Virus record (IMG/VR): IMGVR_UViG_3300015206_000157 | Location: 1-49,585 of that record | Reading direction: 5' to 3' (one strand) | DNA length: 49,585 nucleotides | Source: a virus | In this document: positions 1-49,585 of the stretch, one piece after another | How positions within the stretch are numbered: the first letter of the stretch is position 1 | Layout: the number at the start of each line of letters is the position of its first letter | Notes under the pieces: generated by a model | The model's database searches: none | The model's input: the letters and a program-made list of their open reading frames with translations, nothing else | Told to the model about the DNA's origin: nothing | Translations under genes and position numbers: made by a program

Positions 1-270
1 CTAAGATTTCCCCGCGACCCGCCGCCGCAGATCGACCAGTCTTTCCATCGCAAGCATGATGACCTTCGGTACTGGCTCGCCGGCGCAGTAGTACCTCATC
101 GAGCGTTCGCTGATCTCTAGCGCACGCGCACCTTCCGCCTGACTCAGACCGAGCTTTTTGAGCATCTCGCGTACTCGAGTCGCGTCGGTCGGATTCGAAT
201 AGTCGGGTTCGTCAGATTGGACCCGCTCCGGATCGCGCTCCCAAGTGTGCATGTGCAGATAGTGACTCAT
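1..270 (-). CDS. Small HTH (XRE-like) DNA-binding protein
   Basis: An 89-residue protein. Residues about 33-70 look like a helix-turn-helix of the XRE type: LKKLGLSQAEGARALEISER is followed by a recognition-helix-like SMRYYCAG. It is the last gene of the leftward operon and overlaps the end of the integrase gene by 4 bases (ATGA), so it is translationally coupled to it. A role in controlling integration or excision would fit the position, but this is inference and no excisionase family is recognised. The window starts on its stop codon, so downstream sequence is not visible. Confidence 0.7.
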   Translation of the reverse strand: MSHYLHMHTWERDPERVQSDEPDYSNPTDATRVREMLKKLGLSQAEGARALEISERSMRYYCAGEPVPKVIMLAMERLVDLRRRVAGKS

Positions 271-1259
271 CGCACCGTCCTCAATTTGCGCTCTTTGGTG
301 TAGGTCTCCCGCATCTGCCCGGTATGGCCAAGGTCGCCGCCGTCGTTCTGAGCCTTCGGCCGCAATGACCGGAAGCTCCAGCCGTCAGTCTCAAGCCGGC
401 GCATGTTCGACGTGATACCCCACATCGTGAGCGGCTTGCCGAATCGGTTCGTAAAGAGCCGGTCATGCGCCGGCAGCTCGCGCGGCTTGCGGTACTTGTT
501 GACGTACCGGTGAGACATGCGCGCCTGCCGCGCCTCCAATATCTCGCGCACCAGCTCGCGCAGAGTCGGCGTCCACGGATGCCACGCCGGTTTGCCGGTC
601 TTACTTTCGATGTAGCGAATCCCATCCGGCGTCACCGCGGCCACGGTCATTTTTATGATGTCGATTTCCCGCACGCCGGTCAGGTAGGCGAACTGCATGA
701 CAGGCGCGAAGTGATCCGGCGCTTGATCCATTTTCGCTGACAGTTCGACGGACGATTTAATCCGCACCTTGCTCGCCGTCTCTTTGTTTCGGCGCACGTC
801 TCGGCAGGGGTTGCGCTTCGCCCACCCTTTGCGCATCGCGAACTCGTACACACTCGACAGCGCAGCCTTCGCGCGGTTGCCGGTCGCGGGCCCTCCCGTG
901 TCTTCGCATTGCTGGAGAAACTGCGCGATGTCGGTCGCCTGAACTTCATCGGGCATTTTGTGCCCGAAGATGCGGCCCAGCATGCCTTGCGCCCGCTCGG
1001 TCCCGAAAAAGAAATAGCTGTACTGCTTCTGCGTCGACGGCGCCAGCTTGATCATGGGGCCTTTGGGCGGCTCAGCGTATTTCACGAAGATCGACAGCAG
1101 GTTCCCGGGCGCGCCATCTTCATCAAGCATTGCGAGCCGCCGATACAGCTCTCGAAGGCCCTCGTCGATGCGGCTAAGCTTCGTCCATTTGTTGTTCTTG
1201 ACGAGATAGTACCGCCCGTTTTTTGGGTGAACGTTTTGCGGCCGAAGCTTTTTTATCAT
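267..1259 (-). CDS. int: Tyrosine-type site-specific recombinase (phage integrase)
   Basis: A 330-residue tyrosine recombinase that would integrate the phage DNA at the host attachment site. Visible catalytic residues are R197 (in LTGVREID), K220 (ESKTGK), R300 of the box-II motif SFRSLRPK, H312 (LGHTG) and the nucleophile Y320 (RETYTK). The first position of the HxLR box is R297 rather than H, as I recall for the FRDLRAK subfamily. The N-terminal arm (residues 1-60) and the SAM-like core-binding domain (about 65-155) precede the catalytic domain. The ATG at 1259 is preferred over the TTG one codon earlier because GGGGA lies 8 bases upstream. It sits at the distal end of the leftward operon, as int does in lambda. 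No att site could be identified. Confidence 0.95.
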   Translation of the reverse strand: MIKKLRPQNVHPKNGRYYLVKNNKWTKLSRIDEGLRELYRRLAMLDEDGAPGNLLSIFVKYAEPPKGPMIKLAPSTQKQYSYFFFGTERAQGMLGRIFGHKMPDEVQATDIAQFLQQCEDTGGPATGNRAKAALSSVYEFAMRKGWAKRNPCRDVRRNKETASKVRIKSSVELSAKMDQAPDHFAPVMQFAYLTGVREIDIIKMTVAAVTPDGIRYIESKTGKPAWHPWTPTLRELVREILEARQARMSHRYVNKYRKPRELPAHDRLFTNRFGKPLTMWGITSNMRRLETDGWSFRSLRPKAQNDGGDLGHTGQMRETYTKERKLRTVR

Positions 1260-1449
1260 CAAAGTATCCCCAGTCGGGCCCAGAATCTACGCCACCGAGT
1301 AGGGCGCGATCAAGCGCCGCGGGCGTCGTCACCGGCCAACCGTCATTATTGTCAAACGTCTTGATGCCGTTCTTCCGGCACCAGGCGCGCACCGAGCCGC
1401 GCTGCTTGGCGCCGCTCAAGGCCTTCAGGTATTCGGCGTCGCCGATCAC
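1174..1449 (-). CDS. DUF4224-like small protein preceding the integrase
   Basis: A protein of about 91 residues. The block EYLKALSGAKQRGSVRAWCR and the following KNGI..DGWPV resemble the DUF4224 domain often encoded just before phage integrases. The role is unknown, though a DNA-binding role is plausible. I chose the GTG at 1449 because it overlaps the upstream stop as TAGTG and has GAGAGG 11 bases upstream; a TTG start at 1488 would overlap the previous gene by 40 bases. It is odd that its 3' end overlaps the integrase start by 86 bases, yet both reading frames look genuine. Confidence 0.6.
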   Translation of the reverse strand: MIGDAEYLKALSGAKQRGSVRAWCRKNGIKTFDNNDGWPVTTPAALDRALLGGVDSGPDWGYFDDKKASAAKRSPKKRAVLSRQEQQMDEA

Positions 1450-1967
1450 TACCGCGGCAACCTCTCGAACGACACGGCCCAAACCCAATCATTGCGATCC
1501 CACGAGCCGGCGCCGTTGATCCTCTCCCAAATTCTCCGGTAGCCAATCATGTATCCGGCGGACTCGTCACTCTCCCGATCGCAAGCCGCATGGACCTCTG
1601 CGCCGTTCTCGTCATCCAGGTCATTGCCGCACTGGCTGCACGTGAACGCGGCGCCCTCGGCTTTGGCGTCGGCCTCGCTGAGGTCCTGCAGCCGCTCGCA
1701 GCGCACTTCGGTGATCCGCACCGAGATGCGCGAATGGATGCGTCGCATGTGAATCGATGGGCGCCATTTGATCTGCGGGAAGTTTGGATCCGCTTTCCAT
1801 CGCTCGACCATAGCCGCGGATTCCGGATCGGCGCGGTACTGCTCGTCATTGGCATACCGTAGCCGCCATTCAAGGCCGCTATTACCCTCTTTGCCGTACA
1901 TCGGCGTGGGCCATGTGTCACCACCATCGCGCGCTATGAATTTACCGTTGGCTAATACCCTCATCAC
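1449..1967 (-). CDS. Phage protein of the ASCH/PUA-like type, N-terminally short
   Basis: A 172-residue protein. The order WRPSIHMRR, then ITEVRCERLQDLSEADAKAE, then YRRIWERINGAGSWDRNDW-WAVSFERL, matches a common phage protein whose fold I believe is ASCH/PUA-like and may bind nucleic acid. A four-cysteine or Cys/His insertion (CSQCGNDLDDENG..HAAC, about residues 108-128) interrupts it. Relatives as I remember them begin with a block containing GRKTQTRR, which is missing here, so the gene may be N-terminally shortened. It starts inside the upstream gene (4-base overlap), so the operon structure is intact. Function not established. Confidence 0.65.
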   Translation of the reverse strand: MMRVLANGKFIARDGGDTWPTPMYGKEGNSGLEWRLRYANDEQYRADPESAAMVERWKADPNFPQIKWRPSIHMRRIHSRISVRITEVRCERLQDLSEADAKAEGAAFTCSQCGNDLDDENGAEVHAACDRESDESAGYMIGYRRIWERINGAGSWDRNDWVWAVSFERLPR

Positions 1968-2128
1968 GCAAACCTCGTCTTTCTTGGCTGCGTATCCGGT
2001 GTGGGCGGTAACTTCGCTTGCAATCGCTCGACGTGTTTAGCCTGCTCAAGCACCAAGTCCGATAGGTGTTTGACGCCATAGAATCGCTTCAATTGCGCGA
2101 TTTGTGCTTCCCTGTCCTCTTGGCTCAT
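1964..2128 (-). CDS. Small hypothetical protein, leftward operon
   Basis: A 54-residue charged protein (MSQEDREAQIAQLKRFYGVK...) with no recognised family; the middle is probably helical. I chose the ATG at 2128 because it overlaps the stop of the upstream zinc-ribbon gene as ATGA and has GGAG 10 bases upstream. A longer reading to 2173 would run back through that gene. It overlaps the next gene downstream by 4 bases. Confidence 0.6.
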   Translation of the reverse strand: MSQEDREAQIAQLKRFYGVKHLSDLVLEQAKHVERLQAKLPPTPDTQPRKTRFA

Positions 2129-2223
2129 GACTTCGCTTCTCCATCGAAAAAGATCGGCCAGCAGTGGCCGCAAACGATAAAACCGCGCAAAGCGCGCCGC
2201 CAGCCGCAGTGTTCACATTTCAC
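2125..2223 (-). CDS. 32-residue zinc-ribbon microprotein
   Basis: A GTG-started 32-residue reading frame: VKCEHCGWRRALRG, then FIVCGHCWP, ending FDGEAKS. Two CxxC pairs (residues 3-6 and 18-21) form a minimal zinc ribbon. It has a strong GGAGAGG 8 bases before the GTG and is coupled on both sides: GTGA with the upstream stop and ATGA with the downstream start. The fit of both junctions, the ribosome site and the four cysteines supports a real gene despite its size. Function unknown. Confidence 0.6.
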   Translation of the reverse strand: MKCEHCGWRRALRGFIVCGHCWPIFFDGEAKS

Positions 2224-2405
2224 GGCTTAACCTCTCCGCTGGCAGGTGATGCGACAATCTCATGCCGACGCAGCTTGCCACGACATTCCTTCCCCTTCGG
2301 TTTCCGCAGACAGCGAGTGTCGGCGCGATTGGGGTTGTCCCACATCTCGCTTCCGCAGGCGTCGCACTTCAAAAAATGCGTTGCGTCGCTAACGTGATTA
2401 GTCAT
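2220..2405 (-). CDS. 61-residue zinc-finger-like protein
   Basis: Starts at the ATG of MTNHVSDATHFL. Cysteines in CDACGSEMW and in the later ..RCL...KECRGK (about residues 14, 17, 32, 41) suggest a single zinc site. It ends PASGEVKP, where the Ser-Gly-Glu codons are also the ribosome-binding site of the next gene. A longer frame from 2552 lacks a ribosome site and runs over the preceding gene. No family recognised. Confidence 0.6.
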   Translation of the reverse strand: MTNHVSDATHFLKCDACGSEMWDNPNRADTRCLRKPKGKECRGKLRRHEIVASPASGEVKP

Positions 2406-2625
2406 GCGCTGCTTCTCCGCTGGATTGAGACCCGCGCTGACGTTGCACAACTTCTCGCGCCATTTCCCATAAATTAGTGGGCCACATCGACTGTTTGGTA
2501 GATCCGTTGCTGCCGTCGTACCATTCGACCAGCGCCGCCTCGAAATCAGCAACTTGTATCTGCGCTTCTGTCAGATCAGCTTCCGGGACCCACCTTTCGC
2601 CCCCGTTAATGATCATGCGTGGCAT
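2398..2625 (-). CDS. Hypothetical protein, 75 residues
   Basis: An acidic protein starting MPRMIINGGERWVPEADL and ending SSGEAAHD. It has no recognised domain; the length and Trp content suggest a small globular fold. The start is preceded by CCAGCGGAGAAG, the same ribosome-binding block used by neighbouring small genes. It overlaps the upstream zinc-ribbon gene by 20 bases and the downstream gene by 8. Confidence 0.6.
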   Translation of the reverse strand: MPRMIINGGERWVPEADLTEAQIQVADFEAALVEWYDGSNGSTKQSMWPTNLWEMAREVVQRQRGSQSSGEAAHD

Positions 2626-2728
2626 TCGCTTCTCCGCTGGCAGGAGAGCAATTGAACTTGCCGCAGACAGCGCAAAAGCGCATGAGTAGCGGCAACCGAC
2701 ACCCGCAATAACCGCATTTTCTATTCAC
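2606..2728 (-). CDS. 40-residue zinc-ribbon microprotein
   Basis: A GTG-started frame: MNRKCGYCGCRLPLL, then FCAVCGKFNC, ending SPASGEANATHDH. Two CxxC knuckles (C5-C8 and C19-C22), with further Cys at 10 and 27, give a clear zinc ribbon. GGAG lies 7 bases before the GTG, and the start overlaps the upstream stop as TAGTG. It overlaps the next gene by 20 bases. Role unknown; such microproteins in phage early operons often bind host factors, but that is only a general expectation. Confidence 0.6.
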   Translation of the reverse strand: MNRKCGYCGCRLPLLMRFCAVCGKFNCSPASGEANATHDH

Positions 2729-3078
2729 TATGCATCTCCTGATCCGCTGCCAGGAAATGCGCTTTTATCGACATGTTTGCCAGACGTGTCGATGGGATCA
2801 GCATTCGTTTCCTTCGATGACTTCACCGCGCACTCCACGCCTAAGGCAGTCAGGCGCTTCTGCTCGCTCTTGGAGTGCACCTCTCGGACTGACGTTTCCT
2901 GTGTGAAGTTGCTCGTCAGCATCTCCGTCCACCCGCAATCGCAATCGCAACGCTCGTTGCGCAGCGAGGCGCAGGCCAGCGTATGTATTCCATACTTGCG
3001 CAGCGCCGCTTCGAGGGCGCGGATGCGCCGCAAAGCGGCGTCGTGAGTCTTGCCGCCGACCGAATCATAGTCACCCAC
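2728..3078 (-). CDS. Hypothetical protein with Cys-rich centre
   Basis: About 116 residues from the GTG at 3078 (VGDYDSVGGKTHDAAL...). The first third is a predicted helix (ALRRIRALEAALRKYG), the middle carries CASLRNERCDCDCGW, and the C-terminal half is polar and probably disordered, ending PGSGSGDA. The GTG is favoured by GGAGA 8 bases upstream and by its 8-base overlap with the preceding gene. A longer frame to 3222 would lie wholly inside that gene. No family recognised. Confidence 0.55.
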   Translation of the reverse strand: MGDYDSVGGKTHDAALRRIRALEAALRKYGIHTLACASLRNERCDCDCGWTEMLTSNFTQETSVREVHSKSEQKRLTALGVECAVKSSKETNADPIDTSGKHVDKSAFPGSGSGDA

Positions 3079-3391
3079 GCTTCGAGTCTCCGCTGTTCTG
3101 TGAGCGCGCTGCTTCGTATTGCGCAGTGGAGTTAGATGGCTCGCGCTTTCGCGCCCTGAAAAACTGTTGCGCGATATCAGCGCTGACGCCCCAGGTCGTG
3201 TAGTGCTCCTTTGCACAATCACGCGAGTGAACGATCAGCGGTCCGCCGCTTTTCTTGTGCGGTGGTGGCGTCATGCGCAGGACTTCGAATACGTCCTTGG
3301 TCGGCACGCGCTCAAATCCGCAGCTTTCGCAGAACGCCACGAAGGCATCGAAGTGCGTGTGGTGCAGTTGGGAGCGGCTGCGGTTGCTCAT
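3071..3391 (-). CDS. Hypothetical protein, 106 residues
   Basis: A His- and Cys-containing soluble protein. It begins MSNRSRSQLHHTHFDAFVAF with CESCGFERVPTKD following, and its C-terminal tail ends RSQNSGDSKRG. CESC near the N-terminus and HSRDC in the middle could form a zinc site. The start overlaps the upstream gene stop by 4 bases (ATGA). No family recognised. Confidence 0.6.
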   Translation of the reverse strand: MSNRSRSQLHHTHFDAFVAFCESCGFERVPTKDVFEVLRMTPPPHKKSGGPLIVHSRDCAKEHYTTWGVSADIAQQFFRARKREPSNSTAQYEAARSQNSGDSKRG

Positions 3392-3639
3392 GGTTTCACC
3401 GCGTAGATGCTGAGTTCGAACTTCCCGTTGTCGCTGGGCACGGCGACCAGCGCATGCCCCAACTTTCGCGCGGTCCTGCAGATCGCGTGCGACACGTCGC
3501 TCACCATGACGGTGGCGACGTTCACGCCGCCGATGTACTCGCGCGCCCAGGCGCTGGCGTTTAGTTCATCGCGCCGCTCAAGCTCCGCGACACGCTTGCG
3601 CAGCTGGCGGGCCTCGCGCTGGGATATTTTCTTGCTCAA
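3388..3639 (-). CDS. Small coiled-coil hypothetical protein
   Basis: About 83 residues from a TTG start (LSKKISQREARQLRKRVAEL...). Residues 5-30 form a likely coiled coil; the rest (VATVMVSDVSHAICRTARKLG..) is a compact mixed fold. The TTG overlaps the stop of the helicase-methylase gene (TTGA) and has GGAG 8 bases upstream, which decides the start against longer frames running into that gene. Function unknown. Confidence 0.55.
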   Translation of the reverse strand: MSKKISQREARQLRKRVAELERRDELNASAWAREYIGGVNVATVMVSDVSHAICRTARKLGHALVAVPSDNGKFELSIYAVKP

Positions 3640-6185
3640 GATGCGTTCTCCAATGCAAACAAGTCGGGCATGGCCATTTCCTGAGCTGCGGCGTGGCAAT
3701 ACGCCGCGCCGTCCAGGAAGTAGCGATGTGAAAGCTCGATGCCGATCCCCTGGCGCTTTTGCAGGATCGCCCGGTACGGCACGGTGCAAAGGCCCGCAAA
3801 CGGATCCAGAACGGTCTCGCCGGGCATGCTGAACTGCGCTATGACGCGATCGGCAATGTCGAACTGCATCGGGCATAGGTGCATTTCGCGGCCCTTCGCC
3901 GACTGCGCGCCGTTGAGGGTAAGCATGCGCGTGATGTCGCTCCAAACGTCCGCGTGCCAGGATGGCGGCTGCAGGAGCATGAAGGTCACCGGGAGAATCC
4001 CGCGCGCCTCCAAGGCCTCGCCGAGCTTTACGTGATGCTCGAAGTCATAGACGTTCGTGAGGCTGAATTCGCGGAACATTTTGAAGATCACGTCATGCGG
4101 GACGTTGTCCAGATCCTCGGCGGTGAGCGGCCGGTTACCCGATGAGCGCGTGAACCCGTGGGCATCGATCTGCCATCGCGATCGCGTGTAGGCCGCCTTG
4201 GATTTAACAACCGGCTCATCTGCGTAGCTGTTGACGGTCTCGCTCGGCGGCTTGCGGAACAGCAGCAGATATTCCGGCATCCCGCAGCCCATCTTGGAGC
4301 CGTCTTTGCACTGCTCCGTCCAGCCCAGCCGATAGGTCTGATTGTTCTCGCGCACCACATCGGTGACGATCGTCTTCATGCCCATGTAGGCGAAGCCGTG
4401 CTTGGTGTAGTGCTCGATGCAGCGGGCGTGGAACGGATAGACCGTCTGGAATCCGAGTCCGGTCATTCCGCCCGGAACAATCCGGTCTTTGACGTGAATC
4501 GCGGCTATGCGTCCGGGCTTCAGCGAGCGCAGCAGCTCGGGAGTCAGGAAATCCATCTGCTTGAAAAAATGCTCGTTATTGTCCGAGTGGCCGAAGTCGG
4601 CATAGTTCGGCGAGTACTCGTATTGCGTGGAAAATGGGATGGATGTCAGAAGCAAGTGCACGCTGTTGTCTGGCAGCCGCTTTGTCTCGTCGACGCAGTC
4701 GTTATTGACCAGGCGATAACCGTCCCCGAGTACTTCAACGCGCTCGACTCCGAGCGATCGCGTCAAGGCCTTGGTCATCGCTGCATGCGATAGGCCGTAT
4801 TCCCGAATAATCTCCGTCATCTTTCGCACCATCTCCACGTGTTGTGTCCACTTGCGTTCGAGTTGGCGTCGGATGTCGCGCTCAGCCTCGGTGTAAATCA
4901 GGTCGATGCGCACCGGGTGCGGCTGCAGGAATCGCTGGATCCGATGTATGGCTTGGATAAAGTCGTTGAACTTGAAGCCAATGCCGAGAAAGACGGCCCA
5001 ATGACAGAACCGCTGCAGGTTGCAGCCGCTGCCCAGCAATACCGGCTTGCTGGCGAGTTCCTGAATCTTGCCGTTGCTGAAATCAATGACGATCTGCTCG
5101 CGCTCGTCCAGGTCCTGAGATCCGTACACGCTCACGGATGTCGGAATAGCGGACTCGATCGCCTGCCGCTCGGTCTCTAGGTCGTGCCAGATGATGCGGT
5201 GTGCCGCGGGATCTTCCGCGCGGATCTGCTCCAGCTTCGCTATGCGTGAGGGGAGGCTCTCGCGCTTCTCTTTGGCCGCGTCGGTAACGCCCACTGCCGC
5301 GTTCCGGAAGAGTCGGCCCTGGCCGTCTCGCTCGGCGCCGGCGCCGCTGTGATCACTCGGCACTTCGTGCCACCGAACGTCCAGGGGGGGCAGGTCATAT
5401 CCTGCATCGCTGAACTGCGGGCCCAGGTCGGAAGGTTTGGTGATGAAGAGGGCCCAGGACGAAACCCATAGCCAGAACTCGCGCTCTTTGTGCGGGTGAA
5501 TCGTCAGCTTGTCGGCCTTCTCCGAATTTCGCTTGAAGAACCGAGTTTTGGCAGCCGAGACATCCATGATCCCGAGATATGCCGCATAAGCCAGTAGCTC
5601 GATGTATTCGTTCGGGCTTGGCGTTGCAGTAGCCACGAATCGATACTGGACGCCGCGGCCGCGGACACGCTCGTTGAGCGTTTTCCCGTCACCGGCGAAC
5701 AGCCGCATGAATTCGCGGAAGGTCTTGGTGCCGCCGAAACCCCGAAGACAGGCTGCTTCATCCAGGCTCGCGGCCGCGAAGTGTCGAGGATCCAGTTTGC
5801 CATCGCGCACCGTCTCGTAATTGGTGAGATACACGCCGGTTTCTCCGGCTTCCTCGATAGATCGAATGAACTTCGGAGGTTCCGGCCAGCGGAGAATATC
5901 GACCGCGTCGCGCCGAAACTCCTGACGAACGCCCAGCGGCAGGACAATCAGGCCGCGGCCGCCGGCGCGATCCGCCGCGATCCGGACTACCTCAAGCTGG
6001 ATGACGCTCTTGCCGAGCCCGAACGAAGCGAATAGCGCGCGGCAACCACCGGTCAGCATCCATGGAACGATCGCCCCTTGGTGAGGCAACAGATGCGGAC
6101 TGACATCGTCAGCAGCGATTTCGAACCCGGTGCTGGTGGCAAACGGCACCTTGCGCTCGAGGAATTGGCGGTATGCGTCGTTCAT
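3636..6185 (-). CDS. SNF2-type helicase / DNA methyltransferase fusion
   Basis: An 849-residue two-domain protein. The N-terminal half is a helicase-like ATPase: P-loop ASFGLGKS (53-60), motif II LDEA (141-144), motif III VATATPS (184-190) and motif VI QAIHRIQRFLQ (about 411-421). The C-terminal half (about 490-849) is an amino-methyltransferase of the N6-adenine/N4-cytosine type: LTSIPFS (513-519) replaces the usual xPPY catalytic motif, and DPFAG (794-798) with GIGIEL forms the AdoMet site. The order catalytic-then-AdoMet motif is beta-class-like. Such fusions are widespread in phages and are thought to modify phage DNA against restriction; that role is inferred here. It starts by an ATGA overlap with the truncated DGR reverse transcriptase. 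Confidence 0.85.
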   Translation of the reverse strand: MNDAYRQFLERKVPFATSTGFEIAADDVSPHLLPHQGAIVPWMLTGGCRALFASFGLGKSVIQLEVVRIAADRAGGRGLIVLPLGVRQEFRRDAVDILRWPEPPKFIRSIEEAGETGVYLTNYETVRDGKLDPRHFAAASLDEAACLRGFGGTKTFREFMRLFAGDGKTLNERVRGRGVQYRFVATATPSPNEYIELLAYAAYLGIMDVSAAKTRFFKRNSEKADKLTIHPHKEREFWLWVSSWALFITKPSDLGPQFSDAGYDLPPLDVRWHEVPSDHSGAGAERDGQGRLFRNAAVGVTDAAKEKRESLPSRIAKLEQIRAEDPAAHRIIWHDLETERQAIESAIPTSVSVYGSQDLDEREQIVIDFSNGKIQELASKPVLLGSGCNLQRFCHWAVFLGIGFKFNDFIQAIHRIQRFLQPHPVRIDLIYTEAERDIRRQLERKWTQHVEMVRKMTEIIREYGLSHAAMTKALTRSLGVERVEVLGDGYRLVNNDCVDETKRLPDNSVHLLLTSIPFSTQYEYSPNYADFGHSDNNEHFFKQMDFLTPELLRSLKPGRIAAIHVKDRIVPGGMTGLGFQTVYPFHARCIEHYTKHGFAYMGMKTIVTDVVRENNQTYRLGWTEQCKDGSKMGCGMPEYLLLFRKPPSETVNSYADEPVVKSKAAYTRSRWQIDAHGFTRSSGNRPLTAEDLDNVPHDVIFKMFREFSLTNVYDFEHHVKLGEALEARGILPVTFMLLQPPSWHADVWSDITRMLTLNGAQSAKGREMHLCPMQFDIADRVIAQFSMPGETVLDPFAGLCTVPYRAILQKRQGIGIELSHRYFLDGAAYCHAAAQEMAMPDLFALENAS

Positions 6186-6574
6186 GCCACTTCAAGCCCA
6201 AGTAGGGGGGGGTAGGGCTGCGGCATAGCGCGGCCGGGGATGCAGGCGCAGGAATCCGCTATGAAGGCTCTGTGGAAACGCTCGGAGATGCGGTTGTATA
6301 GAAGGTGATGGGCAATCCGGTCCCGGAAGTTCGCCGCCCATACCTCACGAGGCTTAGGCCTGGTGATGACGAAGCAGATAGACGGGCCCGGGCGGTAAGC
6401 CCCTGATACAAGATCGTCGTACAGTCGAAGCAGGTTGTGCTCAAGATTCTGCTCGAATCCAAGCGCAGACCGCGTGTTGCGCTTGTTCTTGCGGCAATCG
6501 AAATACGCATGCACCAAGTCGGTGAAAGAAAACTCAGCATGGCCGTGCGAAGCATGATCATCTGCGGACAGCAC
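6182..6574 (-). pseudogene. Truncated DGR reverse transcriptase (N-terminal part only)
   Basis: About 130 residues match the beginning of DGR-type reverse transcriptases: FSFTDLVHAYFDCRKNKR, then LYDDLVSGAYRPGPSICFV, RPKPREVWAANFRDRIAHH and IADSCACIPGRA. Family members continue after CIPGRG for some 200-300 residues with the palm and the YxDD site. Here the frame departs into MPQPYPPLLGLEVA and stops, overlapping the next gene as ATGA. No continuation was found in the other frames, so this is a deletion rather than a frameshift. A run of eight C lies near the junction. The start is uncertain: GTG at 6574 lies inside the template repeat, and a TTG at 6517 is the alternative. There are no internal stops, so the loss may be recent. 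Confidence 0.8.
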
Positions 6575-6670
6575 GCGCCCTGATGTGATTGCCCTTGTTC
6601 CAGTTGTTCTGGTTGCCGTTGTTGAAGTTCTGGTTCCAGGCATAGTCGGAGTTCGAGGCGTGCCGCGTTG
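6561..6670 (-). repeat. DGR template repeat (TR)
   Basis: A 110-base template. Read on the minus strand it would encode ASNSDYAWNQNFNNGNQNNW then NKGNHIRARAVRR, rich in AAC/AAT codons, as DGR templates are. Its sense-strand 3' end (23 bases from TCAGGGCGCG to CCGCAGA) is identical to both variable repeats and would be the initiation-of-mutagenic-homology segment. Compared with VR1 there are 16 mismatches over the first 101 + strand bases, and with VR2 16 over 110; every one is at a sense-strand A of the template. It lies between the accessory gene and the reverse transcriptase, the usual place. Confidence 0.95.
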
Positions 6671-6845
6671 GTTTGCGCTATCAACGTCGCCCCACCGAAG
6701 GCCTGTGCCGATCAGTGAAGAAACTGCGCGGGATCGACTCCGGATCGTGGGACGACCGGCGATATCCCTGATGCGCATGGCGGTGGCTTTGGTTGCCAGC
6801 GGCGCAACCAGATTAATCGTCGCACTGACTTGACCGCCGTGACGA

Positions 6846-7196
6846 TCAGGTAGCTGGCGATGCATAGTGCTTTCTCCATGCGTTGGCTTGCTTGCCAACG
6901 CTATCCATGAGTTCAACTGCCTTGGCGTACTGAGGCTTCGAAATGAATCTTTTGTCTTGACAAAGACGCAGAAGCAGTTCGAGTTGACGCACGGCCTGCA
7001 GGACCACATCTAGGAACGGCACCTTGTCGGTCGCGGCATTAGCCTCGGCGATAAGGAGCACGACCTCGATGCAAAGGTCGCAGATGCGGTTGCCTATGGC
7101 TCGGAACGCCCGCGGTATGTTCTGCACATAGTCCGCGGCGACGCTCAGAAGGTCATAGGCAACCTTGTAGATCGGCAATTTGGTATGGATGGCCAT
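6846..7196 (-). CDS. avd: DGR accessory variability determinant (Avd-like four-helix protein)
   Basis: A 116-residue, almost wholly helical protein. It starts MAIHTKLPIYKVAYDLLSVA and contains RICDLCIEVVLLIAEANAAT and AVRQLELLLRLCQDKRFIS. This matches the Avd / 23S-intervening-sequence four-helix-bundle family, which in DGRs forms a basic pentamer that binds the reverse transcriptase and its RNA. It lies directly upstream of the template repeat and downstream of the two targets, as in Bordetella phage BPP-1. Family assignment is by pattern and position. The frame is intact although its partner polymerase is truncated. Confidence 0.85.
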   Translation of the reverse strand: MAIHTKLPIYKVAYDLLSVAADYVQNIPRAFRAIGNRICDLCIEVVLLIAEANAATDKVPFLDVVLQAVRQLELLLRLCQDKRFISKPQYAKAVELMDSVGKQANAWRKHYASPAT

Positions 7197-7220
7197 GCTG
7201 AGAAAAAGGAAATTATTGAA

Positions 7221-7715
7221 TTACTGAATGATCAATCTGCGGACAGCACGCGCCCTGACGTGATTGCCCTTGCCCCAGTTGAACTGGTCGCCGAAGTCGA
7301 AGCCCTGGACCCAGGCATAGTCGGAGGGCGAGGCGAGCTGCTCGCATGACCAGTAATATTCCTGCTTGAAAAGCTCGGGAACGTTTGCGAAGCACAGCGA
7401 CTGTTCTTTGCGAAACGGCAGCGCCAAATCCGCGTGACCGTCGATGATCAGGCCTGCCGACCATTTGCCGGCTGCGGCCCAATCGGTCTGGCCGTCGAAC
7501 TCTGGACCGACAATCAGGTAGTAGTCTGGAGCCAGATCGCGGCCGCGCGCGATTCCGGCGTATACGCCGCCCTGTCCTTCCCATACCTGGCCGATCTGAG
7601 GCGCAACGATTCTCGCCAAATTGATTGGCTTCGTCTCACTGATGCGCTCCAGCGCCATCCGGACAATCTCTGCGTCCGGAATGGTGATGATGATTCCGTT
7701 CTTTGTAACGTTCAT
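7221..7715 (-). CDS. DGR target protein 1, DUF1566/C-type-lectin-like
   Basis: A 164-residue protein. It has an N-terminal helical part (residues 1-45), then GGVYAGIARGRD..YYLIVGPE and a C-terminal YYWSCEQLASPSDYAW block followed by the variable repeat. The end VRARAVRRLIIQ is the constant strand after the variable sites. The fold expected is the DUF1566/Lcl-type C-lectin scaffold used by DGR variable proteins, which display about a dozen variable residues on a binding surface. It shares its scaffold with target 2 but is shorter, lacking most of the middle insert. No signal peptide or membrane anchor is visible. The start has AGGGG upstream. The ligand is unknown. Confidence 0.85.
   Translation of the reverse strand: MNVTKNGIIITIPDAEIVRMALERISETKPINLARIVAPQIGQVWEGQGGVYAGIARGRDLAPDYYLIVGPEFDGQTDWAAAGKWSAGLIIDGHADLALPFRKEQSLCFANVPELFKQEYYWSCEQLASPSDYAWVQGFDFGDQFNWGKGNHVRARAVRRLIIQ
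7236..7338 (-). repeat. DGR variable repeat VR1
   Basis: The 3' end of target gene 1. It aligns without gaps to the template repeat from 6561, with all 16 core differences at template adenines (sense strand). Encoded changes relative to the template include N to P, V, G, D, F and D, and I to V in the segment from ASPSDYAW to GKGNHVRARAVRR. Homology fades beyond the Ala-Ser codons at the 5' side. Confidence 0.95.
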
Positions 7716-7752
7716 TGATGCCCCTAATGGATTTCGGAAAATTGATGAATGA

Positions 7753-8367
7753 CTAAATTGCTAATCTGCGGACAGCACGCGCCCTGAAGTGATAGCCCTT
7801 GCTCCAGTAGCCCTGGCTGCCGGTGCTGAAGTCCTGGGTCCAGGCAGAGTCGGAGGGCGAGGCGGGCCGCGTCGAACTCCAATAGATTTCGTCGGCGAAG
7901 GCCTCTGTGTCGCCAGCGCGGAACAACTCGTTTTCCGTCTGGGCGGGGAGCTCGGCGGTGTACGGATACGTCGGCGGGACCGCGCTCACGTTGATTCCGG
8001 ATCGGCTCCACAGGTAGTTGTTTTCCGTGGTCGGCTTCAGGTACCGGTAGCAGATCTCGAGTTCGTCGAGCGATGGGACGTACCAGTCCGAATATCCATT
8101 GATGGTCAGGTCTTTCGCCCACTTGGCCAGAGCGCTGCCGGCCTCAGCCATCGCCGCGGTGTTGGCTGCACCATCATTCCAGCTCAGCGCGCCGGGGACG
8201 GAGTCATATGACTTCGACCAGGCGCCGGCCTTGCGTTCACCGTCGGCTTTCGGCGCGACAATCAGCGCGTAGAGAATCCCGGCGACCAGGATGCGCCCCG
8301 CATAGAAGCCGCCTTCGAGAGGCGTTCCCGCGATGGAAGGTGGTAAATGAATTGCTGCTGCGTTCAT
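7753..8367 (-). CDS. DGR target protein 2, DUF1566/C-type-lectin-like
   Basis: A 204-residue protein starting MNAAAIHLPPSIAGTPLEGG; the ATG overlaps the upstream stop as ATGA and has AAAGGA upstream. It contains GGFYAGRILVAGILYALIVA, the DUF1566 hallmark LTINGYSDWYVPSLDELEIC, and EIYWSSTRPASPSDSAW leading into the variable repeat, and it ends RARAVRRLAI. This is the fuller version of the scaffold seen in target 1. No secretion signal is visible. It lies in the early leftward operon, not among tail genes, which is unusual for a phage DGR target. Binding partner unknown. Confidence 0.88.
   Translation of the reverse strand: MNAAAIHLPPSIAGTPLEGGFYAGRILVAGILYALIVAPKADGERKAGAWSKSYDSVPGALSWNDGAANTAAMAEAGSALAKWAKDLTINGYSDWYVPSLDELEICYRYLKPTTENNYLWSRSGINVSAVPPTYPYTAELPAQTENELFRAGDTEAFADEIYWSSTRPASPSDSAWTQDFSTGSQGYWSKGYHFRARAVRRLAI
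7765..7874 (-). repeat. DGR variable repeat VR2
   Basis: The 3' end of target gene 2. It aligns gap-free with the template over 110 bases; all 16 differences are at template adenines. Encoded variable residues include S, T, D, S, T, S, G, Y, S, Y and F where the template has N, Y or I. It shares with VR1 the same AAC-to-CCC change near the 5' end (Pro in ASPSD), which may be ancestral rather than newly made. Confidence 0.95.
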
Positions 8368-8711
8368 GCGAATGATTCCTTTGGTTTGATTGATGAGTTG
8401 ACTTTGGCGAGAAGGTCTCGCTCCGCTCCAAAACGGAGAACGAAATCGCGCTTGCTGATCGCGAGCGAAGGGCCAAACGTGGCCGTCATTTCCTTGACGG
8501 TCCAGGCGGTTGTGAGAGGCTGGCCTCGGTGGTGCCATCTGCCGAGCGGCAGCGTTGATTGATGGCCGCCAGAGTGCTTTCGGTACCCGCCATCCACAAT
8601 GTGATGCGCTTCGACCGGCCCGCAATAAAGTCCGCGCCCGAATATTTGGCAGGCGATGCACGTCATCCGATGAATGACATCGAGGCGCGCTTGATCGGCT
8701 TTGGTAATCAT
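8364..8711 (-). CDS. HNH-type nuclease resembling RecA-dependent nuclease Ref
   Basis: 115 residues. The N-terminus has a TCIACQIFGR knuckle, followed by VEAHHIVDGGYRKHSGGHQS then LPLGRWHHRG, the His-His..His-His pattern of the P1 Ref-like HNH family. Ref cuts DNA within RecA-made D-loops and stimulates recombination. Here it lies in the same operon as an annealing protein, an exonuclease and SSB, so a recombination role fits. The ATG at 8711 overlaps the upstream stop (ATGA) and is preferred over a GTG at 8729. Confidence 0.7.
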   Translation of the reverse strand: MITKADQARLDVIHRMTCIACQIFGRGLYCGPVEAHHIVDGGYRKHSGGHQSTLPLGRWHHRGQPLTTAWTVKEMTATFGPSLAISKRDFVLRFGAERDLLAKVNSSIKPKESFA

Positions 8712-9169
8712 GCCGCCATTCCCATGCACTTCAAAATCTCCAGTTCCATTTCTGGCATCGACACGCCAGGCAAAATGCGCTCCTGCACTACGTCAAGGAC
8801 TCTCGGCCACCATTCGTTCCATTCATCGGCCGTCATGTCCTCGTAGCTCGTGCTTTTTGGAATCTGAAATGCGGGCCTCCCAAGGCCATCGAAAATCGTG
8901 TCGCAATGCCCCGTGCACAGCTTGATTGCGGTGTGAACGTCGTTTTTGTTTTTGATTTCCATGACGGCGCCGTAGGGCAGTTCGATGCGCTCGCAGTTCT
9001 GAGCACAGAGAGAAACCAACGCCCAGTACCGGCGATGCGAGACTGGATCGCGGATGCGCAGCACCTTGATCCAGCAAATCTCGCCCTGAGTCATGCGCGA
9101 ATGCACCCGCTGGGCATCATCGCTTGCTGGCAAAAAGCCTTGGCCGCGTTTGAAGATTTCAATTTTCAT
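8708..9169 (-). CDS. DUF1367-like phage protein
   Basis: 153 residues. It begins MKIEIFKRGQGFLPASDDAQ and contains ICWIKVLRIRDPVSHRRYWA, AIKLCTGHCDTIF and ADEWNEWWPRVLDVVQERIL. This order resembles DUF1367, a phage family usually found with recombination or NinB/NinG-type genes. The biochemical role is unknown. It lies between ssb and the HNH nuclease and is coupled to the latter by ATGA. Confidence 0.6.
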   Translation of the reverse strand: MKIEIFKRGQGFLPASDDAQRVHSRMTQGEICWIKVLRIRDPVSHRRYWALVSLCAQNCERIELPYGAVMEIKNKNDVHTAIKLCTGHCDTIFDGLGRPAFQIPKSTSYEDMTADEWNEWWPRVLDVVQERILPGVSMPEMELEILKCMGMAA

Positions 9170-9173
9170 TGCG

Positions 9174-9668
9174 TTAAGCGATCACCGGCGACGATGACAG
9201 CAGCGCAACAAGCAGTCCGGCGACAGGAATGGCGACCCACATGAAAGGAATGTCGTCGTCGAAATCTTCGCGACTGCCAGTCGCTGGCGCGGCTGTGCGC
9301 TGCTGTTGCTGCTGGCTGCCTCGCGCGCCGTCAGGCTTGCCGCCGAGGAATTGCATAGAGCGGGCAACGATCTCAGTGCTGTAGCGATCGTTGCCCTCTT
9401 TGTCCTGCCACTTGCGGGTCTGCAGCTTGCCTTCGATATAGACCGGAGATCCCTTGCCGAGATATTGGTTCGCGAGCTCGGCCAGCCGTCCCCACAGGAC
9501 GATGCTGTGCCATTCGGTTTTCTCCATCGCCGCGCCGCTCTGCTTGTCCTTCCACTTTTCAGTCGTGGCGATTCGCATGTTCGTGACTTGCTGGCCGCTC
9601 GGAGTGGAGCGTGTTTCAGGGTCGGCGCCAAGGTGGCCCATCAATTGAACGAGATTCAGATTAGGCAC
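9174..9668 (-). CDS. ssb: Single-stranded DNA-binding protein with unusual hydrophobic tail
   Basis: 164 residues. The OB fold covers residues 1-108 ([54 protein letters not shown]). A Gln-rich linker follows and then the acidic motif FDDDIPF at 136-142. In typical SSBs DDDIPF is the free C-terminus that recruits repair and replication proteins. Here the frame runs on for 22 residues ([15 protein letters not shown]..) with membrane-segment character before stopping. The usual tip is therefore internal. It probably works with the ERF and YqaJ proteins upstream. Confidence 0.9.
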
Positions 9669-9693
9669 TGATTTTTTGTCCTCTATGCGTGCT

Positions 9694-11016
9694 TCAGAAA
9701 GGCAGATCGTCGCAAAGGCCGGTGTGTCCCTTTTCCAAGACGCAATTCTCGTTGTCGCAGTTGGATTGGACAGATGGAGAGGGCGACACGGGAGACGGCG
9801 CGGCGTTATCGATTTGCCGCAACAGATCGTCTCGATCTTCGCTCTCGCTGTAGTCTTGAGGCTCGAATATCGCCACGTAATGCCGCGCGCATCTCAACAG
9901 GCGCTCAAGCAGTTGTTCGCGAGACTCTTCAGGAGAAGCGGCTGCAGCGTCGGCTTCGGCTGGTACCGAGAGCGCCTCGCCCGTCACCTTGTTTTCAAGT
10001 ACAACAATCGGCGCCGGCTCCTGAGCCTTGCGAAGTTCTTGCTGCTGGCGGTCAATTTCTGCCTGTTGATCAGCCAGGCGCTTCGCCTCTGCGGCGTTCG
10101 CCACCCGTTGAGCCTCAGCCTGGGCATCGAGTTCCGCTTGGCGCTCAGCGGCTTTGCGGGCGTTTTCGGCGGCCTCTCGTTCGATTACCTCTCTTTCTCG
10201 CCGGATCTGCTCAGCATGCTCGCGGGCCTCAGCGACTCGCTTGTCGTGCGCCTCCTGAGCCAATCGATCGGTTTCGATCTTCGCAAGGCGCTCCCTCTCA
10301 GCCTGCTCGGCTCGGGCCTGCGCCTGGCGCGCTTCCTCTGCCGCTCGGAGCCGCGCCAGTTCGGCCCGTTCTGCAATGATTCGTTCCTGCTCAGCCTCGT
10401 AGTCCTTGCGCTGCTGCAGGATGCCGGAGAGGGCGGCGACCGAAGCGGCTAGGACCGCCGTTGCCGTCTCGGAGTGTTCTTCGAAAACGTCGGGATCGAT
10501 GCGATAGGCCTGCGCCTGGGCGAGCATTTGGCCGACAAGAATGGAAGATTGGTTGGCGGCGTTGACCGGCCAATTGCGGATGCCGTCGATGCGGCGCTGG
10601 ATCTCGGCGACCCGGGCGATCTCGGCCTGGATCTTGGCTTCCTTCTCGGCCTTGATCGCGTCATCCCATGCGTCCTGGATCTTCTGCAGGCGCTCTTCCT
10701 CGGGCTGCGTGATGGCCACCAAGGCCTTTTGCCGAGCGATGATTCCTTTGGAAGTTTGAACGGCGTCTTCGCGGCCGACCTCTCCGGTTCGGGCGATTTC
10801 GAGCCGGGTGTTTTTCAACACCATGCGGGCGGCGTGTACCTGGTCGTATCCGGCCTGATTGGTGATGGTGGTGATATCGGCGTACTTTGTCGCCAGCGCT
10901 TTGAGTTCTTCCTCACTGGGAACCACGCTGAATACTGCTGCGACACGCTCAGCGACGGTTGGCGGCTTAGGCGGGATGACCGCTATGGCGGTCGATTCTT
11001 GGAGTTGCGCGCTCAT
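9694..11016 (-). CDS. Long coiled-coil protein ending in an SSB-like acidic tip
   Basis: 440 residues from the ATG at 11016, which overlaps the yqaJ stop. The N-terminal 200 residues are mixed helical ([20 protein letters not shown]..). Residues about 200-360 are a continuous coiled coil rich in Glu, Arg, Ala and Gln. The C-terminal part has [16 protein letters not shown] and ends DDLPF. That end resembles the SSB recruitment tip. Coiled-coil proteins of this sort are common between exonuclease and ssb genes in phage recombination operons, but I cannot name the family. A bridging role between recombination proteins is inference. Confidence 0.75.
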
Positions 11017-11669
11017 GCGGCCCTCAATGCGGTTAGTTCCTGCGCCTTGATCTTCACTTCGGCCAGGAATCGGATTACCTCGGACTCGTAGGCCTTGATG
11101 ACCGCTTCGTCGCGCTGCACGCGAACGCGGAACATCGTCAGGTGGCTTAGGTTCCCCGGGAATTGATCGGAGAAGCTCACGAAATCGCACCACTTCGCGC
11201 CCGTGACCCAGAGATTGTGGGTAATTTGTGCGACGTACTCTGCCGGCACCTTGCGAGCCTCGATGTAGGCCAAGTGCGTCGCCGGCCGGGGAGATTTGAA
11301 CTCCACAATCCCCTCGAAGTCATTGACATGACCGTCGAGAGAGCAGCCGGCCAGGAATCCGCTCATCTGAAGGAACCCGGTTTTTTGCAGCAGGAAACCT
11401 TGGTCCGCCTCGTAGGCGTCGGCGATCACCGGCTCCATTTCCATGCCGCGCTCGACGTCTTTCCCTTTCCATGCGTCAGGGTCGTCGCTCGACACGCCGG
11501 TGAGCTGTTCGACGGCGAGTTTGATGCGAAGGTCGCGCCGAGCTGCGGAGTAGTCGCCGCTCTTGATCTTGGCGACCATGTCGTTAGCGACGGAACCCGT
11601 GACGCGGCCGCAACGCGCCGCAAACCATTCAGGCGAACGCTGGGCGGCGTCTATGATGGTGAAATTCAC
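11013..11669 (-). CDS. YqaJ-type viral recombinase exonuclease
   Basis: 218 residues of the lambda-exonuclease/YqaJ fold. It starts AQRSPEWFAARCGRVTGS (the usual 'S-x-E-W'). The nuclease core has ERGMEMEPVIADAYE, the metal-binding GCSLDGHV, and VEFKSP (E-x-K), then AEYVAQITHNLWVTG. The enzyme resects double-stranded ends to give 3' tails for the annealing protein encoded just upstream. Both ends overlap neighbours by ATGA. Confidence 0.92.
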   Translation of the reverse strand: MNFTIIDAAQRSPEWFAARCGRVTGSVANDMVAKIKSGDYSAARRDLRIKLAVEQLTGVSSDDPDAWKGKDVERGMEMEPVIADAYEADQGFLLQKTGFLQMSGFLAGCSLDGHVNDFEGIVEFKSPRPATHLAYIEARKVPAEYVAQITHNLWVTGAKWCDFVSFSDQFPGNLSHLTMFRVRVQRDEAVIKAYESEVIRFLAEVKIKAQELTALRAA

Positions 11670-12460
11670 TTTGCGCCCTCCTTAGCCTTCGCATCGACCT
11701 TGCCCGCCTTGGCTTTCATTTCCTTCCACCACGCCTCCTCGTTCTTGACGACGAAGCGGCGAATATCGGCCGGTGTTTTGGACCACAGATCTTGAAGCCG
11801 CTGGGAGCCTTCATCTGCGATCGCGCGCGCATCGGCCTTCCAATTCTCGAAATCGTCTGGCGCCTTCGGGGCGGTCGCTGCCGGGGGATCAGCGACGCCG
11901 GTCCCCTTCGGATTTGCGTCCATCTCGCGCGCGGCCAGTCCGGTTGCGGCGGCGAACGTATAGCGCTCAAGCAGCGCGACCGTTGACGCGATGGCATGCA
12001 GTGGGCTTTTGTTGCCGAGCGTATCGGGAGGTCCGAAAAGCGGGGTTTCCTCATCGCCGCCGAGCTCATGAGAAATGATGCACGTCACGGTGATGCGCAT
12101 CGGCGTGACGCTCACGTCTTGCTCAGTTTTCCAGCGGTGACGTAGGCCGTACTTCGACAGATTCGGAATGGCAGCGTCGCAGTAGTCGGCCAGTTGAGCG
12201 TGATTGAATTTCGCTCCCCCCGGGACGTCGACGTGCTTGGTTTTCCAAACCTGCATGACCTCGGACTTGAACTTGGACATTGCCAGCGTGAAGGCATTGC
12301 GCGCCTGGCGATCCTCCCAGCGCTCATGCAGATCCATCAGCTTTTCGAGGCGGTCCAGATCGGCGCCGGACTCGGCGGCTTTCAGGTACGCGAGCAGCGT
12401 CGGTGGCTGGTGGATTTCCGCAACCGCCGGCGGCTCCAATTTTGTTACCAGTGCGTTCAT
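11666..12460 (-). CDS. erf: ERF-family single-strand annealing protein
   Basis: 264 residues. The ERF core runs from about 35 to 170: FTLAMSKFKSEVMQVWKTKH, KFNHAQLADYCDAAIPNLSK, YGLRHRWKTEQD and later STVALLERYTFAAATGL. These proteins anneal complementary single strands in phage recombination. The C-terminal third (KAPDDFENWKADARAIADEG...) is a helical tail. I chose the ATG at 12460 because AGGAG lies 8 bases upstream; a GTG three codons earlier sits on top of that site. Confidence 0.9.
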   Translation of the reverse strand: MNALVTKLEPPAVAEIHQPPTLLAYLKAAESGADLDRLEKLMDLHERWEDRQARNAFTLAMSKFKSEVMQVWKTKHVDVPGGAKFNHAQLADYCDAAIPNLSKYGLRHRWKTEQDVSVTPMRITVTCIISHELGGDEETPLFGPPDTLGNKSPLHAIASTVALLERYTFAAATGLAAREMDANPKGTGVADPPAATAPKAPDDFENWKADARAIADEGSQRLQDLWSKTPADIRRFVVKNEEAWWKEMKAKAGKVDAKAKEGAK

Positions 12461-12465
12461 CGCGA

Positions 12466-12678
12466 TCACTCCTGGGTTGGTTGCGCGACTTCTGCGGCAG
12501 CTTCGGCAGTGGCGGCCAGAAGCGCAGCTTCAGCGGCTTTGGCGGCGACGTAGGTTGCGCGCAGCGGCTCGCGACGCGTTGCGCGGTTTGCGAAAGTTGC
12601 GGCCGCACGCTTGTGGGCGCGGTTCGCGTTCACGTTGTTGGCGCGCTTGCTATGCTGGTTGCGTTTATGAACTTGCAT
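12466..12678 (-). CDS. Small basic Ala-rich protein
   Basis: 70 residues: a very basic Asn/Arg/His-rich N-terminal half (MQVHKRNQHSKRANNVNANR..) followed by an Ala/Glu helix (AAEAALLAATAEAAAEVAQ). It could bind nucleic acid, but this is inferred from composition only. AAGGAG lies 8 bases before the ATG. It directly precedes the annealing-protein gene. Low-complexity coding makes the assignment less certain than for its neighbours. Confidence 0.55.
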   Translation of the reverse strand: MQVHKRNQHSKRANNVNANRAHKRAAATFANRATRREPLRATYVAAKAAEAALLAATAEAAAEVAQPTQE

Positions 12679-12693
12679 CGTCGTTACTCCTTT

Positions 12694-12861
12694 TCAGGCT
12701 TGCTCCCTGCAAAGAGCAGGAGCTTCGTTGTTGAATTCGCGCGTCGCTGCCTCGATAGCCGCAAGACGCATCCGGTTCGTGGCTGCGCGGGCCTCGATGT
12801 GATTTGAAGCCCGAAGAACGCGCATGACTTGCTCGTAAACGGTGTCGTTGATCTGGATCAT
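12694..12861 (-). CDS. Hypothetical protein, 55 residues
   Basis: A helical small protein, MIQINDTVYEQVMRVLRASN and so on, ending APALCREQA. The ATG overlaps the upstream stop as ATGA. No family recognised. Confidence 0.55.
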   Translation of the reverse strand: MIQINDTVYEQVMRVLRASNHIEARAATNRMRLAAIEAATREFNNEAPALCREQA

Positions 12862-13037
12862 TTCAGCGCGCTCCCGACCGTGAACTTTGGCGTCACACGA
12901 TGCTCGTTGAGCCGCGAGTACGGGATGCGCAGATAGCGCTTTTTGTGCCACCTGATGAAGGCCGTCACGGCAACGCTGACGACCACGTAGGCGATCCCCA
13001 GGAAGCACAGGGCCCATTGCCAGCCTTGACCTCTCAT
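12858..13037 (-). CDS. Small single-pass membrane protein
   Basis: 59 residues. A hydrophobic segment (ALCFLGIAYVVVSVAVTAF, about 9-27) is followed by a basic stretch (RWHKKRYLR), giving a likely N-out/C-in single-span inner-membrane protein. The ATG has GGAGG 8 bases upstream and overlaps the previous gene's stop. With the next gene upstream it makes a pair of tiny membrane proteins. Function unknown. Confidence 0.6.
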   Translation of the reverse strand: MRGQGWQWALCFLGIAYVVVSVAVTAFIRWHKKRYLRIPYSRLNEHRVTPKFTVGSALK

Positions 13038-13132
13038 TGCGCGCACCTCCGCATCAGGAGAAAGAAACCGAGAAGGGCGAGCCAGCAGATGACTTCGCCG
13101 ACGATGTTGAATTTATTGGTCGGCGAGCTCAT
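13034..13132 (-). CDS. 32-residue membrane microprotein
   Basis: A 32-residue frame MSSPTNKFNIVGEVICW, then LALLGFFLLMRRCAQ, with one hydrophobic span of about 17 residues and a basic C-terminus. Both ends overlap neighbours by ATGA, which supports it as a coupled gene. Function unknown. It resembles small phage membrane peptides only in general character. Confidence 0.5.
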   Translation of the reverse strand: MSSPTNKFNIVGEVICWLALLGFFLLMRRCAQ

Positions 13133-13512
13133 GCGCCCGCCTTGGCGAGCGCGGCGCGAGCTTTCGTTATTAGCGTCGGTTCATCACGCGCATAGAGCAG
13201 TGATTGTAGGGCCTCTGCCAACTCTGGCGCCGCTTCCTGAAGCTGAGTCAATCCGTGATAAGCGATCAGCCCGTCGCGCAGCGCGATTGATTTCATCCCG
13301 TAGCCGCAGTCCGAGTGACTCTCGACCTTGCCGTGATTGACGATCACCCACTCGTAGGCGCCGTTCTCGGGTTGGCCGACGATCAGCAGATCGGCTTCCA
13401 TATCGACGCTGACGGTCATCAGGATTTTGGAGTCGCCCGTGTATTTGAAGCGCGGCATCCGAAATACTGGTTTGCCCGCGAACGCATCGCCAGAGATCGG
13501 CGGCGCGCTCAT
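13129..13512 (-). CDS. Hypothetical protein, 127 residues
   Basis: A soluble protein starting MSAPPISGDAFAGKPVFRMP. The core has ADLLIVGQPENGAYEWVIVN and the C-terminal half is helical (LTQLQEAAPELAEALQSLLY). The ATG at 13512 overlaps the upstream stop (ATGA); a frame starting at 13530 is less likely. No family recognised. Confidence 0.6.
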   Translation of the reverse strand: MSAPPISGDAFAGKPVFRMPRFKYTGDSKILMTVSVDMEADLLIVGQPENGAYEWVIVNHGKVESHSDCGYGMKSIALRDGLIAYHGLTQLQEAAPELAEALQSLLYARDEPTLITKARAALAKAGA

Positions 13513-13802
13513 GACGGCACCTTGATCCATTCGCCGTGAAAGCGAGCCGCGCCGATGATTTTCCCGATGGCGTAGAAAATGTCGCCGCGCTCGGCGCTTG
13601 CCGGGATCGAATCGGCAATCGCGATGATTTCCACCAGCGCGGCCTGCATGCGCTTCGCGTGAGCCTCAAGCGCCTTGTGGTCGGCGTACTCGACGAACAG
13701 CTGGGCGTCTTCCGTGGCGTCATTTGGGCTGGTCATCTCGGCGGGAAATGCGTGTCGCAAATCTCGATCCGGGATCAATTCAGGGGTGAACAGCTTAACC
13801 AT
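13509..13802 (-). CDS. Hypothetical protein, 97 residues
   Basis: Starts MVKLFTPELIPDRDLRHAFP; the middle and end are helical (EAHAKRMQAALVEIIAIADS). The ATG at 13802 overlaps the upstream stop by eight bases (ATGGTTAA). Longer frames cross the upstream gene. No recognised domain. Confidence 0.6.
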   Translation of the reverse strand: MVKLFTPELIPDRDLRHAFPAEMTSPNDATEDAQLFVEYADHKALEAHAKRMQAALVEIIAIADSIPASAERGDIFYAIGKIIGAARFHGEWIKVPS

Positions 13803-14055
13803 GGCTGTCGTCCGCGAAACCATTGGTGTTCGATTCGAACCAATGGCGGGGGCGCTCATGACCGGGAAGGGACATGCTCTCGGCCGCTACCGCCTTCTTC
13901 AATCGCAGCGCCACCAGATCCAGCATCGTTTCGGTAGAGTTGATGTCGCGCATCAGCCGAGCGAAGCCCTCCTTTGCGATCAGGAACAATTCGGCATCAG
14001 TCAGATCGGCCGCCAACTTGATCGGGGCCATGGTGCGTTGGAAGATTTCGCTCAT
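13795..14055 (-). CDS. Hypothetical helical protein, 86 residues
   Basis: Starts MSEIFQRTMAPIKLAADLTD and continues through helices to the tail HWFESNTNGFADDSHG. The ATG overlaps the preceding stop as ATGA. No family recognised; it is one of a run of small genes just downstream of the leftward promoter, where lambda-like phages keep host-takeover genes. Confidence 0.6.
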   Translation of the reverse strand: MSEIFQRTMAPIKLAADLTDAELFLIAKEGFARLMRDINSTETMLDLVALRLKKAVAAESMSLPGHERPRHWFESNTNGFADDSHG

Positions 14056-14258
14056 GAGCGCAGCCCTTCGACAGCGCGCTTTTCCGCCACATCGGCCATC
14101 AGGTCGGCCCACAATCGGCGCATACCGAGAGCTCGGCGCAGGCGGTAGTTCTCACGGGCCAGGTCGGCGTTCTCCATCGTGAGGCGCGCTACCGTTTCGC
14201 GGGCGGCGCGGGTGGCGTCGTTGACGGCCTGCGAGATTTCGAGCGTGTTGTCGCTCAT
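14052..14258 (-). CDS. Small coiled-coil protein
   Basis: 68 residues, nearly all predicted coiled coil (TRAARETVARLTMENADLAR then ENYRLRRALGMRRLW). It overlaps both neighbours by ATGA. A dimeric helical adaptor is plausible; function unknown. Confidence 0.6.
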   Translation of the reverse strand: MSDNTLEISQAVNDATRAARETVARLTMENADLARENYRLRRALGMRRLWADLMADVAEKRAVEGLRS

Positions 14259-14575
14259 GACGCCACGGCGAACAGTTCGTTGAACTTCGAGGCCGTTTGT
14301 GCGCGCTGAATGGCCTTAGCGGTTTCCTGCGCGGCGATCTGCTCGATCGACTTGCGGAAGTAGGTGACCTTGGCTTCGGCTTCCTCGACCGTGACCGACT
14401 GCAAGCCCTGGTGCGGGACGAACTCATAGAGTTTCGTGCCAGCGATATTGGTGAGGAAGTACACGTCTGGCAGGCCGTCGCCGGGGGTGGCGATCGCAGC
14501 GCGAACCACCAGGGACATGAAGCCAACCTTTACCGTTTGGCCAACCGTCCAGTTCTGCTTTGTCTTCGTGATCAC
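14255..14575 (-). CDS. First gene of the leftward operon, hypothetical
   Basis: 106 residues from a GTG start (VITKTKQNWTVGQTVKVGFM...), with GGGAG 7 bases upstream. A GTG at 14611 would fall inside the left operator and promoter, so it is rejected. The N-terminal half is beta-rich (VGQTVKVGFMSLVVRAAIAT, DVYFLTNIAGTKLYEFV) and the C-terminal half helical. It occupies the position of lambda N, but no arginine-rich motif or N-like feature is present, so no antitermination role is claimed. Confidence 0.6.
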   Translation of the reverse strand: MITKTKQNWTVGQTVKVGFMSLVVRAAIATPGDGLPDVYFLTNIAGTKLYEFVPHQGLQSVTVEEAEAKVTYFRKSIEQIAAQETAKAIQRAQTASKFNELFAVAS

Positions 14576-14603
14576 TTGTCGCTCCCGATTACTGTGGAGC
14601 GAG

Positions 14604-14631
14604 ATTATCACCAGAAGGTGACAGGCGTCAA
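14604..14631 (-). promoter_or_regulatory. Leftward early promoter (PL-like)
   Basis: On the minus strand TTGACG (-35, 14626-14631) and GATAAT (-10, 14604-14609) are separated by 16 bases. The left operator 14608-14621 fills the spacer and -10, so a bound repressor would block the promoter. Transcription would start near 14597, ahead of the GTG at 14575. Confidence 0.75.
14608..14621. promoter_or_regulatory. Left operator OL1
   Basis: A perfect inverted repeat TCACC-AGAA-GGTGA lying within the leftward promoter. The same half-sites recur at 14631, 15979, 15995 and 16020. Confidence 0.75.
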
Positions 14632-14644
14632 CACCAAATGGTGA
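14631..14644. promoter_or_regulatory. Left operator OL2
   Basis: An imperfect copy, ACACC-AAAT-GGTGA, abutting the -35 box of the leftward promoter, centred 23 bases from OL1. The spacing of about two helical turns would allow cooperative binding. Confidence 0.7.
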
Positions 14645-14696
14645 TAATTACGAAAATAGTTATTCGCGGCGTTTTGCGCGCCTAAATCAGAGGGAT

Positions 14697-15473
14697 TTAC
14701 TCGTCAGAGGTTGGCGCGGCCCCAATGCACGGGTTATCTACTAACATGAGGCCGGTGTCTTTGGTGGACTCACCGCCGGCCAGGCGATAGTCCCTCCAGT
14801 CTTTTTCGATCACCTCGCCGATATGCACCGTTCGCTCACCTAGTTCATAGTCGCGGGACAGGTTTTGAACGCCGGAGACCTGCTCTATTTTCTGTTCGCG
14901 CTCCAATGCCTCGCTGATTCGATCCTGCGTAAGGATGTCGGCGCGCAGGCGCTCTTGCGCTTGGAAAGCGCGGTAGGCATCAGAGTGATGGCATTGAGCG
15001 ATAGCGTTAGCGCCGGCCTGGCGCTTCTTCTCCCGAGCCTCTTCGGCGCGAGCTTGCTGGGCTGCAGCCTTGGCCGCAGCTTGCGCGGAGTCCAACCGCT
15101 GTTGCTCGAGCTCATCCACAGCCATTTTGTAGGTCGCCGCCTGTTCGGGCCAGGGCGCCTGAACCGGAGTAGGGGGCTGCGTCATTTTCTCCTGGTAGGC
15201 GCGCAGACGCGCAGATCTGGCACGCCCTATGAATCGATATTGCTCACTCACGCACAGGGCGGCCCATTTCGCTGCCTCATCAAAATCTTTGCTTGACCAG
15301 CCGGAAAAATAGCTGGAATCCTCAACGCTAAGAGCGCGATCCAGCAAGGATATAGAATCGCAGGTGCGGTGGACCCCGTGCACGAAGAATGCATCGGGCG
15401 GCGGCGCTGATTGCGCCCGGGCCAGGGAAAACGCTGAAATTATCAAAACCAATGTAACCGCGATCCTTGCCAT
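14697..15473 (-). CDS. Exported coiled-coil protein in the rex position
   Basis: 258 residues with a clear signal peptide (MARIAVTLVLIISAFSLARA, cleavage likely after ARA at 20). The mature part has a globular start with Cys (RTCDSISLLDRA; WAALCVSEQYRF), a long Ala/Gln/Arg coiled coil (about 125-180) and a C-terminal region ending ..NPCIGAAPTSDE. It lies between the repressor gene and the left operators, the place of rexAB in lambda, and has AGGAG 9 bases before the ATG. It is therefore probably expressed with the repressor in the lysogen. A periplasmic role such as superinfection exclusion or lysogenic conversion is inferred from position and export only. Confidence 0.75.
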   Translation of the reverse strand: MARIAVTLVLIISAFSLARAQSAPPPDAFFVHGVHRTCDSISLLDRALSVEDSSYFSGWSSKDFDEAAKWAALCVSEQYRFIGRARSARLRAYQEKMTQPPTPVQAPWPEQAATYKMAVDELEQQRLDSAQAAAKAAAQQARAEEAREKKRQAGANAIAQCHHSDAYRAFQAQERLRADILTQDRISEALEREQKIEQVSGVQNLSRDYELGERTVHIGEVIEKDWRDYRLAGGESTKDTGLMLVDNPCIGAAPTSDE

Positions 15474-15543
15474 GAGCACTAACTCCTAATGACTGAATCC
15501 GTTCAAAATACGGAACACGCCGCTCGCGGACAAGTCCCTCGGC

Positions 15544-15966
15544 TCATCCGTGACTTTTTTTACGGCTTCGAGCGCGTTTCTGCGCGGCCTCTCTGGTTGC
15601 CTCATTTATTTCGACTAGCGTTGAAATTCGCCCGTTGATCTCGCCTTTCTGAATATCCGGTAGGCGGTCGAATTCATCGCGTGAACACGAGAACGGCCAC
15701 GGGCGCACGAAGGAAATGACATTCCTTGACTGATCGCCGACCAGGTCAGTTAGCCCGATTGGCGGCCATCCTTTTTTTGAGACCTCGGCTTCGAGCTTCT
15801 CTACGAGCTTTTCCCGAAACGATTTTTCCCCGCGCAGCAGATCGCTGAAAAAAGAAGCTTGCCGCCCCAGCTCTATAGCGAAGGCGTTGACGCTGAGCGC
15901 CTGGGCCTTGATGTAATCCCGAAGTCGATCGCGCCGTAATTGCTGGATATCGTCCACGGGCAGCAT
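15544..15966 (-). CDS. cI: CI-like phage repressor without peptidase domain
   Basis: 140 residues. An XRE-type helix-turn-helix spans about 9-60 (LRDYIKAQALSVNAFAIELG, RQASFFSDLLRGEKSF). The C-terminal part (RPWPFSCSRDEFDRLPDI.. to ARSRKKSHG) matches short repressors in other proteobacterial prophages. No S24/LexA autocleavage domain is present, so RecA-driven self-cleavage is not expected. The frame is open back to 16053 through the operators, but translation across them is unlikely; the ATG at 15966 is just after OR3. No ribosome site is clear there, so a leaderless message, as for lambda cI from PRM, is possible. Confidence 0.8.
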   Translation of the reverse strand: MLPVDDIQQLRRDRLRDYIKAQALSVNAFAIELGRQASFFSDLLRGEKSFREKLVEKLEAEVSKKGWPPIGLTDLVGDQSRNVISFVRPWPFSCSRDEFDRLPDIQKGEINGRISTLVEINEATREAAQKRARSRKKSHG

Positions 15967-15978
15967 TTCATCTGATTT

Positions 15979-15992
15979 GCACCATTTGGTGA
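15979..15992. promoter_or_regulatory. Right operator OR3
   Basis: GCACC-ATTT-GGTGA, one mismatch from the operator consensus, 12 bases upstream of the repressor ATG. Binding here would shut off repressor transcription. The matching minus-strand promoter is weak (TTGGGG / AAATCA around 16001-15973), as expected for an activated PRM. Confidence 0.7.
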
Positions 15993-15994
15993 AT

Positions 15995-16008
15995 TCCCCA
16001 AAAGGTGT
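15995..16008. promoter_or_regulatory. Right operator OR2
   Basis: TCCCC-AAAA-GGTGT, the most diverged of the five sites (one change in each half), 16 bases from OR3. It would be a weaker, cooperative site. Confidence 0.55.
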
Positions 16009-16037
16009 TGCTATTGTTGTCACCTTATGGTGATAAT
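16008..16037 (+). promoter_or_regulatory. Rightward early promoter (PR-like)
   Basis: TTGCTA (16008-16013), an 18-base spacer containing OR1, and GATAAT (16032-16037). The expected start of transcription (about 16043-16045) coincides with the ATG of the Cro-like gene, implying a leaderless message. Confidence 0.65.
16020..16033. promoter_or_regulatory. Right operator OR1
   Basis: A perfect inverted repeat TCACC-TTAT-GGTGA in the spacer and -10 of the rightward promoter, arranged exactly as OL1 is at the leftward promoter. Confidence 0.75.
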
Positions 16038-16042
16038 TGCGC

Positions 16043-16264
16043 ATGGACTTCAAAACGTACTGGCAATCCCTTTCCGAGGGCGAAAGGGAATCATTGGCGA
16101 CAGCGGTTGGCTTCGCGTCAGGTCATTTGAGGAACATCGCTTACGGGTCGCGCGCTTGCGGCGAAGGTCTGGCCATCTCAATTGAGAAAGAAACCTGCGG
16201 CAAAGTCCGCTGCGAAGATTTGCGGGATGACGTCGATTGGCAATTTTTGCGGGGTTCAGCTTGA
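16043..16264 (+). CDS. cro: Cro/YdaS-like DNA-binding regulator
   Basis: 73 residues, MDFKTYWQSLSEGERESLAT and then GFASGHLRNIAYGSRACGEG, ending with the family signature CEDLRDDVDWQFLRG. This is the YdaS/Cro-type regulator encoded divergently from phage repressors, expected to bind the same operators and favour lytic growth. The ATG lies only 5 bases after the -10 box, and its CATG is shared, in antiparallel, with an unused ATG of the repressor frame. Confidence 0.82.
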   Translation: MDFKTYWQSLSEGERESLATAVGFASGHLRNIAYGSRACGEGLAISIEKETCGKVRCEDLRDDVDWQFLRGSA

Positions 16265-16556
16265 CCGATCCGCATGTAGGGCGGGGCGTCGTCATCGGAA
16301 ATTCACTCAGTGGTTTTTCCGCGATTCTGTCCTACACAAATTTTTTTAAGTTGCAAATTCAACTTAATCAGTCACATACGACATATTTGCGTTGCAACAA
16401 ATCGACGCCACCTGTTTATTTGTCCAGGCGATTTTCGTCAGATTCAAAGTTCCGCCATCGGATTCTAGACCATACGGAACTGCGTCACAGTCTCCTACCG
16501 CACCAACGCTCGGGTAGGAAATCGCCGTCAGATGCGTCAGACGCTGCGGTGCACGC
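16265..16556. other. Intergenic region with one inverted repeat
   Basis: About 290 bases, clearly more AT-rich in the middle than its surroundings. Apart from the inverted repeat at 16346-16367 I see no feature. Open frames crossing it on both strands lack ribosome sites and look like chance. Confidence 0.5.
16346..16367. repeat. Perfect 8-base inverted repeat (possible operator)
   Basis: TTAAGTTG-CAAATT-CAACTTAA, preceded by seven T. As the T run is on the wrong side, it is not an intrinsic terminator for rightward transcription, and leftward RNA would be followed by A. A binding site for a regulator other than CI is more likely. Confidence 0.5.
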
Positions 16557-17183
16557 ATGAAGCCTGAATTCTGGACGCGCCTTTGCGGATTCCAAAGCGA
16601 GAACGTTTTCAACCCGTGGGTTGATCAAGATCCGCTTGATTTACCGGGTGACGGCGCTAGCGATCGGCGGATACGGCTGAACCGGCATTTTAGCCGCGAT
16701 GCGAAGTATCTCCTGATCGGCGAGGCGCCCGGCTATCGCGGCTGCCATTTCAGCGGCATTCCCTTCACATGCGAGAAGCAACTCTGTGATGGCATTGTGC
16801 CGCGATTGCCGGTACACGCTCGCTTCACCACGCGCGATCTGCCGTGGTCTGAGGGGTCAGCCACGGTCATCTGGTCGACGCTCTACGAACTGGGCATCGC
16901 GGAACAGACGGTGCTTTGGAATGCATTCGCCTTCCATCCCCATCTGCCGGGAGACCTGTATTCGAATCGCACGCCGACGCGTGAAGAGCTTCTTTGCGGA
17001 ATGGACATTCTCGCCATGGTGGTCGAGGCCTTTCCGGGCGCGACACGGATTGCGGTCGGCAAGACCGCCGCGACAACGCTCAAGAACCTGAATTTCCGCA
17101 TCGATCACGAAGTGCGGCACCCGAGCATGGGTGGGGCGAATCAGTTCAGAGCGCAGATGCGCAACCTGGTGTCGCAGACATGA
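16557..17183 (+). CDS. Uracil-DNA glycosylase superfamily protein
   Basis: 208 residues. LLIGEAPGYRGCHFSGIPFT (about 52-71) is the motif-A loop of the uracil-DNA glycosylase superfamily; TVLWNAFAFHPH forms the core strand and VRHPSMGG (186-193) the C-terminal HPS motif. It could remove uracil from phage DNA or have a moonlighting role. The catalytic water-activating residue is not certain from sequence alone, so the exact family is left open. It is the first gene of the long rightward early operon. Confidence 0.75.
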   Translation: MKPEFWTRLCGFQSENVFNPWVDQDPLDLPGDGASDRRIRLNRHFSRDAKYLLIGEAPGYRGCHFSGIPFTCEKQLCDGIVPRLPVHARFTTRDLPWSEGSATVIWSTLYELGIAEQTVLWNAFAFHPHLPGDLYSNRTPTREELLCGMDILAMVVEAFPGATRIAVGKTAATTLKNLNFRIDHEVRHPSMGGANQFRAQMRNLVSQT

Positions 17184-17362
17184 GCAAGTTTATGGCGCGG
17201 CCGAGAGGATCGATCCTGCCCGACAAGCCAGCACGAGTTTCGACAGATGCAAGCTGTGCCAGGTACTCGTCTCCGTCGGTTCCGCAAGCGGAATACATAG
17301 GTACCGCCTCTCGCCCGCGCCGCCTTAATGGCCAATCTCAGATGCGCGAGCTCGCCGCATGA
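17180..17362 (+). CDS. Hypothetical protein, 60 residues
   Basis: Basic and Ser/Pro-rich (MSKFMARPRGSILPDKPARV...), ending RLNGQSQMRELAA. It is coupled at both ends by ATGA. No family recognised; the composition suggests a mostly disordered protein. Confidence 0.55.
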   Translation: MSKFMARPRGSILPDKPARVSTDASCARYSSPSVPQAEYIGTASRPRRLNGQSQMRELAA

Positions 17363-17700
17363 CGGCACCAGACCTAAAGACCGCGACCTATGAAGAGGTG
17401 GTGGCGTTCATCGAATCGTCCCTTATTGCAGGGACAAAGAGCCTCATAGGCAAGCCTTTCAATCCAGGGCCCGACCTAGCCGCGTTTGAGCGGATTCTCC
17501 GCGGTCTGGCGATCAACCCCAATGACCCGATCATTTGCATCAACGGTTTATGGATTGACACCAGAACAATCCGGTTCGATCCGGACAGTTATGCATTGAC
17601 TGTGGATGCAGTGCCCGATCCAGTGCCCGATCCAGACGGGTACCGCTTCATCGTGACGGTCGACGCGACCACAAATAAGGCCACCGTGACGCCCGCATGA
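17359..17700 (+). CDS. Hypothetical protein, 113 residues
   Basis: Helical N-terminus (YEEVVAFIESSLIAGTKSLI), then a beta-rich part (IICINGLWIDTRTIRFDPDS). A short tandem repeat encodes VPDPVPDPD near residue 88. ATGA overlaps at both ends. Unknown function. Confidence 0.6.
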   Translation: MTAPDLKTATYEEVVAFIESSLIAGTKSLIGKPFNPGPDLAAFERILRGLAINPNDPIICINGLWIDTRTIRFDPDSYALTVDAVPDPVPDPDGYRFIVTVDATTNKATVTPA

Positions 17701-18752
17701 GTGCCATCGTCTCCACTGCGGAAATCGATGGGCTGCTTGCCGCTGACTCGCCGGTTGCTATCGGCGTGTCCGGTGGCAAAGACAGCCAGGCTGCCGCGCT
17801 CGCGACATTCGATCATCTGAACGCAATCGGCCATCGAGGGCCGCGCGTCTTGATCCATAGCGATCTCGGTTCTGTCGAGTGGAATGAATCGCTCCCGGTG
17901 TGTCGCCGGCTGGCCGCACACCTGGGCGTCGAACTGATTGTTGTCAGCCGCAAGGCCGGTGGCTTACTCGAGCGCTGGCAATCTCGCTGGCAGTCCAGCG
18001 TTCGCCGTTACGAGAACCTTGAGACCGTGACGCTGGTTCTCCCTTGGTCTACGCCATCGATGCGCTTTTGCACGTCGGAACTGAAAACCCATGTCATCGC
18101 CGCCGAGCTCCGCCGTCGCTTCAAGGGCCAGACCATTGTCAATGTCACCGGCGTCCGACGCGAAGAAAGCGCAGCGCGCGCCAAAGGGTCGATCGCGAGC
18201 CAGGACGCAGATGGCAAGGCGTGGAGCTGGCGGCCTATCTCAGACTGGACGGTCGCCCAAGTATTCGCGCGCATTGCCGCCAGCGGTCTCGCTGCGCACG
18301 AAGCCTATACGCGCTTCAACATGAGCCGCGTCTCCTGCCGCTTCTGCATCATGTCGAATGCCTCAGATATGGCTGCGGCGAGCGCTGCACCTGAATCCCA
18401 TGGCCTTTACCGGCACATGGTCGACATGGAGATCGTAAGCACCTTCGGGTTCCAAGGATCGCGCTGGCTTGCTGATGTCGCGCCACACCTGCTCTCTAAT
18501 TTTGTCCGCGCCGAAGTTGTTCAGGCCAAGCAGCGGGCTGCGCTACGAGTCACGTTAGAAAAGCTGATCACGAGGGACATGCTCTACGTCAAGGGCTGGC
18601 CGACACGCCTGCTGACCAATGCCGAGGCCGCCACGCTGGCAAGAGTACGTAAGGGCGTGAGTGATCTGATAGGGCTCCGATCTCACTATCTGGACGTCGC
18701 GAGCATCCACGGCCGGTACGCCGAACTGATGTCCGAGAAGGCGGCAGCATGA
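17697..18752 (+). CDS. PAPS-reductase-like PP-loop protein
   Basis: 351 residues. The PP-loop SGGKDS (25-30) binds ATP; FCTSELK, GVRREES and CRFCIM are the remaining conserved blocks of phosphoadenosine-phosphosulfate reductase/DndC-like phage proteins. The cysteine pairs could hold a metal or FeS centre. The family activates substrates by adenylation; related DndC takes part in phosphorothioation, but no other dnd genes are visible, so the substrate is unknown. It is followed immediately by the DUF5131 gene (4-base overlap), and the pair may act together. Confidence 0.8.
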   Translation: MSAIVSTAEIDGLLAADSPVAIGVSGGKDSQAAALATFDHLNAIGHRGPRVLIHSDLGSVEWNESLPVCRRLAAHLGVELIVVSRKAGGLLERWQSRWQSSVRRYENLETVTLVLPWSTPSMRFCTSELKTHVIAAELRRRFKGQTIVNVTGVRREESAARAKGSIASQDADGKAWSWRPISDWTVAQVFARIAASGLAAHEAYTRFNMSRVSCRFCIMSNASDMAAASAAPESHGLYRHMVDMEIVSTFGFQGSRWLADVAPHLLSNFVRAEVVQAKQRAALRVTLEKLITRDMLYVKGWPTRLLTNAEAATLARVRKGVSDLIGLRSHYLDVASIHGRYAELMSEKAAA

Positions 18753-19771
18753 TCAAGACAGGTATTGAATGGACCGACGCGACCTGGAACCCGGTCCGTG
18801 GCTGCTCACGCGTCAGCGAGGGACGCCAACGGTGCTACGCCGAAAGCATAGCGCGGCGCTTCTCTGGGCCCGGTAAACCGTACGAAGGGCTAATCCATTC
18901 GACTGGCCGATGGAATGGGCGCATCCATCTCGCCGAAGATCATCTGCTTGACCCGATTCGCTGGGGAAAAGGTCGCCGCATATTCGTCAATTCGATGAGC
19001 GATCTGTTCCACGAGGCGATTCCCTTCGATTACATCGACAAAGTATTCGCCGTGATGGCCTGCACCACGCGACACACCTATCAGGTGCTCACGAAGCGGC
19101 CCGAGCGGATGCTCGAATATTTCGATCGGCTACGGTGGAATGCCTACACCGAGGATGGTGTCGTTCATGAGGGCTACACCTACGATCAAGAGACGCGATG
19201 GTTTGGCGGACCGTACGCCCTGGCCGGCCTCCCTGATCAGGTTCGCCCGAGCCGCGTATACGACGAGTGGAAGCCGAATCGAGGGAAGGGCGGCTACGAC
19301 AACTGCGGACCGCTGTGGCCACTGGAGAACGTTTGGCTCGGCGTGAGCTGCGAGAATCAACCGACAGCGGATCAGCGTATCCCGCTATTGATGAAAGTTC
19401 CTGCCGCCGTCCGGTTCCTATCGTGTGAACCGCTATTGGGTCCTATCGATCTGACTCGCATTGTGCTGGCCGCGAATGTGCCAATCACTGACTGCGCAGA
19501 TCCTCGATTCGACAAGGTGAATTTTACCGTCAACGCGCTCCGCGGCGCGCAGTCAATCAAATTTTCACCCGTCAACTGGGTGATCGTCGGCGGAGAGAGT
19601 GGCCACGGTTCCCGCCCCATGGAAATCGAATGGGCCCGCGCACTCAAGGATCAGTGCGCCGCCGCCGGCACCGCGTTTTTTATGAAGCAGGGATCGCGCG
19701 CCAACTGGCACGACTTCAAGAACTTCGAATCTTTTCCAATCGATCTCCAGGTACGCCAATGGCCGACCTGA
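18749..19771 (+). CDS. Phage Gp37/Gp68-like protein (DUF5131)
   Basis: 340 residues: TGIEWTDATWNPVRGCSRVS at the N-terminus with cysteines C19 and C29, FVNSMSDLFHEAIPFDYIDK, TYQVLTKRPERM, VWLGVSCENQPTADQRIPLL, and VIVGGESGHGSRPMEIEWAR. These are the landmarks of DUF5131, a phage family of unknown activity that I recall being described as radical-SAM-like. It is coupled to the PAPS-reductase-like gene. Confidence 0.85.
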   Translation: MIKTGIEWTDATWNPVRGCSRVSEGRQRCYAESIARRFSGPGKPYEGLIHSTGRWNGRIHLAEDHLLDPIRWGKGRRIFVNSMSDLFHEAIPFDYIDKVFAVMACTTRHTYQVLTKRPERMLEYFDRLRWNAYTEDGVVHEGYTYDQETRWFGGPYALAGLPDQVRPSRVYDEWKPNRGKGGYDNCGPLWPLENVWLGVSCENQPTADQRIPLLMKVPAAVRFLSCEPLLGPIDLTRIVLAANVPITDCADPRFDKVNFTVNALRGAQSIKFSPVNWVIVGGESGHGSRPMEIEWARALKDQCAAAGTAFFMKQGSRANWHDFKNFESFPIDLQVRQWPT

Positions 19772-20019
19772 ATCTATCCATAACGGATCCAGTGATCGAC
19801 TGGGAAGTGGAAGCGAAGCGATGGCGCGCCATTGCCGCCGCTCTTTACCCCGCAGCTCGCACCGCTGGATGCCTTTGTGAGTACGAACGCACAAAGGGCG
19901 GTGTTCCAATTTGGTACCCCGCCGAGGGCGGCGGCATTGAACGCAAACTGATCAAGCGTTGCGCGCGCTGCAAAGCGCTTGAAATGCATGAAACCGCAGT
20001 GAAAGCGGAGGGAACATGA
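19759..20019 (+). CDS. Hypothetical Cys-containing protein
   Basis: 86 residues from MADLNLSITDPVIDWEVEAK; its start overlaps the DUF5131 stop by 13 bases. CLCEYE and RCARCK (about residues 36-38 and 69-72) may form a zinc site. Function unknown. Confidence 0.6.
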   Translation: MADLNLSITDPVIDWEVEAKRWRAIAAALYPAARTAGCLCEYERTKGGVPIWYPAEGGGIERKLIKRCARCKALEMHETAVKAEGT

Positions 20020-20243
20020 GACGAAAACCGTTGACCCCCGGAACCCAGAACGAAAGGGTGTGGACCTATCTCAAACGAGGTTTAAAGCTGACTCAACGCC
20101 GCGCACTCCGGTTCGGCGTTGATCGTCTCGCCTCCCGCGTGCACGAGCTAAAGAGCCGCGGATACCGGATTAAGGCCGTGATCGTCACCGTCGGCGAGGA
20201 CAAGCGGATCGCCGAATACTTCGCACCTCGGCGCCGCGCATGA
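20016..20243 (+). CDS. Small winged-helix-like DNA-binding protein
   Basis: 75 basic residues: MRRKPLTPGTQNERVWTYLK, then LTQRRALRFGVDRLASRVHE and RGYRIKAVIV. This resembles the short phage helix-turn-helix family PF14090 (a helix, a turn with 'RI..LR', then a wing with R/K). Regulation of early transcription is plausible. Coupled by ATGA. Confidence 0.6.
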   Translation: MRRKPLTPGTQNERVWTYLKRGLKLTQRRALRFGVDRLASRVHELKSRGYRIKAVIVTVGEDKRIAEYFAPRRRA

Positions 20244-20365
20244 GCGCAGTCCTGGATCCGCACACCGGCGTTCCCGACAGAGGCCTGCAGGCCGATGTGG
20301 CTTTGGAAGCCAAGATCGACGCCGCATGGAATCTCATGAAGCGCGCACTGATGAGGGCTGTGTAA
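20240..20365 (+). CDS. 41-residue hypothetical protein
   Basis: MSAVLDPHTGVPDRGLQADV and on to MKRALMRAV; the second half is an amphipathic helix. The ATG overlaps the preceding stop (ATGA), and its own stop directly abuts the TTG start of the replication gene. Unknown function. Confidence 0.5.
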   Translation: MSAVLDPHTGVPDRGLQADVALEAKIDAAWNLMKRALMRAV

Positions 20366-21193
20366 TTGGGCGGATATACACCGGTTTTCGATAGCGTCTA
20401 TGACGGCACACTTTGCGGTAAATGGCCGACACTTCCAGTATGGCTGTCGATTCTGCCAATGGCCGATTGGCGCGGTCACATTGAACTGACATACCAGGCG
20501 ATCGCGGCTCGCACTGGCTGGCCCCTTGAACTGCTGAAGCAGGGTATCGCCGAACTAATGGCGCCGGACCCGGAAAGTCGTACCGCGGAATGCGACGGTA
20601 GGCGTCTCGAATTGCTTGACGAGCATCGCAATTGGGGCTGGCGGGTAATCAACATTCAGATCTACCGCAACAAGGCCAGCGGCAAAGATCAGGTTGAGGA
20701 TGGTCGAAACGCCGCGAAGGTACGCCGCTACAAGGAACGCCAGAAGACACCGGCAGACACCGAAGGACACCGGCAGACACCTTCAGACACTAACTCATAC
20801 TCAGACGTAAACACAGACTCAGACTCCGGAAAAGAATCTACGGCGCGCCAAAGCCGCGCGCCATCTGACCAGCCTGCCGAATTCTTGGATTTCAGGCTTG
20901 CGTATCCGAATCGCGCTGGAGATCAAGGCTGGCGCAAAGCCGTCAGGGCCGCGAACGCTCGGCTGGCGGAAGGCCATACCTGGTTGGAGATGGTCAACGG
21001 CGCCAAGCGCTATGCGGCCTACGTTCGTTCCACGGGAAGCGAAGGTACCGAGTACGTCAAGCAGCCCTGCACATTCCTCGGACCTGACAAGCATTTCCTG
21101 GCCGATTGGGATCCGCCGCCAGGTAAAGCGGAACGCCGGCTGTCGGCAAACCTCGACGTCGCTGCGCAATTTCTCGCTGGAGGTTCCAAGTGA
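20366..21193 (+). CDS. Replication initiator-like protein (O-like)
   Basis: 275 residues from a TTG directly after the previous stop, with GAGG about 10 bases upstream. Residues 1-110 look like a winged helix (LPVWLSILPMADWRGHIELT, YQAIAARTGWPLELLKQGIA, WGWRVINIQIYRN). A Ser/Asp/Thr-rich linker follows (about 130-170), encoded in part by a short tandem repeat, and then a C-terminal helical domain (GDQGWRKAVRAANARLAEGH). The architecture and the P-like gene that follows suggest lambda O. Many such genes carry the replication origin, but I could not define iterons. Confidence 0.65.
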   Translation: MGGYTPVFDSVYDGTLCGKWPTLPVWLSILPMADWRGHIELTYQAIAARTGWPLELLKQGIAELMAPDPESRTAECDGRRLELLDEHRNWGWRVINIQIYRNKASGKDQVEDGRNAAKVRRYKERQKTPADTEGHRQTPSDTNSYSDVNTDSDSGKESTARQSRAPSDQPAEFLDFRLAYPNRAGDQGWRKAVRAANARLAEGHTWLEMVNGAKRYAAYVRSTGSEGTEYVKQPCTFLGPDKHFLADWDPPPGKAERRLSANLDVAAQFLAGGSK

Positions 21194-21747
21194 TCGACGC
21201 CGACAAGGCTGAATTCGTGAAGGTCGTCATGGGTTTTGCGGAACTGAAGGGCAAGCAACTGAGTTTGCCTGCGGTCGAACTCTACTGGCGCGCGATGCGT
21301 GACTGGCCGCTGGATTACTTCATGGCCGCCGCGGAGCGCCTGGTGAAAACGAGCCAGTTCATGCCAGAGCCGTACCATTTCGAGGAACTTCGCAAATCCG
21401 GCCGCATGACGGCAGGCGAGGCCTTCGCAAAGGCGCTGGAGTGGGCCAAGAGCGGCGCATACCGACATCCCGCTCAATCCCCCGAGGCCATCTTCATCGA
21501 CAGCGTGGTGCAAGCGATGGGCGGATGGAGCCGTATTGCCGGGTCCGATCCTGACGATGTTCAGTGGACTGAGAAACGCTTCGCGGAGCATTTCGCAGAA
21601 CTGCAGGATGTGACCGAAACGCGCGAGGCCCTACCGCAGATCGCCATGTCACCAGGGCTGCAGATCCTCTTGCAGCGTCAGACTAAGCAGATCACCGGTC
21701 CGAAGTCATCGAGCCCAAGGCCTGCGCTGGAGGCGGCAAAGCCATGA
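21190..21747 (+). CDS. P-like replication protein (DUF6475-like)
   Basis: 185 residues from GTG (GTGA overlap). The N-terminal domain (FVKVVMGFAELKGKQLSLPA, VELYWRAMRDWPLDYFMAAA, FMPEPYHFEELRKSGRM) resembles DUF6475, typical of phage proteins that sit where a helicase loader is encoded. The rest is helical, ending in a disordered Ser/Pro tail. A helicase-loading role is inferred from position after the O-like gene. Confidence 0.6.
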   Translation: MIDADKAEFVKVVMGFAELKGKQLSLPAVELYWRAMRDWPLDYFMAAAERLVKTSQFMPEPYHFEELRKSGRMTAGEAFAKALEWAKSGAYRHPAQSPEAIFIDSVVQAMGGWSRIAGSDPDDVQWTEKRFAEHFAELQDVTETREALPQIAMSPGLQILLQRQTKQITGPKSSSPRPALEAAKP

Positions 21748-21983
21748 GCTGCGAATTCATCCCGTCACTACAACACCCGGATACCTGCAAGACGTGCGGC
21801 TCGTCGTTTTTCCAGCACGAGCGCAAGACTGCCGCGAAGGTTGGCCGGAAACGCGCTCTTACGCCCCAGCAAGAGGCTGAGATCGTGACTCGGTACAAAG
21901 GCCGCAGTGTCAGCGAAAAGGCCAAGCAACTCGGCATAAGCACGGCCACTTTGTACAACATCGTGCAGAGGCACCAAGCATGA
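21744..21983 (+). CDS. Zinc-knuckle plus resolvase-type HTH protein
   Basis: 79 residues. CKTCGSSFFQHERK at 15-28 could bind zinc; residues 38-76 (LTPQQEAEIVTRYKGRSVSE, AKQLGISTATLYNIVQRH) form a Hin/resolvase-type helix-turn-helix. It is probably a small DNA-binding regulator. Coupled by ATGA on both sides. Confidence 0.65.
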   Translation: MSCEFIPSLQHPDTCKTCGSSFFQHERKTAAKVGRKRALTPQQEAEIVTRYKGRSVSEKAKQLGISTATLYNIVQRHQA

Positions 21984-22153
21984 CATGGACCTGCCACGCC
22001 CATCCTGCGGCGCTCGGTGGCAAGCCGTGCTGTCACATCAACACCAGCCAGCAGTCGGTGCAGTTCCAAGGTAAGCCGCTCGAGTACTGCGAGGCGTGCG
22101 GGTGCACGAAGATCGCAAGCGATCACCGGTTGAAACGGATAGGTGCGACGTGA
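21980..22153 (+). CDS. 57-residue Cys-rich protein
   Basis: MTWTCHAHPAALGGKPCCHI, then YCEACGCTKIASDH. Seven cysteines, including CC and CEACGC, and several histidines indicate a zinc-binding microprotein. ATGA overlap upstream and a one-base overlap (TGATG) downstream. Unknown function. Confidence 0.6.
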   Translation: MTWTCHAHPAALGGKPCCHINTSQQSVQFQGKPLEYCEACGCTKIASDHRLKRIGAT

Positions 22154-22566
22154 TGCGTAAACCCGACTTCGTGATCGGACCGCCAGCAGCGCCATACCTT
22201 CGCCGATGGTGGCTCATTCCGCGCAATCGATGGTTCAACGTGTACCTGCACGAGATCCTGCAGAGCGATGACGACCGGGCGCTGCATTGTCATCCCTGGG
22301 TAAACCTATCGATCATCCTGAAAGGCGCATATCGCGAGCACATGCCTGGCGGCATCTCTCGCGTTCTGTCCGCCGGGAGCGCTGTCGTGCGCCGCGCGGT
22401 AGCTGCACACCGCTTGGAAGTGGCGAGGGGTCCGGTGTGGACTTTGTTCATAACCGGCCCTCGAATTCGAGAGTGGTTTTTCCATTGCCCGAAAGGCCTT
22501 GTTCACTGGAAGGATTTCACGGCAACCGGTAATTACGGTGAAGTCGGAAGAGGTTGCGACCAATGA
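22153..22566 (+). CDS. Cupin-like phage protein
   Basis: 137 residues. The pattern ALHCHPWVNLSIILKGAYRE, VVRRAVAAHRLEVARGPVWT and FHCPKGLVHW is that of a compact cupin fold found in many tailed phages, with His residues as possible metal ligands. The enzymatic role is unknown. Start at the ATG overlapping the previous stop (TGATG). Confidence 0.65.
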   Translation: MRKPDFVIGPPAAPYLRRWWLIPRNRWFNVYLHEILQSDDDRALHCHPWVNLSIILKGAYREHMPGGISRVLSAGSAVVRRAVAAHRLEVARGPVWTLFITGPRIREWFFHCPKGLVHWKDFTATGNYGEVGRGCDQ

Positions 22567-23054
22567 TGGTTGCATGCCAGTCCTGTTCAGAGAAATTCTC
22601 ACCAAAGCCCCGTGGCTACAACGCGCGTTACTGCTCGGATACCTGTAAGCGCCGAGCTCAGCGCGCGCGATTGTTGAAGATAAATCCGAACCAACTGAGA
22701 TCCGCTCGCGCCAGATCCTACCAGCAGACAAGAAAGCACCCAGATCGACTATCAAAGCATCGCGCCGTCGCTAGAAAATATCGACAAAAAGGACGCGATT
22801 GGTTGGCTGCGTACAAACTGAAACACGGTTGCGCTGATTGCGGATACCGAGAGCATGCGGCGGCGCTGCAACTGGATCATGAAGGGCCGAAAGCAGTAGA
22901 GATTGCTGAGGCGAGATCGAGCATTCGCCGATTGCAGGCGGAAATTGAGTCCGGCCTGTGCAAAGTCAGGTGCGCAAATTGTCACTCCATTCGGACTTGG
23001 GAACGAAAACAATCTCAGCGCGACAGCGGCCAGGTCGGCAGGGGATGCGAATGA
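22563..23054 (+). CDS. HNH endonuclease-like protein
   Basis: 163 residues. The N-terminal knuckle (CQSCSEKFSPKP..ARYCSDTC) is followed by a basic linker and an HNH core: CADCGYREHAAALQLDHEG, then CKVRCANCHSIRTWER. The LDH and CANCH residues mark the metal site. It may be a free-standing homing-type nuclease or serve in packaging or recombination; it lies far from terminase. Coupled by ATGA. Confidence 0.75.
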   Translation: MMVACQSCSEKFSPKPRGYNARYCSDTCKRRAQRARLLKINPNQLRSARARSYQQTRKHPDRLSKHRAVARKYRQKGRDWLAAYKLKHGCADCGYREHAAALQLDHEGPKAVEIAEARSSIRRLQAEIESGLCKVRCANCHSIRTWERKQSQRDSGQVGRGCE

Positions 23055-23332
23055 GCCGCGCCTACCAACTCGGCTACACCGAAGGACTGGGGCGAAAGAG
23101 CCCGGGAGCATGCCCCTACCGCGGCGATACCGCCGGCTCGATGGAGTTGCAGTTGCGTTGGATGGCCGGCTGGTTTGACGGCCGTACGCGCGGTCCATTA
23201 CCGAAACGGCGTAAGAATCTGAAGCCTCGCCGCCCTTACGCTCGCGTGCGCTGGCCGCGAAGCGAGTACGCGCGGCGAAGGCTTGAGGCGTTGCTTCACG
23301 TCGAGGTGCGAGCGCGATCCCCGTCGACATGA
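23051..23332 (+). CDS. Ribosome modulation factor (RMF)-like protein
   Basis: 93 residues. The first half, AYQLGYTEGLGRKSPGACPY then LRWMAGWFDGRTRG, matches the RMF pattern (AHQRGY..G, CPY, W..GW...), the small protein that dimerises and inactivates 70S ribosomes in starved bacteria. The second half is a very basic tail (KRRKNLKPRRPYARVRWPRS) not found in RMF. Phage proteins with this domain exist, but their function is not established. Action on host ribosomes is inferred. ATGA coupled. Confidence 0.65.
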   Translation: MSRAYQLGYTEGLGRKSPGACPYRGDTAGSMELQLRWMAGWFDGRTRGPLPKRRKNLKPRRPYARVRWPRSEYARRRLEALLHVEVRARSPST

Positions 23333-23721
23333 CCACGAAGCATGAGCCTCCAGACAGTATTGGTGACTGCTTCCCGTGTTGTATCGCTAGCATCCTGGAG
23401 CTGCCGCGCGAGTTGGTACCGCACGTTTACGAGGGCGAAGGCTGGCTCGATGAGAGCGGCAAAGTGGGAATGCGAAGGCTGCAGGAGTGGTTGGCCCAGC
23501 GCGGGCTGTATTTCATGGAATTCGGCGTCAAGGTTGAGGATTTACCTGGCTGGAAGCCGTTCATCGAGTGCCACTACGTTCTGAGCGGCATGAGTCCGCG
23601 CGGCCATCGTCACGCCACGGTCGGCTACAACGGCGAGATGGTGCACGACCCACACCCGAGTCGCGGCGGCGTCTCGCCTGACGACGGGCAATATTCGCTT
23701 GGCTTCCTGGTGAAGCGATGA
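23329..23721 (+). CDS. Papain/C39-like cysteine peptidase-fold protein
   Basis: 130 residues: GDCFPCCIASILELPRELVP near the N-terminus supplies a candidate nucleophile Cys (C14), RHATVGYNGEMVHDPHPSR supplies His and Asp. This combination is seen in a small phage family with a C39/papain-like fold. Whether it cleaves peptides is unknown. ATGA coupled. Confidence 0.6.
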   Translation: MTTKHEPPDSIGDCFPCCIASILELPRELVPHVYEGEGWLDESGKVGMRRLQEWLAQRGLYFMEFGVKVEDLPGWKPFIECHYVLSGMSPRGHRHATVGYNGEMVHDPHPSRGGVSPDDGQYSLGFLVKR

Positions 23722-23972
23722 TCACCGATCCCGCCAAAGCCATGGAATCTCAATTCTGGTTCGCCCGCAGCCTCAAGGATTCCGGCGTCACGATTTACTT
23801 TCGTGGCGCCACTGATATTCCCAAATGTTGGGAAATCATCCGTAACGCCATCGTCGATTTCCACCTTGGCGACAAATTGACGCACAAGCGCGCTCAAGAG
23901 ACGTACTCGCAGTCATTTGAGCGCGCCACGGGGCAGCCGCTGGTGCCGGTGAATGAGGGGAGCGCAGCATGA
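23718..23972 (+). CDS. Hypothetical protein, 84 residues
   Basis: MITDPAKAMESQFWFARSLK, FRGATDIPKCWEIIRNAIVD, ending VPVNEGSAA. A small mixed alpha/beta protein with no recognised family, coupled by ATGA to both neighbours. Confidence 0.55.
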   Translation: MITDPAKAMESQFWFARSLKDSGVTIYFRGATDIPKCWEIIRNAIVDFHLGDKLTHKRAQETYSQSFERATGQPLVPVNEGSAA

Positions 23973-24400
23973 AAGCCCTTACAATCTGCCAGCCATACGC
24001 CTCGCTGATTATCCGCGGCGACAAGCGCGTCGAGAACCGCACCTGGCCGACATCGCATCGCGGACCGATGTATATCCACGCGGGCAAGAGCCGCGCATGG
24101 TTCGACGATGACCAGCATCTGATTGACGAATTCGGTTCCATGCCGCCCTTCGGCGCTGTGATTGGCATCGCCAAACTGATTGATTGCGTCGAATTCTGCG
24201 ACATCGTGATGGGCGATTACGATCAGAAATACCCTTGGCTACGCACGCACGAGCATGCCAACGGCCCTTGGTGCTGGATCCTTGACAACGTGGTGCCCGT
24301 CGGACCGTGGCCCTATCGCGGCGCGCAGGGGATTTTCGACATCAACGACCTGGACCAAGTAGCCAATCGAGAGCTTGGCATCACGGAGAAATCAGCATGA
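23969..24400 (+). CDS. ASCH-domain protein
   Basis: 143 residues. MKALTICQPYASLIIRGDKR followed by VENRTWPTSHRGPMYIHAGK is the ASCH signature (G-x-K-x-x-E-x-R); later HANGPWCWILDNVVPVGPWP and YRGAQGIF complete the PUA-like barrel. ASCH domains bind RNA or nucleosides; some hydrolyse modified cytidines. Substrate unknown. Confidence 0.85.
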   Translation: MKALTICQPYASLIIRGDKRVENRTWPTSHRGPMYIHAGKSRAWFDDDQHLIDEFGSMPPFGAVIGIAKLIDCVEFCDIVMGDYDQKYPWLRTHEHANGPWCWILDNVVPVGPWPYRGAQGIFDINDLDQVANRELGITEKSA

Positions 24401-24738
24401 ACGACCTGCTCGGACAGCAACTAACCGATACGCCCCCAATGGGCGCACCGCTACCGCTGCGCGTGTTCCGCCTCAACGACTGCGAATGGTGGCTCGCACC
24501 GACGCTTGAAATTGCGAAGGCCGATTATCAAAAATTGTGCGGGCCGATACCCGACGAGGAAGCGTTCGACGAGCCGCGCGAATTATCGGACGACGAACTC
24601 TGCAAGCGGCATTTCTTCGACACCGATGACAACGAGGAGCCGATCAAATCGAGCCGCCGCACGTTCTATGAGGAGCTGCGTCAGCAGATAAAAGCTGACC
24701 CGATCACACCCAGGCTGTTCGCCTGTACGGAGTACTGA
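24397..24738 (+). CDS. Hypothetical protein, 113 residues
   Basis: Starts MNDLLGQQLTDTPPMGAPLP; the middle LRVFRLNDCEWWLAPTLEIA is beta-rich and the acidic second half is helical (EELSDDELCKRHFF-like segment, FYEELRQQIKADP). It resembles small phage proteins of unknown function found in early operons. Confidence 0.55.
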   Translation: MNDLLGQQLTDTPPMGAPLPLRVFRLNDCEWWLAPTLEIAKADYQKLCGPIPDEEAFDEPRELSDDELCKRHFFDTDDNEEPIKSSRRTFYEELRQQIKADPITPRLFACTEY

Positions 24739-24739
24739 A

Positions 24740-25036
24740 ATGAGCGGACAGAACAGCAAATCCAGCAAGATCGAACGCATTCTCACGCGGGTGAACGTGC
24801 TCGCCGACATGCATCAACTGCAGATCGATCATGAACAGGGGACGATCGCCGATCAGCAGCGCTCGATTGAGGAACTCACCAACAGCCTGAAACTTGCGAC
24901 CGAGACCGCGCACCGCCTCGAGGCCGAGAACGCACGGCTGCGCAAGTACCTCGGCAGTGTTCTGTTCAAGCGGCGCCGGTTGGAATCGGCGAGCGACGTT
25001 GCCCAGCGACTCGAACCGAAATGGGGTGCGCGATGA
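24740..25036 (+). CDS. Coiled-coil hypothetical protein
   Basis: 98 residues, with a continuous coiled coil from about 10 to 75 (ERILTRVNVLADMHQLQIDH, LKLATETAHRLEAENARLRK) and a basic C-terminus. Probably a dimer. Unknown role. Confidence 0.55.
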   Translation: MSGQNSKSSKIERILTRVNVLADMHQLQIDHEQGTIADQQRSIEELTNSLKLATETAHRLEAENARLRKYLGSVLFKRRRLESASDVAQRLEPKWGAR

Positions 25037-25308
25037 TCTGGTGGCTGTTTCTGCCCTGCGCATATTTCCTTTTCTGCGTCGCATTGATGCGGTTTTTTAG
25101 GTGGGCGAATTCGTGCGATGAGCAAACGGATAAGCAGAACTTCAAGGTCACGAAGATTAAAGGCTTTGCCCGCGATGTGGTGAATGCGCTCAATGACGAG
25201 GCCGAGGACGGCAGTTGTCCAGTAAGCCGAATGCTCGACGCGGCAATTGAGCACGCCCTTGACCAGGGCTCCGAAAATGTCGATTACGACGATGAAACGG
25301 AATCGTGA
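25033..25308 (+). CDS. N-terminally membrane-anchored small protein
   Basis: 91 residues. Residues 1-22 (MIWWLFLPCAYFLFCVALMR) are a membrane span, followed by a soluble helical domain and an acidic tail ending VDYDDETES. The ATG overlaps the upstream stop (ATGA). Function unknown. Confidence 0.55.
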   Translation: MIWWLFLPCAYFLFCVALMRFFRWANSCDEQTDKQNFKVTKIKGFARDVVNALNDEAEDGSCPVSRMLDAAIEHALDQGSENVDYDDETES

Positions 25309-25721
25309 TGCGCGCCTCTGACCTCCCGCCAGATCTGCGCCGCAAACTGCTGGGCGAAGTCAAAAAGGCACCGAAGCCAGAGGAAAACGAAGGCGAGAAC
25401 CTACTTGCGTTTCAGATCAAAGCGATGAAGCTGCCGGTGCCGCTGAGGCAATTCAAGTTCGCGGGGGCGCTAGGAAGAAAGTTCGCGGCCGATTTTTGCT
25501 TCGTGGAATACAAACTCATAGTCGAGGTTTCGGGCGGAATCTGGATGAAGGACGGCGGCGCGCACTCCCGGCCGCAGAAGATCGAACTTGATTTTGAGCG
25601 CCAGCAGTACGCCGCGTATCTAGGATTTTTGATGATGGCGTTCGTACCTGACGACGTATTTAGCGGGCACGCGATCGATTGGACCGCGAAGACCTTGGGG
25701 AGGCTTGGGTGGAGGCGGTGA
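25308..25721 (+). CDS. PD-(D/E)xK-type endonuclease, possible resolvase
   Basis: 137 residues. LLAFQIKAMKLPVPLRQFKF, KFAADFCFVEYKLIVEVSGG and a following helix (RQQYAAYLGFLMMAFVPDDV) give the D...E-x-(V) core of the DUF559/Vsr-like nuclease fold. In phages such proteins can replace RusA as Holliday-junction resolvases. Position at the end of the replication block fits that. I chose the ATG at 25308; a GTG one codon earlier is possible. Confidence 0.65.
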   Translation: MRASDLPPDLRRKLLGEVKKAPKPEENEGENLLAFQIKAMKLPVPLRQFKFAGALGRKFAADFCFVEYKLIVEVSGGIWMKDGGAHSRPQKIELDFERQQYAAYLGFLMMAFVPDDVFSGHAIDWTAKTLGRLGWRR

Positions 25722-25885
25722 GCGACGAACTGGACCCGCGAATAAAGCAGCGGCAAATGACGTGTAAGCACGCCATGATCAAGCCGTTTCCGACCAGCGT
25801 CGAGCGCTGCGTCCATTGCGGCGTGAGCGCGGCGGACTGGAAAGTATTGCACGCTGAAATGCCGATGGTTTGGGGTATGCCTTGA
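25718..25885 (+). CDS. Small zinc-knuckle protein
   Basis: 55 residues from GTG (GTGA overlap, GGAGG just upstream). CKHAMIKPFP and CVHCGVSAADW give one Cys/His zinc site in the pattern common in phage early genes. Function unknown. Confidence 0.55.
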   Translation: MSDELDPRIKQRQMTCKHAMIKPFPTSVERCVHCGVSAADWKVLHAEMPMVWGMP

Positions 25886-25920
25886 GGGTTTTTCACGTCT
25901 TGACACACAGGGGATAATTG

Positions 25921-26442
25921 ATGAATGCGACTGCTCAGATGAGCGCGGGACTTACGGACGATTACCAACTTTCGGCCATGGAGAATCGTTTGCTGGATAA
26001 TCACGTCGATTTGAATAAGCGCCGCTACAGCCGAATGGATGAGCGATTCAAGACCGTCGATGAGCAATTGAGGGCACTGGCGATACACCGCCGCGCCGGT
26101 GGTGCGCCACCGGACCCCGTTTCGCACATGGGAAAGGTCGTCGAACAGACCCCGTTGGGCGCATCGCAGGCGGGACATCAAGCGCCATTGCCAGAAGATT
26201 GCGCGCTGACTGATTTCTGCGTGGCCCAACTCCCGGCCATCAAGCGCCTGGTCCATGATGCCGAGTACGATCATTGCGTAGGGCAGTCGAAAGAGGTCAA
26301 GCGCGCATGGCTGAAGCGCAAGCACGGTATCAAGATGTCGAATTCTGCGTGGGATACGAACCTGAAGGGTGTCAGGGAGATGGTCATGGCGCTGCGCAAG
26401 ACGGTCATGAAGATGCTCAACGCGGCGGAAAATAAAATTTGA
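25921..26442 (+). CDS. Hypothetical protein before the late region
   Basis: 173 residues. An N-terminal helical segment (LSAMENRLLDNHVDLNKRRY, SRMDERFKTVDEQLRALAIH), a linker, and a C-terminal domain with CALTDFCVAQLPAIKRLVHD, KEVKRAWLKRKHGIKMS and a helical end. The last part is basic and could bind nucleic acid. It lies where lambdoid phages encode the late antiterminator Q, but no Q-type domain is recognised. GGGG upstream of the ATG is the only ribosome site. Confidence 0.55.
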   Translation: MNATAQMSAGLTDDYQLSAMENRLLDNHVDLNKRRYSRMDERFKTVDEQLRALAIHRRAGGAPPDPVSHMGKVVEQTPLGASQAGHQAPLPEDCALTDFCVAQLPAIKRLVHDAEYDHCVGQSKEVKRAWLKRKHGIKMSNSAWDTNLKGVREMVMALRKTVMKMLNAAENKI

Positions 26443-26446
26443 ACAT

Positions 26447-26905
26447 GTGTTTGGTTATGGATATATATGCAAATGTGGACATTGTAGACTCAGCGGCAGA
26501 GCACCTGACCGCCGCTATGCTCTATCGGATCGCGGCGCGCGGTGCGGCGCTCGTAGGATCAATCCACGAATGCAGCCACGTGCAAGCACACGTGAACCGC
26601 GCCGCCAATCAAGATCTTCAGGACACCGCGCGGCGGAATCTGCCGACCAGGCATTCGAGCGAATTGCTCGACAACTGGCCTCGGTGGGTTCGACCGTGCA
26701 TGAAGGTCGATGCAGTCAAAAAGACATGGACTACGAACCAAGAAGCTTCCCTATTGAGCGCGACGAAGCGCCCAGCGATCATTACACCTATGCCGACGGC
26801 GTGAGCCGCGCAGGCATCAACGGCGCCGCGTACAAAGAACTGTGGCGCGAGAATAAGCGCCGCACGGAAGCTTCGAAACATTCAAGAGCGTCGCACACCG
26901 CATGA
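26447..26905 (+). CDS. Uncertain small protein with N-terminal Cys knuckle
   Basis: This frame is open from a GTG at 26447 (VFGYGYICKCGHCRLSGRAP...) to 26905, and its stop overlaps the next ATG as ATGA, which favours it. The C-terminal part from an internal ATG at 26726 (MDYEPRSFPIERDEAPSDHY..) looks the most protein-like, so the real gene may be only those 59 residues. The frame 26445-26804 (MCLVMDIYANVD..) overlaps it and cannot be excluded. Ribosome sites are poor for all. The Arg/Ser-rich middle suggests part of the stretch may not be coding. Confidence 0.4.
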   Translation: MFGYGYICKCGHCRLSGRAPDRRYALSDRGARCGARRINPRMQPRASTREPRRQSRSSGHRAAESADQAFERIARQLASVGSTVHEGRCSQKDMDYEPRSFPIERDEAPSDHYTYADGVSRAGINGAAYKELWRENKRRTEASKHSRASHTA

Positions 26906-27177
26906 TCACCGAATTCGGCAATGGCCTACTCTACGGTGACGCCTCTTTGGCCAAGGTCAACCTGAACAAGCTGACCAATGCGCAGAGGGCCGTCATGGGC
27001 TTACCCCCAAGGATCTCCCGTCAACGCGGTCCGGCCGACAACACCGAGATGCAAGAGCGGGAAGCAGAGACTCTGCGCCGCGATATCGCAACCGGTAAGA
27101 TCGCGCCAGCCTCCGTGCGCTTGGCAGAGCAGCTGCGCGAGATGCTCGGCAAGTGGGCCATGCGCGGAATTCAATAG
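26902..27177 (+). CDS. Hypothetical protein, 91 residues
   Basis: MITEFGNGLLYGDASLAKVN, LTNAQRAVMGLPPRISRQRG, then a helical C-terminus (AETLRRDIATGKIAPASVRL, AEQLREMLGKWAMRG). It is the last gene of the early rightward operon; the following 190 bases hold a terminator. No family recognised. Confidence 0.55.
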   Translation: MITEFGNGLLYGDASLAKVNLNKLTNAQRAVMGLPPRISRQRGPADNTEMQEREAETLRRDIATGKIAPASVRLAEQLREMLGKWAMRGIQ

Positions 27178-27330
27178 ATTTGAACCGCATCACAAAATTC
27201 AACCACGACGCAAAGTAGGTAGGCCAAGGCCAATCTTCCCCTTCGGGGGCGTGGTAACCAGTGTTCGGGGCTGAAATATGCCCGTTCAGCGGCACGCGCT
27301 TGCCATCCCTTGGGCGGCGTGTCACACCTC

Positions 27331-27353
27331 ATCCCGCTTCGGCGGGATCTTTT
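27331..27353 (+). terminator. Rho-independent terminator between early and late regions
   Basis: ATCCCGC-TTCG-GCGGGAT followed by CTTTTATT: a 7-bp stem with a stable tetraloop and a short T run. It would end early transcription unless overridden by an antiterminator, making it a natural late-gene control point. The preceding bases 27178-27330 hold only a small CCCC-TTC-GGGG hairpin and no gene. Confidence 0.75.
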
Positions 27354-27369
27354 ATTCCTGGAGACCACA

Positions 27370-27879
27370 ATGCTTTCGACCATTCGTAAACCGCTGATGG
27401 CGCTTGTCGCTGGCCTTCTGATCGCATTGGCAGGCCTCACGCCGCAAACGGCTGACGCAACGCCGCAGTACACCACCAGTCACCGCAACAACGCGATGTC
27501 GGATCTGGTGACCGCGATAGGCGGAACCGGCTTCATGATGGTCCTAACTGGCTCGCCGCCCGCGAGCGTCGCGACGGTCGATACGGGGACCGTGCTTGTG
27601 GTGCTGCCTCTATCAGCCACAGCCGGCACGGTCTCAGGCGGCGTCCTGACCTTCAACGCGATCACGGCCACTGCGGCCAGCGCGACCGGTACGGCCGGGC
27701 ATTTCCTGATCTGCACCACGTCCAACACCACCAATTGCGTGGCCGTCTCGAGTACGACTCGCATCATTCAAGGCACAGTCTCAACGTCTGGCGCAGATGC
27801 TAATTTTGCGACCGTGGCATTCACATCCGGAACGACCATCAGCGTGAGCACTGCGACGATTACCGCCGAAGGCGCGTAA
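27370..27879 (+). CDS. Signal-peptide-bearing structural-type protein
   Basis: 169 residues. It begins with a textbook signal peptide (MLSTIRKPLMALVAGLLIAL then AGLTPQTADA, cleavage near residue 30). The mature part (TSHRNNAMSDLVTAIGGTGF, VSGGVLTFNAITATAASATG, TAGHFLICTT) resembles small phage structural proteins that have no signal. A GGAG site precedes the ATG, just after the terminator. The combination of virion-like fold and export signal is odd. Possible explanations are a host-surface protein of the lysogen or a fusion. Confidence 0.65.
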   Translation: MLSTIRKPLMALVAGLLIALAGLTPQTADATPQYTTSHRNNAMSDLVTAIGGTGFMMVLTGSPPASVATVDTGTVLVVLPLSATAGTVSGGVLTFNAITATAASATGTAGHFLICTTSNTTNCVAVSSTTRIIQGTVSTSGADANFATVAFTSGTTISVSTATITAEGA

Positions 27880-27885
27880 GACAAA

Positions 27886-28263
27886 GTGGCGAAGCAATCG
27901 CAGGTCAGCTTTCCGCTCACGACGCTCAGTGCGGGAAGTGTGGTCGGCCCGCTGACGACCGAGATTCTGCCCTCAACACTGGCAGTCTACGTCGTTGACC
28001 TGAGTAACGATGAGTCCTGGCCGGCCAGCGGGGATGTCTGCACGATTTTGGTCGAGCAGTCGAACGACTCAGGAAACACCTGGGCGCTTGACTCATCGGT
28101 AACGCTCGCCGGGGGCGCGTGGAAAACGCGGGCTGGCGCGACCATGAATGCGATCCCCCTGTCTGTGAGTTTCGACAATGCGGGCTCTGCCACTCGCGAA
28201 CTTCGATTGACGGTGAAGGTCATTCAGGACTGCACGCTCGGGGCGACCCTATCTAGCCTATAA
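27886..28263 (+). CDS. Hypothetical structural protein
   Basis: 125 residues from a GTG. Beta-rich (VSFPLTTLSAGSVVGPLTTE, VYVVDLSNDESWPASGDVCT, ELRLTVKVIQDCTLGATL), with the look of a jelly-roll or Ig-like decoration domain. It lies in a four-gene block ahead of the terminase. Ribosome site weak. Function unknown. Confidence 0.55.
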   Translation: MAKQSQVSFPLTTLSAGSVVGPLTTEILPSTLAVYVVDLSNDESWPASGDVCTILVEQSNDSGNTWALDSSVTLAGGAWKTRAGATMNAIPLSVSFDNAGSATRELRLTVKVIQDCTLGATLSSL

Positions 28264-28274
28264 GGATTTAGGCT

Positions 28275-30047
28275 ATGACGATTTCGGTACTGCAAGAGCG
28301 CCAGGTCGACAACGGCGGCGCCACTACCTCGTTAATCTCGCTTGCCTTTAGTTCCAGCGTCACGACCGCTTCTTCGATCCACGCGGTCGGCATGGGCGTC
28401 GAACCCGCATCCTTTGCGTGTGCCGATACGGCGAACGGCTCGTATGGTGCCGCGCTCGATTTCCTTGACGATACGGACCCCGCTTCTACTGTTTCGATCG
28501 CTCACTTTAAATTCGACGGCAGTGCGGCCGGTGCAAACACCGTCACGATTACGCCGAGCTCCGCTTCAGCGTTTCTTAGCATCTGGATTCGCGAGATCGG
28601 GGGCACGTCGGGTCTCGACACCCATCACGCCCAGATCCAAAACGCCGCTGGCACTTCCACGAATGGCTTAAGCAGCGGGACGGCCACTCCATCAGCCCAA
28701 CCAGGGCTTATTTCCGCTCTGTCTGCGAACGTGGGCAACGGCTCGCCGGCGCCGACAGCCGGGACTGGCTTCACGGCCGGTATTTCCGGGTGGTCGTCCG
28801 GCGCGCAATCCGAGTCCCTGCGCTACACCGCGACATCCGCGATAGCTGCGACCTTCACCGCGAGCTCGGTGGATGACTACATCACGCTCGCGGCCTTCTT
28901 CAAGGAGGCGGGCGGCGGTGGTGGCGGGGTCACCGGCACGCTTGCGGCGAATGACGCGCCCGACACCGCGGCGATCAGTGGCGCGAGCAGCGTCTCGGGA
29001 ACCGTATCCGCCTCTGACGGCCAAGATACGCTCTCGGCATCTGGCGCGCTCCGGGTCAGCGGAGCTGTAACGGCGACAGACGCCTCTGATGTAGCGTCCA
29101 TCGCTGGCGCGGTGAGTGGCAATGACAGCGGCACGGCTACGATGGCCGACGCTCAGGACGCCTTTGCAGCCAGCGGCAGCGTGACCGATAGCGGCAGCGT
29201 CGCGGCGACTGACGCCAACGACACCGTGGCGATATTGGGATCGACGAAGGTCACCGGCACCGCGCCAATGGCGGACGGCCAGGACCATGCGTCGATTAGT
29301 GGGGCTGTCACCGACACGGGAACGGCACCGATTGCCGATGCCCAAGACACCGCGGCGATCAGTGGCACGGTCACTGACGCCGGAACGGTAGCGGCGGCAG
29401 ACGCGCAGGACAGCTTCGCCGCTTCAGGTTCTGTTGCCGGGTCGATAGCCGGAACTGTGGCGGCTACCGATGCGACAGACACGTTTGCAGTTACGGGCGC
29501 TCTCGCAGATCCCGGCAGCGTTGGCGCAACCGACGCGCCCGATGCGATGGCGCTTTCAGGCGCGGTCACCGATTCAGGCTCTGCACCGATTGCGGATGCG
29601 CAGGATGTTGCAAACATCGCGGGCAATGTCGGTGGTGGTGGCGTTGTTTCCGCCATTGATGCGCCGGACACGTTCAGCGCGTCCGGCTCAACCAAGATCA
29701 GCGGCATGGTTGCCGCGCAAGACGCTCAGGATCTGGCAAGCGTCGCTGGATCCGTCACGGATACGGGCGTTGCCAGCATCCATGATGCGCAAGACGTCGC
29801 CGAGATTTCAGGGTCTGCGACGCCGACGATCGCGGGTAACCTATCGGCGACCGATGCACCCGACCCCATGCTCGCCACTGGTGGCATGTCGGATTCTGGT
29901 TCGGTAGCCGCAACGGAGGCACCAGATTTGGTGTCGATAGCTGGAACTGCCGGCATTGTGATGCCGCACTTCCTCATCGAGGCGACCTTCCAAGACCGGC
30001 TCATCGAGGCGACCTTCCAAGACCGGCTCATTACTGGGTACCACTGA
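28275..30047 (+). CDS. Large repetitive Ala/Asp/Ser-rich structural protein
   Basis: 590 residues. The N-terminal domain (1-212) is beta-rich and non-repetitive. From about residue 217 there are some 16 imperfect repeats of 20-24 residues with the core G-x-V-x-A-x-D-A-x-D-x-x-x-x-S-G-x-V-x-D, as in GTVAATDATDTFAVTGALAD. The regular Asp pairs could bind calcium. The C-terminus carries an exact duplication of LIEATFQDR. Repeats of this kind occur in phage structural or fibre-like proteins; its place next to terminase rather than tail genes is notable. Confidence 0.65.
   Translation: MTISVLQERQVDNGGATTSLISLAFSSSVTTASSIHAVGMGVEPASFACADTANGSYGAALDFLDDTDPASTVSIAHFKFDGSAAGANTVTITPSSASAFLSIWIREIGGTSGLDTHHAQIQNAAGTSTNGLSSGTATPSAQPGLISALSANVGNGSPAPTAGTGFTAGISGWSSGAQSESLRYTATSAIAATFTASSVDDYITLAAFFKEAGGGGGGVTGTLAANDAPDTAAISGASSVSGTVSASDGQDTLSASGALRVSGAVTATDASDVASIAGAVSGNDSGTATMADAQDAFAASGSVTDSGSVAATDANDTVAILGSTKVTGTAPMADGQDHASISGAVTDTGTAPIADAQDTAAISGTVTDAGTVAAADAQDSFAASGSVAGSIAGTVAATDATDTFAVTGALADPGSVGATDAPDAMALSGAVTDSGSAPIADAQDVANIAGNVGGGGVVSAIDAPDTFSASGSTKISGMVAAQDAQDLASVAGSVTDTGVASIHDAQDVAEISGSATPTIAGNLSATDAPDPMLATGGMSDSGSVAATEAPDLVSIAGTAGIVMPHFLIEATFQDRLIEATFQDRLITGYH
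29973..30026 (+). repeat. Perfect 27-base tandem duplication
   Basis: Two identical 27-base units in direct succession encode LIEATFQDR twice at the C-terminus of the repetitive protein. Identity to the base, where the upstream repeats are diverged, indicates a recent slippage or duplication event. Confidence 0.9.
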
Positions 30048-30529
30048 TGATCACCGGTCCATTGCCTTACGCGGAATTCTTCCTGGCGGTTGGCGATGTC
30101 AACACCTTCGGTATTGACTGGGCAAAGTGGCTGAAAAAACCATGGCGCGCCGGGCAATTGGTCACCGTCGGCGCGGTGATTCGTCCACGCACGCCGAATG
30201 GGTACCAGCTGACCGCGACAGTTGGCGGCCAGTCAGGAAACGTAGAGCCAATCTGGCCCACCACGATTGGTCAAACCATAGTGGATGGCAGCGTCACTTG
30301 GGCTGTCGAGGCCCTCGATCTGACATCGCTTTCGGCGACAGTCGTAAGCGCGCAATGGCAAGTGCCCACCGGTGTTGCCGTCGACGGCCAATCGCTTAGC
30401 GGGCAGATCGTGAGCGCGGTTCTCGATGTCACCCAAGCAGTTGTCGGCCAGACCTACACCGTCAACGTCCCCACCACGATGTCGGACGGCGAGGTGAAGA
30501 CCGGCCGCATCGTTTTGAAGGTTCGCTGA
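30047..30529 (+). CDS. Structural-type protein, 160 residues
   Basis: Contains MITGPLPYAEFFLAVGDVNT, IGQTIVDGSVTWAVEAL (a carbohydrate-binding-like 'DGSVTW' motif common in phage fibres) and a C-terminal Ig-like part (TYTVNVPTTMSDGEVKTGRI). Start overlaps the previous stop (TGATG). Probably a virion or fibre-associated protein. Confidence 0.6.
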   Translation: MITGPLPYAEFFLAVGDVNTFGIDWAKWLKKPWRAGQLVTVGAVIRPRTPNGYQLTATVGGQSGNVEPIWPTTIGQTIVDGSVTWAVEALDLTSLSATVVSAQWQVPTGVAVDGQSLSGQIVSAVLDVTQAVVGQTYTVNVPTTMSDGEVKTGRIVLKVR

Positions 30530-30543
30530 TAAGGCTCGCTGAA

Positions 30544-31128
30544 ATGACCGAGGAAGTAATTCAGAGAACGACTCCAGATTGGGAGCGTGTAGAAGCTGAC
30601 TATCGCGCTGGGCTTCTTTCTCTGCGCGAGATCGCGACCAAGGATGGTCATGTCACTGAGGGCGCTATTCGCAAGAAGGCGAAGAAGCTCGGATGGACCC
30701 GTGACCTGGCCGCCAAGATCCAGGCCAAGGCTGATGATCTGGTACGCAAAGAGGCGGTACGCATACCCGGTACGCAGCAGACCGAGTACGCGCCGGCTGC
30801 GGAGCGCGTACTTGTTGAGGCCAATGCCCATGCCATTGCAGGGGTGCGGTTGCGGCATCGCAAGGACATATCGACGGGTCAGACCGCGTGCCTGGAGATG
30901 CTGACCGAGTTGAGCGCATCCGTGAAAGCGCAGGATAAGCCGCTGTCGGCGAGGGCGGCAACACTCAAGACGTTGACGGATTCCCTCAAGAGCCTGGTCA
31001 CACTCGAGCGCGAGGCCTGGGGCCTTAAGACGGATGGCGAGGGCGATACGCCATTGGAACCACCTGTCATCAAGCTAGGATTTGCGAATGGCGGTCCCGG
31101 TCGAAGCGCTCGCCCCGAAAGTTCGTGA
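30544..31128 (+). CDS. terS: Terminase small subunit
   Basis: 194 residues. The N-terminal helix-turn-helix (DWERVEADYRAGLLSLREIA, EGAIRKKAKKLGWTRDL) is typical of small terminases that recognise the packaging site; the centre is a helical oligomerisation region and the C-terminus is flexible (GFANGGPGRSARPESS). Its 3' end overlaps the large-subunit gene by 41 bases. The packaging site may lie in or near this gene. Confidence 0.8.
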   Translation: MTEEVIQRTTPDWERVEADYRAGLLSLREIATKDGHVTEGAIRKKAKKLGWTRDLAAKIQAKADDLVRKEAVRIPGTQQTEYAPAAERVLVEANAHAIAGVRLRHRKDISTGQTACLEMLTELSASVKAQDKPLSARAATLKTLTDSLKSLVTLEREAWGLKTDGEGDTPLEPPVIKLGFANGGPGRSARPESS

Positions 31129-32326
31129 CCTCTGTTTCGACGCCGATGGCAACTGGATACCGTCTGACTACAAGGTGATGCACGGAGGTCGTGGCGGACT
31201 GAAGAGCTGGGGGTTTGCCACGGTCGCGGTCCTGTTGGCAGCCATGGAGACCCCGCTTCGCATCGCCTGCGCGCGTGAATACCAGAATTCGATTGAGGAA
31301 TCGGTTCACCAAGCAATCGTCGCTCAGATTGATAGGCTCGAGCTTCGCCCCTATTTTGATATCGGTAAGCGGGCGATTGAGTCATTTTCAGGATCCAAGT
31401 TCTTCTTCGCCGGCATAAAAACCGAGCCTTCCAAATTCAAGTCGACCGAAGGCATCGACATCCTTTGGATCGAAGAAGGCGAGAAGGTCAGCGAGGACAG
31501 TTGGCAGATCGTTGAGCCTACGATCTTGCGACGGCCAAGCGCTGAGATTTGGTGCGGGTTCAACCCGGATCTTGAGAAGGATGCGACCTCAAAGAGGTTC
31601 TTAGGGCCAGAGCGCTATCATGCGCCGCACGCCCGGATCATCGAGACGAATTGGCGGGATAATCCATGGCTGCCAGAGAAAATGATCCGGCTGAAGGATC
31701 ATTTGGCCCGGGTCGATCCGGACGCCTATGCCCATGTCTGGGAAGGGCAGTTCCGCCGCAACAGCGCAGCGCAGGTGCTCAAGGGCAAGTATTCGATCGA
31801 GGCCTTTGAGCCTCAGTCTGGATGGTCAGGCCCTTATTACGGCGTGGACTGGGGATTCTCGGTCGATCCCACGGCGATGATCCGTTGCTGGGTTCACGAA
31901 AACCGGCTGTACATCGAGAAGGAAGCCTACGGGGTCGGCGTCGAGACGGTTGACCTGCCGACGCTGTTTCAGGAAATCCCCGGTTCTTCGACGCATATGT
32001 CTCGCGCAGACAACGCGCGACCTGAGCACATCAGCCACTGCAACCGACACGGCTTCCCTCGCATGATCGCGGCGGCCAAGTGGCCCGGCTGTGCGGAGGA
32101 CGGCGTGAGCCATCTTCGCAGCTACGAAAAAATCATCATTCATCCAGATTGTGAGCATGCCAAGGAAGAGGCGCTACTGTGGTCCTACAAAACCGACAAG
32201 GTGTCGGGCGATGTGCTACCGGAGCTTATGGATAAGCACAACCACGTCATGGACGCAATCCGGTACGCCCTAGAGCCAATGATCAAGCGACGCGGCTCGA
32301 AGATCACGCCGCTACGTTTTCGATAG
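31088..32326 (+). CDS. terL: Terminase large subunit
   Basis: 412 residues. The ATPase has Walker A GGRGGLKS (33-40; the usual GGRGSGKS is altered to GL) and Walker B DILWIEE (124-130). The nuclease domain has VDWGFSVDP (253-261) and the metal-binding HNHVMDAIRY near the C-terminus, as in Terminase_3/PBSX-type enzymes. It pumps DNA into the procapsid and cuts it. The ATG at 31088 has AGGA 8 bases upstream. Confidence 0.93.
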   Translation: MAVPVEALAPKVRDLCFDADGNWIPSDYKVMHGGRGGLKSWGFATVAVLLAAMETPLRIACAREYQNSIEESVHQAIVAQIDRLELRPYFDIGKRAIESFSGSKFFFAGIKTEPSKFKSTEGIDILWIEEGEKVSEDSWQIVEPTILRRPSAEIWCGFNPDLEKDATSKRFLGPERYHAPHARIIETNWRDNPWLPEKMIRLKDHLARVDPDAYAHVWEGQFRRNSAAQVLKGKYSIEAFEPQSGWSGPYYGVDWGFSVDPTAMIRCWVHENRLYIEKEAYGVGVETVDLPTLFQEIPGSSTHMSRADNARPEHISHCNRHGFPRMIAAAKWPGCAEDGVSHLRSYEKIIIHPDCEHAKEEALLWSYKTDKVSGDVLPELMDKHNHVMDAIRYALEPMIKRRGSKITPLRFR

Positions 32327-32333
32327 AGGCACT

Positions 32334-33734
32334 ATGACCGATCCTATTCGCCAAACTTCAGCGCACGTCGATCAAATGGCCAAAGACTGGCCGCTGATCG
32401 ATGCTCTGATGCACGGCACGCCCGAGATGCGCGAGGGAGGCGAGAAGTGGCTGCCTAAGTGGCCTCTCGAGGAACAGGACGTTTATGCCCGGCGCGTGGC
32501 TGTGGCGACGCTCCATCCCGTGTTCAAGCGCACGGTATTGGTCAATGCCGCGCGGCCGTTCTCGCGTCCGATGAAGTTGGGCGACAAGACGCCGCAAAAA
32601 GTCCTGGACTGGTCTGAGGACATCGATCTTCAGGGGACGACGCTTGCCGCCATGGCGGTGGGCCTTATGGTGTGCTGCCTATCGAAGGGCTTGACCGGCA
32701 TCCTGATCGACTATCCTAAGGCGGAAGGCGTCAAGACTGTTGCAGACGAGAAGGTGACGGGGGCCCGGCCATACTGGGTTCATTACGACGCCAATTCATT
32801 CTTGGGCTGGAAAGTGGACAAAGGTCCGCACGGGATGCAACTCATGCAGTTGCGCCTCTTGGAATCCGTCCAGATCGATGACGGTGAGTTCGGAACCAAG
32901 ACGATTGAGCAGGTCAGGCTGCTGACGCCCGGCGCCTGGGCGATCTATCGCGAGAACGACAAAAAGGAATGGGAATTATTCGAGAGCGGCAAAACGACGC
33001 TCGACTTCATCCCGTTCGTGTTTTTCTACGGTACCCGCAAGGGTTATGGGGCAGGCTGCTCGCCACTCAAGGATTTGGCGTACCAGAATCTGGAGCACTA
33101 CCAGAGTTCGAGCGATCAGCAAACGATTCTCGGCGTGGCCAGAGTGCCCATCCTCTTCGCGCGCATGTTTGACGACGGGGTGCTTGCCGTAGGCGCGGGC
33201 TCTATCGCAACGGCGCAACACGAGAAATCCACGCTCGAATACGTCGAACATACCGGCGCCGCCATTGACGCCGGCAGTAAGTCGATCCTGGACCTCGAAG
33301 ATCGAATGCGCTCGACCGGCGCGGAATTGATTTCTCAAAAGACGGCCTACACCACTGCGACGCAAATATCGAGCGAAGTGGATTCGGCCAAGAGCACTTT
33401 GCAGCAGATTGTCGAGGTGTTCGAAGAATGCCTCGAGAAAGCGCTCAACGTCACGGCGGCTTGGGTGAAGGAGCCTGAAACAGCCGAAGTTGAACTCTAC
33501 AAAGACTTCGCGTCCGGCAATGACACTGATCCTGCGACGCTCCACACGGCGGTCGAGAAGAAAACCCTGTCTCGTCAGTCGGCATTCGAAGAGCTGCAGC
33601 GTCGCGATGTCATCTCACACGATCGAACTTGGGAGGATGAGCAAGGGCGCATCAAACGGGAAGCGAATGACTTTCCTGAAAGCGGCCCAACGATCCCGCA
33701 AGGGCGGCCGCAGGTAAACGAGAACATACCCTGA
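32334..33734 (+). CDS. Portal protein (DUF4055 family)
   Basis: 466 residues. HVDQMAKDWPLIDALMHGTP at the start, AARPFSRPMKLGD, GLTGILIDYP, and the C-terminal stem-like SEVDSAKSTLQQIVEVFEEC and LSRQSAFEELQRRDVI are landmarks of DUF4055 portals. It would form the dodecameric DNA channel. Its place after terL and before scaffold and coat is the normal one. Confidence 0.85.
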   Translation: MTDPIRQTSAHVDQMAKDWPLIDALMHGTPEMREGGEKWLPKWPLEEQDVYARRVAVATLHPVFKRTVLVNAARPFSRPMKLGDKTPQKVLDWSEDIDLQGTTLAAMAVGLMVCCLSKGLTGILIDYPKAEGVKTVADEKVTGARPYWVHYDANSFLGWKVDKGPHGMQLMQLRLLESVQIDDGEFGTKTIEQVRLLTPGAWAIYRENDKKEWELFESGKTTLDFIPFVFFYGTRKGYGAGCSPLKDLAYQNLEHYQSSSDQQTILGVARVPILFARMFDDGVLAVGAGSIATAQHEKSTLEYVEHTGAAIDAGSKSILDLEDRMRSTGAELISQKTAYTTATQISSEVDSAKSTLQQIVEVFEECLEKALNVTAAWVKEPETAEVELYKDFASGNDTDPATLHTAVEKKTLSRQSAFEELQRRDVISHDRTWEDEQGRIKREANDFPESGPTIPQGRPQVNENIP

Positions 33735-33812
33735 TTATTGCTGATGCCCGGATGGGCTAGGCGCTCGCAGTCGGATGACTGCATTGACGCGGTTGATGCC
33801 GCAAGGTGATGC

Positions 33813-34598
33813 ATGAAACTCAAAGTCGAATCTGTCAATGGTGCCGAATATGCCGTTCTGAAGGAAGGCAAGCCGGTCTACGTGCACAACGACGGCAAGG
33901 AGATCGAATTCGATGCGCCGGCAACGGTCGCAACGATATCCCGCCTGAACGGTGAGGCGAAGTCGCACCGCGAGCGCGCGGAGGGCTTGGAAACGACCCT
34001 CAAGGGATTCGAGGGGCTGGACCCAGCGAAGGCCCGCCAGGCGCTGGAAATCACCGGCAAACTCGACGCCAAGAAGCTGATCGATGCGGGCGAGGTCGAT
34101 AAAGTGCGTTCGGAAGCTCAGAAAGCCTTTCAGGATCAAGTCGCGGCGATCGAAGAGAAGTACGCGCCAGTGATCAAGGAACGCGACGGATATCTGTCCG
34201 CGCTTGTGAACGAGAAAGTTGGCGGCGCTTTCGCGCGATCGAAACTGATTGCGGACAAGCTCGCCATTCCAGCGGATATGGTCCAAGCGCGCTTCGGCGA
34301 TGCATTCAAGCTCGAAGGCGACACGGTGATTGCCTATGACAAGTCGGGCAACAAGATCTTCTCCCGCGCGAAGCCGGGCGAGGTCGCGGGGTTCGATGAA
34401 GCGCTCGAGATCCTGATCGACAACTATCCGTACAAGGATCACATCATCAAGGGCTCTGGCGCGAATGGCGGCGGCGCGAATGGCGGCGGCGCGAACGCGA
34501 ACGGCAAGAAAGTCCTTACCCGCGCGCAGTTCGACGGCCTGAGCCTCGGTGCACAGAAAGCGCATTTCAAGAACGGCGGCACCATCGTCGCCGGCTGA
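33813..34598 (+). CDS. Capsid scaffolding-like protein (DUF6651-like)
   Basis: 261 residues. An N-terminal small beta part (MKLKVESVNGAEYAVLKEGK) is followed by helices (LNGEAKSHRERAEGLETTLK, EAQKAFQDQVAAIEEKYAPV), a C-terminal fold, and a glycine-asparagine tract GANGGGANGGGANANG before a basic end (ARAQFDGLSLGAQKAHFKN-like). This is the usual form of the scaffolding protein located between portal and coat genes. Confidence 0.7.
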   Translation: MKLKVESVNGAEYAVLKEGKPVYVHNDGKEIEFDAPATVATISRLNGEAKSHRERAEGLETTLKGFEGLDPAKARQALEITGKLDAKKLIDAGEVDKVRSEAQKAFQDQVAAIEEKYAPVIKERDGYLSALVNEKVGGAFARSKLIADKLAIPADMVQARFGDAFKLEGDTVIAYDKSGNKIFSRAKPGEVAGFDEALEILIDNYPYKDHIIKGSGANGGGANGGGANANGKKVLTRAQFDGLSLGAQKAHFKNGGTIVAG

Positions 34599-34762
34599 TT
34601 TCTACGCCCTAGGGCCTCATTCATTTTTCGATTTTCGCTGTGTCCGGATGGGCATGGCCTCCCTTTGTTTTACGCAATGCCAAGTTCTCGGATGGGAATT
34701 GGAACGCGTGAGCCGGATGGCTCGTTCGATCAACCATTTTCCCCTCACTGGAGTATTTTCAA

Positions 34763-35929
34763 ATGGCGAATACGCTGACCGGCCTTATCCCCGACCTCTA
34801 CGAAGCGATTGACGTCGTTTCGCGCGAATTGGTCGGGTTCATTCCCTCGGTGACCCTGGATGCAAGCGCCGAACGCGCGGCAGTCAATCAGCCGATTCTG
34901 GTGCCGATCACCCCCGCGGCACCCGCCGAGGACGTGACCCCGGGTCAGTTGCCCCCGGATGATGGCGATCAGAACGTCGGCAATACGCAGATCCTGATTG
35001 CATTCTCCCGCATGGTGCCTTTCCGCTGGCAGGGTGAAGAGCAGAAAGGTTTGAATGCGCATGGGCCCGGCTACACCAACATTCGCCGCGATCAGATCGT
35101 GCAGGCGATGCGTACCTTGACGAATGAGGTCGAGGGCCACGTGGGCAGCTTGGTGGCCTCCGGTTCGCGCGCCTTCGGCACGGTCGGCACTACGCCGTTC
35201 GGCACCGATCTCTCTGCAACCGCGGGGCTGCGCAAGATCCTCTCCGACAATGGCGCGCCGCTGTCTGACCTTCAGGCGGTGGTTTCGACCACGGTCGGCG
35301 CGAATCTGCGCAAACTGCAGCAACTGACCTTCGCGAACGAAGCCGGCACGACGGAGCTTCGGGCGCAAGGCACCCTCCTTGATCTGCACGGCTTCAAGCT
35401 TCGCGAGTCAGCGGGTATCAATGATGTGGCCGCGGGCACGGTCACGGGCGCCGTCACGGGCACGGGCGCCGCGGGCTCCAGCGTTGCGTTCCAGAACGCG
35501 GTGACGATCACGACGCCCGCGGGCGGTGCTGCGAACATCGTAGCGGGCGACGTAGTGGCCTTCGCTGGCGATACCAACCAGTACGTGGTTGCATCAGGCT
35601 TGATCTTGGGTGCGTCCGCTTCCGGAACGTTGTTGCTCAACAACCCCGGCCTTCGTACCACGATCAGCGGCGCTGCCATCACCGTGCTCGGCACGGGTTT
35701 CCGTGACTTCGCGTTCAACCGCTCCGCACTGGTGCTCGTGACTCGCGCGCCGGCCCTGCCGGAAGAGGGCGATATGGCGAGCGATCGGGTCATCATCCAA
35801 GACGAGCGCTCTGGACTCGCCTTCGAAGTGGCCATGTACCCGCAATACCGCCGCGTTCGCTACGAGGTCTCGATGGCCTACGGCTTCGCCAACATCAAGC
35901 CGGAACACACTGCGCTGTTGCTCGAATAA
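34763..35929 (+). CDS. Major capsid protein (P22 coat-like)
   Basis: 388 residues. MANTLTGLIPDLYEAIDVVS, RELVGFIPSVTLDASAERAA, FSRMVPFRWQGEEQKGLN and the late AFEVAMYPQYRRVRYEVSMA, YGFANIKPEHTALLLE match the P22 gp5-like coat family. A Gly/Ala/Thr-rich beta segment (about 215-310) corresponds to the inserted domain region. GGAG precedes the ATG. The 164 bases before it contain no gene. Confidence 0.88.
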   Translation: MANTLTGLIPDLYEAIDVVSRELVGFIPSVTLDASAERAAVNQPILVPITPAAPAEDVTPGQLPPDDGDQNVGNTQILIAFSRMVPFRWQGEEQKGLNAHGPGYTNIRRDQIVQAMRTLTNEVEGHVGSLVASGSRAFGTVGTTPFGTDLSATAGLRKILSDNGAPLSDLQAVVSTTVGANLRKLQQLTFANEAGTTELRAQGTLLDLHGFKLRESAGINDVAAGTVTGAVTGTGAAGSSVAFQNAVTITTPAGGAANIVAGDVVAFAGDTNQYVVASGLILGASASGTLLLNNPGLRTTISGAAITVLGTGFRDFAFNRSALVLVTRAPALPEEGDMASDRVIIQDERSGLAFEVAMYPQYRRVRYEVSMAYGFANIKPEHTALLLE

Positions 35930-35968
35930 TCGGCGCCATACTTCCAAACCCCCATTTAGGAGACATCC

Positions 35969-36121
35969 ATGTCAATGCCAAAGAACAAGATCCCGAGGGA
36001 TCTCATGTCGAAGAAGGAAGGTATTCGCGAGAAGGAATCGCGAGCCATGCCGGAGCCCGGTACCTACGACAAGCGCCGTGAACCCACCCGGGAATACGAC
36101 GCATTCAAGGGTAAGCGCTAA
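35969..36121 (+). CDS. 50-residue basic structural-region protein
   Basis: MSMPKNKIPRDLMSKKEGIR and on to REYDAFKGKR; highly charged and probably disordered. AGGAG lies just upstream. Similar small ORFs follow the coat gene in related phages. Function unknown. Its stop overlaps the next ATG by one base. Confidence 0.55.
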   Translation: MSMPKNKIPRDLMSKKEGIREKESRAMPEPGTYDKRREPTREYDAFKGKR

Positions 36122-36288
36122 TGGCCGGTGAAGCCCTCGTGACCGTCAAAAAGGTGGGGCAACCCACCTTGCGGATCACGCAAAAATCACTCGTCTCGCA
36201 TGCCAAGCACGGCTGGGTTCAGGTTGAGGACGAAGCTCCTAAGGTCGTCGAGATCAAGCCCTCCAAAAACGACACTTCCAAAGGATAA
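36121..36288 (+). CDS. 55-residue hypothetical protein
   Basis: MAGEALVTVKKVGQPTLRIT, QKSLVSHAKHGWVQVEDEA, then a Lys-rich tail. A small beta protein, translationally linked to its upstream neighbour (TAATG). Function unknown. Confidence 0.55.
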   Translation: MAGEALVTVKKVGQPTLRITQKSLVSHAKHGWVQVEDEAPKVVEIKPSKNDTSKG

Positions 36289-36291
36289 GTC

Positions 36292-36840
36292 ATGACCATC
36301 GTCAACAGTCTCCTTCAGCCCTACACCAATGTGATCGAGGCGGCCCGATCCCTGACCGTCACCCCGGGTAGCGGGGCCTCCGCCGTCGTCACCCTGTCTC
36401 GCAGCGGCGTCCCTTCCCCTCAGGTCCTGTCGCAGACGATCACCAGCGAAACGACCTTCGGGCCATACAATCTCGCCCTCGACGTGATTGTCACGGCGAC
36501 CGCCGGATCGTCCACCGCGACCCTCCAAGATGCGCCGACTCCCGCCGCCTCCGCTCCGCAGTTCGTCACTGGCGCCGCTGCTGCCGCAACCGTCGCTCCG
36601 GGTGTGACCGATGTCATTCTCGACAGCATCAACGGAACGGCGTTCGCGTTGACCTTTCCTGTGGCGACCGTGGATAAGCAGGCGCTGCGCGTTCTGTCTG
36701 GCTCTGCCAGCACTGCGCTGACTGTCACCGGTTCGGGCGATGGTTCCACCATCAAGAATGCGCCCGCCGCAGTGGTATCCGGGACCTGCTTCGCGTGGCA
36801 GTACCGTCATGCCAACACGACTTGGTACCGCCAGTACTGA
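36292..36840 (+). CDS. Ala/Thr-rich virion decoration-type protein
   Basis: 182 residues, beta-rich: LTVTPGSGASAVVTLSRSGV, LALDVIVTATAGSSTATLQD, ALTVTGSGDGSTIKNAPAAV, ending ANTTWYRQY. Two similar beta units suggest a head decoration or fibre-type protein. Not assigned to a family. Confidence 0.6.
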   Translation: MTIVNSLLQPYTNVIEAARSLTVTPGSGASAVVTLSRSGVPSPQVLSQTITSETTFGPYNLALDVIVTATAGSSTATLQDAPTPAASAPQFVTGAAAAATVAPGVTDVILDSINGTAFALTFPVATVDKQALRVLSGSASTALTVTGSGDGSTIKNAPAAVVSGTCFAWQYRHANTTWYRQY

Positions 36841-36841
36841 G

Positions 36842-37243
36842 ATGGCTCTCACGGCCCAGCAAACCGCTGACGTGAGGCGTTTTGCCGGATATCCGTCGCT
36901 CGGGACGGATACTCCGGCGAGCACGTCGAGCGACTTTGCCTATGGCTGGGTTACGCCCGGCGTGTGGCAAACCTTGTTCACGCGTTTGGAAAACATGCCT
37001 CCCGAGACTGAAAGCACGCTAATCAGCGTGTATCTGGGCGCGCTCTATCCGCTCGAACAAGCAATCGTGAATGCTGGCCGCGATTTGGATACCGATGAAG
37101 CGGCCTCTTGGGTTCGCAACAAAAACGAAGTAGCCGACCGTATGCGGCTATTCGATAGCTGGCGCCGGCGGATGTGCCACCTAATAGGCGTCGCTCCTGG
37201 CCCGTATCTGGGTCAAGGCGGATTGCGCGTCGTTCGGTGCTAA
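36842..37243 (+). CDS. Head-tail connector-type protein
   Basis: 133 residues: MALTAQQTADVRRFAGYPSL, FTRLENMPPETESTLISVYL, ASWVRNKNEVADRMRLFDSW. The helical make-up and the position directly after coat and decoration genes suit a head-completion adaptor. Stop and next start are adjacent. Confidence 0.6.
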   Translation: MALTAQQTADVRRFAGYPSLGTDTPASTSSDFAYGWVTPGVWQTLFTRLENMPPETESTLISVYLGALYPLEQAIVNAGRDLDTDEAASWVRNKNEVADRMRLFDSWRRRMCHLIGVAPGPYLGQGGLRVVRC

Positions 37244-37891
37244 ATGGATGGCCATCGACTGCAGGAGTTGATCTACCGCGGTAATGGCCACGCGGCGCGG
37301 CATATAGGTAATCCCTGTGCTGTCTATCGCCCGCAGAATTCGACCGCGCCTTTGACTAATCAGGTGACCTCTCTCCCGATCACGTTCAACGCATCGAATC
37401 CCAACTACACCAAGCCGCAGCTTTACGGCAAAGCGGTCTGGTACGCCGACATGGACGGCAGGACAACGCTGCCAGGCGACTACCTGGTGCGTCAGTTTGA
37501 CGACAAGATCTGGTACATCGCGGCCCAGCAGCAGTTGTTGCCGATCGTCGCGATCGAGTGTAATCGACGCATACGAGTCGTTCGCACCCCGCCGCTCACC
37601 GGCTCCGGCCAGCTTGGATACAGCGGCATCATCGACCCAGTCGATGCGCTTGGAACGAAGGACTCTCTGTGGCCCTGCTCGATTCTGGCAGGAGGTAAAC
37701 CGATCCCTGCGGCCAACCTGCCGTCGGATGTGAGAGATGCGGGATGGAAAATTCTGCTCCCCATCTCGGTACCGCTCCTAATCCGATCGGCCGATTTGAT
37801 CGAGGATGACATCGGCCGCGGGTTCGCCGTTGGATCCGCTGAACTCACCGACTTAGGCTGGCGCCTGGAAGTCAACGAGACGCACACATGA
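37244..37891 (+). CDS. Putative head-tail joining protein
   Basis: 215 residues, mainly beta (NQVTSLPITFNASNPNYTKP, WYADMDGRTTLPGDYLVRQF, KIWYIAAQQQLLPIVAIECN). Position between connector and tail-terminator-like genes suggests a neck component. Family not recognised. Confidence 0.6.
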   Translation: MDGHRLQELIYRGNGHAARHIGNPCAVYRPQNSTAPLTNQVTSLPITFNASNPNYTKPQLYGKAVWYADMDGRTTLPGDYLVRQFDDKIWYIAAQQQLLPIVAIECNRRIRVVRTPPLTGSGQLGYSGIIDPVDALGTKDSLWPCSILAGGKPIPAANLPSDVRDAGWKILLPISVPLLIRSADLIEDDIGRGFAVGSAELTDLGWRLEVNETHT

Positions 37892-38055
37892 TCCGTCGCT
37901 TTTTCTACGTGCGCTCTCCGAAAGGCCGAGTGCTGCATATCCAGTACGGCAAATCGCACAGCGAAGGCCCAGTGAAGTGCGGTCTTAACAGCGAGAATGG
38001 CTGGTTGTGGATGCATCGCGGCAGCATTCCGATTTGCAAGCGCTGTAGTTCGTGA
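37888..38055 (+). CDS. 55-residue Cys-containing protein
   Basis: MIRRFFYVRSPKGRVLHIQY, then EGPVKCGLNSENGWLWMHRG, ending CKRCSS. Three cysteines near the end may bind zinc. ATGA and GTGA overlaps on each side support it. Function unknown. Confidence 0.55.
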   Translation: MIRRFFYVRSPKGRVLHIQYGKSHSEGPVKCGLNSENGWLWMHRGSIPICKRCSS

Positions 38056-38915
38056 GCGATTTAGTCGACGTTCAAAACTCGCTGGTCTCGCTTTGCACCG
38101 CGCAGCTATATCCAACCGGTTCCTCAGCAGGACTGGTGCCATCTCCTGCGGTAGGCTTCGTCGTCAAGATTTACCCAGGCTGGCCCGTCAAAGCTCAGCT
38201 CGATATTGATCTGGCGGCAAAGCCTGCCATTTGCCACGTCTCAGTCTACCCCACCAAGATGGAGCGACAGACGACGCGCTACCTCTCGCGGTACAAGCAG
38301 TTGTCTATGAACACGCCGACACTGACTCTCGCCGCGTCCGGCCAGACGGTAACGGTAGGCGGGACCATTCCGCCGGCATCGAACCCTCACAACTTGGCGA
38401 TTTTCGTCAACGGCGTGCCATACATCTATCAGCCGCTGATCAATGACACGCTGCAGACGATTGCCACGGCATTTGCCGCACTCATCCCAGGGGCAAGCGC
38501 AGCCGGCGCCGTCGTCACAGTGCCGAGTGCTGCGGTGCTTGGCCCGGTTCGCGTCGGCGTCACCGGCACCAGCGGCCGATCGGTTGGCAATCAGGATCGC
38601 GTGTTTCAAATCGGTATTTGGGCCGACACGCCAGCGCATCGAGACGTGATCGCGCAGGCGATTGACCCGGCGCTTCGAGCAACGGCCTTCGTATTCATGC
38701 CGGACGGCACCGCGGGCAAGCTCGAGTATCGCGGCAGTCCCGAAACAGATCAGTTTGAGAAAAGCACGCTATACCGGCGGGACCTTATGTACTCGGTCGA
38801 TTACTCGACCATGCAAACCGTCGCCGCGCCTCAGATCGTCGCCGTCGAAGTCAACATTTCAGCGGCCGTCGACGGCGTGCCGCCGTTCGTACCGGTTTCC
38901 ACGCAGTTTTCCTAG
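38052..38915 (+). CDS. Tail completion/neck protein of contractile-tail phage
   Basis: 287 residues from GTG (GTGA overlap). SDLVDVQNSLVSLCTAQLYP, FVVKIYPGWPVKAQLDIDLA, a Thr/Ala-rich middle (about 90-170) and DRVFQIGIWADTPAHRDVIA, AQAIDPALR. Such a gene precedes the sheath gene in related myoviruses and probably ends the tail tube. Assignment rests on position and architecture. Confidence 0.6.
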   Translation: MSDLVDVQNSLVSLCTAQLYPTGSSAGLVPSPAVGFVVKIYPGWPVKAQLDIDLAAKPAICHVSVYPTKMERQTTRYLSRYKQLSMNTPTLTLAASGQTVTVGGTIPPASNPHNLAIFVNGVPYIYQPLINDTLQTIATAFAALIPGASAAGAVVTVPSAAVLGPVRVGVTGTSGRSVGNQDRVFQIGIWADTPAHRDVIAQAIDPALRATAFVFMPDGTAGKLEYRGSPETDQFEKSTLYRRDLMYSVDYSTMQTVAAPQIVAVEVNISAAVDGVPPFVPVSTQFS

Positions 38916-38924
38916 GAGCCTTTC

Positions 38925-39071
38925 ATGTACCTAGTCGTCATTCACGAATTCGCCAAGTACAAAAAGGGCGATCACATCACCGATCAAGCCGAGATCGAGA
39001 AGATTTTGGGCGATGAGCGCAAGCACCGCGTAGTCAAGTGCTCGGCGCCAGCAGACGCGACGCTGAACTGA
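38925..39071 (+). CDS. 48-residue hypothetical protein
   Basis: MYLVVIHEFAKYKKGDHITD, QAEIEKILGDERKHRVVKCS, a small alpha/beta unit with AGGAG upstream. It resembles short proteins found just before the sheath gene in related phages. Followed by a terminator. Confidence 0.55.
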   Translation: MYLVVIHEFAKYKKGDHITDQAEIEKILGDERKHRVVKCSAPADATLN

Positions 39072-39094
39072 AGCCAACACACAAGCCACCACCG

Positions 39095-39118
39095 AACCCG
39101 CCACTGAGCGGGTTTTTT
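39095..39118 (+). terminator. Intrinsic terminator before the sheath gene
   Basis: AACCCGC-CACTGA-GCGGGTT followed by TTTT: a 7-bp stem and a run of six T in total. It separates the head/neck genes from the tail genes and may reduce read-through or mark a processing point. Confidence 0.75.
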
Positions 39119-39135
39119 CGTTTTAGGAGCATCGA

Positions 39136-40662
39136 ATGCCTTTATCGCAAGCCGGCGCTTTGAATCTCGCGGCGCTCACGGTGCCCGGGGTCTACACCCA
39201 AATCGTTCCGCCGAATCCCAGCTTCATCAATGGGGTTCCGACAAACATCATGGGCGTGGTTGGTACCGCAAGCTGGGGACCGGTCGACAGCGCCGTGATC
39301 GTCGGCGGCGTTTCGGCTCTCTTCGGTCCGATCAATCCGCGCCTCAACGACCTGCAAACCGCCGTCAGCGTAGCGGTCCAGCAGGGCGCGAACAACTTCG
39401 CTTGCGTGCGCGTCACCGACGGCACGGATACCGCGGCGACGATCATTGCCCAGGCCAATTGCGTCACGTTCACCTCGAAGTACACGGGCACCTTCGGCAA
39501 CAACATTGCCGTGACCGTCGCTCCCGGTCAGAAGGTTGGCACTTTCCAAGTCACGGTTGCAGCTCCCGGCCTCACTCCGGAGAGTTTCCAGAACATCGGC
39601 TTTGGATTGAGCGGCAACGCGCTCTGGCTGGCGATCGCCGCGGCCATCAACAACGGCAACAGCGCGATTCGCGGGCCTTCCAACATCATCGTAGCGACTG
39701 CAGGCGTTGGCACGACCGCCCCCGCATCTGCCTCGTACACGTTGGCCGGCGGAACGGACGGCGTGACCACGATCACGACCTCCGTGATGGTCGGCCAGAA
39801 CACGCGCCCCTACAGCGGCATGTTCGCCCTTCAGAACTCTGGCGCGAGCGTCATTGTGCTGGCCGATCTGACCGATGAGACCAGCTTCCCGACGCAGATC
39901 GTTTACGGCCTGGCCAATGGCGCCTACATGGTTGGCGCAACACCTTCCGGGGACACCATCGCAAATGCGGTATCGACGAAGGCTTCAACCGGCGTTGACA
40001 GCTACGCCTTAAAGTTGCAGTTCGGCGACTGGGAATACTGGCTCGACACCGCCAACAACCAAACGCGATTGGTCAGCCCGCAAGGCTCTGTCGGCGGAAA
40101 GCTGACAGCGCTCTCCCCGCAGAATCCCACCTTAAACGCGCAGCTCAATGGCTACATCGGCACGCAAAAGACGATCCTTCAGCAGCAGTATGCGTTTGCG
40201 GATTTGCAGCAGCTCGTCGGCGCTGGCATCGATGTGGTCGCGAACCCTTCCCCGGGCGGGAAGTACTTCTCCAACCAGTTCGGCGTCAATTCAAGCTCGA
40301 ATCCGTTGATCAACAGTGACTCGTACACACGCGTCACGAACTTCGTTGCGCTGACACTGAACACCGGCATGGGGCAATTCGCCGGTCAGTTGGATGACCC
40401 GACTGTTCAAGACAGCGCTTTGGCCGTGATCGATCAGTTTCTCGACACGCTCGAAGATGAAGGCATCATCGGGAACGCGAACGGCACCACGCCTTACAGC
40501 GTGAGCCTAGGGCCCCCGATCAACCCAGGGGCAGCGCTTGCGACCCTCGCGATCAATGTCCAGGTCGATTACTTGGGCGTGATCGCCTTCCTGGTGATCA
40601 ACCTTCAGGGCGGCGTCGCGCAGCCGGTCCAGGTCACGAACGTCGTTCAGCAGCCCGCGTAG
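39136..40662 (+). CDS. Tail sheath protein
   Basis: 508 residues. LTVPGVYTQIVPPNPSFING at the N-terminus, VVGTASWGPVDSAVIVGGVS, YTGTFGNNIAVTVAPG and the C-terminal DSALAVIDQFLDTLEDEGII, VQVDYLGVIAFLVINL are typical of contractile sheath proteins, with the handshake arms at both ends. This establishes a myovirus-type particle. AGGAG precedes the ATG. Confidence 0.93.
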   Translation: MPLSQAGALNLAALTVPGVYTQIVPPNPSFINGVPTNIMGVVGTASWGPVDSAVIVGGVSALFGPINPRLNDLQTAVSVAVQQGANNFACVRVTDGTDTAATIIAQANCVTFTSKYTGTFGNNIAVTVAPGQKVGTFQVTVAAPGLTPESFQNIGFGLSGNALWLAIAAAINNGNSAIRGPSNIIVATAGVGTTAPASASYTLAGGTDGVTTITTSVMVGQNTRPYSGMFALQNSGASVIVLADLTDETSFPTQIVYGLANGAYMVGATPSGDTIANAVSTKASTGVDSYALKLQFGDWEYWLDTANNQTRLVSPQGSVGGKLTALSPQNPTLNAQLNGYIGTQKTILQQQYAFADLQQLVGAGIDVVANPSPGGKYFSNQFGVNSSSNPLINSDSYTRVTNFVALTLNTGMGQFAGQLDDPTVQDSALAVIDQFLDTLEDEGIIGNANGTTPYSVSLGPPINPGAALATLAINVQVDYLGVIAFLVINLQGGVAQPVQVTNVVQQPA

Positions 40663-40684
40663 AACCCTCAACGCCCAACCCATC

Positions 40685-40708
40685 AAGCCGCTCTCGTAGC
40701 GGCTTTCT
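40685..40708 (+). terminator. Possible attenuating hairpin between sheath and tube genes
   Basis: AAGCCGCT-CTCGT-AGCGGCTT followed by TCTAATT; an 8-bp stem but only a short T tract. More likely an attenuator that lowers downstream expression, or an RNA-stability element, than a full terminator. Confidence 0.5.
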
Positions 40709-40726
40709 AATTGCAGGAGTCAGCAC

Positions 40727-41158
40727 ATGCCCGAGGGCAATTATAATATTGGTCGAGATGTAACTCTCACCATCATCGGCCCGAGCGGCCTGATCGTCCT
40801 CGACACGATCACAAATTGGAAGCGCAAGCAGGACGACTCGATTCAGAGAATCGTGCCGATCAACGGCGATGTCGATCACCTGCAGTTTTTCTATGGCTGG
40901 AGCGGCAGCTTCGATCTCGAGCGCGCGGGCCCTCAGCTCGATGAGTATTTCGCGCTGAAGGAATCGAACTATTTCAGCGGCATTCGGGACAAGAATGTGT
41001 TCATCAAGGAACTCATCAACGAGCCGGATGGCTCAATCTCTGATTTCAAATACACCAAAGTCAAGCTGTCTTACTCCGACGCGGGCGATTTCGCGGGCGA
41101 CAAGTCCGTGAAGCAGAGCGTAAATTTCGTCTCTTCTCGCCGCATAGTGTCGCTCTAA
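40727..41158 (+). CDS. Tail tube protein
   Basis: 143 residues, MPEGNYNIGRDVTLTIIGPS, LDTITNWKRKQDDSIQRIVP, FFYGWSGSFDLERAGPQLDE: the beta-sandwich tube fold of contractile-tail phages. It follows the sheath gene and precedes the frameshifted chaperone, as expected. Confidence 0.85.
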   Translation: MPEGNYNIGRDVTLTIIGPSGLIVLDTITNWKRKQDDSIQRIVPINGDVDHLQFFYGWSGSFDLERAGPQLDEYFALKESNYFSGIRDKNVFIKELINEPDGSISDFKYTKVKLSYSDAGDFAGDKSVKQSVNFVSSRRIVSL

Positions 41159-41529
41159 TGAATCAGCCAAAAATGACGATCAATAAGGCCGCTGCCGCGC
41201 CCGATGTCACGACCGTATCCGGTGACACGGTCGTGACTGACTCCCGCGGCCGGAAGCTGACGATCCAAGACCCAAGCGTTCTCGACGAAAGCCGCCTCGC
41301 GCGACTGATGGGCGATTCTTCGACCAACATTGGCTACATGCTCGGCTACGTCACGCCGGCAGCAATGGTCGTTGCGATCGACGGCGAGCCCGTGCCGTTC
41401 CCGCGCACTGAGATGCAGGTCGATGCGGCAATACAGTTTCTCGGGCGCGAAGGCATAGGCGCCGTCATGGCTCACCTGACTAAAAAGGTCGAGGGCGGGC
41501 AGGGCAAGGCAGAAGCAATAAAAAAATAG
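41158..41529 (+). CDS. Tail assembly chaperone (gpG-like), with -1 frameshift
   Basis: 123 residues. TVVTDSRGRKLTIQDPSVLD, ARLMGDSSTNIGYMLGYVTP, TEMQVDAAIQFLGREGIGAV, ending in Lys-Lys at a slippery sequence. It corresponds to the lambda gpG-type chaperone that coats the tape measure. The zero-frame product stops at 41529; slippage at 41520-41526 would make the longer product. Confidence 0.8.
   Translation: MNQPKMTINKAAAAPDVTTVSGDTVVTDSRGRKLTIQDPSVLDESRLARLMGDSSTNIGYMLGYVTPAAMVVAIDGEPVPFPRTEMQVDAAIQFLGREGIGAVMAHLTKKVEGGQGKAEAIKK
41520..41526 (+). promoter_or_regulatory. Programmed -1 ribosomal frameshift site
   Basis: The heptamer A-AAA-AAA in the frame ATA-AAA-AAA-TAG, immediately before the zero-frame stop, is a classic slippery sequence. 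Shifting back one base opens the 62-codon downstream frame. No obvious stimulatory pseudoknot was identified. Confidence 0.8.
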
Positions 41530-41714
41530 CCCGGAATCCCAAATTCTACGAGTGCTGTTGGCTCGTAAAAAACGGGGTTCCGTTCAAGCTGGCATTTGGT
41601 GATGAGTACACTCTCTGCCACGAAGAGCGCCAGGCGCTGTCAATCGTGTTCTCGATCATTGAGGGCGGGAAATTCGACTGGGACACGATGCGGTTTAAGG
41701 AGCAGAAGTCGTGA
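41526..41714 (+). CDS. Frameshift extension of the tail chaperone (gpT-like part)
   Basis: 62 residues with no start codon of its own, reached only by the -1 shift: I-A-R-N-P-K-F-Y-E-C-C-W, then VKNGVPFKLAFGDEYTLCHE, ERQALSIVFSIIEGGKFDW. The fusion product would have about 185 residues, and its stop overlaps the next GTG (GTGA). The arrangement matches gpG/gpGT pairs in front of tape-measure genes. Confidence 0.8.
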   Translation: MARNPKFYECCWLVKNGVPFKLAFGDEYTLCHEERQALSIVFSIIEGGKFDWDTMRFKEQKS

Positions 41715-42229
41715 AAGAGTTCAGCCTAACCTCGTTCACGACACACCTTGCTGAGATGGCGGTCAACACCGTCATATCGCTGCATGAAGGACTACATGCG
41801 GCGGCCAAGGTCATTGAGAAGGACGCGAAGGACCGGATCGGGGAATACCAAGCTGCGGCCGGACCATTCAACGCTTGGGATGGTTTAGCCGATTCCACCA
41901 TGGCGGCGCGCGAGTTGGCCGGTTATCCGGCAAATGAGCCGCTATTGGTAAGTGGGGAACTGCGAGATTCGATCGAGCATGAAGTCGCGGGACTCGAAGC
42001 GGTTGTAGGCAGCAAGCTTGAAAAGGCGGCTTGGCAAGAATTCGGGACGGAGCAAGGCGGCCAGCGGCACATTCCACCCCGACCATTCATTGGCCCAGCG
42101 GCATTTGAGAACAAGGAAAAGATCGAGGGGATTCTCGGCGCGGCGAGCGTGCGCGGATTGAGCAAGGGCGGGGCCATACCCTCATTGCACTACGATCACG
42201 AACTGAACAACGCCCTCAGCATCAAGTAG
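41711..42229 (+). CDS. HK97 gp10-like tail/neck protein
   Basis: 172 residues from GTG. LHAAAKVIEKDAKDRIGEY, PLLVSGELRDSIEHEVAG, AWQEFGTEQGGQRHIPPRPF and IGPAAFENKEKIEGIL are the HK97-gp10 family landmarks (GELRDSI, EFGT...PPRPF). These proteins cap the tail or join it to the head. Its location after the chaperone is slightly unusual. Confidence 0.75.
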   Translation: MKEFSLTSFTTHLAEMAVNTVISLHEGLHAAAKVIEKDAKDRIGEYQAAAGPFNAWDGLADSTMAARELAGYPANEPLLVSGELRDSIEHEVAGLEAVVGSKLEKAAWQEFGTEQGGQRHIPPRPFIGPAAFENKEKIEGILGAASVRGLSKGGAIPSLHYDHELNNALSIK

Positions 42230-42516
42230 ATCGGCCCCATCACGAAGATGGCGATGTACACGGCGAGACATAGCAGCACCAGCGAGCCGAAAAATATGAC
42301 GATGCGTCGCCAGAGCGGCATCTGGTTAGTCCATCGCAAGCGGATTGGTTCGCGCTGCTGATCGACTCGACCGAAAAGGAAGGTGTACAGCTTGGTTTGC
42401 TCGATGCCAAAAAATCGAGGGCGATTTTGTTCCAGCCGAGGGTACTGAACCCAGCGAAAGCGCTCGGCCATGGCCTCTTGCAATCGAAAACGTAGCGACG
42501 GCATGGGCCGCATCAT
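42196..42516 (-). CDS. Reverse-oriented membrane protein within the late operon (moron candidate)
   Basis: About 106 residues on the strand opposite to all its neighbours. A basic soluble part (RPMPSLRFRLQEAMAERFRW, VQYPRLEQNRPRFFGIEQTK) is followed by a hydrophobic span (IVIFFGSLVLLCLAVYIAIF then VMGPIYLML). The space 42230-42552 has no rightward gene, and the frame fills it, ending 34 bases inside the gp10-like gene. The start is uncertain (ATG at 42516, 42513 or 42504), with poor ribosome sites. Antisense membrane proteins between tail genes are typical of lysogenic-conversion genes; that role is inferred. Confidence 0.6.
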   Translation of the reverse strand: MMRPMPSLRFRLQEAMAERFRWVQYPRLEQNRPRFFGIEQTKLYTFLFGRVDQQREPIRLRWTNQMPLWRRIVIFFGSLVLLCLAVYIAIFVMGPIYLMLRALFSS

Positions 42517-42552
42517 AGCCGAAATACGGCAAACACGGGTAAACGGCTGATT

Positions 42553-44367
42553 ATGTTCGAAAACTACCAAGTTGCCGTCAAAATCTCGCTCGTAAATCAC
42601 GTCAGCGCCGGGCTGGCCGCGCTGGTCGGCCAGTTCGCAGCGACCGATGCCGCCGCCGCCAAGCTGCAGAAGCGCATGGACAGCATCAAGTCCATGGCGA
42701 AGGGCGGTGCATACCTACTCGGGGGCGCTGGGGTGATGGCCGCGCCGTTCATCTTCGCGATCGACAAAGCGGCCGAACTGCAAAAGCAGATGATTGCGAT
42801 CCAACTCGCGACCCGCGGCTCGGTCGGCGAGATGGACAAGATGCGCGGGGCCATCGAGGGCATTGCGGCGCAGACGATCTTCTCGAACATCGATGTCGCG
42901 AAGATGGGGAAACTCATTGCGACCGGCACGGGATTGCAGGCCGATCAGGTCACATCCTTGCTGCCGACGTTCGGCAAGTTCGCCGACGTGCAGAGCTTGA
43001 TGAAGGGAACTGGCTTCGAGGACTCGACAAAGCTGCTTGTACGGCTCGCGCATCTCGCCGGGCACTACGACGCGCCGGGCCTCTCGAAGTACGCGGACCT
43101 GCTGACAAAGGCGTCGCTGATCGTTCCCGGCAACTTAAGCGAAGTCGGCAACGCTTTGCAGTATTCGCAGGGCGTGGCGAAAACCGCGCTCGGCGTCGAT
43201 GACACCGACTCGATTTTGCTGGTCTCGCTGCTCAATCGCTTGGGCCTCAAGGGAAGCCGCGGCGGTACCAATGTGATTGCCGCCATGACGCGCACCATAC
43301 CCGGAATATTTGGATCGGGACTACTGACCGGCAAGAGCAACGAAGCTCTGCGTGACATGGGAATGACGGATGCAAACGGTCACTCCAAGGTATTCAAGGA
43401 CGGCAAGTTCGACGTCGTGACCTGGATGGGGCTGATGGGCGAGTTCGTAAACCGTGAATTCGCCAGTAAGCCAGAAGCAATTGCCCGTCAGGACATAATG
43501 AAGGACTTCCAGCACGCTTTCGGCGTGCAGGGAGCCCGCGTTGCGACGCTGTTCTCATCGCCGCAGGCAATCGAGCAGCTTAGAAGCATTGGCGACTCAT
43601 TCGCCGAAGCTGGCGGCGCTGAGTCGATGCAAAAGCAATTCGCCGATCAATCCGTTGCTCAGCAATGGATGAACGCGAAAACGAACTTTGTCTCAGCGAT
43701 GACTGAGATGGGAATCACGCTGCTACCGATGGCCTCGCGTGCGTTGAAAGCGCTCAATCGAGAACTTGGCTCTGTTGTCGAGTGGATCCAGAAACACCAG
43801 TCGGCCACGAAGAGGCTGGCGGAAGCGTTCCTGGTGATCTCTGGCGTCATGGCGTTCAGCGGAACGGTGCTCTTGTTGACCGCGGCTTTCCGCGGCCTAT
43901 TCCTGACGCTGCAATTCACTGCGCTGGGCACCATTGCGCCGCTCGGCAGACTGATAGCGGGCCTCGGAGGCCTGTCGGCAGGGTTTAGCACTCTTGCGCT
44001 GGCGCTCGCGGGCCGCACGCTTGGGCTTGGCATTGTAGCCGCTGTCGGCGTCGGCCTCGGGGCCGCCCTTGATGAGATGTTCCCAAACAACCCGCTTGCC
44101 CGCGCAGGTCGCTGGATCGGAAACACCGCATTCGATCTGACCCATGATGATTACGACCCGAATAAGAAGACCGACGCCGGCAGCAGGTACGTCGCCGGCA
44201 AGGGCGCTCCGATCGTCATCAAGCCCGCTCCGGTGATGCTCGATGGGAATCAGGTCGGCTCCGTGCTGTTCGGCATCGGCGGCAAAAACGCCAACGGCCC
44301 GCAGACCGGCACCAGCCTATTTGACCCGACGCAGGCGCCGTATCAAGCCGGCGGCCTAGGATTCTAA
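42553..44367 (+). CDS. Tape measure protein
   Basis: 604 residues. A helical N-terminus (LVGQFAATDAAAAKLQKRMD), a hydrophobic patch (GGAYLLGGAGVMAAPFIFAI), TDSILLVSLLNRLGLKGSRG of the TP901 core, and C-terminal membrane-like stretches (AFLVISGVMAFSGTVLLLTA, RTLGLGIVAAVGVGLGAALD). This is a TP901-type tape measure; at about 600 residues it predicts a short contractile tail. The ATG follows directly on the backward gene's upstream region. Confidence 0.88.
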   Translation: MFENYQVAVKISLVNHVSAGLAALVGQFAATDAAAAKLQKRMDSIKSMAKGGAYLLGGAGVMAAPFIFAIDKAAELQKQMIAIQLATRGSVGEMDKMRGAIEGIAAQTIFSNIDVAKMGKLIATGTGLQADQVTSLLPTFGKFADVQSLMKGTGFEDSTKLLVRLAHLAGHYDAPGLSKYADLLTKASLIVPGNLSEVGNALQYSQGVAKTALGVDDTDSILLVSLLNRLGLKGSRGGTNVIAAMTRTIPGIFGSGLLTGKSNEALRDMGMTDANGHSKVFKDGKFDVVTWMGLMGEFVNREFASKPEAIARQDIMKDFQHAFGVQGARVATLFSSPQAIEQLRSIGDSFAEAGGAESMQKQFADQSVAQQWMNAKTNFVSAMTEMGITLLPMASRALKALNRELGSVVEWIQKHQSATKRLAEAFLVISGVMAFSGTVLLLTAAFRGLFLTLQFTALGTIAPLGRLIAGLGGLSAGFSTLALALAGRTLGLGIVAAVGVGLGAALDEMFPNNPLARAGRWIGNTAFDLTHDDYDPNKKTDAGSRYVAGKGAPIVIKPAPVMLDGNQVGSVLFGIGGKNANGPQTGTSLFDPTQAPYQAGGLGF

Positions 44368-44885
44368 TGAGCGACGGCACGACACTTACCCTCGGTGACA
44401 ACTCGAGCAGCATCGAATTCACCGGGGTCGAAATGCCAGAGCGCATTCCCTGGGGAACTGATCAGCAGCTCGCCGTGCAGAAGCAGGTCGGCGGCGCGCG
44501 AACCGTCGATGCGATGGGCGTGGATTACGACCCTATAGAGTGGTCGGGTATCTTCTTCGGGCCTGACGCCGAGACTCGCGCGAAAGCCGTCGACGCAATG
44601 GCAGCATCGGGACTTCCGCAAACGCTCGCCTGGTCGACATTCAGTTATCAGGTCATCGTCCGGAAGTTTGCGGGCAGCTTCGAGCGCTTCTACCAGATCC
44701 CGTATCGGATCACCCTCGAAGTCATCTCGAACAACGTCCAGCCGGTCACGAGTTCCGCAACACCCTCGCTCGATGATGCGATTTCGACCGACAACCAGAC
44801 GGCCGACACGATGGTTGCATCGGTCGGTGATCCTCAGTTGAGCACGCTGATGGGCAACGTCGACACCATGATTGCCGCCGCATGA
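44367..44885 (+). CDS. Tail/baseplate assembly protein
   Basis: 172 residues: LGDNSSSIEFTGVEMPERIP, VQKQVGGARTVDAMGVDYDP, IEWSGIFFGPDAETRAKAVD, GSFERFYQIPYRITLEVI. It resembles the small baseplate-initiator protein encoded after the tape measure in contractile-tail phages. Stop/start overlap TAATG with the tape-measure gene. Confidence 0.6.
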   Translation: MSDGTTLTLGDNSSSIEFTGVEMPERIPWGTDQQLAVQKQVGGARTVDAMGVDYDPIEWSGIFFGPDAETRAKAVDAMAASGLPQTLAWSTFSYQVIVRKFAGSFERFYQIPYRITLEVISNNVQPVTSSATPSLDDAISTDNQTADTMVASVGDPQLSTLMGNVDTMIAAA

Positions 44886-45337
44886 GCATTTCCACTGCCT
44901 CGCAAAGCACGATCAACGGCATCACCCAGGCCGTGCAGGCGGCGCTGGCGCGCGTGGCCGTACTGATCGAAGAGACCAACGCAGCCATTGGCACTCCGAC
45001 GACCTTTGGCGGCGTGACGCCCGGCATCAGCCCGCAAGTATCCGCCGGCAACCTCATCGCGGCCGCGGCGAACACCATGCAGCTGTGGACGCTCATGCAG
45101 CTACAGGCGGTACTGGGGCGAATGATGCTCAACCTAGGCTCTGTGAGTTCATCGCCCAACACCTTCAGCACGGCGGGCGGGAACCTCTTTCAGATCGCCC
45201 AGGACGAGTACGGCGATGCAACGGACTGGACGGCGATTGCTGCCGCAAACGGCCTCATCGATCCGTTCATCCAGGGCGTTGAGTCGCTGATCATCCCATC
45301 TCATCCGGGAGATACCGGCGGCATTCTGCAATCGTGA
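44882..45337 (+). CDS. LysM-like baseplate protein (gpX-like)
   Basis: 151 residues. The C-terminal part (GGNLFQIAQDEYGDATDWTA, AIAAANGLIDP..LIIP) is the LysM-like fold seen in P2 gpX and related tail proteins, here preceded by a helical region of about 90 residues. It may help attach the hub or bind peptidoglycan during injection. Overlap ATGA. Confidence 0.65.
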   Translation: MSISTASQSTINGITQAVQAALARVAVLIEETNAAIGTPTTFGGVTPGISPQVSAGNLIAAAANTMQLWTLMQLQAVLGRMMLNLGSVSSSPNTFSTAGGNLFQIAQDEYGDATDWTAIAAANGLIDPFIQGVESLIIPSHPGDTGGILQS

Positions 45338-46527
45338 GCACGGATCAGCTATCGGAGATCACGGTCACGGCTCAGGCGGTCACGGCGTTGAACCCGCTGC
45401 CTGCCGGCTCATCCGGACGCCGACCGCGCGGCATCGTCCAGATCGGACCGAACGGGGCGTTGACCACCGTCCCGGGATGGACTTCGCTGTCGGTGACGAA
45501 CAACTCGTACTACGAGGCGGACACGTTTCGCTTGGTCTACGCGACTTCGGCGCTGCCGGCGGCAAATGACGCCAATTGGTTTTCGAACCAGACCGAGATT
45601 TTCGCGCAGATTTTCACCGGGTTCCCACAGGATCCAAGCAACCCGCAGACCGCGGAGCTTGACAACCTGATCTACGGTCGAATCGACACGATCGAGTATG
45701 ACCCGAAGGGCCGGATGATCACGCTGACCGGCCGGGACCTGACGGCAGTTTTCATCGACAACCGCATCAGCGAGACGTTCAAGGAACAGACCTCGAGCCA
45801 GATCGCCACGATGCTGGCGCAAAAGCACGGGCTGACACCGGTCGTCACGAAAACCTCAACGCCGGTCGGCACGTTCTTCAATAACGATCAGGTGCAGATC
45901 GCCTCGAACCGCAGCGAATGGGATCTGCTCTCGTTCCTGGCGCGCGAGGAAGGGTTTGTCGTCTTCGTGCGGGGCCAGTCGCTATTTTTCGAGCCAGACC
46001 CGCGACCGACCGGGGCTTCGAACCCCTACGTCATCCAGTGGATTCCGCCGAGCTCGGCGAATGGCTCGCCGGCCTCAAACGCGCTCGAACTGAGCTTTTC
46101 TCGCACGCTCACCGTCGCCAAGGGCATATCGGTCACTGCCCGGAGTCCGAACCGCTCCACCGGCCATGCCGTCGTGCAGTCATATCCGACGACACCCAAG
46201 GAGATCGGTGCCGGCAAGGCCTCGCCCTTCGGTCCCGTGCAGCAGTATTTCTTCACGCTGGGATCAGGAAAGACGCCGACCGAAGTTGCAGCGTTCGCGC
46301 AAAAGACCTACGAGACGATCATCTCCCACGAGATGAACATGACGGCGCACCTGCCCGCAGACAACCTGCTGGACGTCTCGACGCCGGTGCAGGTCGAGGG
46401 GACCGGCACCGCATTCGATCAGCTGTACTTTCCCCGTCAGGTGACGCGGGACATGGACAGTGGCGGCGGGTACCGCATGAAGGTAGACGCGCAGAACACG
46501 AGCCCGAGCGAGTCACCAGATTTATGA
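45334..46527 (+). CDS. Baseplate hub protein (gpD/gp27-like)
   Basis: 397 residues. VTNNSYYEADTFRLVYATSA, YGRIDTIEYDPKGRMITLTG, RDLTAVFIDNRISETFKEQT, SEWDLLSFLAREEGFVVFVR show the repeated barrel of phage late control gene D / gp27 hub proteins. It would form the ring that holds the spike. GTGA overlap with the preceding gene. Confidence 0.8.
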   Translation: MSTDQLSEITVTAQAVTALNPLPAGSSGRRPRGIVQIGPNGALTTVPGWTSLSVTNNSYYEADTFRLVYATSALPAANDANWFSNQTEIFAQIFTGFPQDPSNPQTAELDNLIYGRIDTIEYDPKGRMITLTGRDLTAVFIDNRISETFKEQTSSQIATMLAQKHGLTPVVTKTSTPVGTFFNNDQVQIASNRSEWDLLSFLAREEGFVVFVRGQSLFFEPDPRPTGASNPYVIQWIPPSSANGSPASNALELSFSRTLTVAKGISVTARSPNRSTGHAVVQSYPTTPKEIGAGKASPFGPVQQYFFTLGSGKTPTEVAAFAQKTYETIISHEMNMTAHLPADNLLDVSTPVQVEGTGTAFDQLYFPRQVTRDMDSGGGYRMKVDAQNTSPSESPDL

Positions 46528-47102
46528 TGAAAGCGATTCTGAACGCTGTGCGCCAGCAGATTCAGCGGGCAATCGCGTCGCTGGTGACCAGCCGGGTAGG
46601 GTCAATCACGAGCTTCGACCCGAACACATGGACCGCAAAGGTCATGCTGCAGCCGGACAACGTGCTGACCGGTTGGCTTCAGATTTCATCACCCTGGGTC
46701 GGCAACGGCTGGGGCATGTTCCCGGCGCCGAATATCGGCGATCTGGTCGATGTGCTTTATACCAACGGCGACATCAATTCCGGCGTGATCGCCTGCCGGT
46801 CATTCAATCAGAACAATCAGCCGCTGCCCGCGCCATCCGGGGAATTCTGGCTGGTGCACAAGAGCGGCGCATTTTTCAAGCTGCTCAATACCGGCGCGCT
46901 GGCGCTTTCTGACAGCAAGGGCGCCGCCGTCACGCTGAACGGCGACGGCACGATTACGAGCATGGCGTCGAATTGGACCCATACCGGAGACGTGGCGCTC
47001 CAAGACAACCTCTCCGTTGGATCTGGAGCCTCCGGTACTTTCTCGACGCTCAGCGGCGCCGTGGTCACCGTTCAAGACGGCATCGTCACCAACATATTCT
47101 AA
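46524..47102 (+). CDS. Baseplate spike protein (gpV-like)
   Basis: 192 residues. An OB-like N-terminal part (FDPNTWTAKVMLQPDNVLTG, WLQISSPWVGNGWGMFPAPN, IGDLVDVLYTNGDINSGVIA) and a beta-helical C-terminus with short repeats (VTLNGDGTITSMASNWTHTG, SGASGTFSTLSGAVVTVQDG). This is the P2 gpV-type membrane-piercing spike. A Cys-His apex metal site is not evident. Confidence 0.8.
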   Translation: MMKAILNAVRQQIQRAIASLVTSRVGSITSFDPNTWTAKVMLQPDNVLTGWLQISSPWVGNGWGMFPAPNIGDLVDVLYTNGDINSGVIACRSFNQNNQPLPAPSGEFWLVHKSGAFFKLLNTGALALSDSKGAAVTLNGDGTITSMASNWTHTGDVALQDNLSVGSGASGTFSTLSGAVVTVQDGIVTNIF

Positions 47103-47111
47103 GAGAGACCA

Positions 47112-47501
47112 ATGATTCCGCAGGGCTCGGTCACACTCAATACAACGTATTTCTCGAACCTGACGAACTCCATCAACGGGGCGCAGTCATGCGCAGAATT
47201 GCAGGCGTTGGTTACCGAGGCGTTTGCCTCCGTCGGATCGGTAAAAAGCGCAATCACGAGTGAACTGGCGACCGTCGAGCCAATGCTCGCCCTGCTGACG
47301 ATAAACCCGGCTGACTTACCGAGTGTGATCACATTTATTCAGACGCTCGTAACGGCGTATTTGACTCCAATTCTCAAGCCAGCGGTGACGTATGCGGCAC
47401 AGCTGACGGCTTTGGCTGCACAGATAACCGCGCTGATGGCTGCGATCACGTCGGCCGAGGCGAGATTCACAAGCTGCTCGATATCGATTCCGAGCATCTA
47501 A
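47112..47501 (+). CDS. Hypothetical helical tail-region protein
   Basis: 129 residues: MIPQGSVTLNTTYFSNLTNS, then long helices (LPSVITFIQTLVTAYLTPIL, LTALAAQITALMAAITSAEA) and SCSISIPSI. It lies where other phages encode spike-associated or baseplate-wedge proteins, but no family is recognised. Confidence 0.55.
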   Translation: MIPQGSVTLNTTYFSNLTNSINGAQSCAELQALVTEAFASVGSVKSAITSELATVEPMLALLTINPADLPSVITFIQTLVTAYLTPILKPAVTYAAQLTALAAQITALMAAITSAEARFTSCSISIPSI

Positions 47502-47521
47502 GAGACCCTTAAGGAATTCCC

Positions 47522-47581
47522 ATGCTCAAGAAATTTGCTGCAATCGCGGCAGGGCTTCTCTTTGCCCTCACGGAAGCTTAA
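47522..47581 (+). CDS. 19-residue signal-like leader peptide
   Basis: MLKKFAAIAAGLLFALTEA, with AAGGA 7 bases upstream of the ATG. It has two lysines, a hydrophobic core and a polar end, like a signal peptide with nothing after it. Its TAA is directly followed by the GTG of the tail-fibre gene, so it may serve to couple translation of the fibre, or be the remnant of a larger secreted protein. Small size keeps confidence modest. Confidence 0.45.
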   Translation: MLKKFAAIAAGLLFALTEA

Positions 47582-49585
47582 GTGGGTCGCATCCTCCTAA
47601 ACGATCCTGCGCACGCGGGAGGCTCAGACGAGATCAATAACGGCACGAGCGTAGGCGACAACACGGGCGATACGGCGTTTTTGACCGGCGCGAAGCTCAA
47701 AACCAACCTAGCCGACATCAACACGATGTCTGCCGAGCTGTACGGCCGGATTTTCAACGAGATCATGATTCCACCCTCTGGCGACACGTCCGGAGCCACG
47801 GATACGGCGAACCTTGCGGCGTACTTTGCCCTGGCGGCTGGATCAACGCGAAGCTCAGCTGGGCTATCTGGGGCGATCGGCGCAACGAGCTGTTTGCTTG
47901 GGAACGGTGATTACTGGCTCAACAATAATGTGCTGAACGGCACGCCCGCCTTCAAGGCAGCCGGAATAAAGCTCTACGGCAGAGGGCCAAACAAGACCGC
48001 GGTGCATTACACGCCGACTACCCCGGGAACGCCGCTGATCACCAATAAGCGGTGGCTAAATTTCGAGATGCAAGACATATCGTTCATAGGCAACGATGCG
48101 ACGGCAGACTTTTTCCAGAGCCTGGAGCAGGGCGGCTTCACCAACATCCAGGACAACCTTTTCGCCAACATCCAATGGATAGGTGCATGGCAGAGCCTGT
48201 TTCTGTTTTGCGGCGGAAATAACAACTCAGAGAATGCATGGCGGGATTGCGAGGCATCCGGTAACGGCGGATCGGTAGCCAATTGGCTCTATATCCCCGG
48301 CCCGCAGACCGCGACGATGACAAGCGGCAACGCGAATCTGTCGATGATGAACATCAACGGCGCCTGCCCGGTCGGCACAACCATCGAATTTGCGACGACC
48401 ATCGGCACCGGTTCAGGTCAGATCACGGCCGCGACAACTTACTTTGTGGTGGCATCTGTCACTGGATCACCCGGAACAATCCAGGTATCCGCAACCGCTG
48501 GCGGACCCGCCATTACCCCGAACGCAAGCGGTACTTCAGTCGCAACCTGGACATCAGATCAATTCCTAAACTACTGGTGGACCGGCAAGAGCAAGTTCAC
48601 CTCTCAGGGCGGCGCGTGGATCAACGCCGGAATGGGCGGCAGTTTCAGCATTCGCGACGCTGACATATCGGCGAATTCGCCTTCCGTAGCCACGTATCTG
48701 TTCAATCTGCTCGGCGCCACCCACTCAAACGGCGTTTGTAGCTTCAATGTCGACAAGCTGCGTATCGAGCACTCGACGAACAGCTCGCTGCTCCTGCACA
48801 GCCAGTGGCCTCAAGGCAACGTCGTCTTTCGCAACTTGGATCAAAGCTCGCAGGCGGGAAATCGGCCGATCACACAGAACTATGTTCTGGTAGATCGCGT
48901 CAATACCGCTGGCGCCATCATCAGGTTCGAAGATTCGCAGCTTCTAGGCACTCACACCTATACCTGCAACAGCTCGGATAACCTCCATCAGTCCAAAGCG
49001 ATCTACGACGGTTGCACGCTGATCGATAATCCATCGGTTGCTGATTTCATGCTCAATAGCCTGATAGGGAACTCGGGCGGCTTTGTTGACGCGCATTTCA
49101 AAAATTGCCGAAACACGTTGAGCGAGTCCATCGTCGGCTATCGCGAAGTGGTCGATTCTGATCCGAACGCCTGGCAGACCGCTGGCGGCACGGCCGAGCG
49201 CCACGGCTTTCAGATGCTCAGTTCGAGCAGCGACTGGCCCTCTGCCGGCGGCAACTTCCATATCCGTATTCCGCGGCTCGCCACGATTGTCCAAGTCACC
49301 TTCATCAAGAGGGCCGGAAGCGGCAATAGCGGGGCATTTCAGTACACGCTTCAGACCAATGAGGCGACGCCGACCGTGCTGGCTGGCGGCGCCTCGACGC
49401 CCATGGCTGGCGCGAATGCCGGAACCTCGACGCTGGTGCAGACCGGATCACCGGCGTATGTCGTGAATCCTTACTTCTTTGCGAACACCGATCTGGCGCG
49501 AGAATTGGTGTTGGTCGACTCCCTGTCAGGCGGGCGCTCGGGGATTTTTACCGGCGTCTTCTGCCTGGTCGAATACATCGGGTGA
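47582..49585 (+). CDS. Tail fibre / tailspike with beta-helix character
   Basis: 667 residues from GTG. The N-terminal segment (GGSDEINNGTSVGDNTGDTA, FLTGAKLKTNLADINTMSAE) is an attachment region. The centre has the irregular right-handed beta-helix look of tailspikes (SFIGNDATADFFQSLEQ, AWRDCEASGNGGSVANW, IRDADISANSPSVATYLF, VVFRNLDQSSQ). The C-terminal 110 residues form a separate beta domain (HIRIPRLATIVQVTFIKRAG). Receptor binding or depolymerase activity is expected but unproven. The window ends on its stop codon. Confidence 0.8.
   Translation: MGRILLNDPAHAGGSDEINNGTSVGDNTGDTAFLTGAKLKTNLADINTMSAELYGRIFNEIMIPPSGDTSGATDTANLAAYFALAAGSTRSSAGLSGAIGATSCLLGNGDYWLNNNVLNGTPAFKAAGIKLYGRGPNKTAVHYTPTTPGTPLITNKRWLNFEMQDISFIGNDATADFFQSLEQGGFTNIQDNLFANIQWIGAWQSLFLFCGGNNNSENAWRDCEASGNGGSVANWLYIPGPQTATMTSGNANLSMMNINGACPVGTTIEFATTIGTGSGQITAATTYFVVASVTGSPGTIQVSATAGGPAITPNASGTSVATWTSDQFLNYWWTGKSKFTSQGGAWINAGMGGSFSIRDADISANSPSVATYLFNLLGATHSNGVCSFNVDKLRIEHSTNSSLLLHSQWPQGNVVFRNLDQSSQAGNRPITQNYVLVDRVNTAGAIIRFEDSQLLGTHTYTCNSSDNLHQSKAIYDGCTLIDNPSVADFMLNSLIGNSGGFVDAHFKNCRNTLSESIVGYREVVDSDPNAWQTAGGTAERHGFQMLSSSSDWPSAGGNFHIRIPRLATIVQVTFIKRAGSGNSGAFQYTLQTNEATPTVLAGGASTPMAGANAGTSTLVQTGSPAYVVNPYFFANTDLARELVLVDSLSGGRSGIFTGVFCLVEYIG

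Follow-up and report, generated by a model that had tools for sequence, protein, structure and literature searches.

Does a phage cassette whose target genes carry the signature of a diversity-generating retroelement (DGR) still encode the reverse transcriptase (RT) that would have written it? The DNA analysed here (the window) is a linear 49.6-kb fragment, positions 1 to 49,585 of virus record IMGVR_UViG_3300015206_000157. It contains genes for a tail sheath, portal, major head protein, terminase and integrase, and by gene content the phage is putatively a temperate myovirus. Elsewhere in the window, positions 17697-18752 hold a phosphoadenosine phosphosulfate reductase-like gene, a phage-carried auxiliary metabolic gene, and two long frames at 28275-30047 (590 aa) and 47582-49585 (667 aa, at the contig end) have no PHROG match at 0.001.

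The original prediction described the locus as a DGR with one template and two variable target genes. All elements of the cassette are read on the minus strand, where target 2 with its variable repeat (VR2) is followed by target 1 with VR1, avd, the RT-15 RNA, the template repeat (TR) and an RT frame that stops at 6182:

7753-8367, minus strand: target gene 2 (204 aa; DUF1566/Lcl_C, C-type-lectin-like fold), with VR2 at its 3′ end
7765-7874, minus strand: VR2, differing from TR at 16 of 110 bp, each a TR adenine
7221-7715, minus strand: target gene 1 (164 aa; Lcl_C-like), with VR1 at its 3′ end
7236-7338, minus strand: VR1, differing from TR at 16 positions, each a TR adenine
6846-7196, minus strand: avd (116 aa), with Pfam bAvd and PHROG matches
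6666-6862, minus strand: RT-15 structured RNA (Rfam RF03018), the 5′ part of the template RNA
6561-6670, minus strand: TR, aligned gap-free to VR1 and VR2
6227-6565, minus strand: RT remnant, the N-terminal ~113 residues of a DGR reverse transcriptase (phrog_1423, RT of relative L004, lineage profile)
6182-6226, minus strand: 14-codon tail without RT homology plus stop codon, from the translation; the stop overlaps the next start (ATGA)
3636-6185, minus strand: helicase/N6-N4 methylase gene joined to the RT stub (phrog_16, Pfam N6_N4_Mtase)

The repeat structure proposed for the locus was borne out. TR aligned without gaps to VR1 and VR2 at the places where the repeats had been reported, and blastn recovered the three copies independently. 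Over the cores originally compared, each repeat differed from TR at 16 positions, every one a template adenine, and the printed alignment of the 110-bp VR2 span again showed 16 mismatches confined to A. In the 102-bp gap-free core ending ...GTCCGCAGA (TR 6561-6662, VR1 7236-7337, VR2 7765-7866), VR1 carried 16 mismatches and VR2 15, and all 31 fell at TR adenines. Adenine makes up 32 of the 102 core positions in TR; none of the 70 others was altered in either repeat, in agreement with the claim that no C, G or T of the template had changed. Were mismatches placed at random, the probability of all of them falling on A would be 3e-10 for VR1 and 1.6e-9 for VR2. The window thus contains the kind of TR/VR pair, differing almost only at TR adenines, that characterizes a DGR.

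Two further DGR components lie upstream of TR. The Avd-like gene said to flank the template was confirmed by matches to Pfam bAvd (4.6e-14, above cut-off) and to the PHROG family 'Avd protein of DGR' (phrog_3206, 1e-26). Between avd and TR is a part that had not been named, a structured template RNA of the RT-15 family, for which RF03018 scored 167.4 bits against a gathering score of 82 with the model complete (1-192). This RNA occupies the same place in related loci L004, L259, L079 and L288 and in phage Cruim01.

Target 2 matched Pfam Lcl_C above cut-off (2.5e-11), and the best solved match to its predicted model (mean pLDDT 94.5) was the C-terminal domain of Legionella Lcl (Z 12.7, 2.7 Å, 123 residues); the score against the Treponema denticola DGR target TvpA was lower (Z 6.2) and not above background. 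A C-type-lectin-like variable domain was thus found for target 2; for target 1 the sole indication was an Lcl_C match (0.0015) that fell short of the curated cut-off. Target 1 also matched phrog_4245 (4.9e-13) and is 66% identical to the syntenic L004 gene. DUF1566 has been reported as the most common Pfam domain in DGR targets (PMC6642488). Because the cassette adjoins early genes (ERF-like, Ref-like nuclease) and lies outside the tail module, both targets are probably not tail fibres; our guess at their role is a phage-encoded lectin-like protein working in or on the lysogen. In the prototype DGR, that of Bordetella phage BPP-1, the RT is intact and the target is a tail fibre. This DGR resembles the window in TR, VR, Avd, adenine mutagenesis and a C-type-lectin-like target, whereas in the window the targets stand among early genes and the RT is truncated.

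This truncation is where the original prediction needed amending. An 'RT start' had been noted beside the template, and an RT N-terminus is indeed present, but it covers ~113 residues only and is not the start of an intact gene. The stub matched phrog_1423 (8.3e-37 over ~101 residues) and is 84% identical to the intact RT of L004. Its homology to viral-contig relatives ends at residue 113-114 of the 127-residue query, the exceptions being one distant match that reaches 121 and one at a contig end. Relatives with sufficiently long contigs have RTs of 340-405 residues, typically about 360-370, nearly all with a recognisable YxDD. A lineage-specific profile built from 24 intact RTs (367 positions) aligned to the window at profile positions 2-104 only; searched without filters, it revealed no second RT piece in the 49.6-kb record, and PF00078 gave no RT match there. 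The stub lacks any catalytic motif, with no YxDD, and the last 14 codons of its frame are unrelated to RT and end on the ATGA common to the start of the helicase/methylase gene (phrog_16, 1e-115; Pfam N6_N4_Mtase, 1.4e-11). With a stub alone and nothing elsewhere in the record, a functional DGR-type RT is absent, and the element has the form of an RT-less DGR remnant, in which targets bear the VR signature, within a record that is a linear fragment. The predicted arrangement of one template and two variable targets therefore stands for TR, both VRs, Avd and the A-only differences, but the unqualified name DGR does not, the RT being truncated.

We favour a reading, with a probability of roughly 0.78, in which a phage DGR of the RT-15/Avd/DUF1566 lineage was functional up to a recent loss of the final two thirds of its RT gene. 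While active, the RT together with Avd would have copied the TR RNA, miscopying adenines, and the cDNA would then have replaced the VR ends of the two lectin-like target genes. A deletion or recombination would later have fused RT codon ~113 to the bases immediately preceding the helicase gene. L259 carries a DGR ahead of this helicase, in the order VR-VR-Avd-RT-124 aa-C5 methylase-helicase, and there the helicase likewise starts within the stop codon of the gene before it; from such an arrangement the event would have removed the RT beyond that codon, together with some of the genes in between. L259, with an intact RT, is the one clear case among the contigs of a helicase relative with a DGR. 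The exact deletion is conjectural, no source having been found for the 14-codon tail. Since the break the cassette would not have rewritten its targets by itself, leaving one fixed version of each unless a related RT acts in trans. The cassette is an RT-decapitated DGR, probably dead or non-autonomous, and both randomised target genes are probably now frozen.

The nearest relative, L004 (IMG/VR 3300044515_000086), is syntenic with an intact RT and bears on the timing of these events. Between its TR and that of the window, 14 core positions differ. Twelve of these have a base other than A in the window TR, and at every one both window VRs match that base; likewise, wherever the L004 TR has a base other than A at a differing position, both L004 VRs match it. 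The presence of own-TR letters at non-A sites shows that mutagenic homing postdates the split, the VRs of each lineage having been rewritten from the TR beside them. Non-A differences between TR and the VRs number 0 of 140, which by the rule of three limits post-loss drift to below about 2%; so little drift points to a recent loss of the RT. Estimates of dN/dS against L004, rough because dS is near saturation, were about 0.07 for the RT stub, 0.19 for Avd and about 0.15 for the constant parts of the targets. An HNH-like gene follows the RT in L004, unlike in the window, and the flanking genes of the cassette lineage are therefore mosaic.

The main rival is a chimeric assembly, in which the contig would be wrongly joined at about 6185-6227 and the real phage would have a full RT like that of L004. 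The source is a metagenome record, a linear fragment, and a run of 8 G lies close to the join. Moreover, among close relatives recovered with the stub, every one whose sequence extends far enough has a full RT, and a 20-mer search, from which near-identical records may have been withheld, found no further contig carrying the RT-helicase junction of the window. One contig, L321, was considered as a second instance of the junction and rejected; apart from its single 20-mer match it shows no DNA similarity to the window, and its protein match at that position is short and marginal. Nevertheless, the reading frame stays open across the join and meets the helicase in a precise ATGA overlap, L259 naturally has a DGR upstream of the same helicase, and similar RT loss is found in a cultured genome (L288) and in two complete isolate phages. 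On this evidence we consider an artefact unlikely, though an intact RT allele may exist elsewhere in the population.

These parallel losses come from both viral and bacterial loci. Among 99 evaluable Avd-bearing relatives, counted from similarity searches and so not independent draws, 95 have a full RT, three lack most of it and one is split. Viral Avd loci with at least 1.8 kb beyond Avd number 75 (72 with full RT, one split, two lost), and the RT is intact at 23 of 24 bacterial-genome Avd loci, a count that leaves out the weak distant match L301. The split RT (L054, 1688-3080) consists of two overlapping frames covering profile positions 1-258 and 266-361, the result of a frameshift or sequencing error. 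In L079 (3575-5864) the RT ends after 69 profile positions, while the RT-15 RNA, Avd, TR and four VRs are kept, with one non-A change among the four VRs. In L091 (6345-7023) a NUMOD4-HNH gene stands in place of TR and RT, leaving the last ~47 RT residues. The bacterial exception is L288, the cultured Trinickia mobilis DHG64 (5337-6630): it retains intact targets, Avd and RT-15 RNA, TR and RT have given way to two genes, one small and the other for a PNKP-like phosphatase, an RT tail remains, and the genome has no RVT_1 match at all. A census of the RT-15 RNA across about 790 genomes from two orders returned 11 matches above cut-off. Ten of these have a full RT, and the remaining one is the Trinickia locus around which the census was centred; RT loss is therefore uncommon in that sample. 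No plasmid relatives were found. DUF1566 loci without RT (L127-L192) were also considered as DGR relics. A second VR copy was present in four of the 44 VR2-type loci tested, three of these with a clear A-only TR; the remaining loci look like the wider DUF1566 family and were set aside.

The two isolates are Pseudomonas phages related to Cruim01, a complete phage genome with a full DGR. Aurca01 (L273, PP179334.1, 5549-6130) and Medea1 (L275, MW862109.1), likewise complete genomes, have kept both DUF1566 targets. Homology to Cruim01 extends to the 3′ end of VR2 and resumes near the RT 3′ end, and a 163-164-aa NUMOD4-HNH gene occupies the stretch that in Cruim01 contains Avd, TR and most of the RT; no RT was detected elsewhere in either genome. 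Outside the altered 3′ end of VR2, their VRs show 12-18 adenine differences from the Cruim01 TR, and the sole non-A exception there is one T change in Medea1 VR2. Because the HNH genes of Aurca01 and Medea1 are identical, their losses may go back to a single event. Between Aurca01 and L091 the HNH proteins share 46% identity, and DGR cores may have been displaced repeatedly by HNH genes. The main text of the paper on Cruim01 and Aurca01 makes no mention of reverse transcriptase or diversity-generating elements (PMC11256456).

It could also be argued that the truncated cassette is still in use, its RT supplied in trans by a co-resident phage or prophage. TR, the RT-15 RNA, Avd and the VR 3′ ends are intact, zero non-A differences have accumulated, and intact relatives with a close TR layout and an RT exist. 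However, a merely recent break predicts the same pattern, the parallel Trinickia genome has no RVT_1 match and so no RT supplier, and TR is gone in L091, L288, Aurca01 and Medea1. We find continued use distinctly doubtful, and would give as little credence to the broader proposal that RT-stub cassettes (the window and L079) are non-autonomous DGRs borrowing the RT of co-infecting or co-resident relatives, much as non-autonomous transposons borrow a transposase. Finally, it is very improbable that the stub is a selected small protein, such as an Avd- or RNA-binding module retained after truncation, since despite the preserved open frame and the stop overlapping the helicase start, its low dN/dS reflects a long time before truncation and no other relative with the same stub was found among its homologues.

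L004 and Cruim01 share with the window two DUF1566 targets, Avd, the RT-15 RNA, TR, the order of these parts and A-only differences, but encode a full-length RT with YxDD where that of the window ends after ~113 residues. Aurca01 and Medea1 have the same two DUF1566 targets, early-gene setting and near A-only VRs, but Avd, TR and the greater part of the RT are gone from them, and the NUMOD4-HNH gene is there instead. Isolates of Treponema denticola have been reported to carry target genes without RT and TR (PMC4891356), and cyanobacteria to contain degraded cassettes and remnants of TR-VR homology (PMC7517822). Such remnants resemble the window in keeping the VR signature in the targets with the RT absent; in them, however, RT and TR are wholly absent, or the RT alone is left, whereas TR, RNA, Avd and the RT N-terminus are still there in the window. 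RT-less DGRs are thus an already known kind, of which the window is a variant, an otherwise complete cassette cut only in the RT. A limited search of the literature found no description of such a case.

In the global DGR survey, a candidate had to have an imperfect repeat close to an RT gene of 250-550 aa, a range later set to 150-650 aa (PMC8144416). Because surveys of this type take as their starting point a repeat beside an RT that reaches a minimum length, cassettes that lack the RT but are otherwise complete are mostly missed. The combination of Avd, RT-15 RNA and VR signature provides a way to count them, and the window cassette offers a natural test of DGR function with the RT in trans. 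Taken together, the window, L079, L091, L288, Aurca01 and Medea1 suggest that phages repeatedly shed the mutator yet keep the diversified lectin-like proteins, such that a good variant can be fixed.
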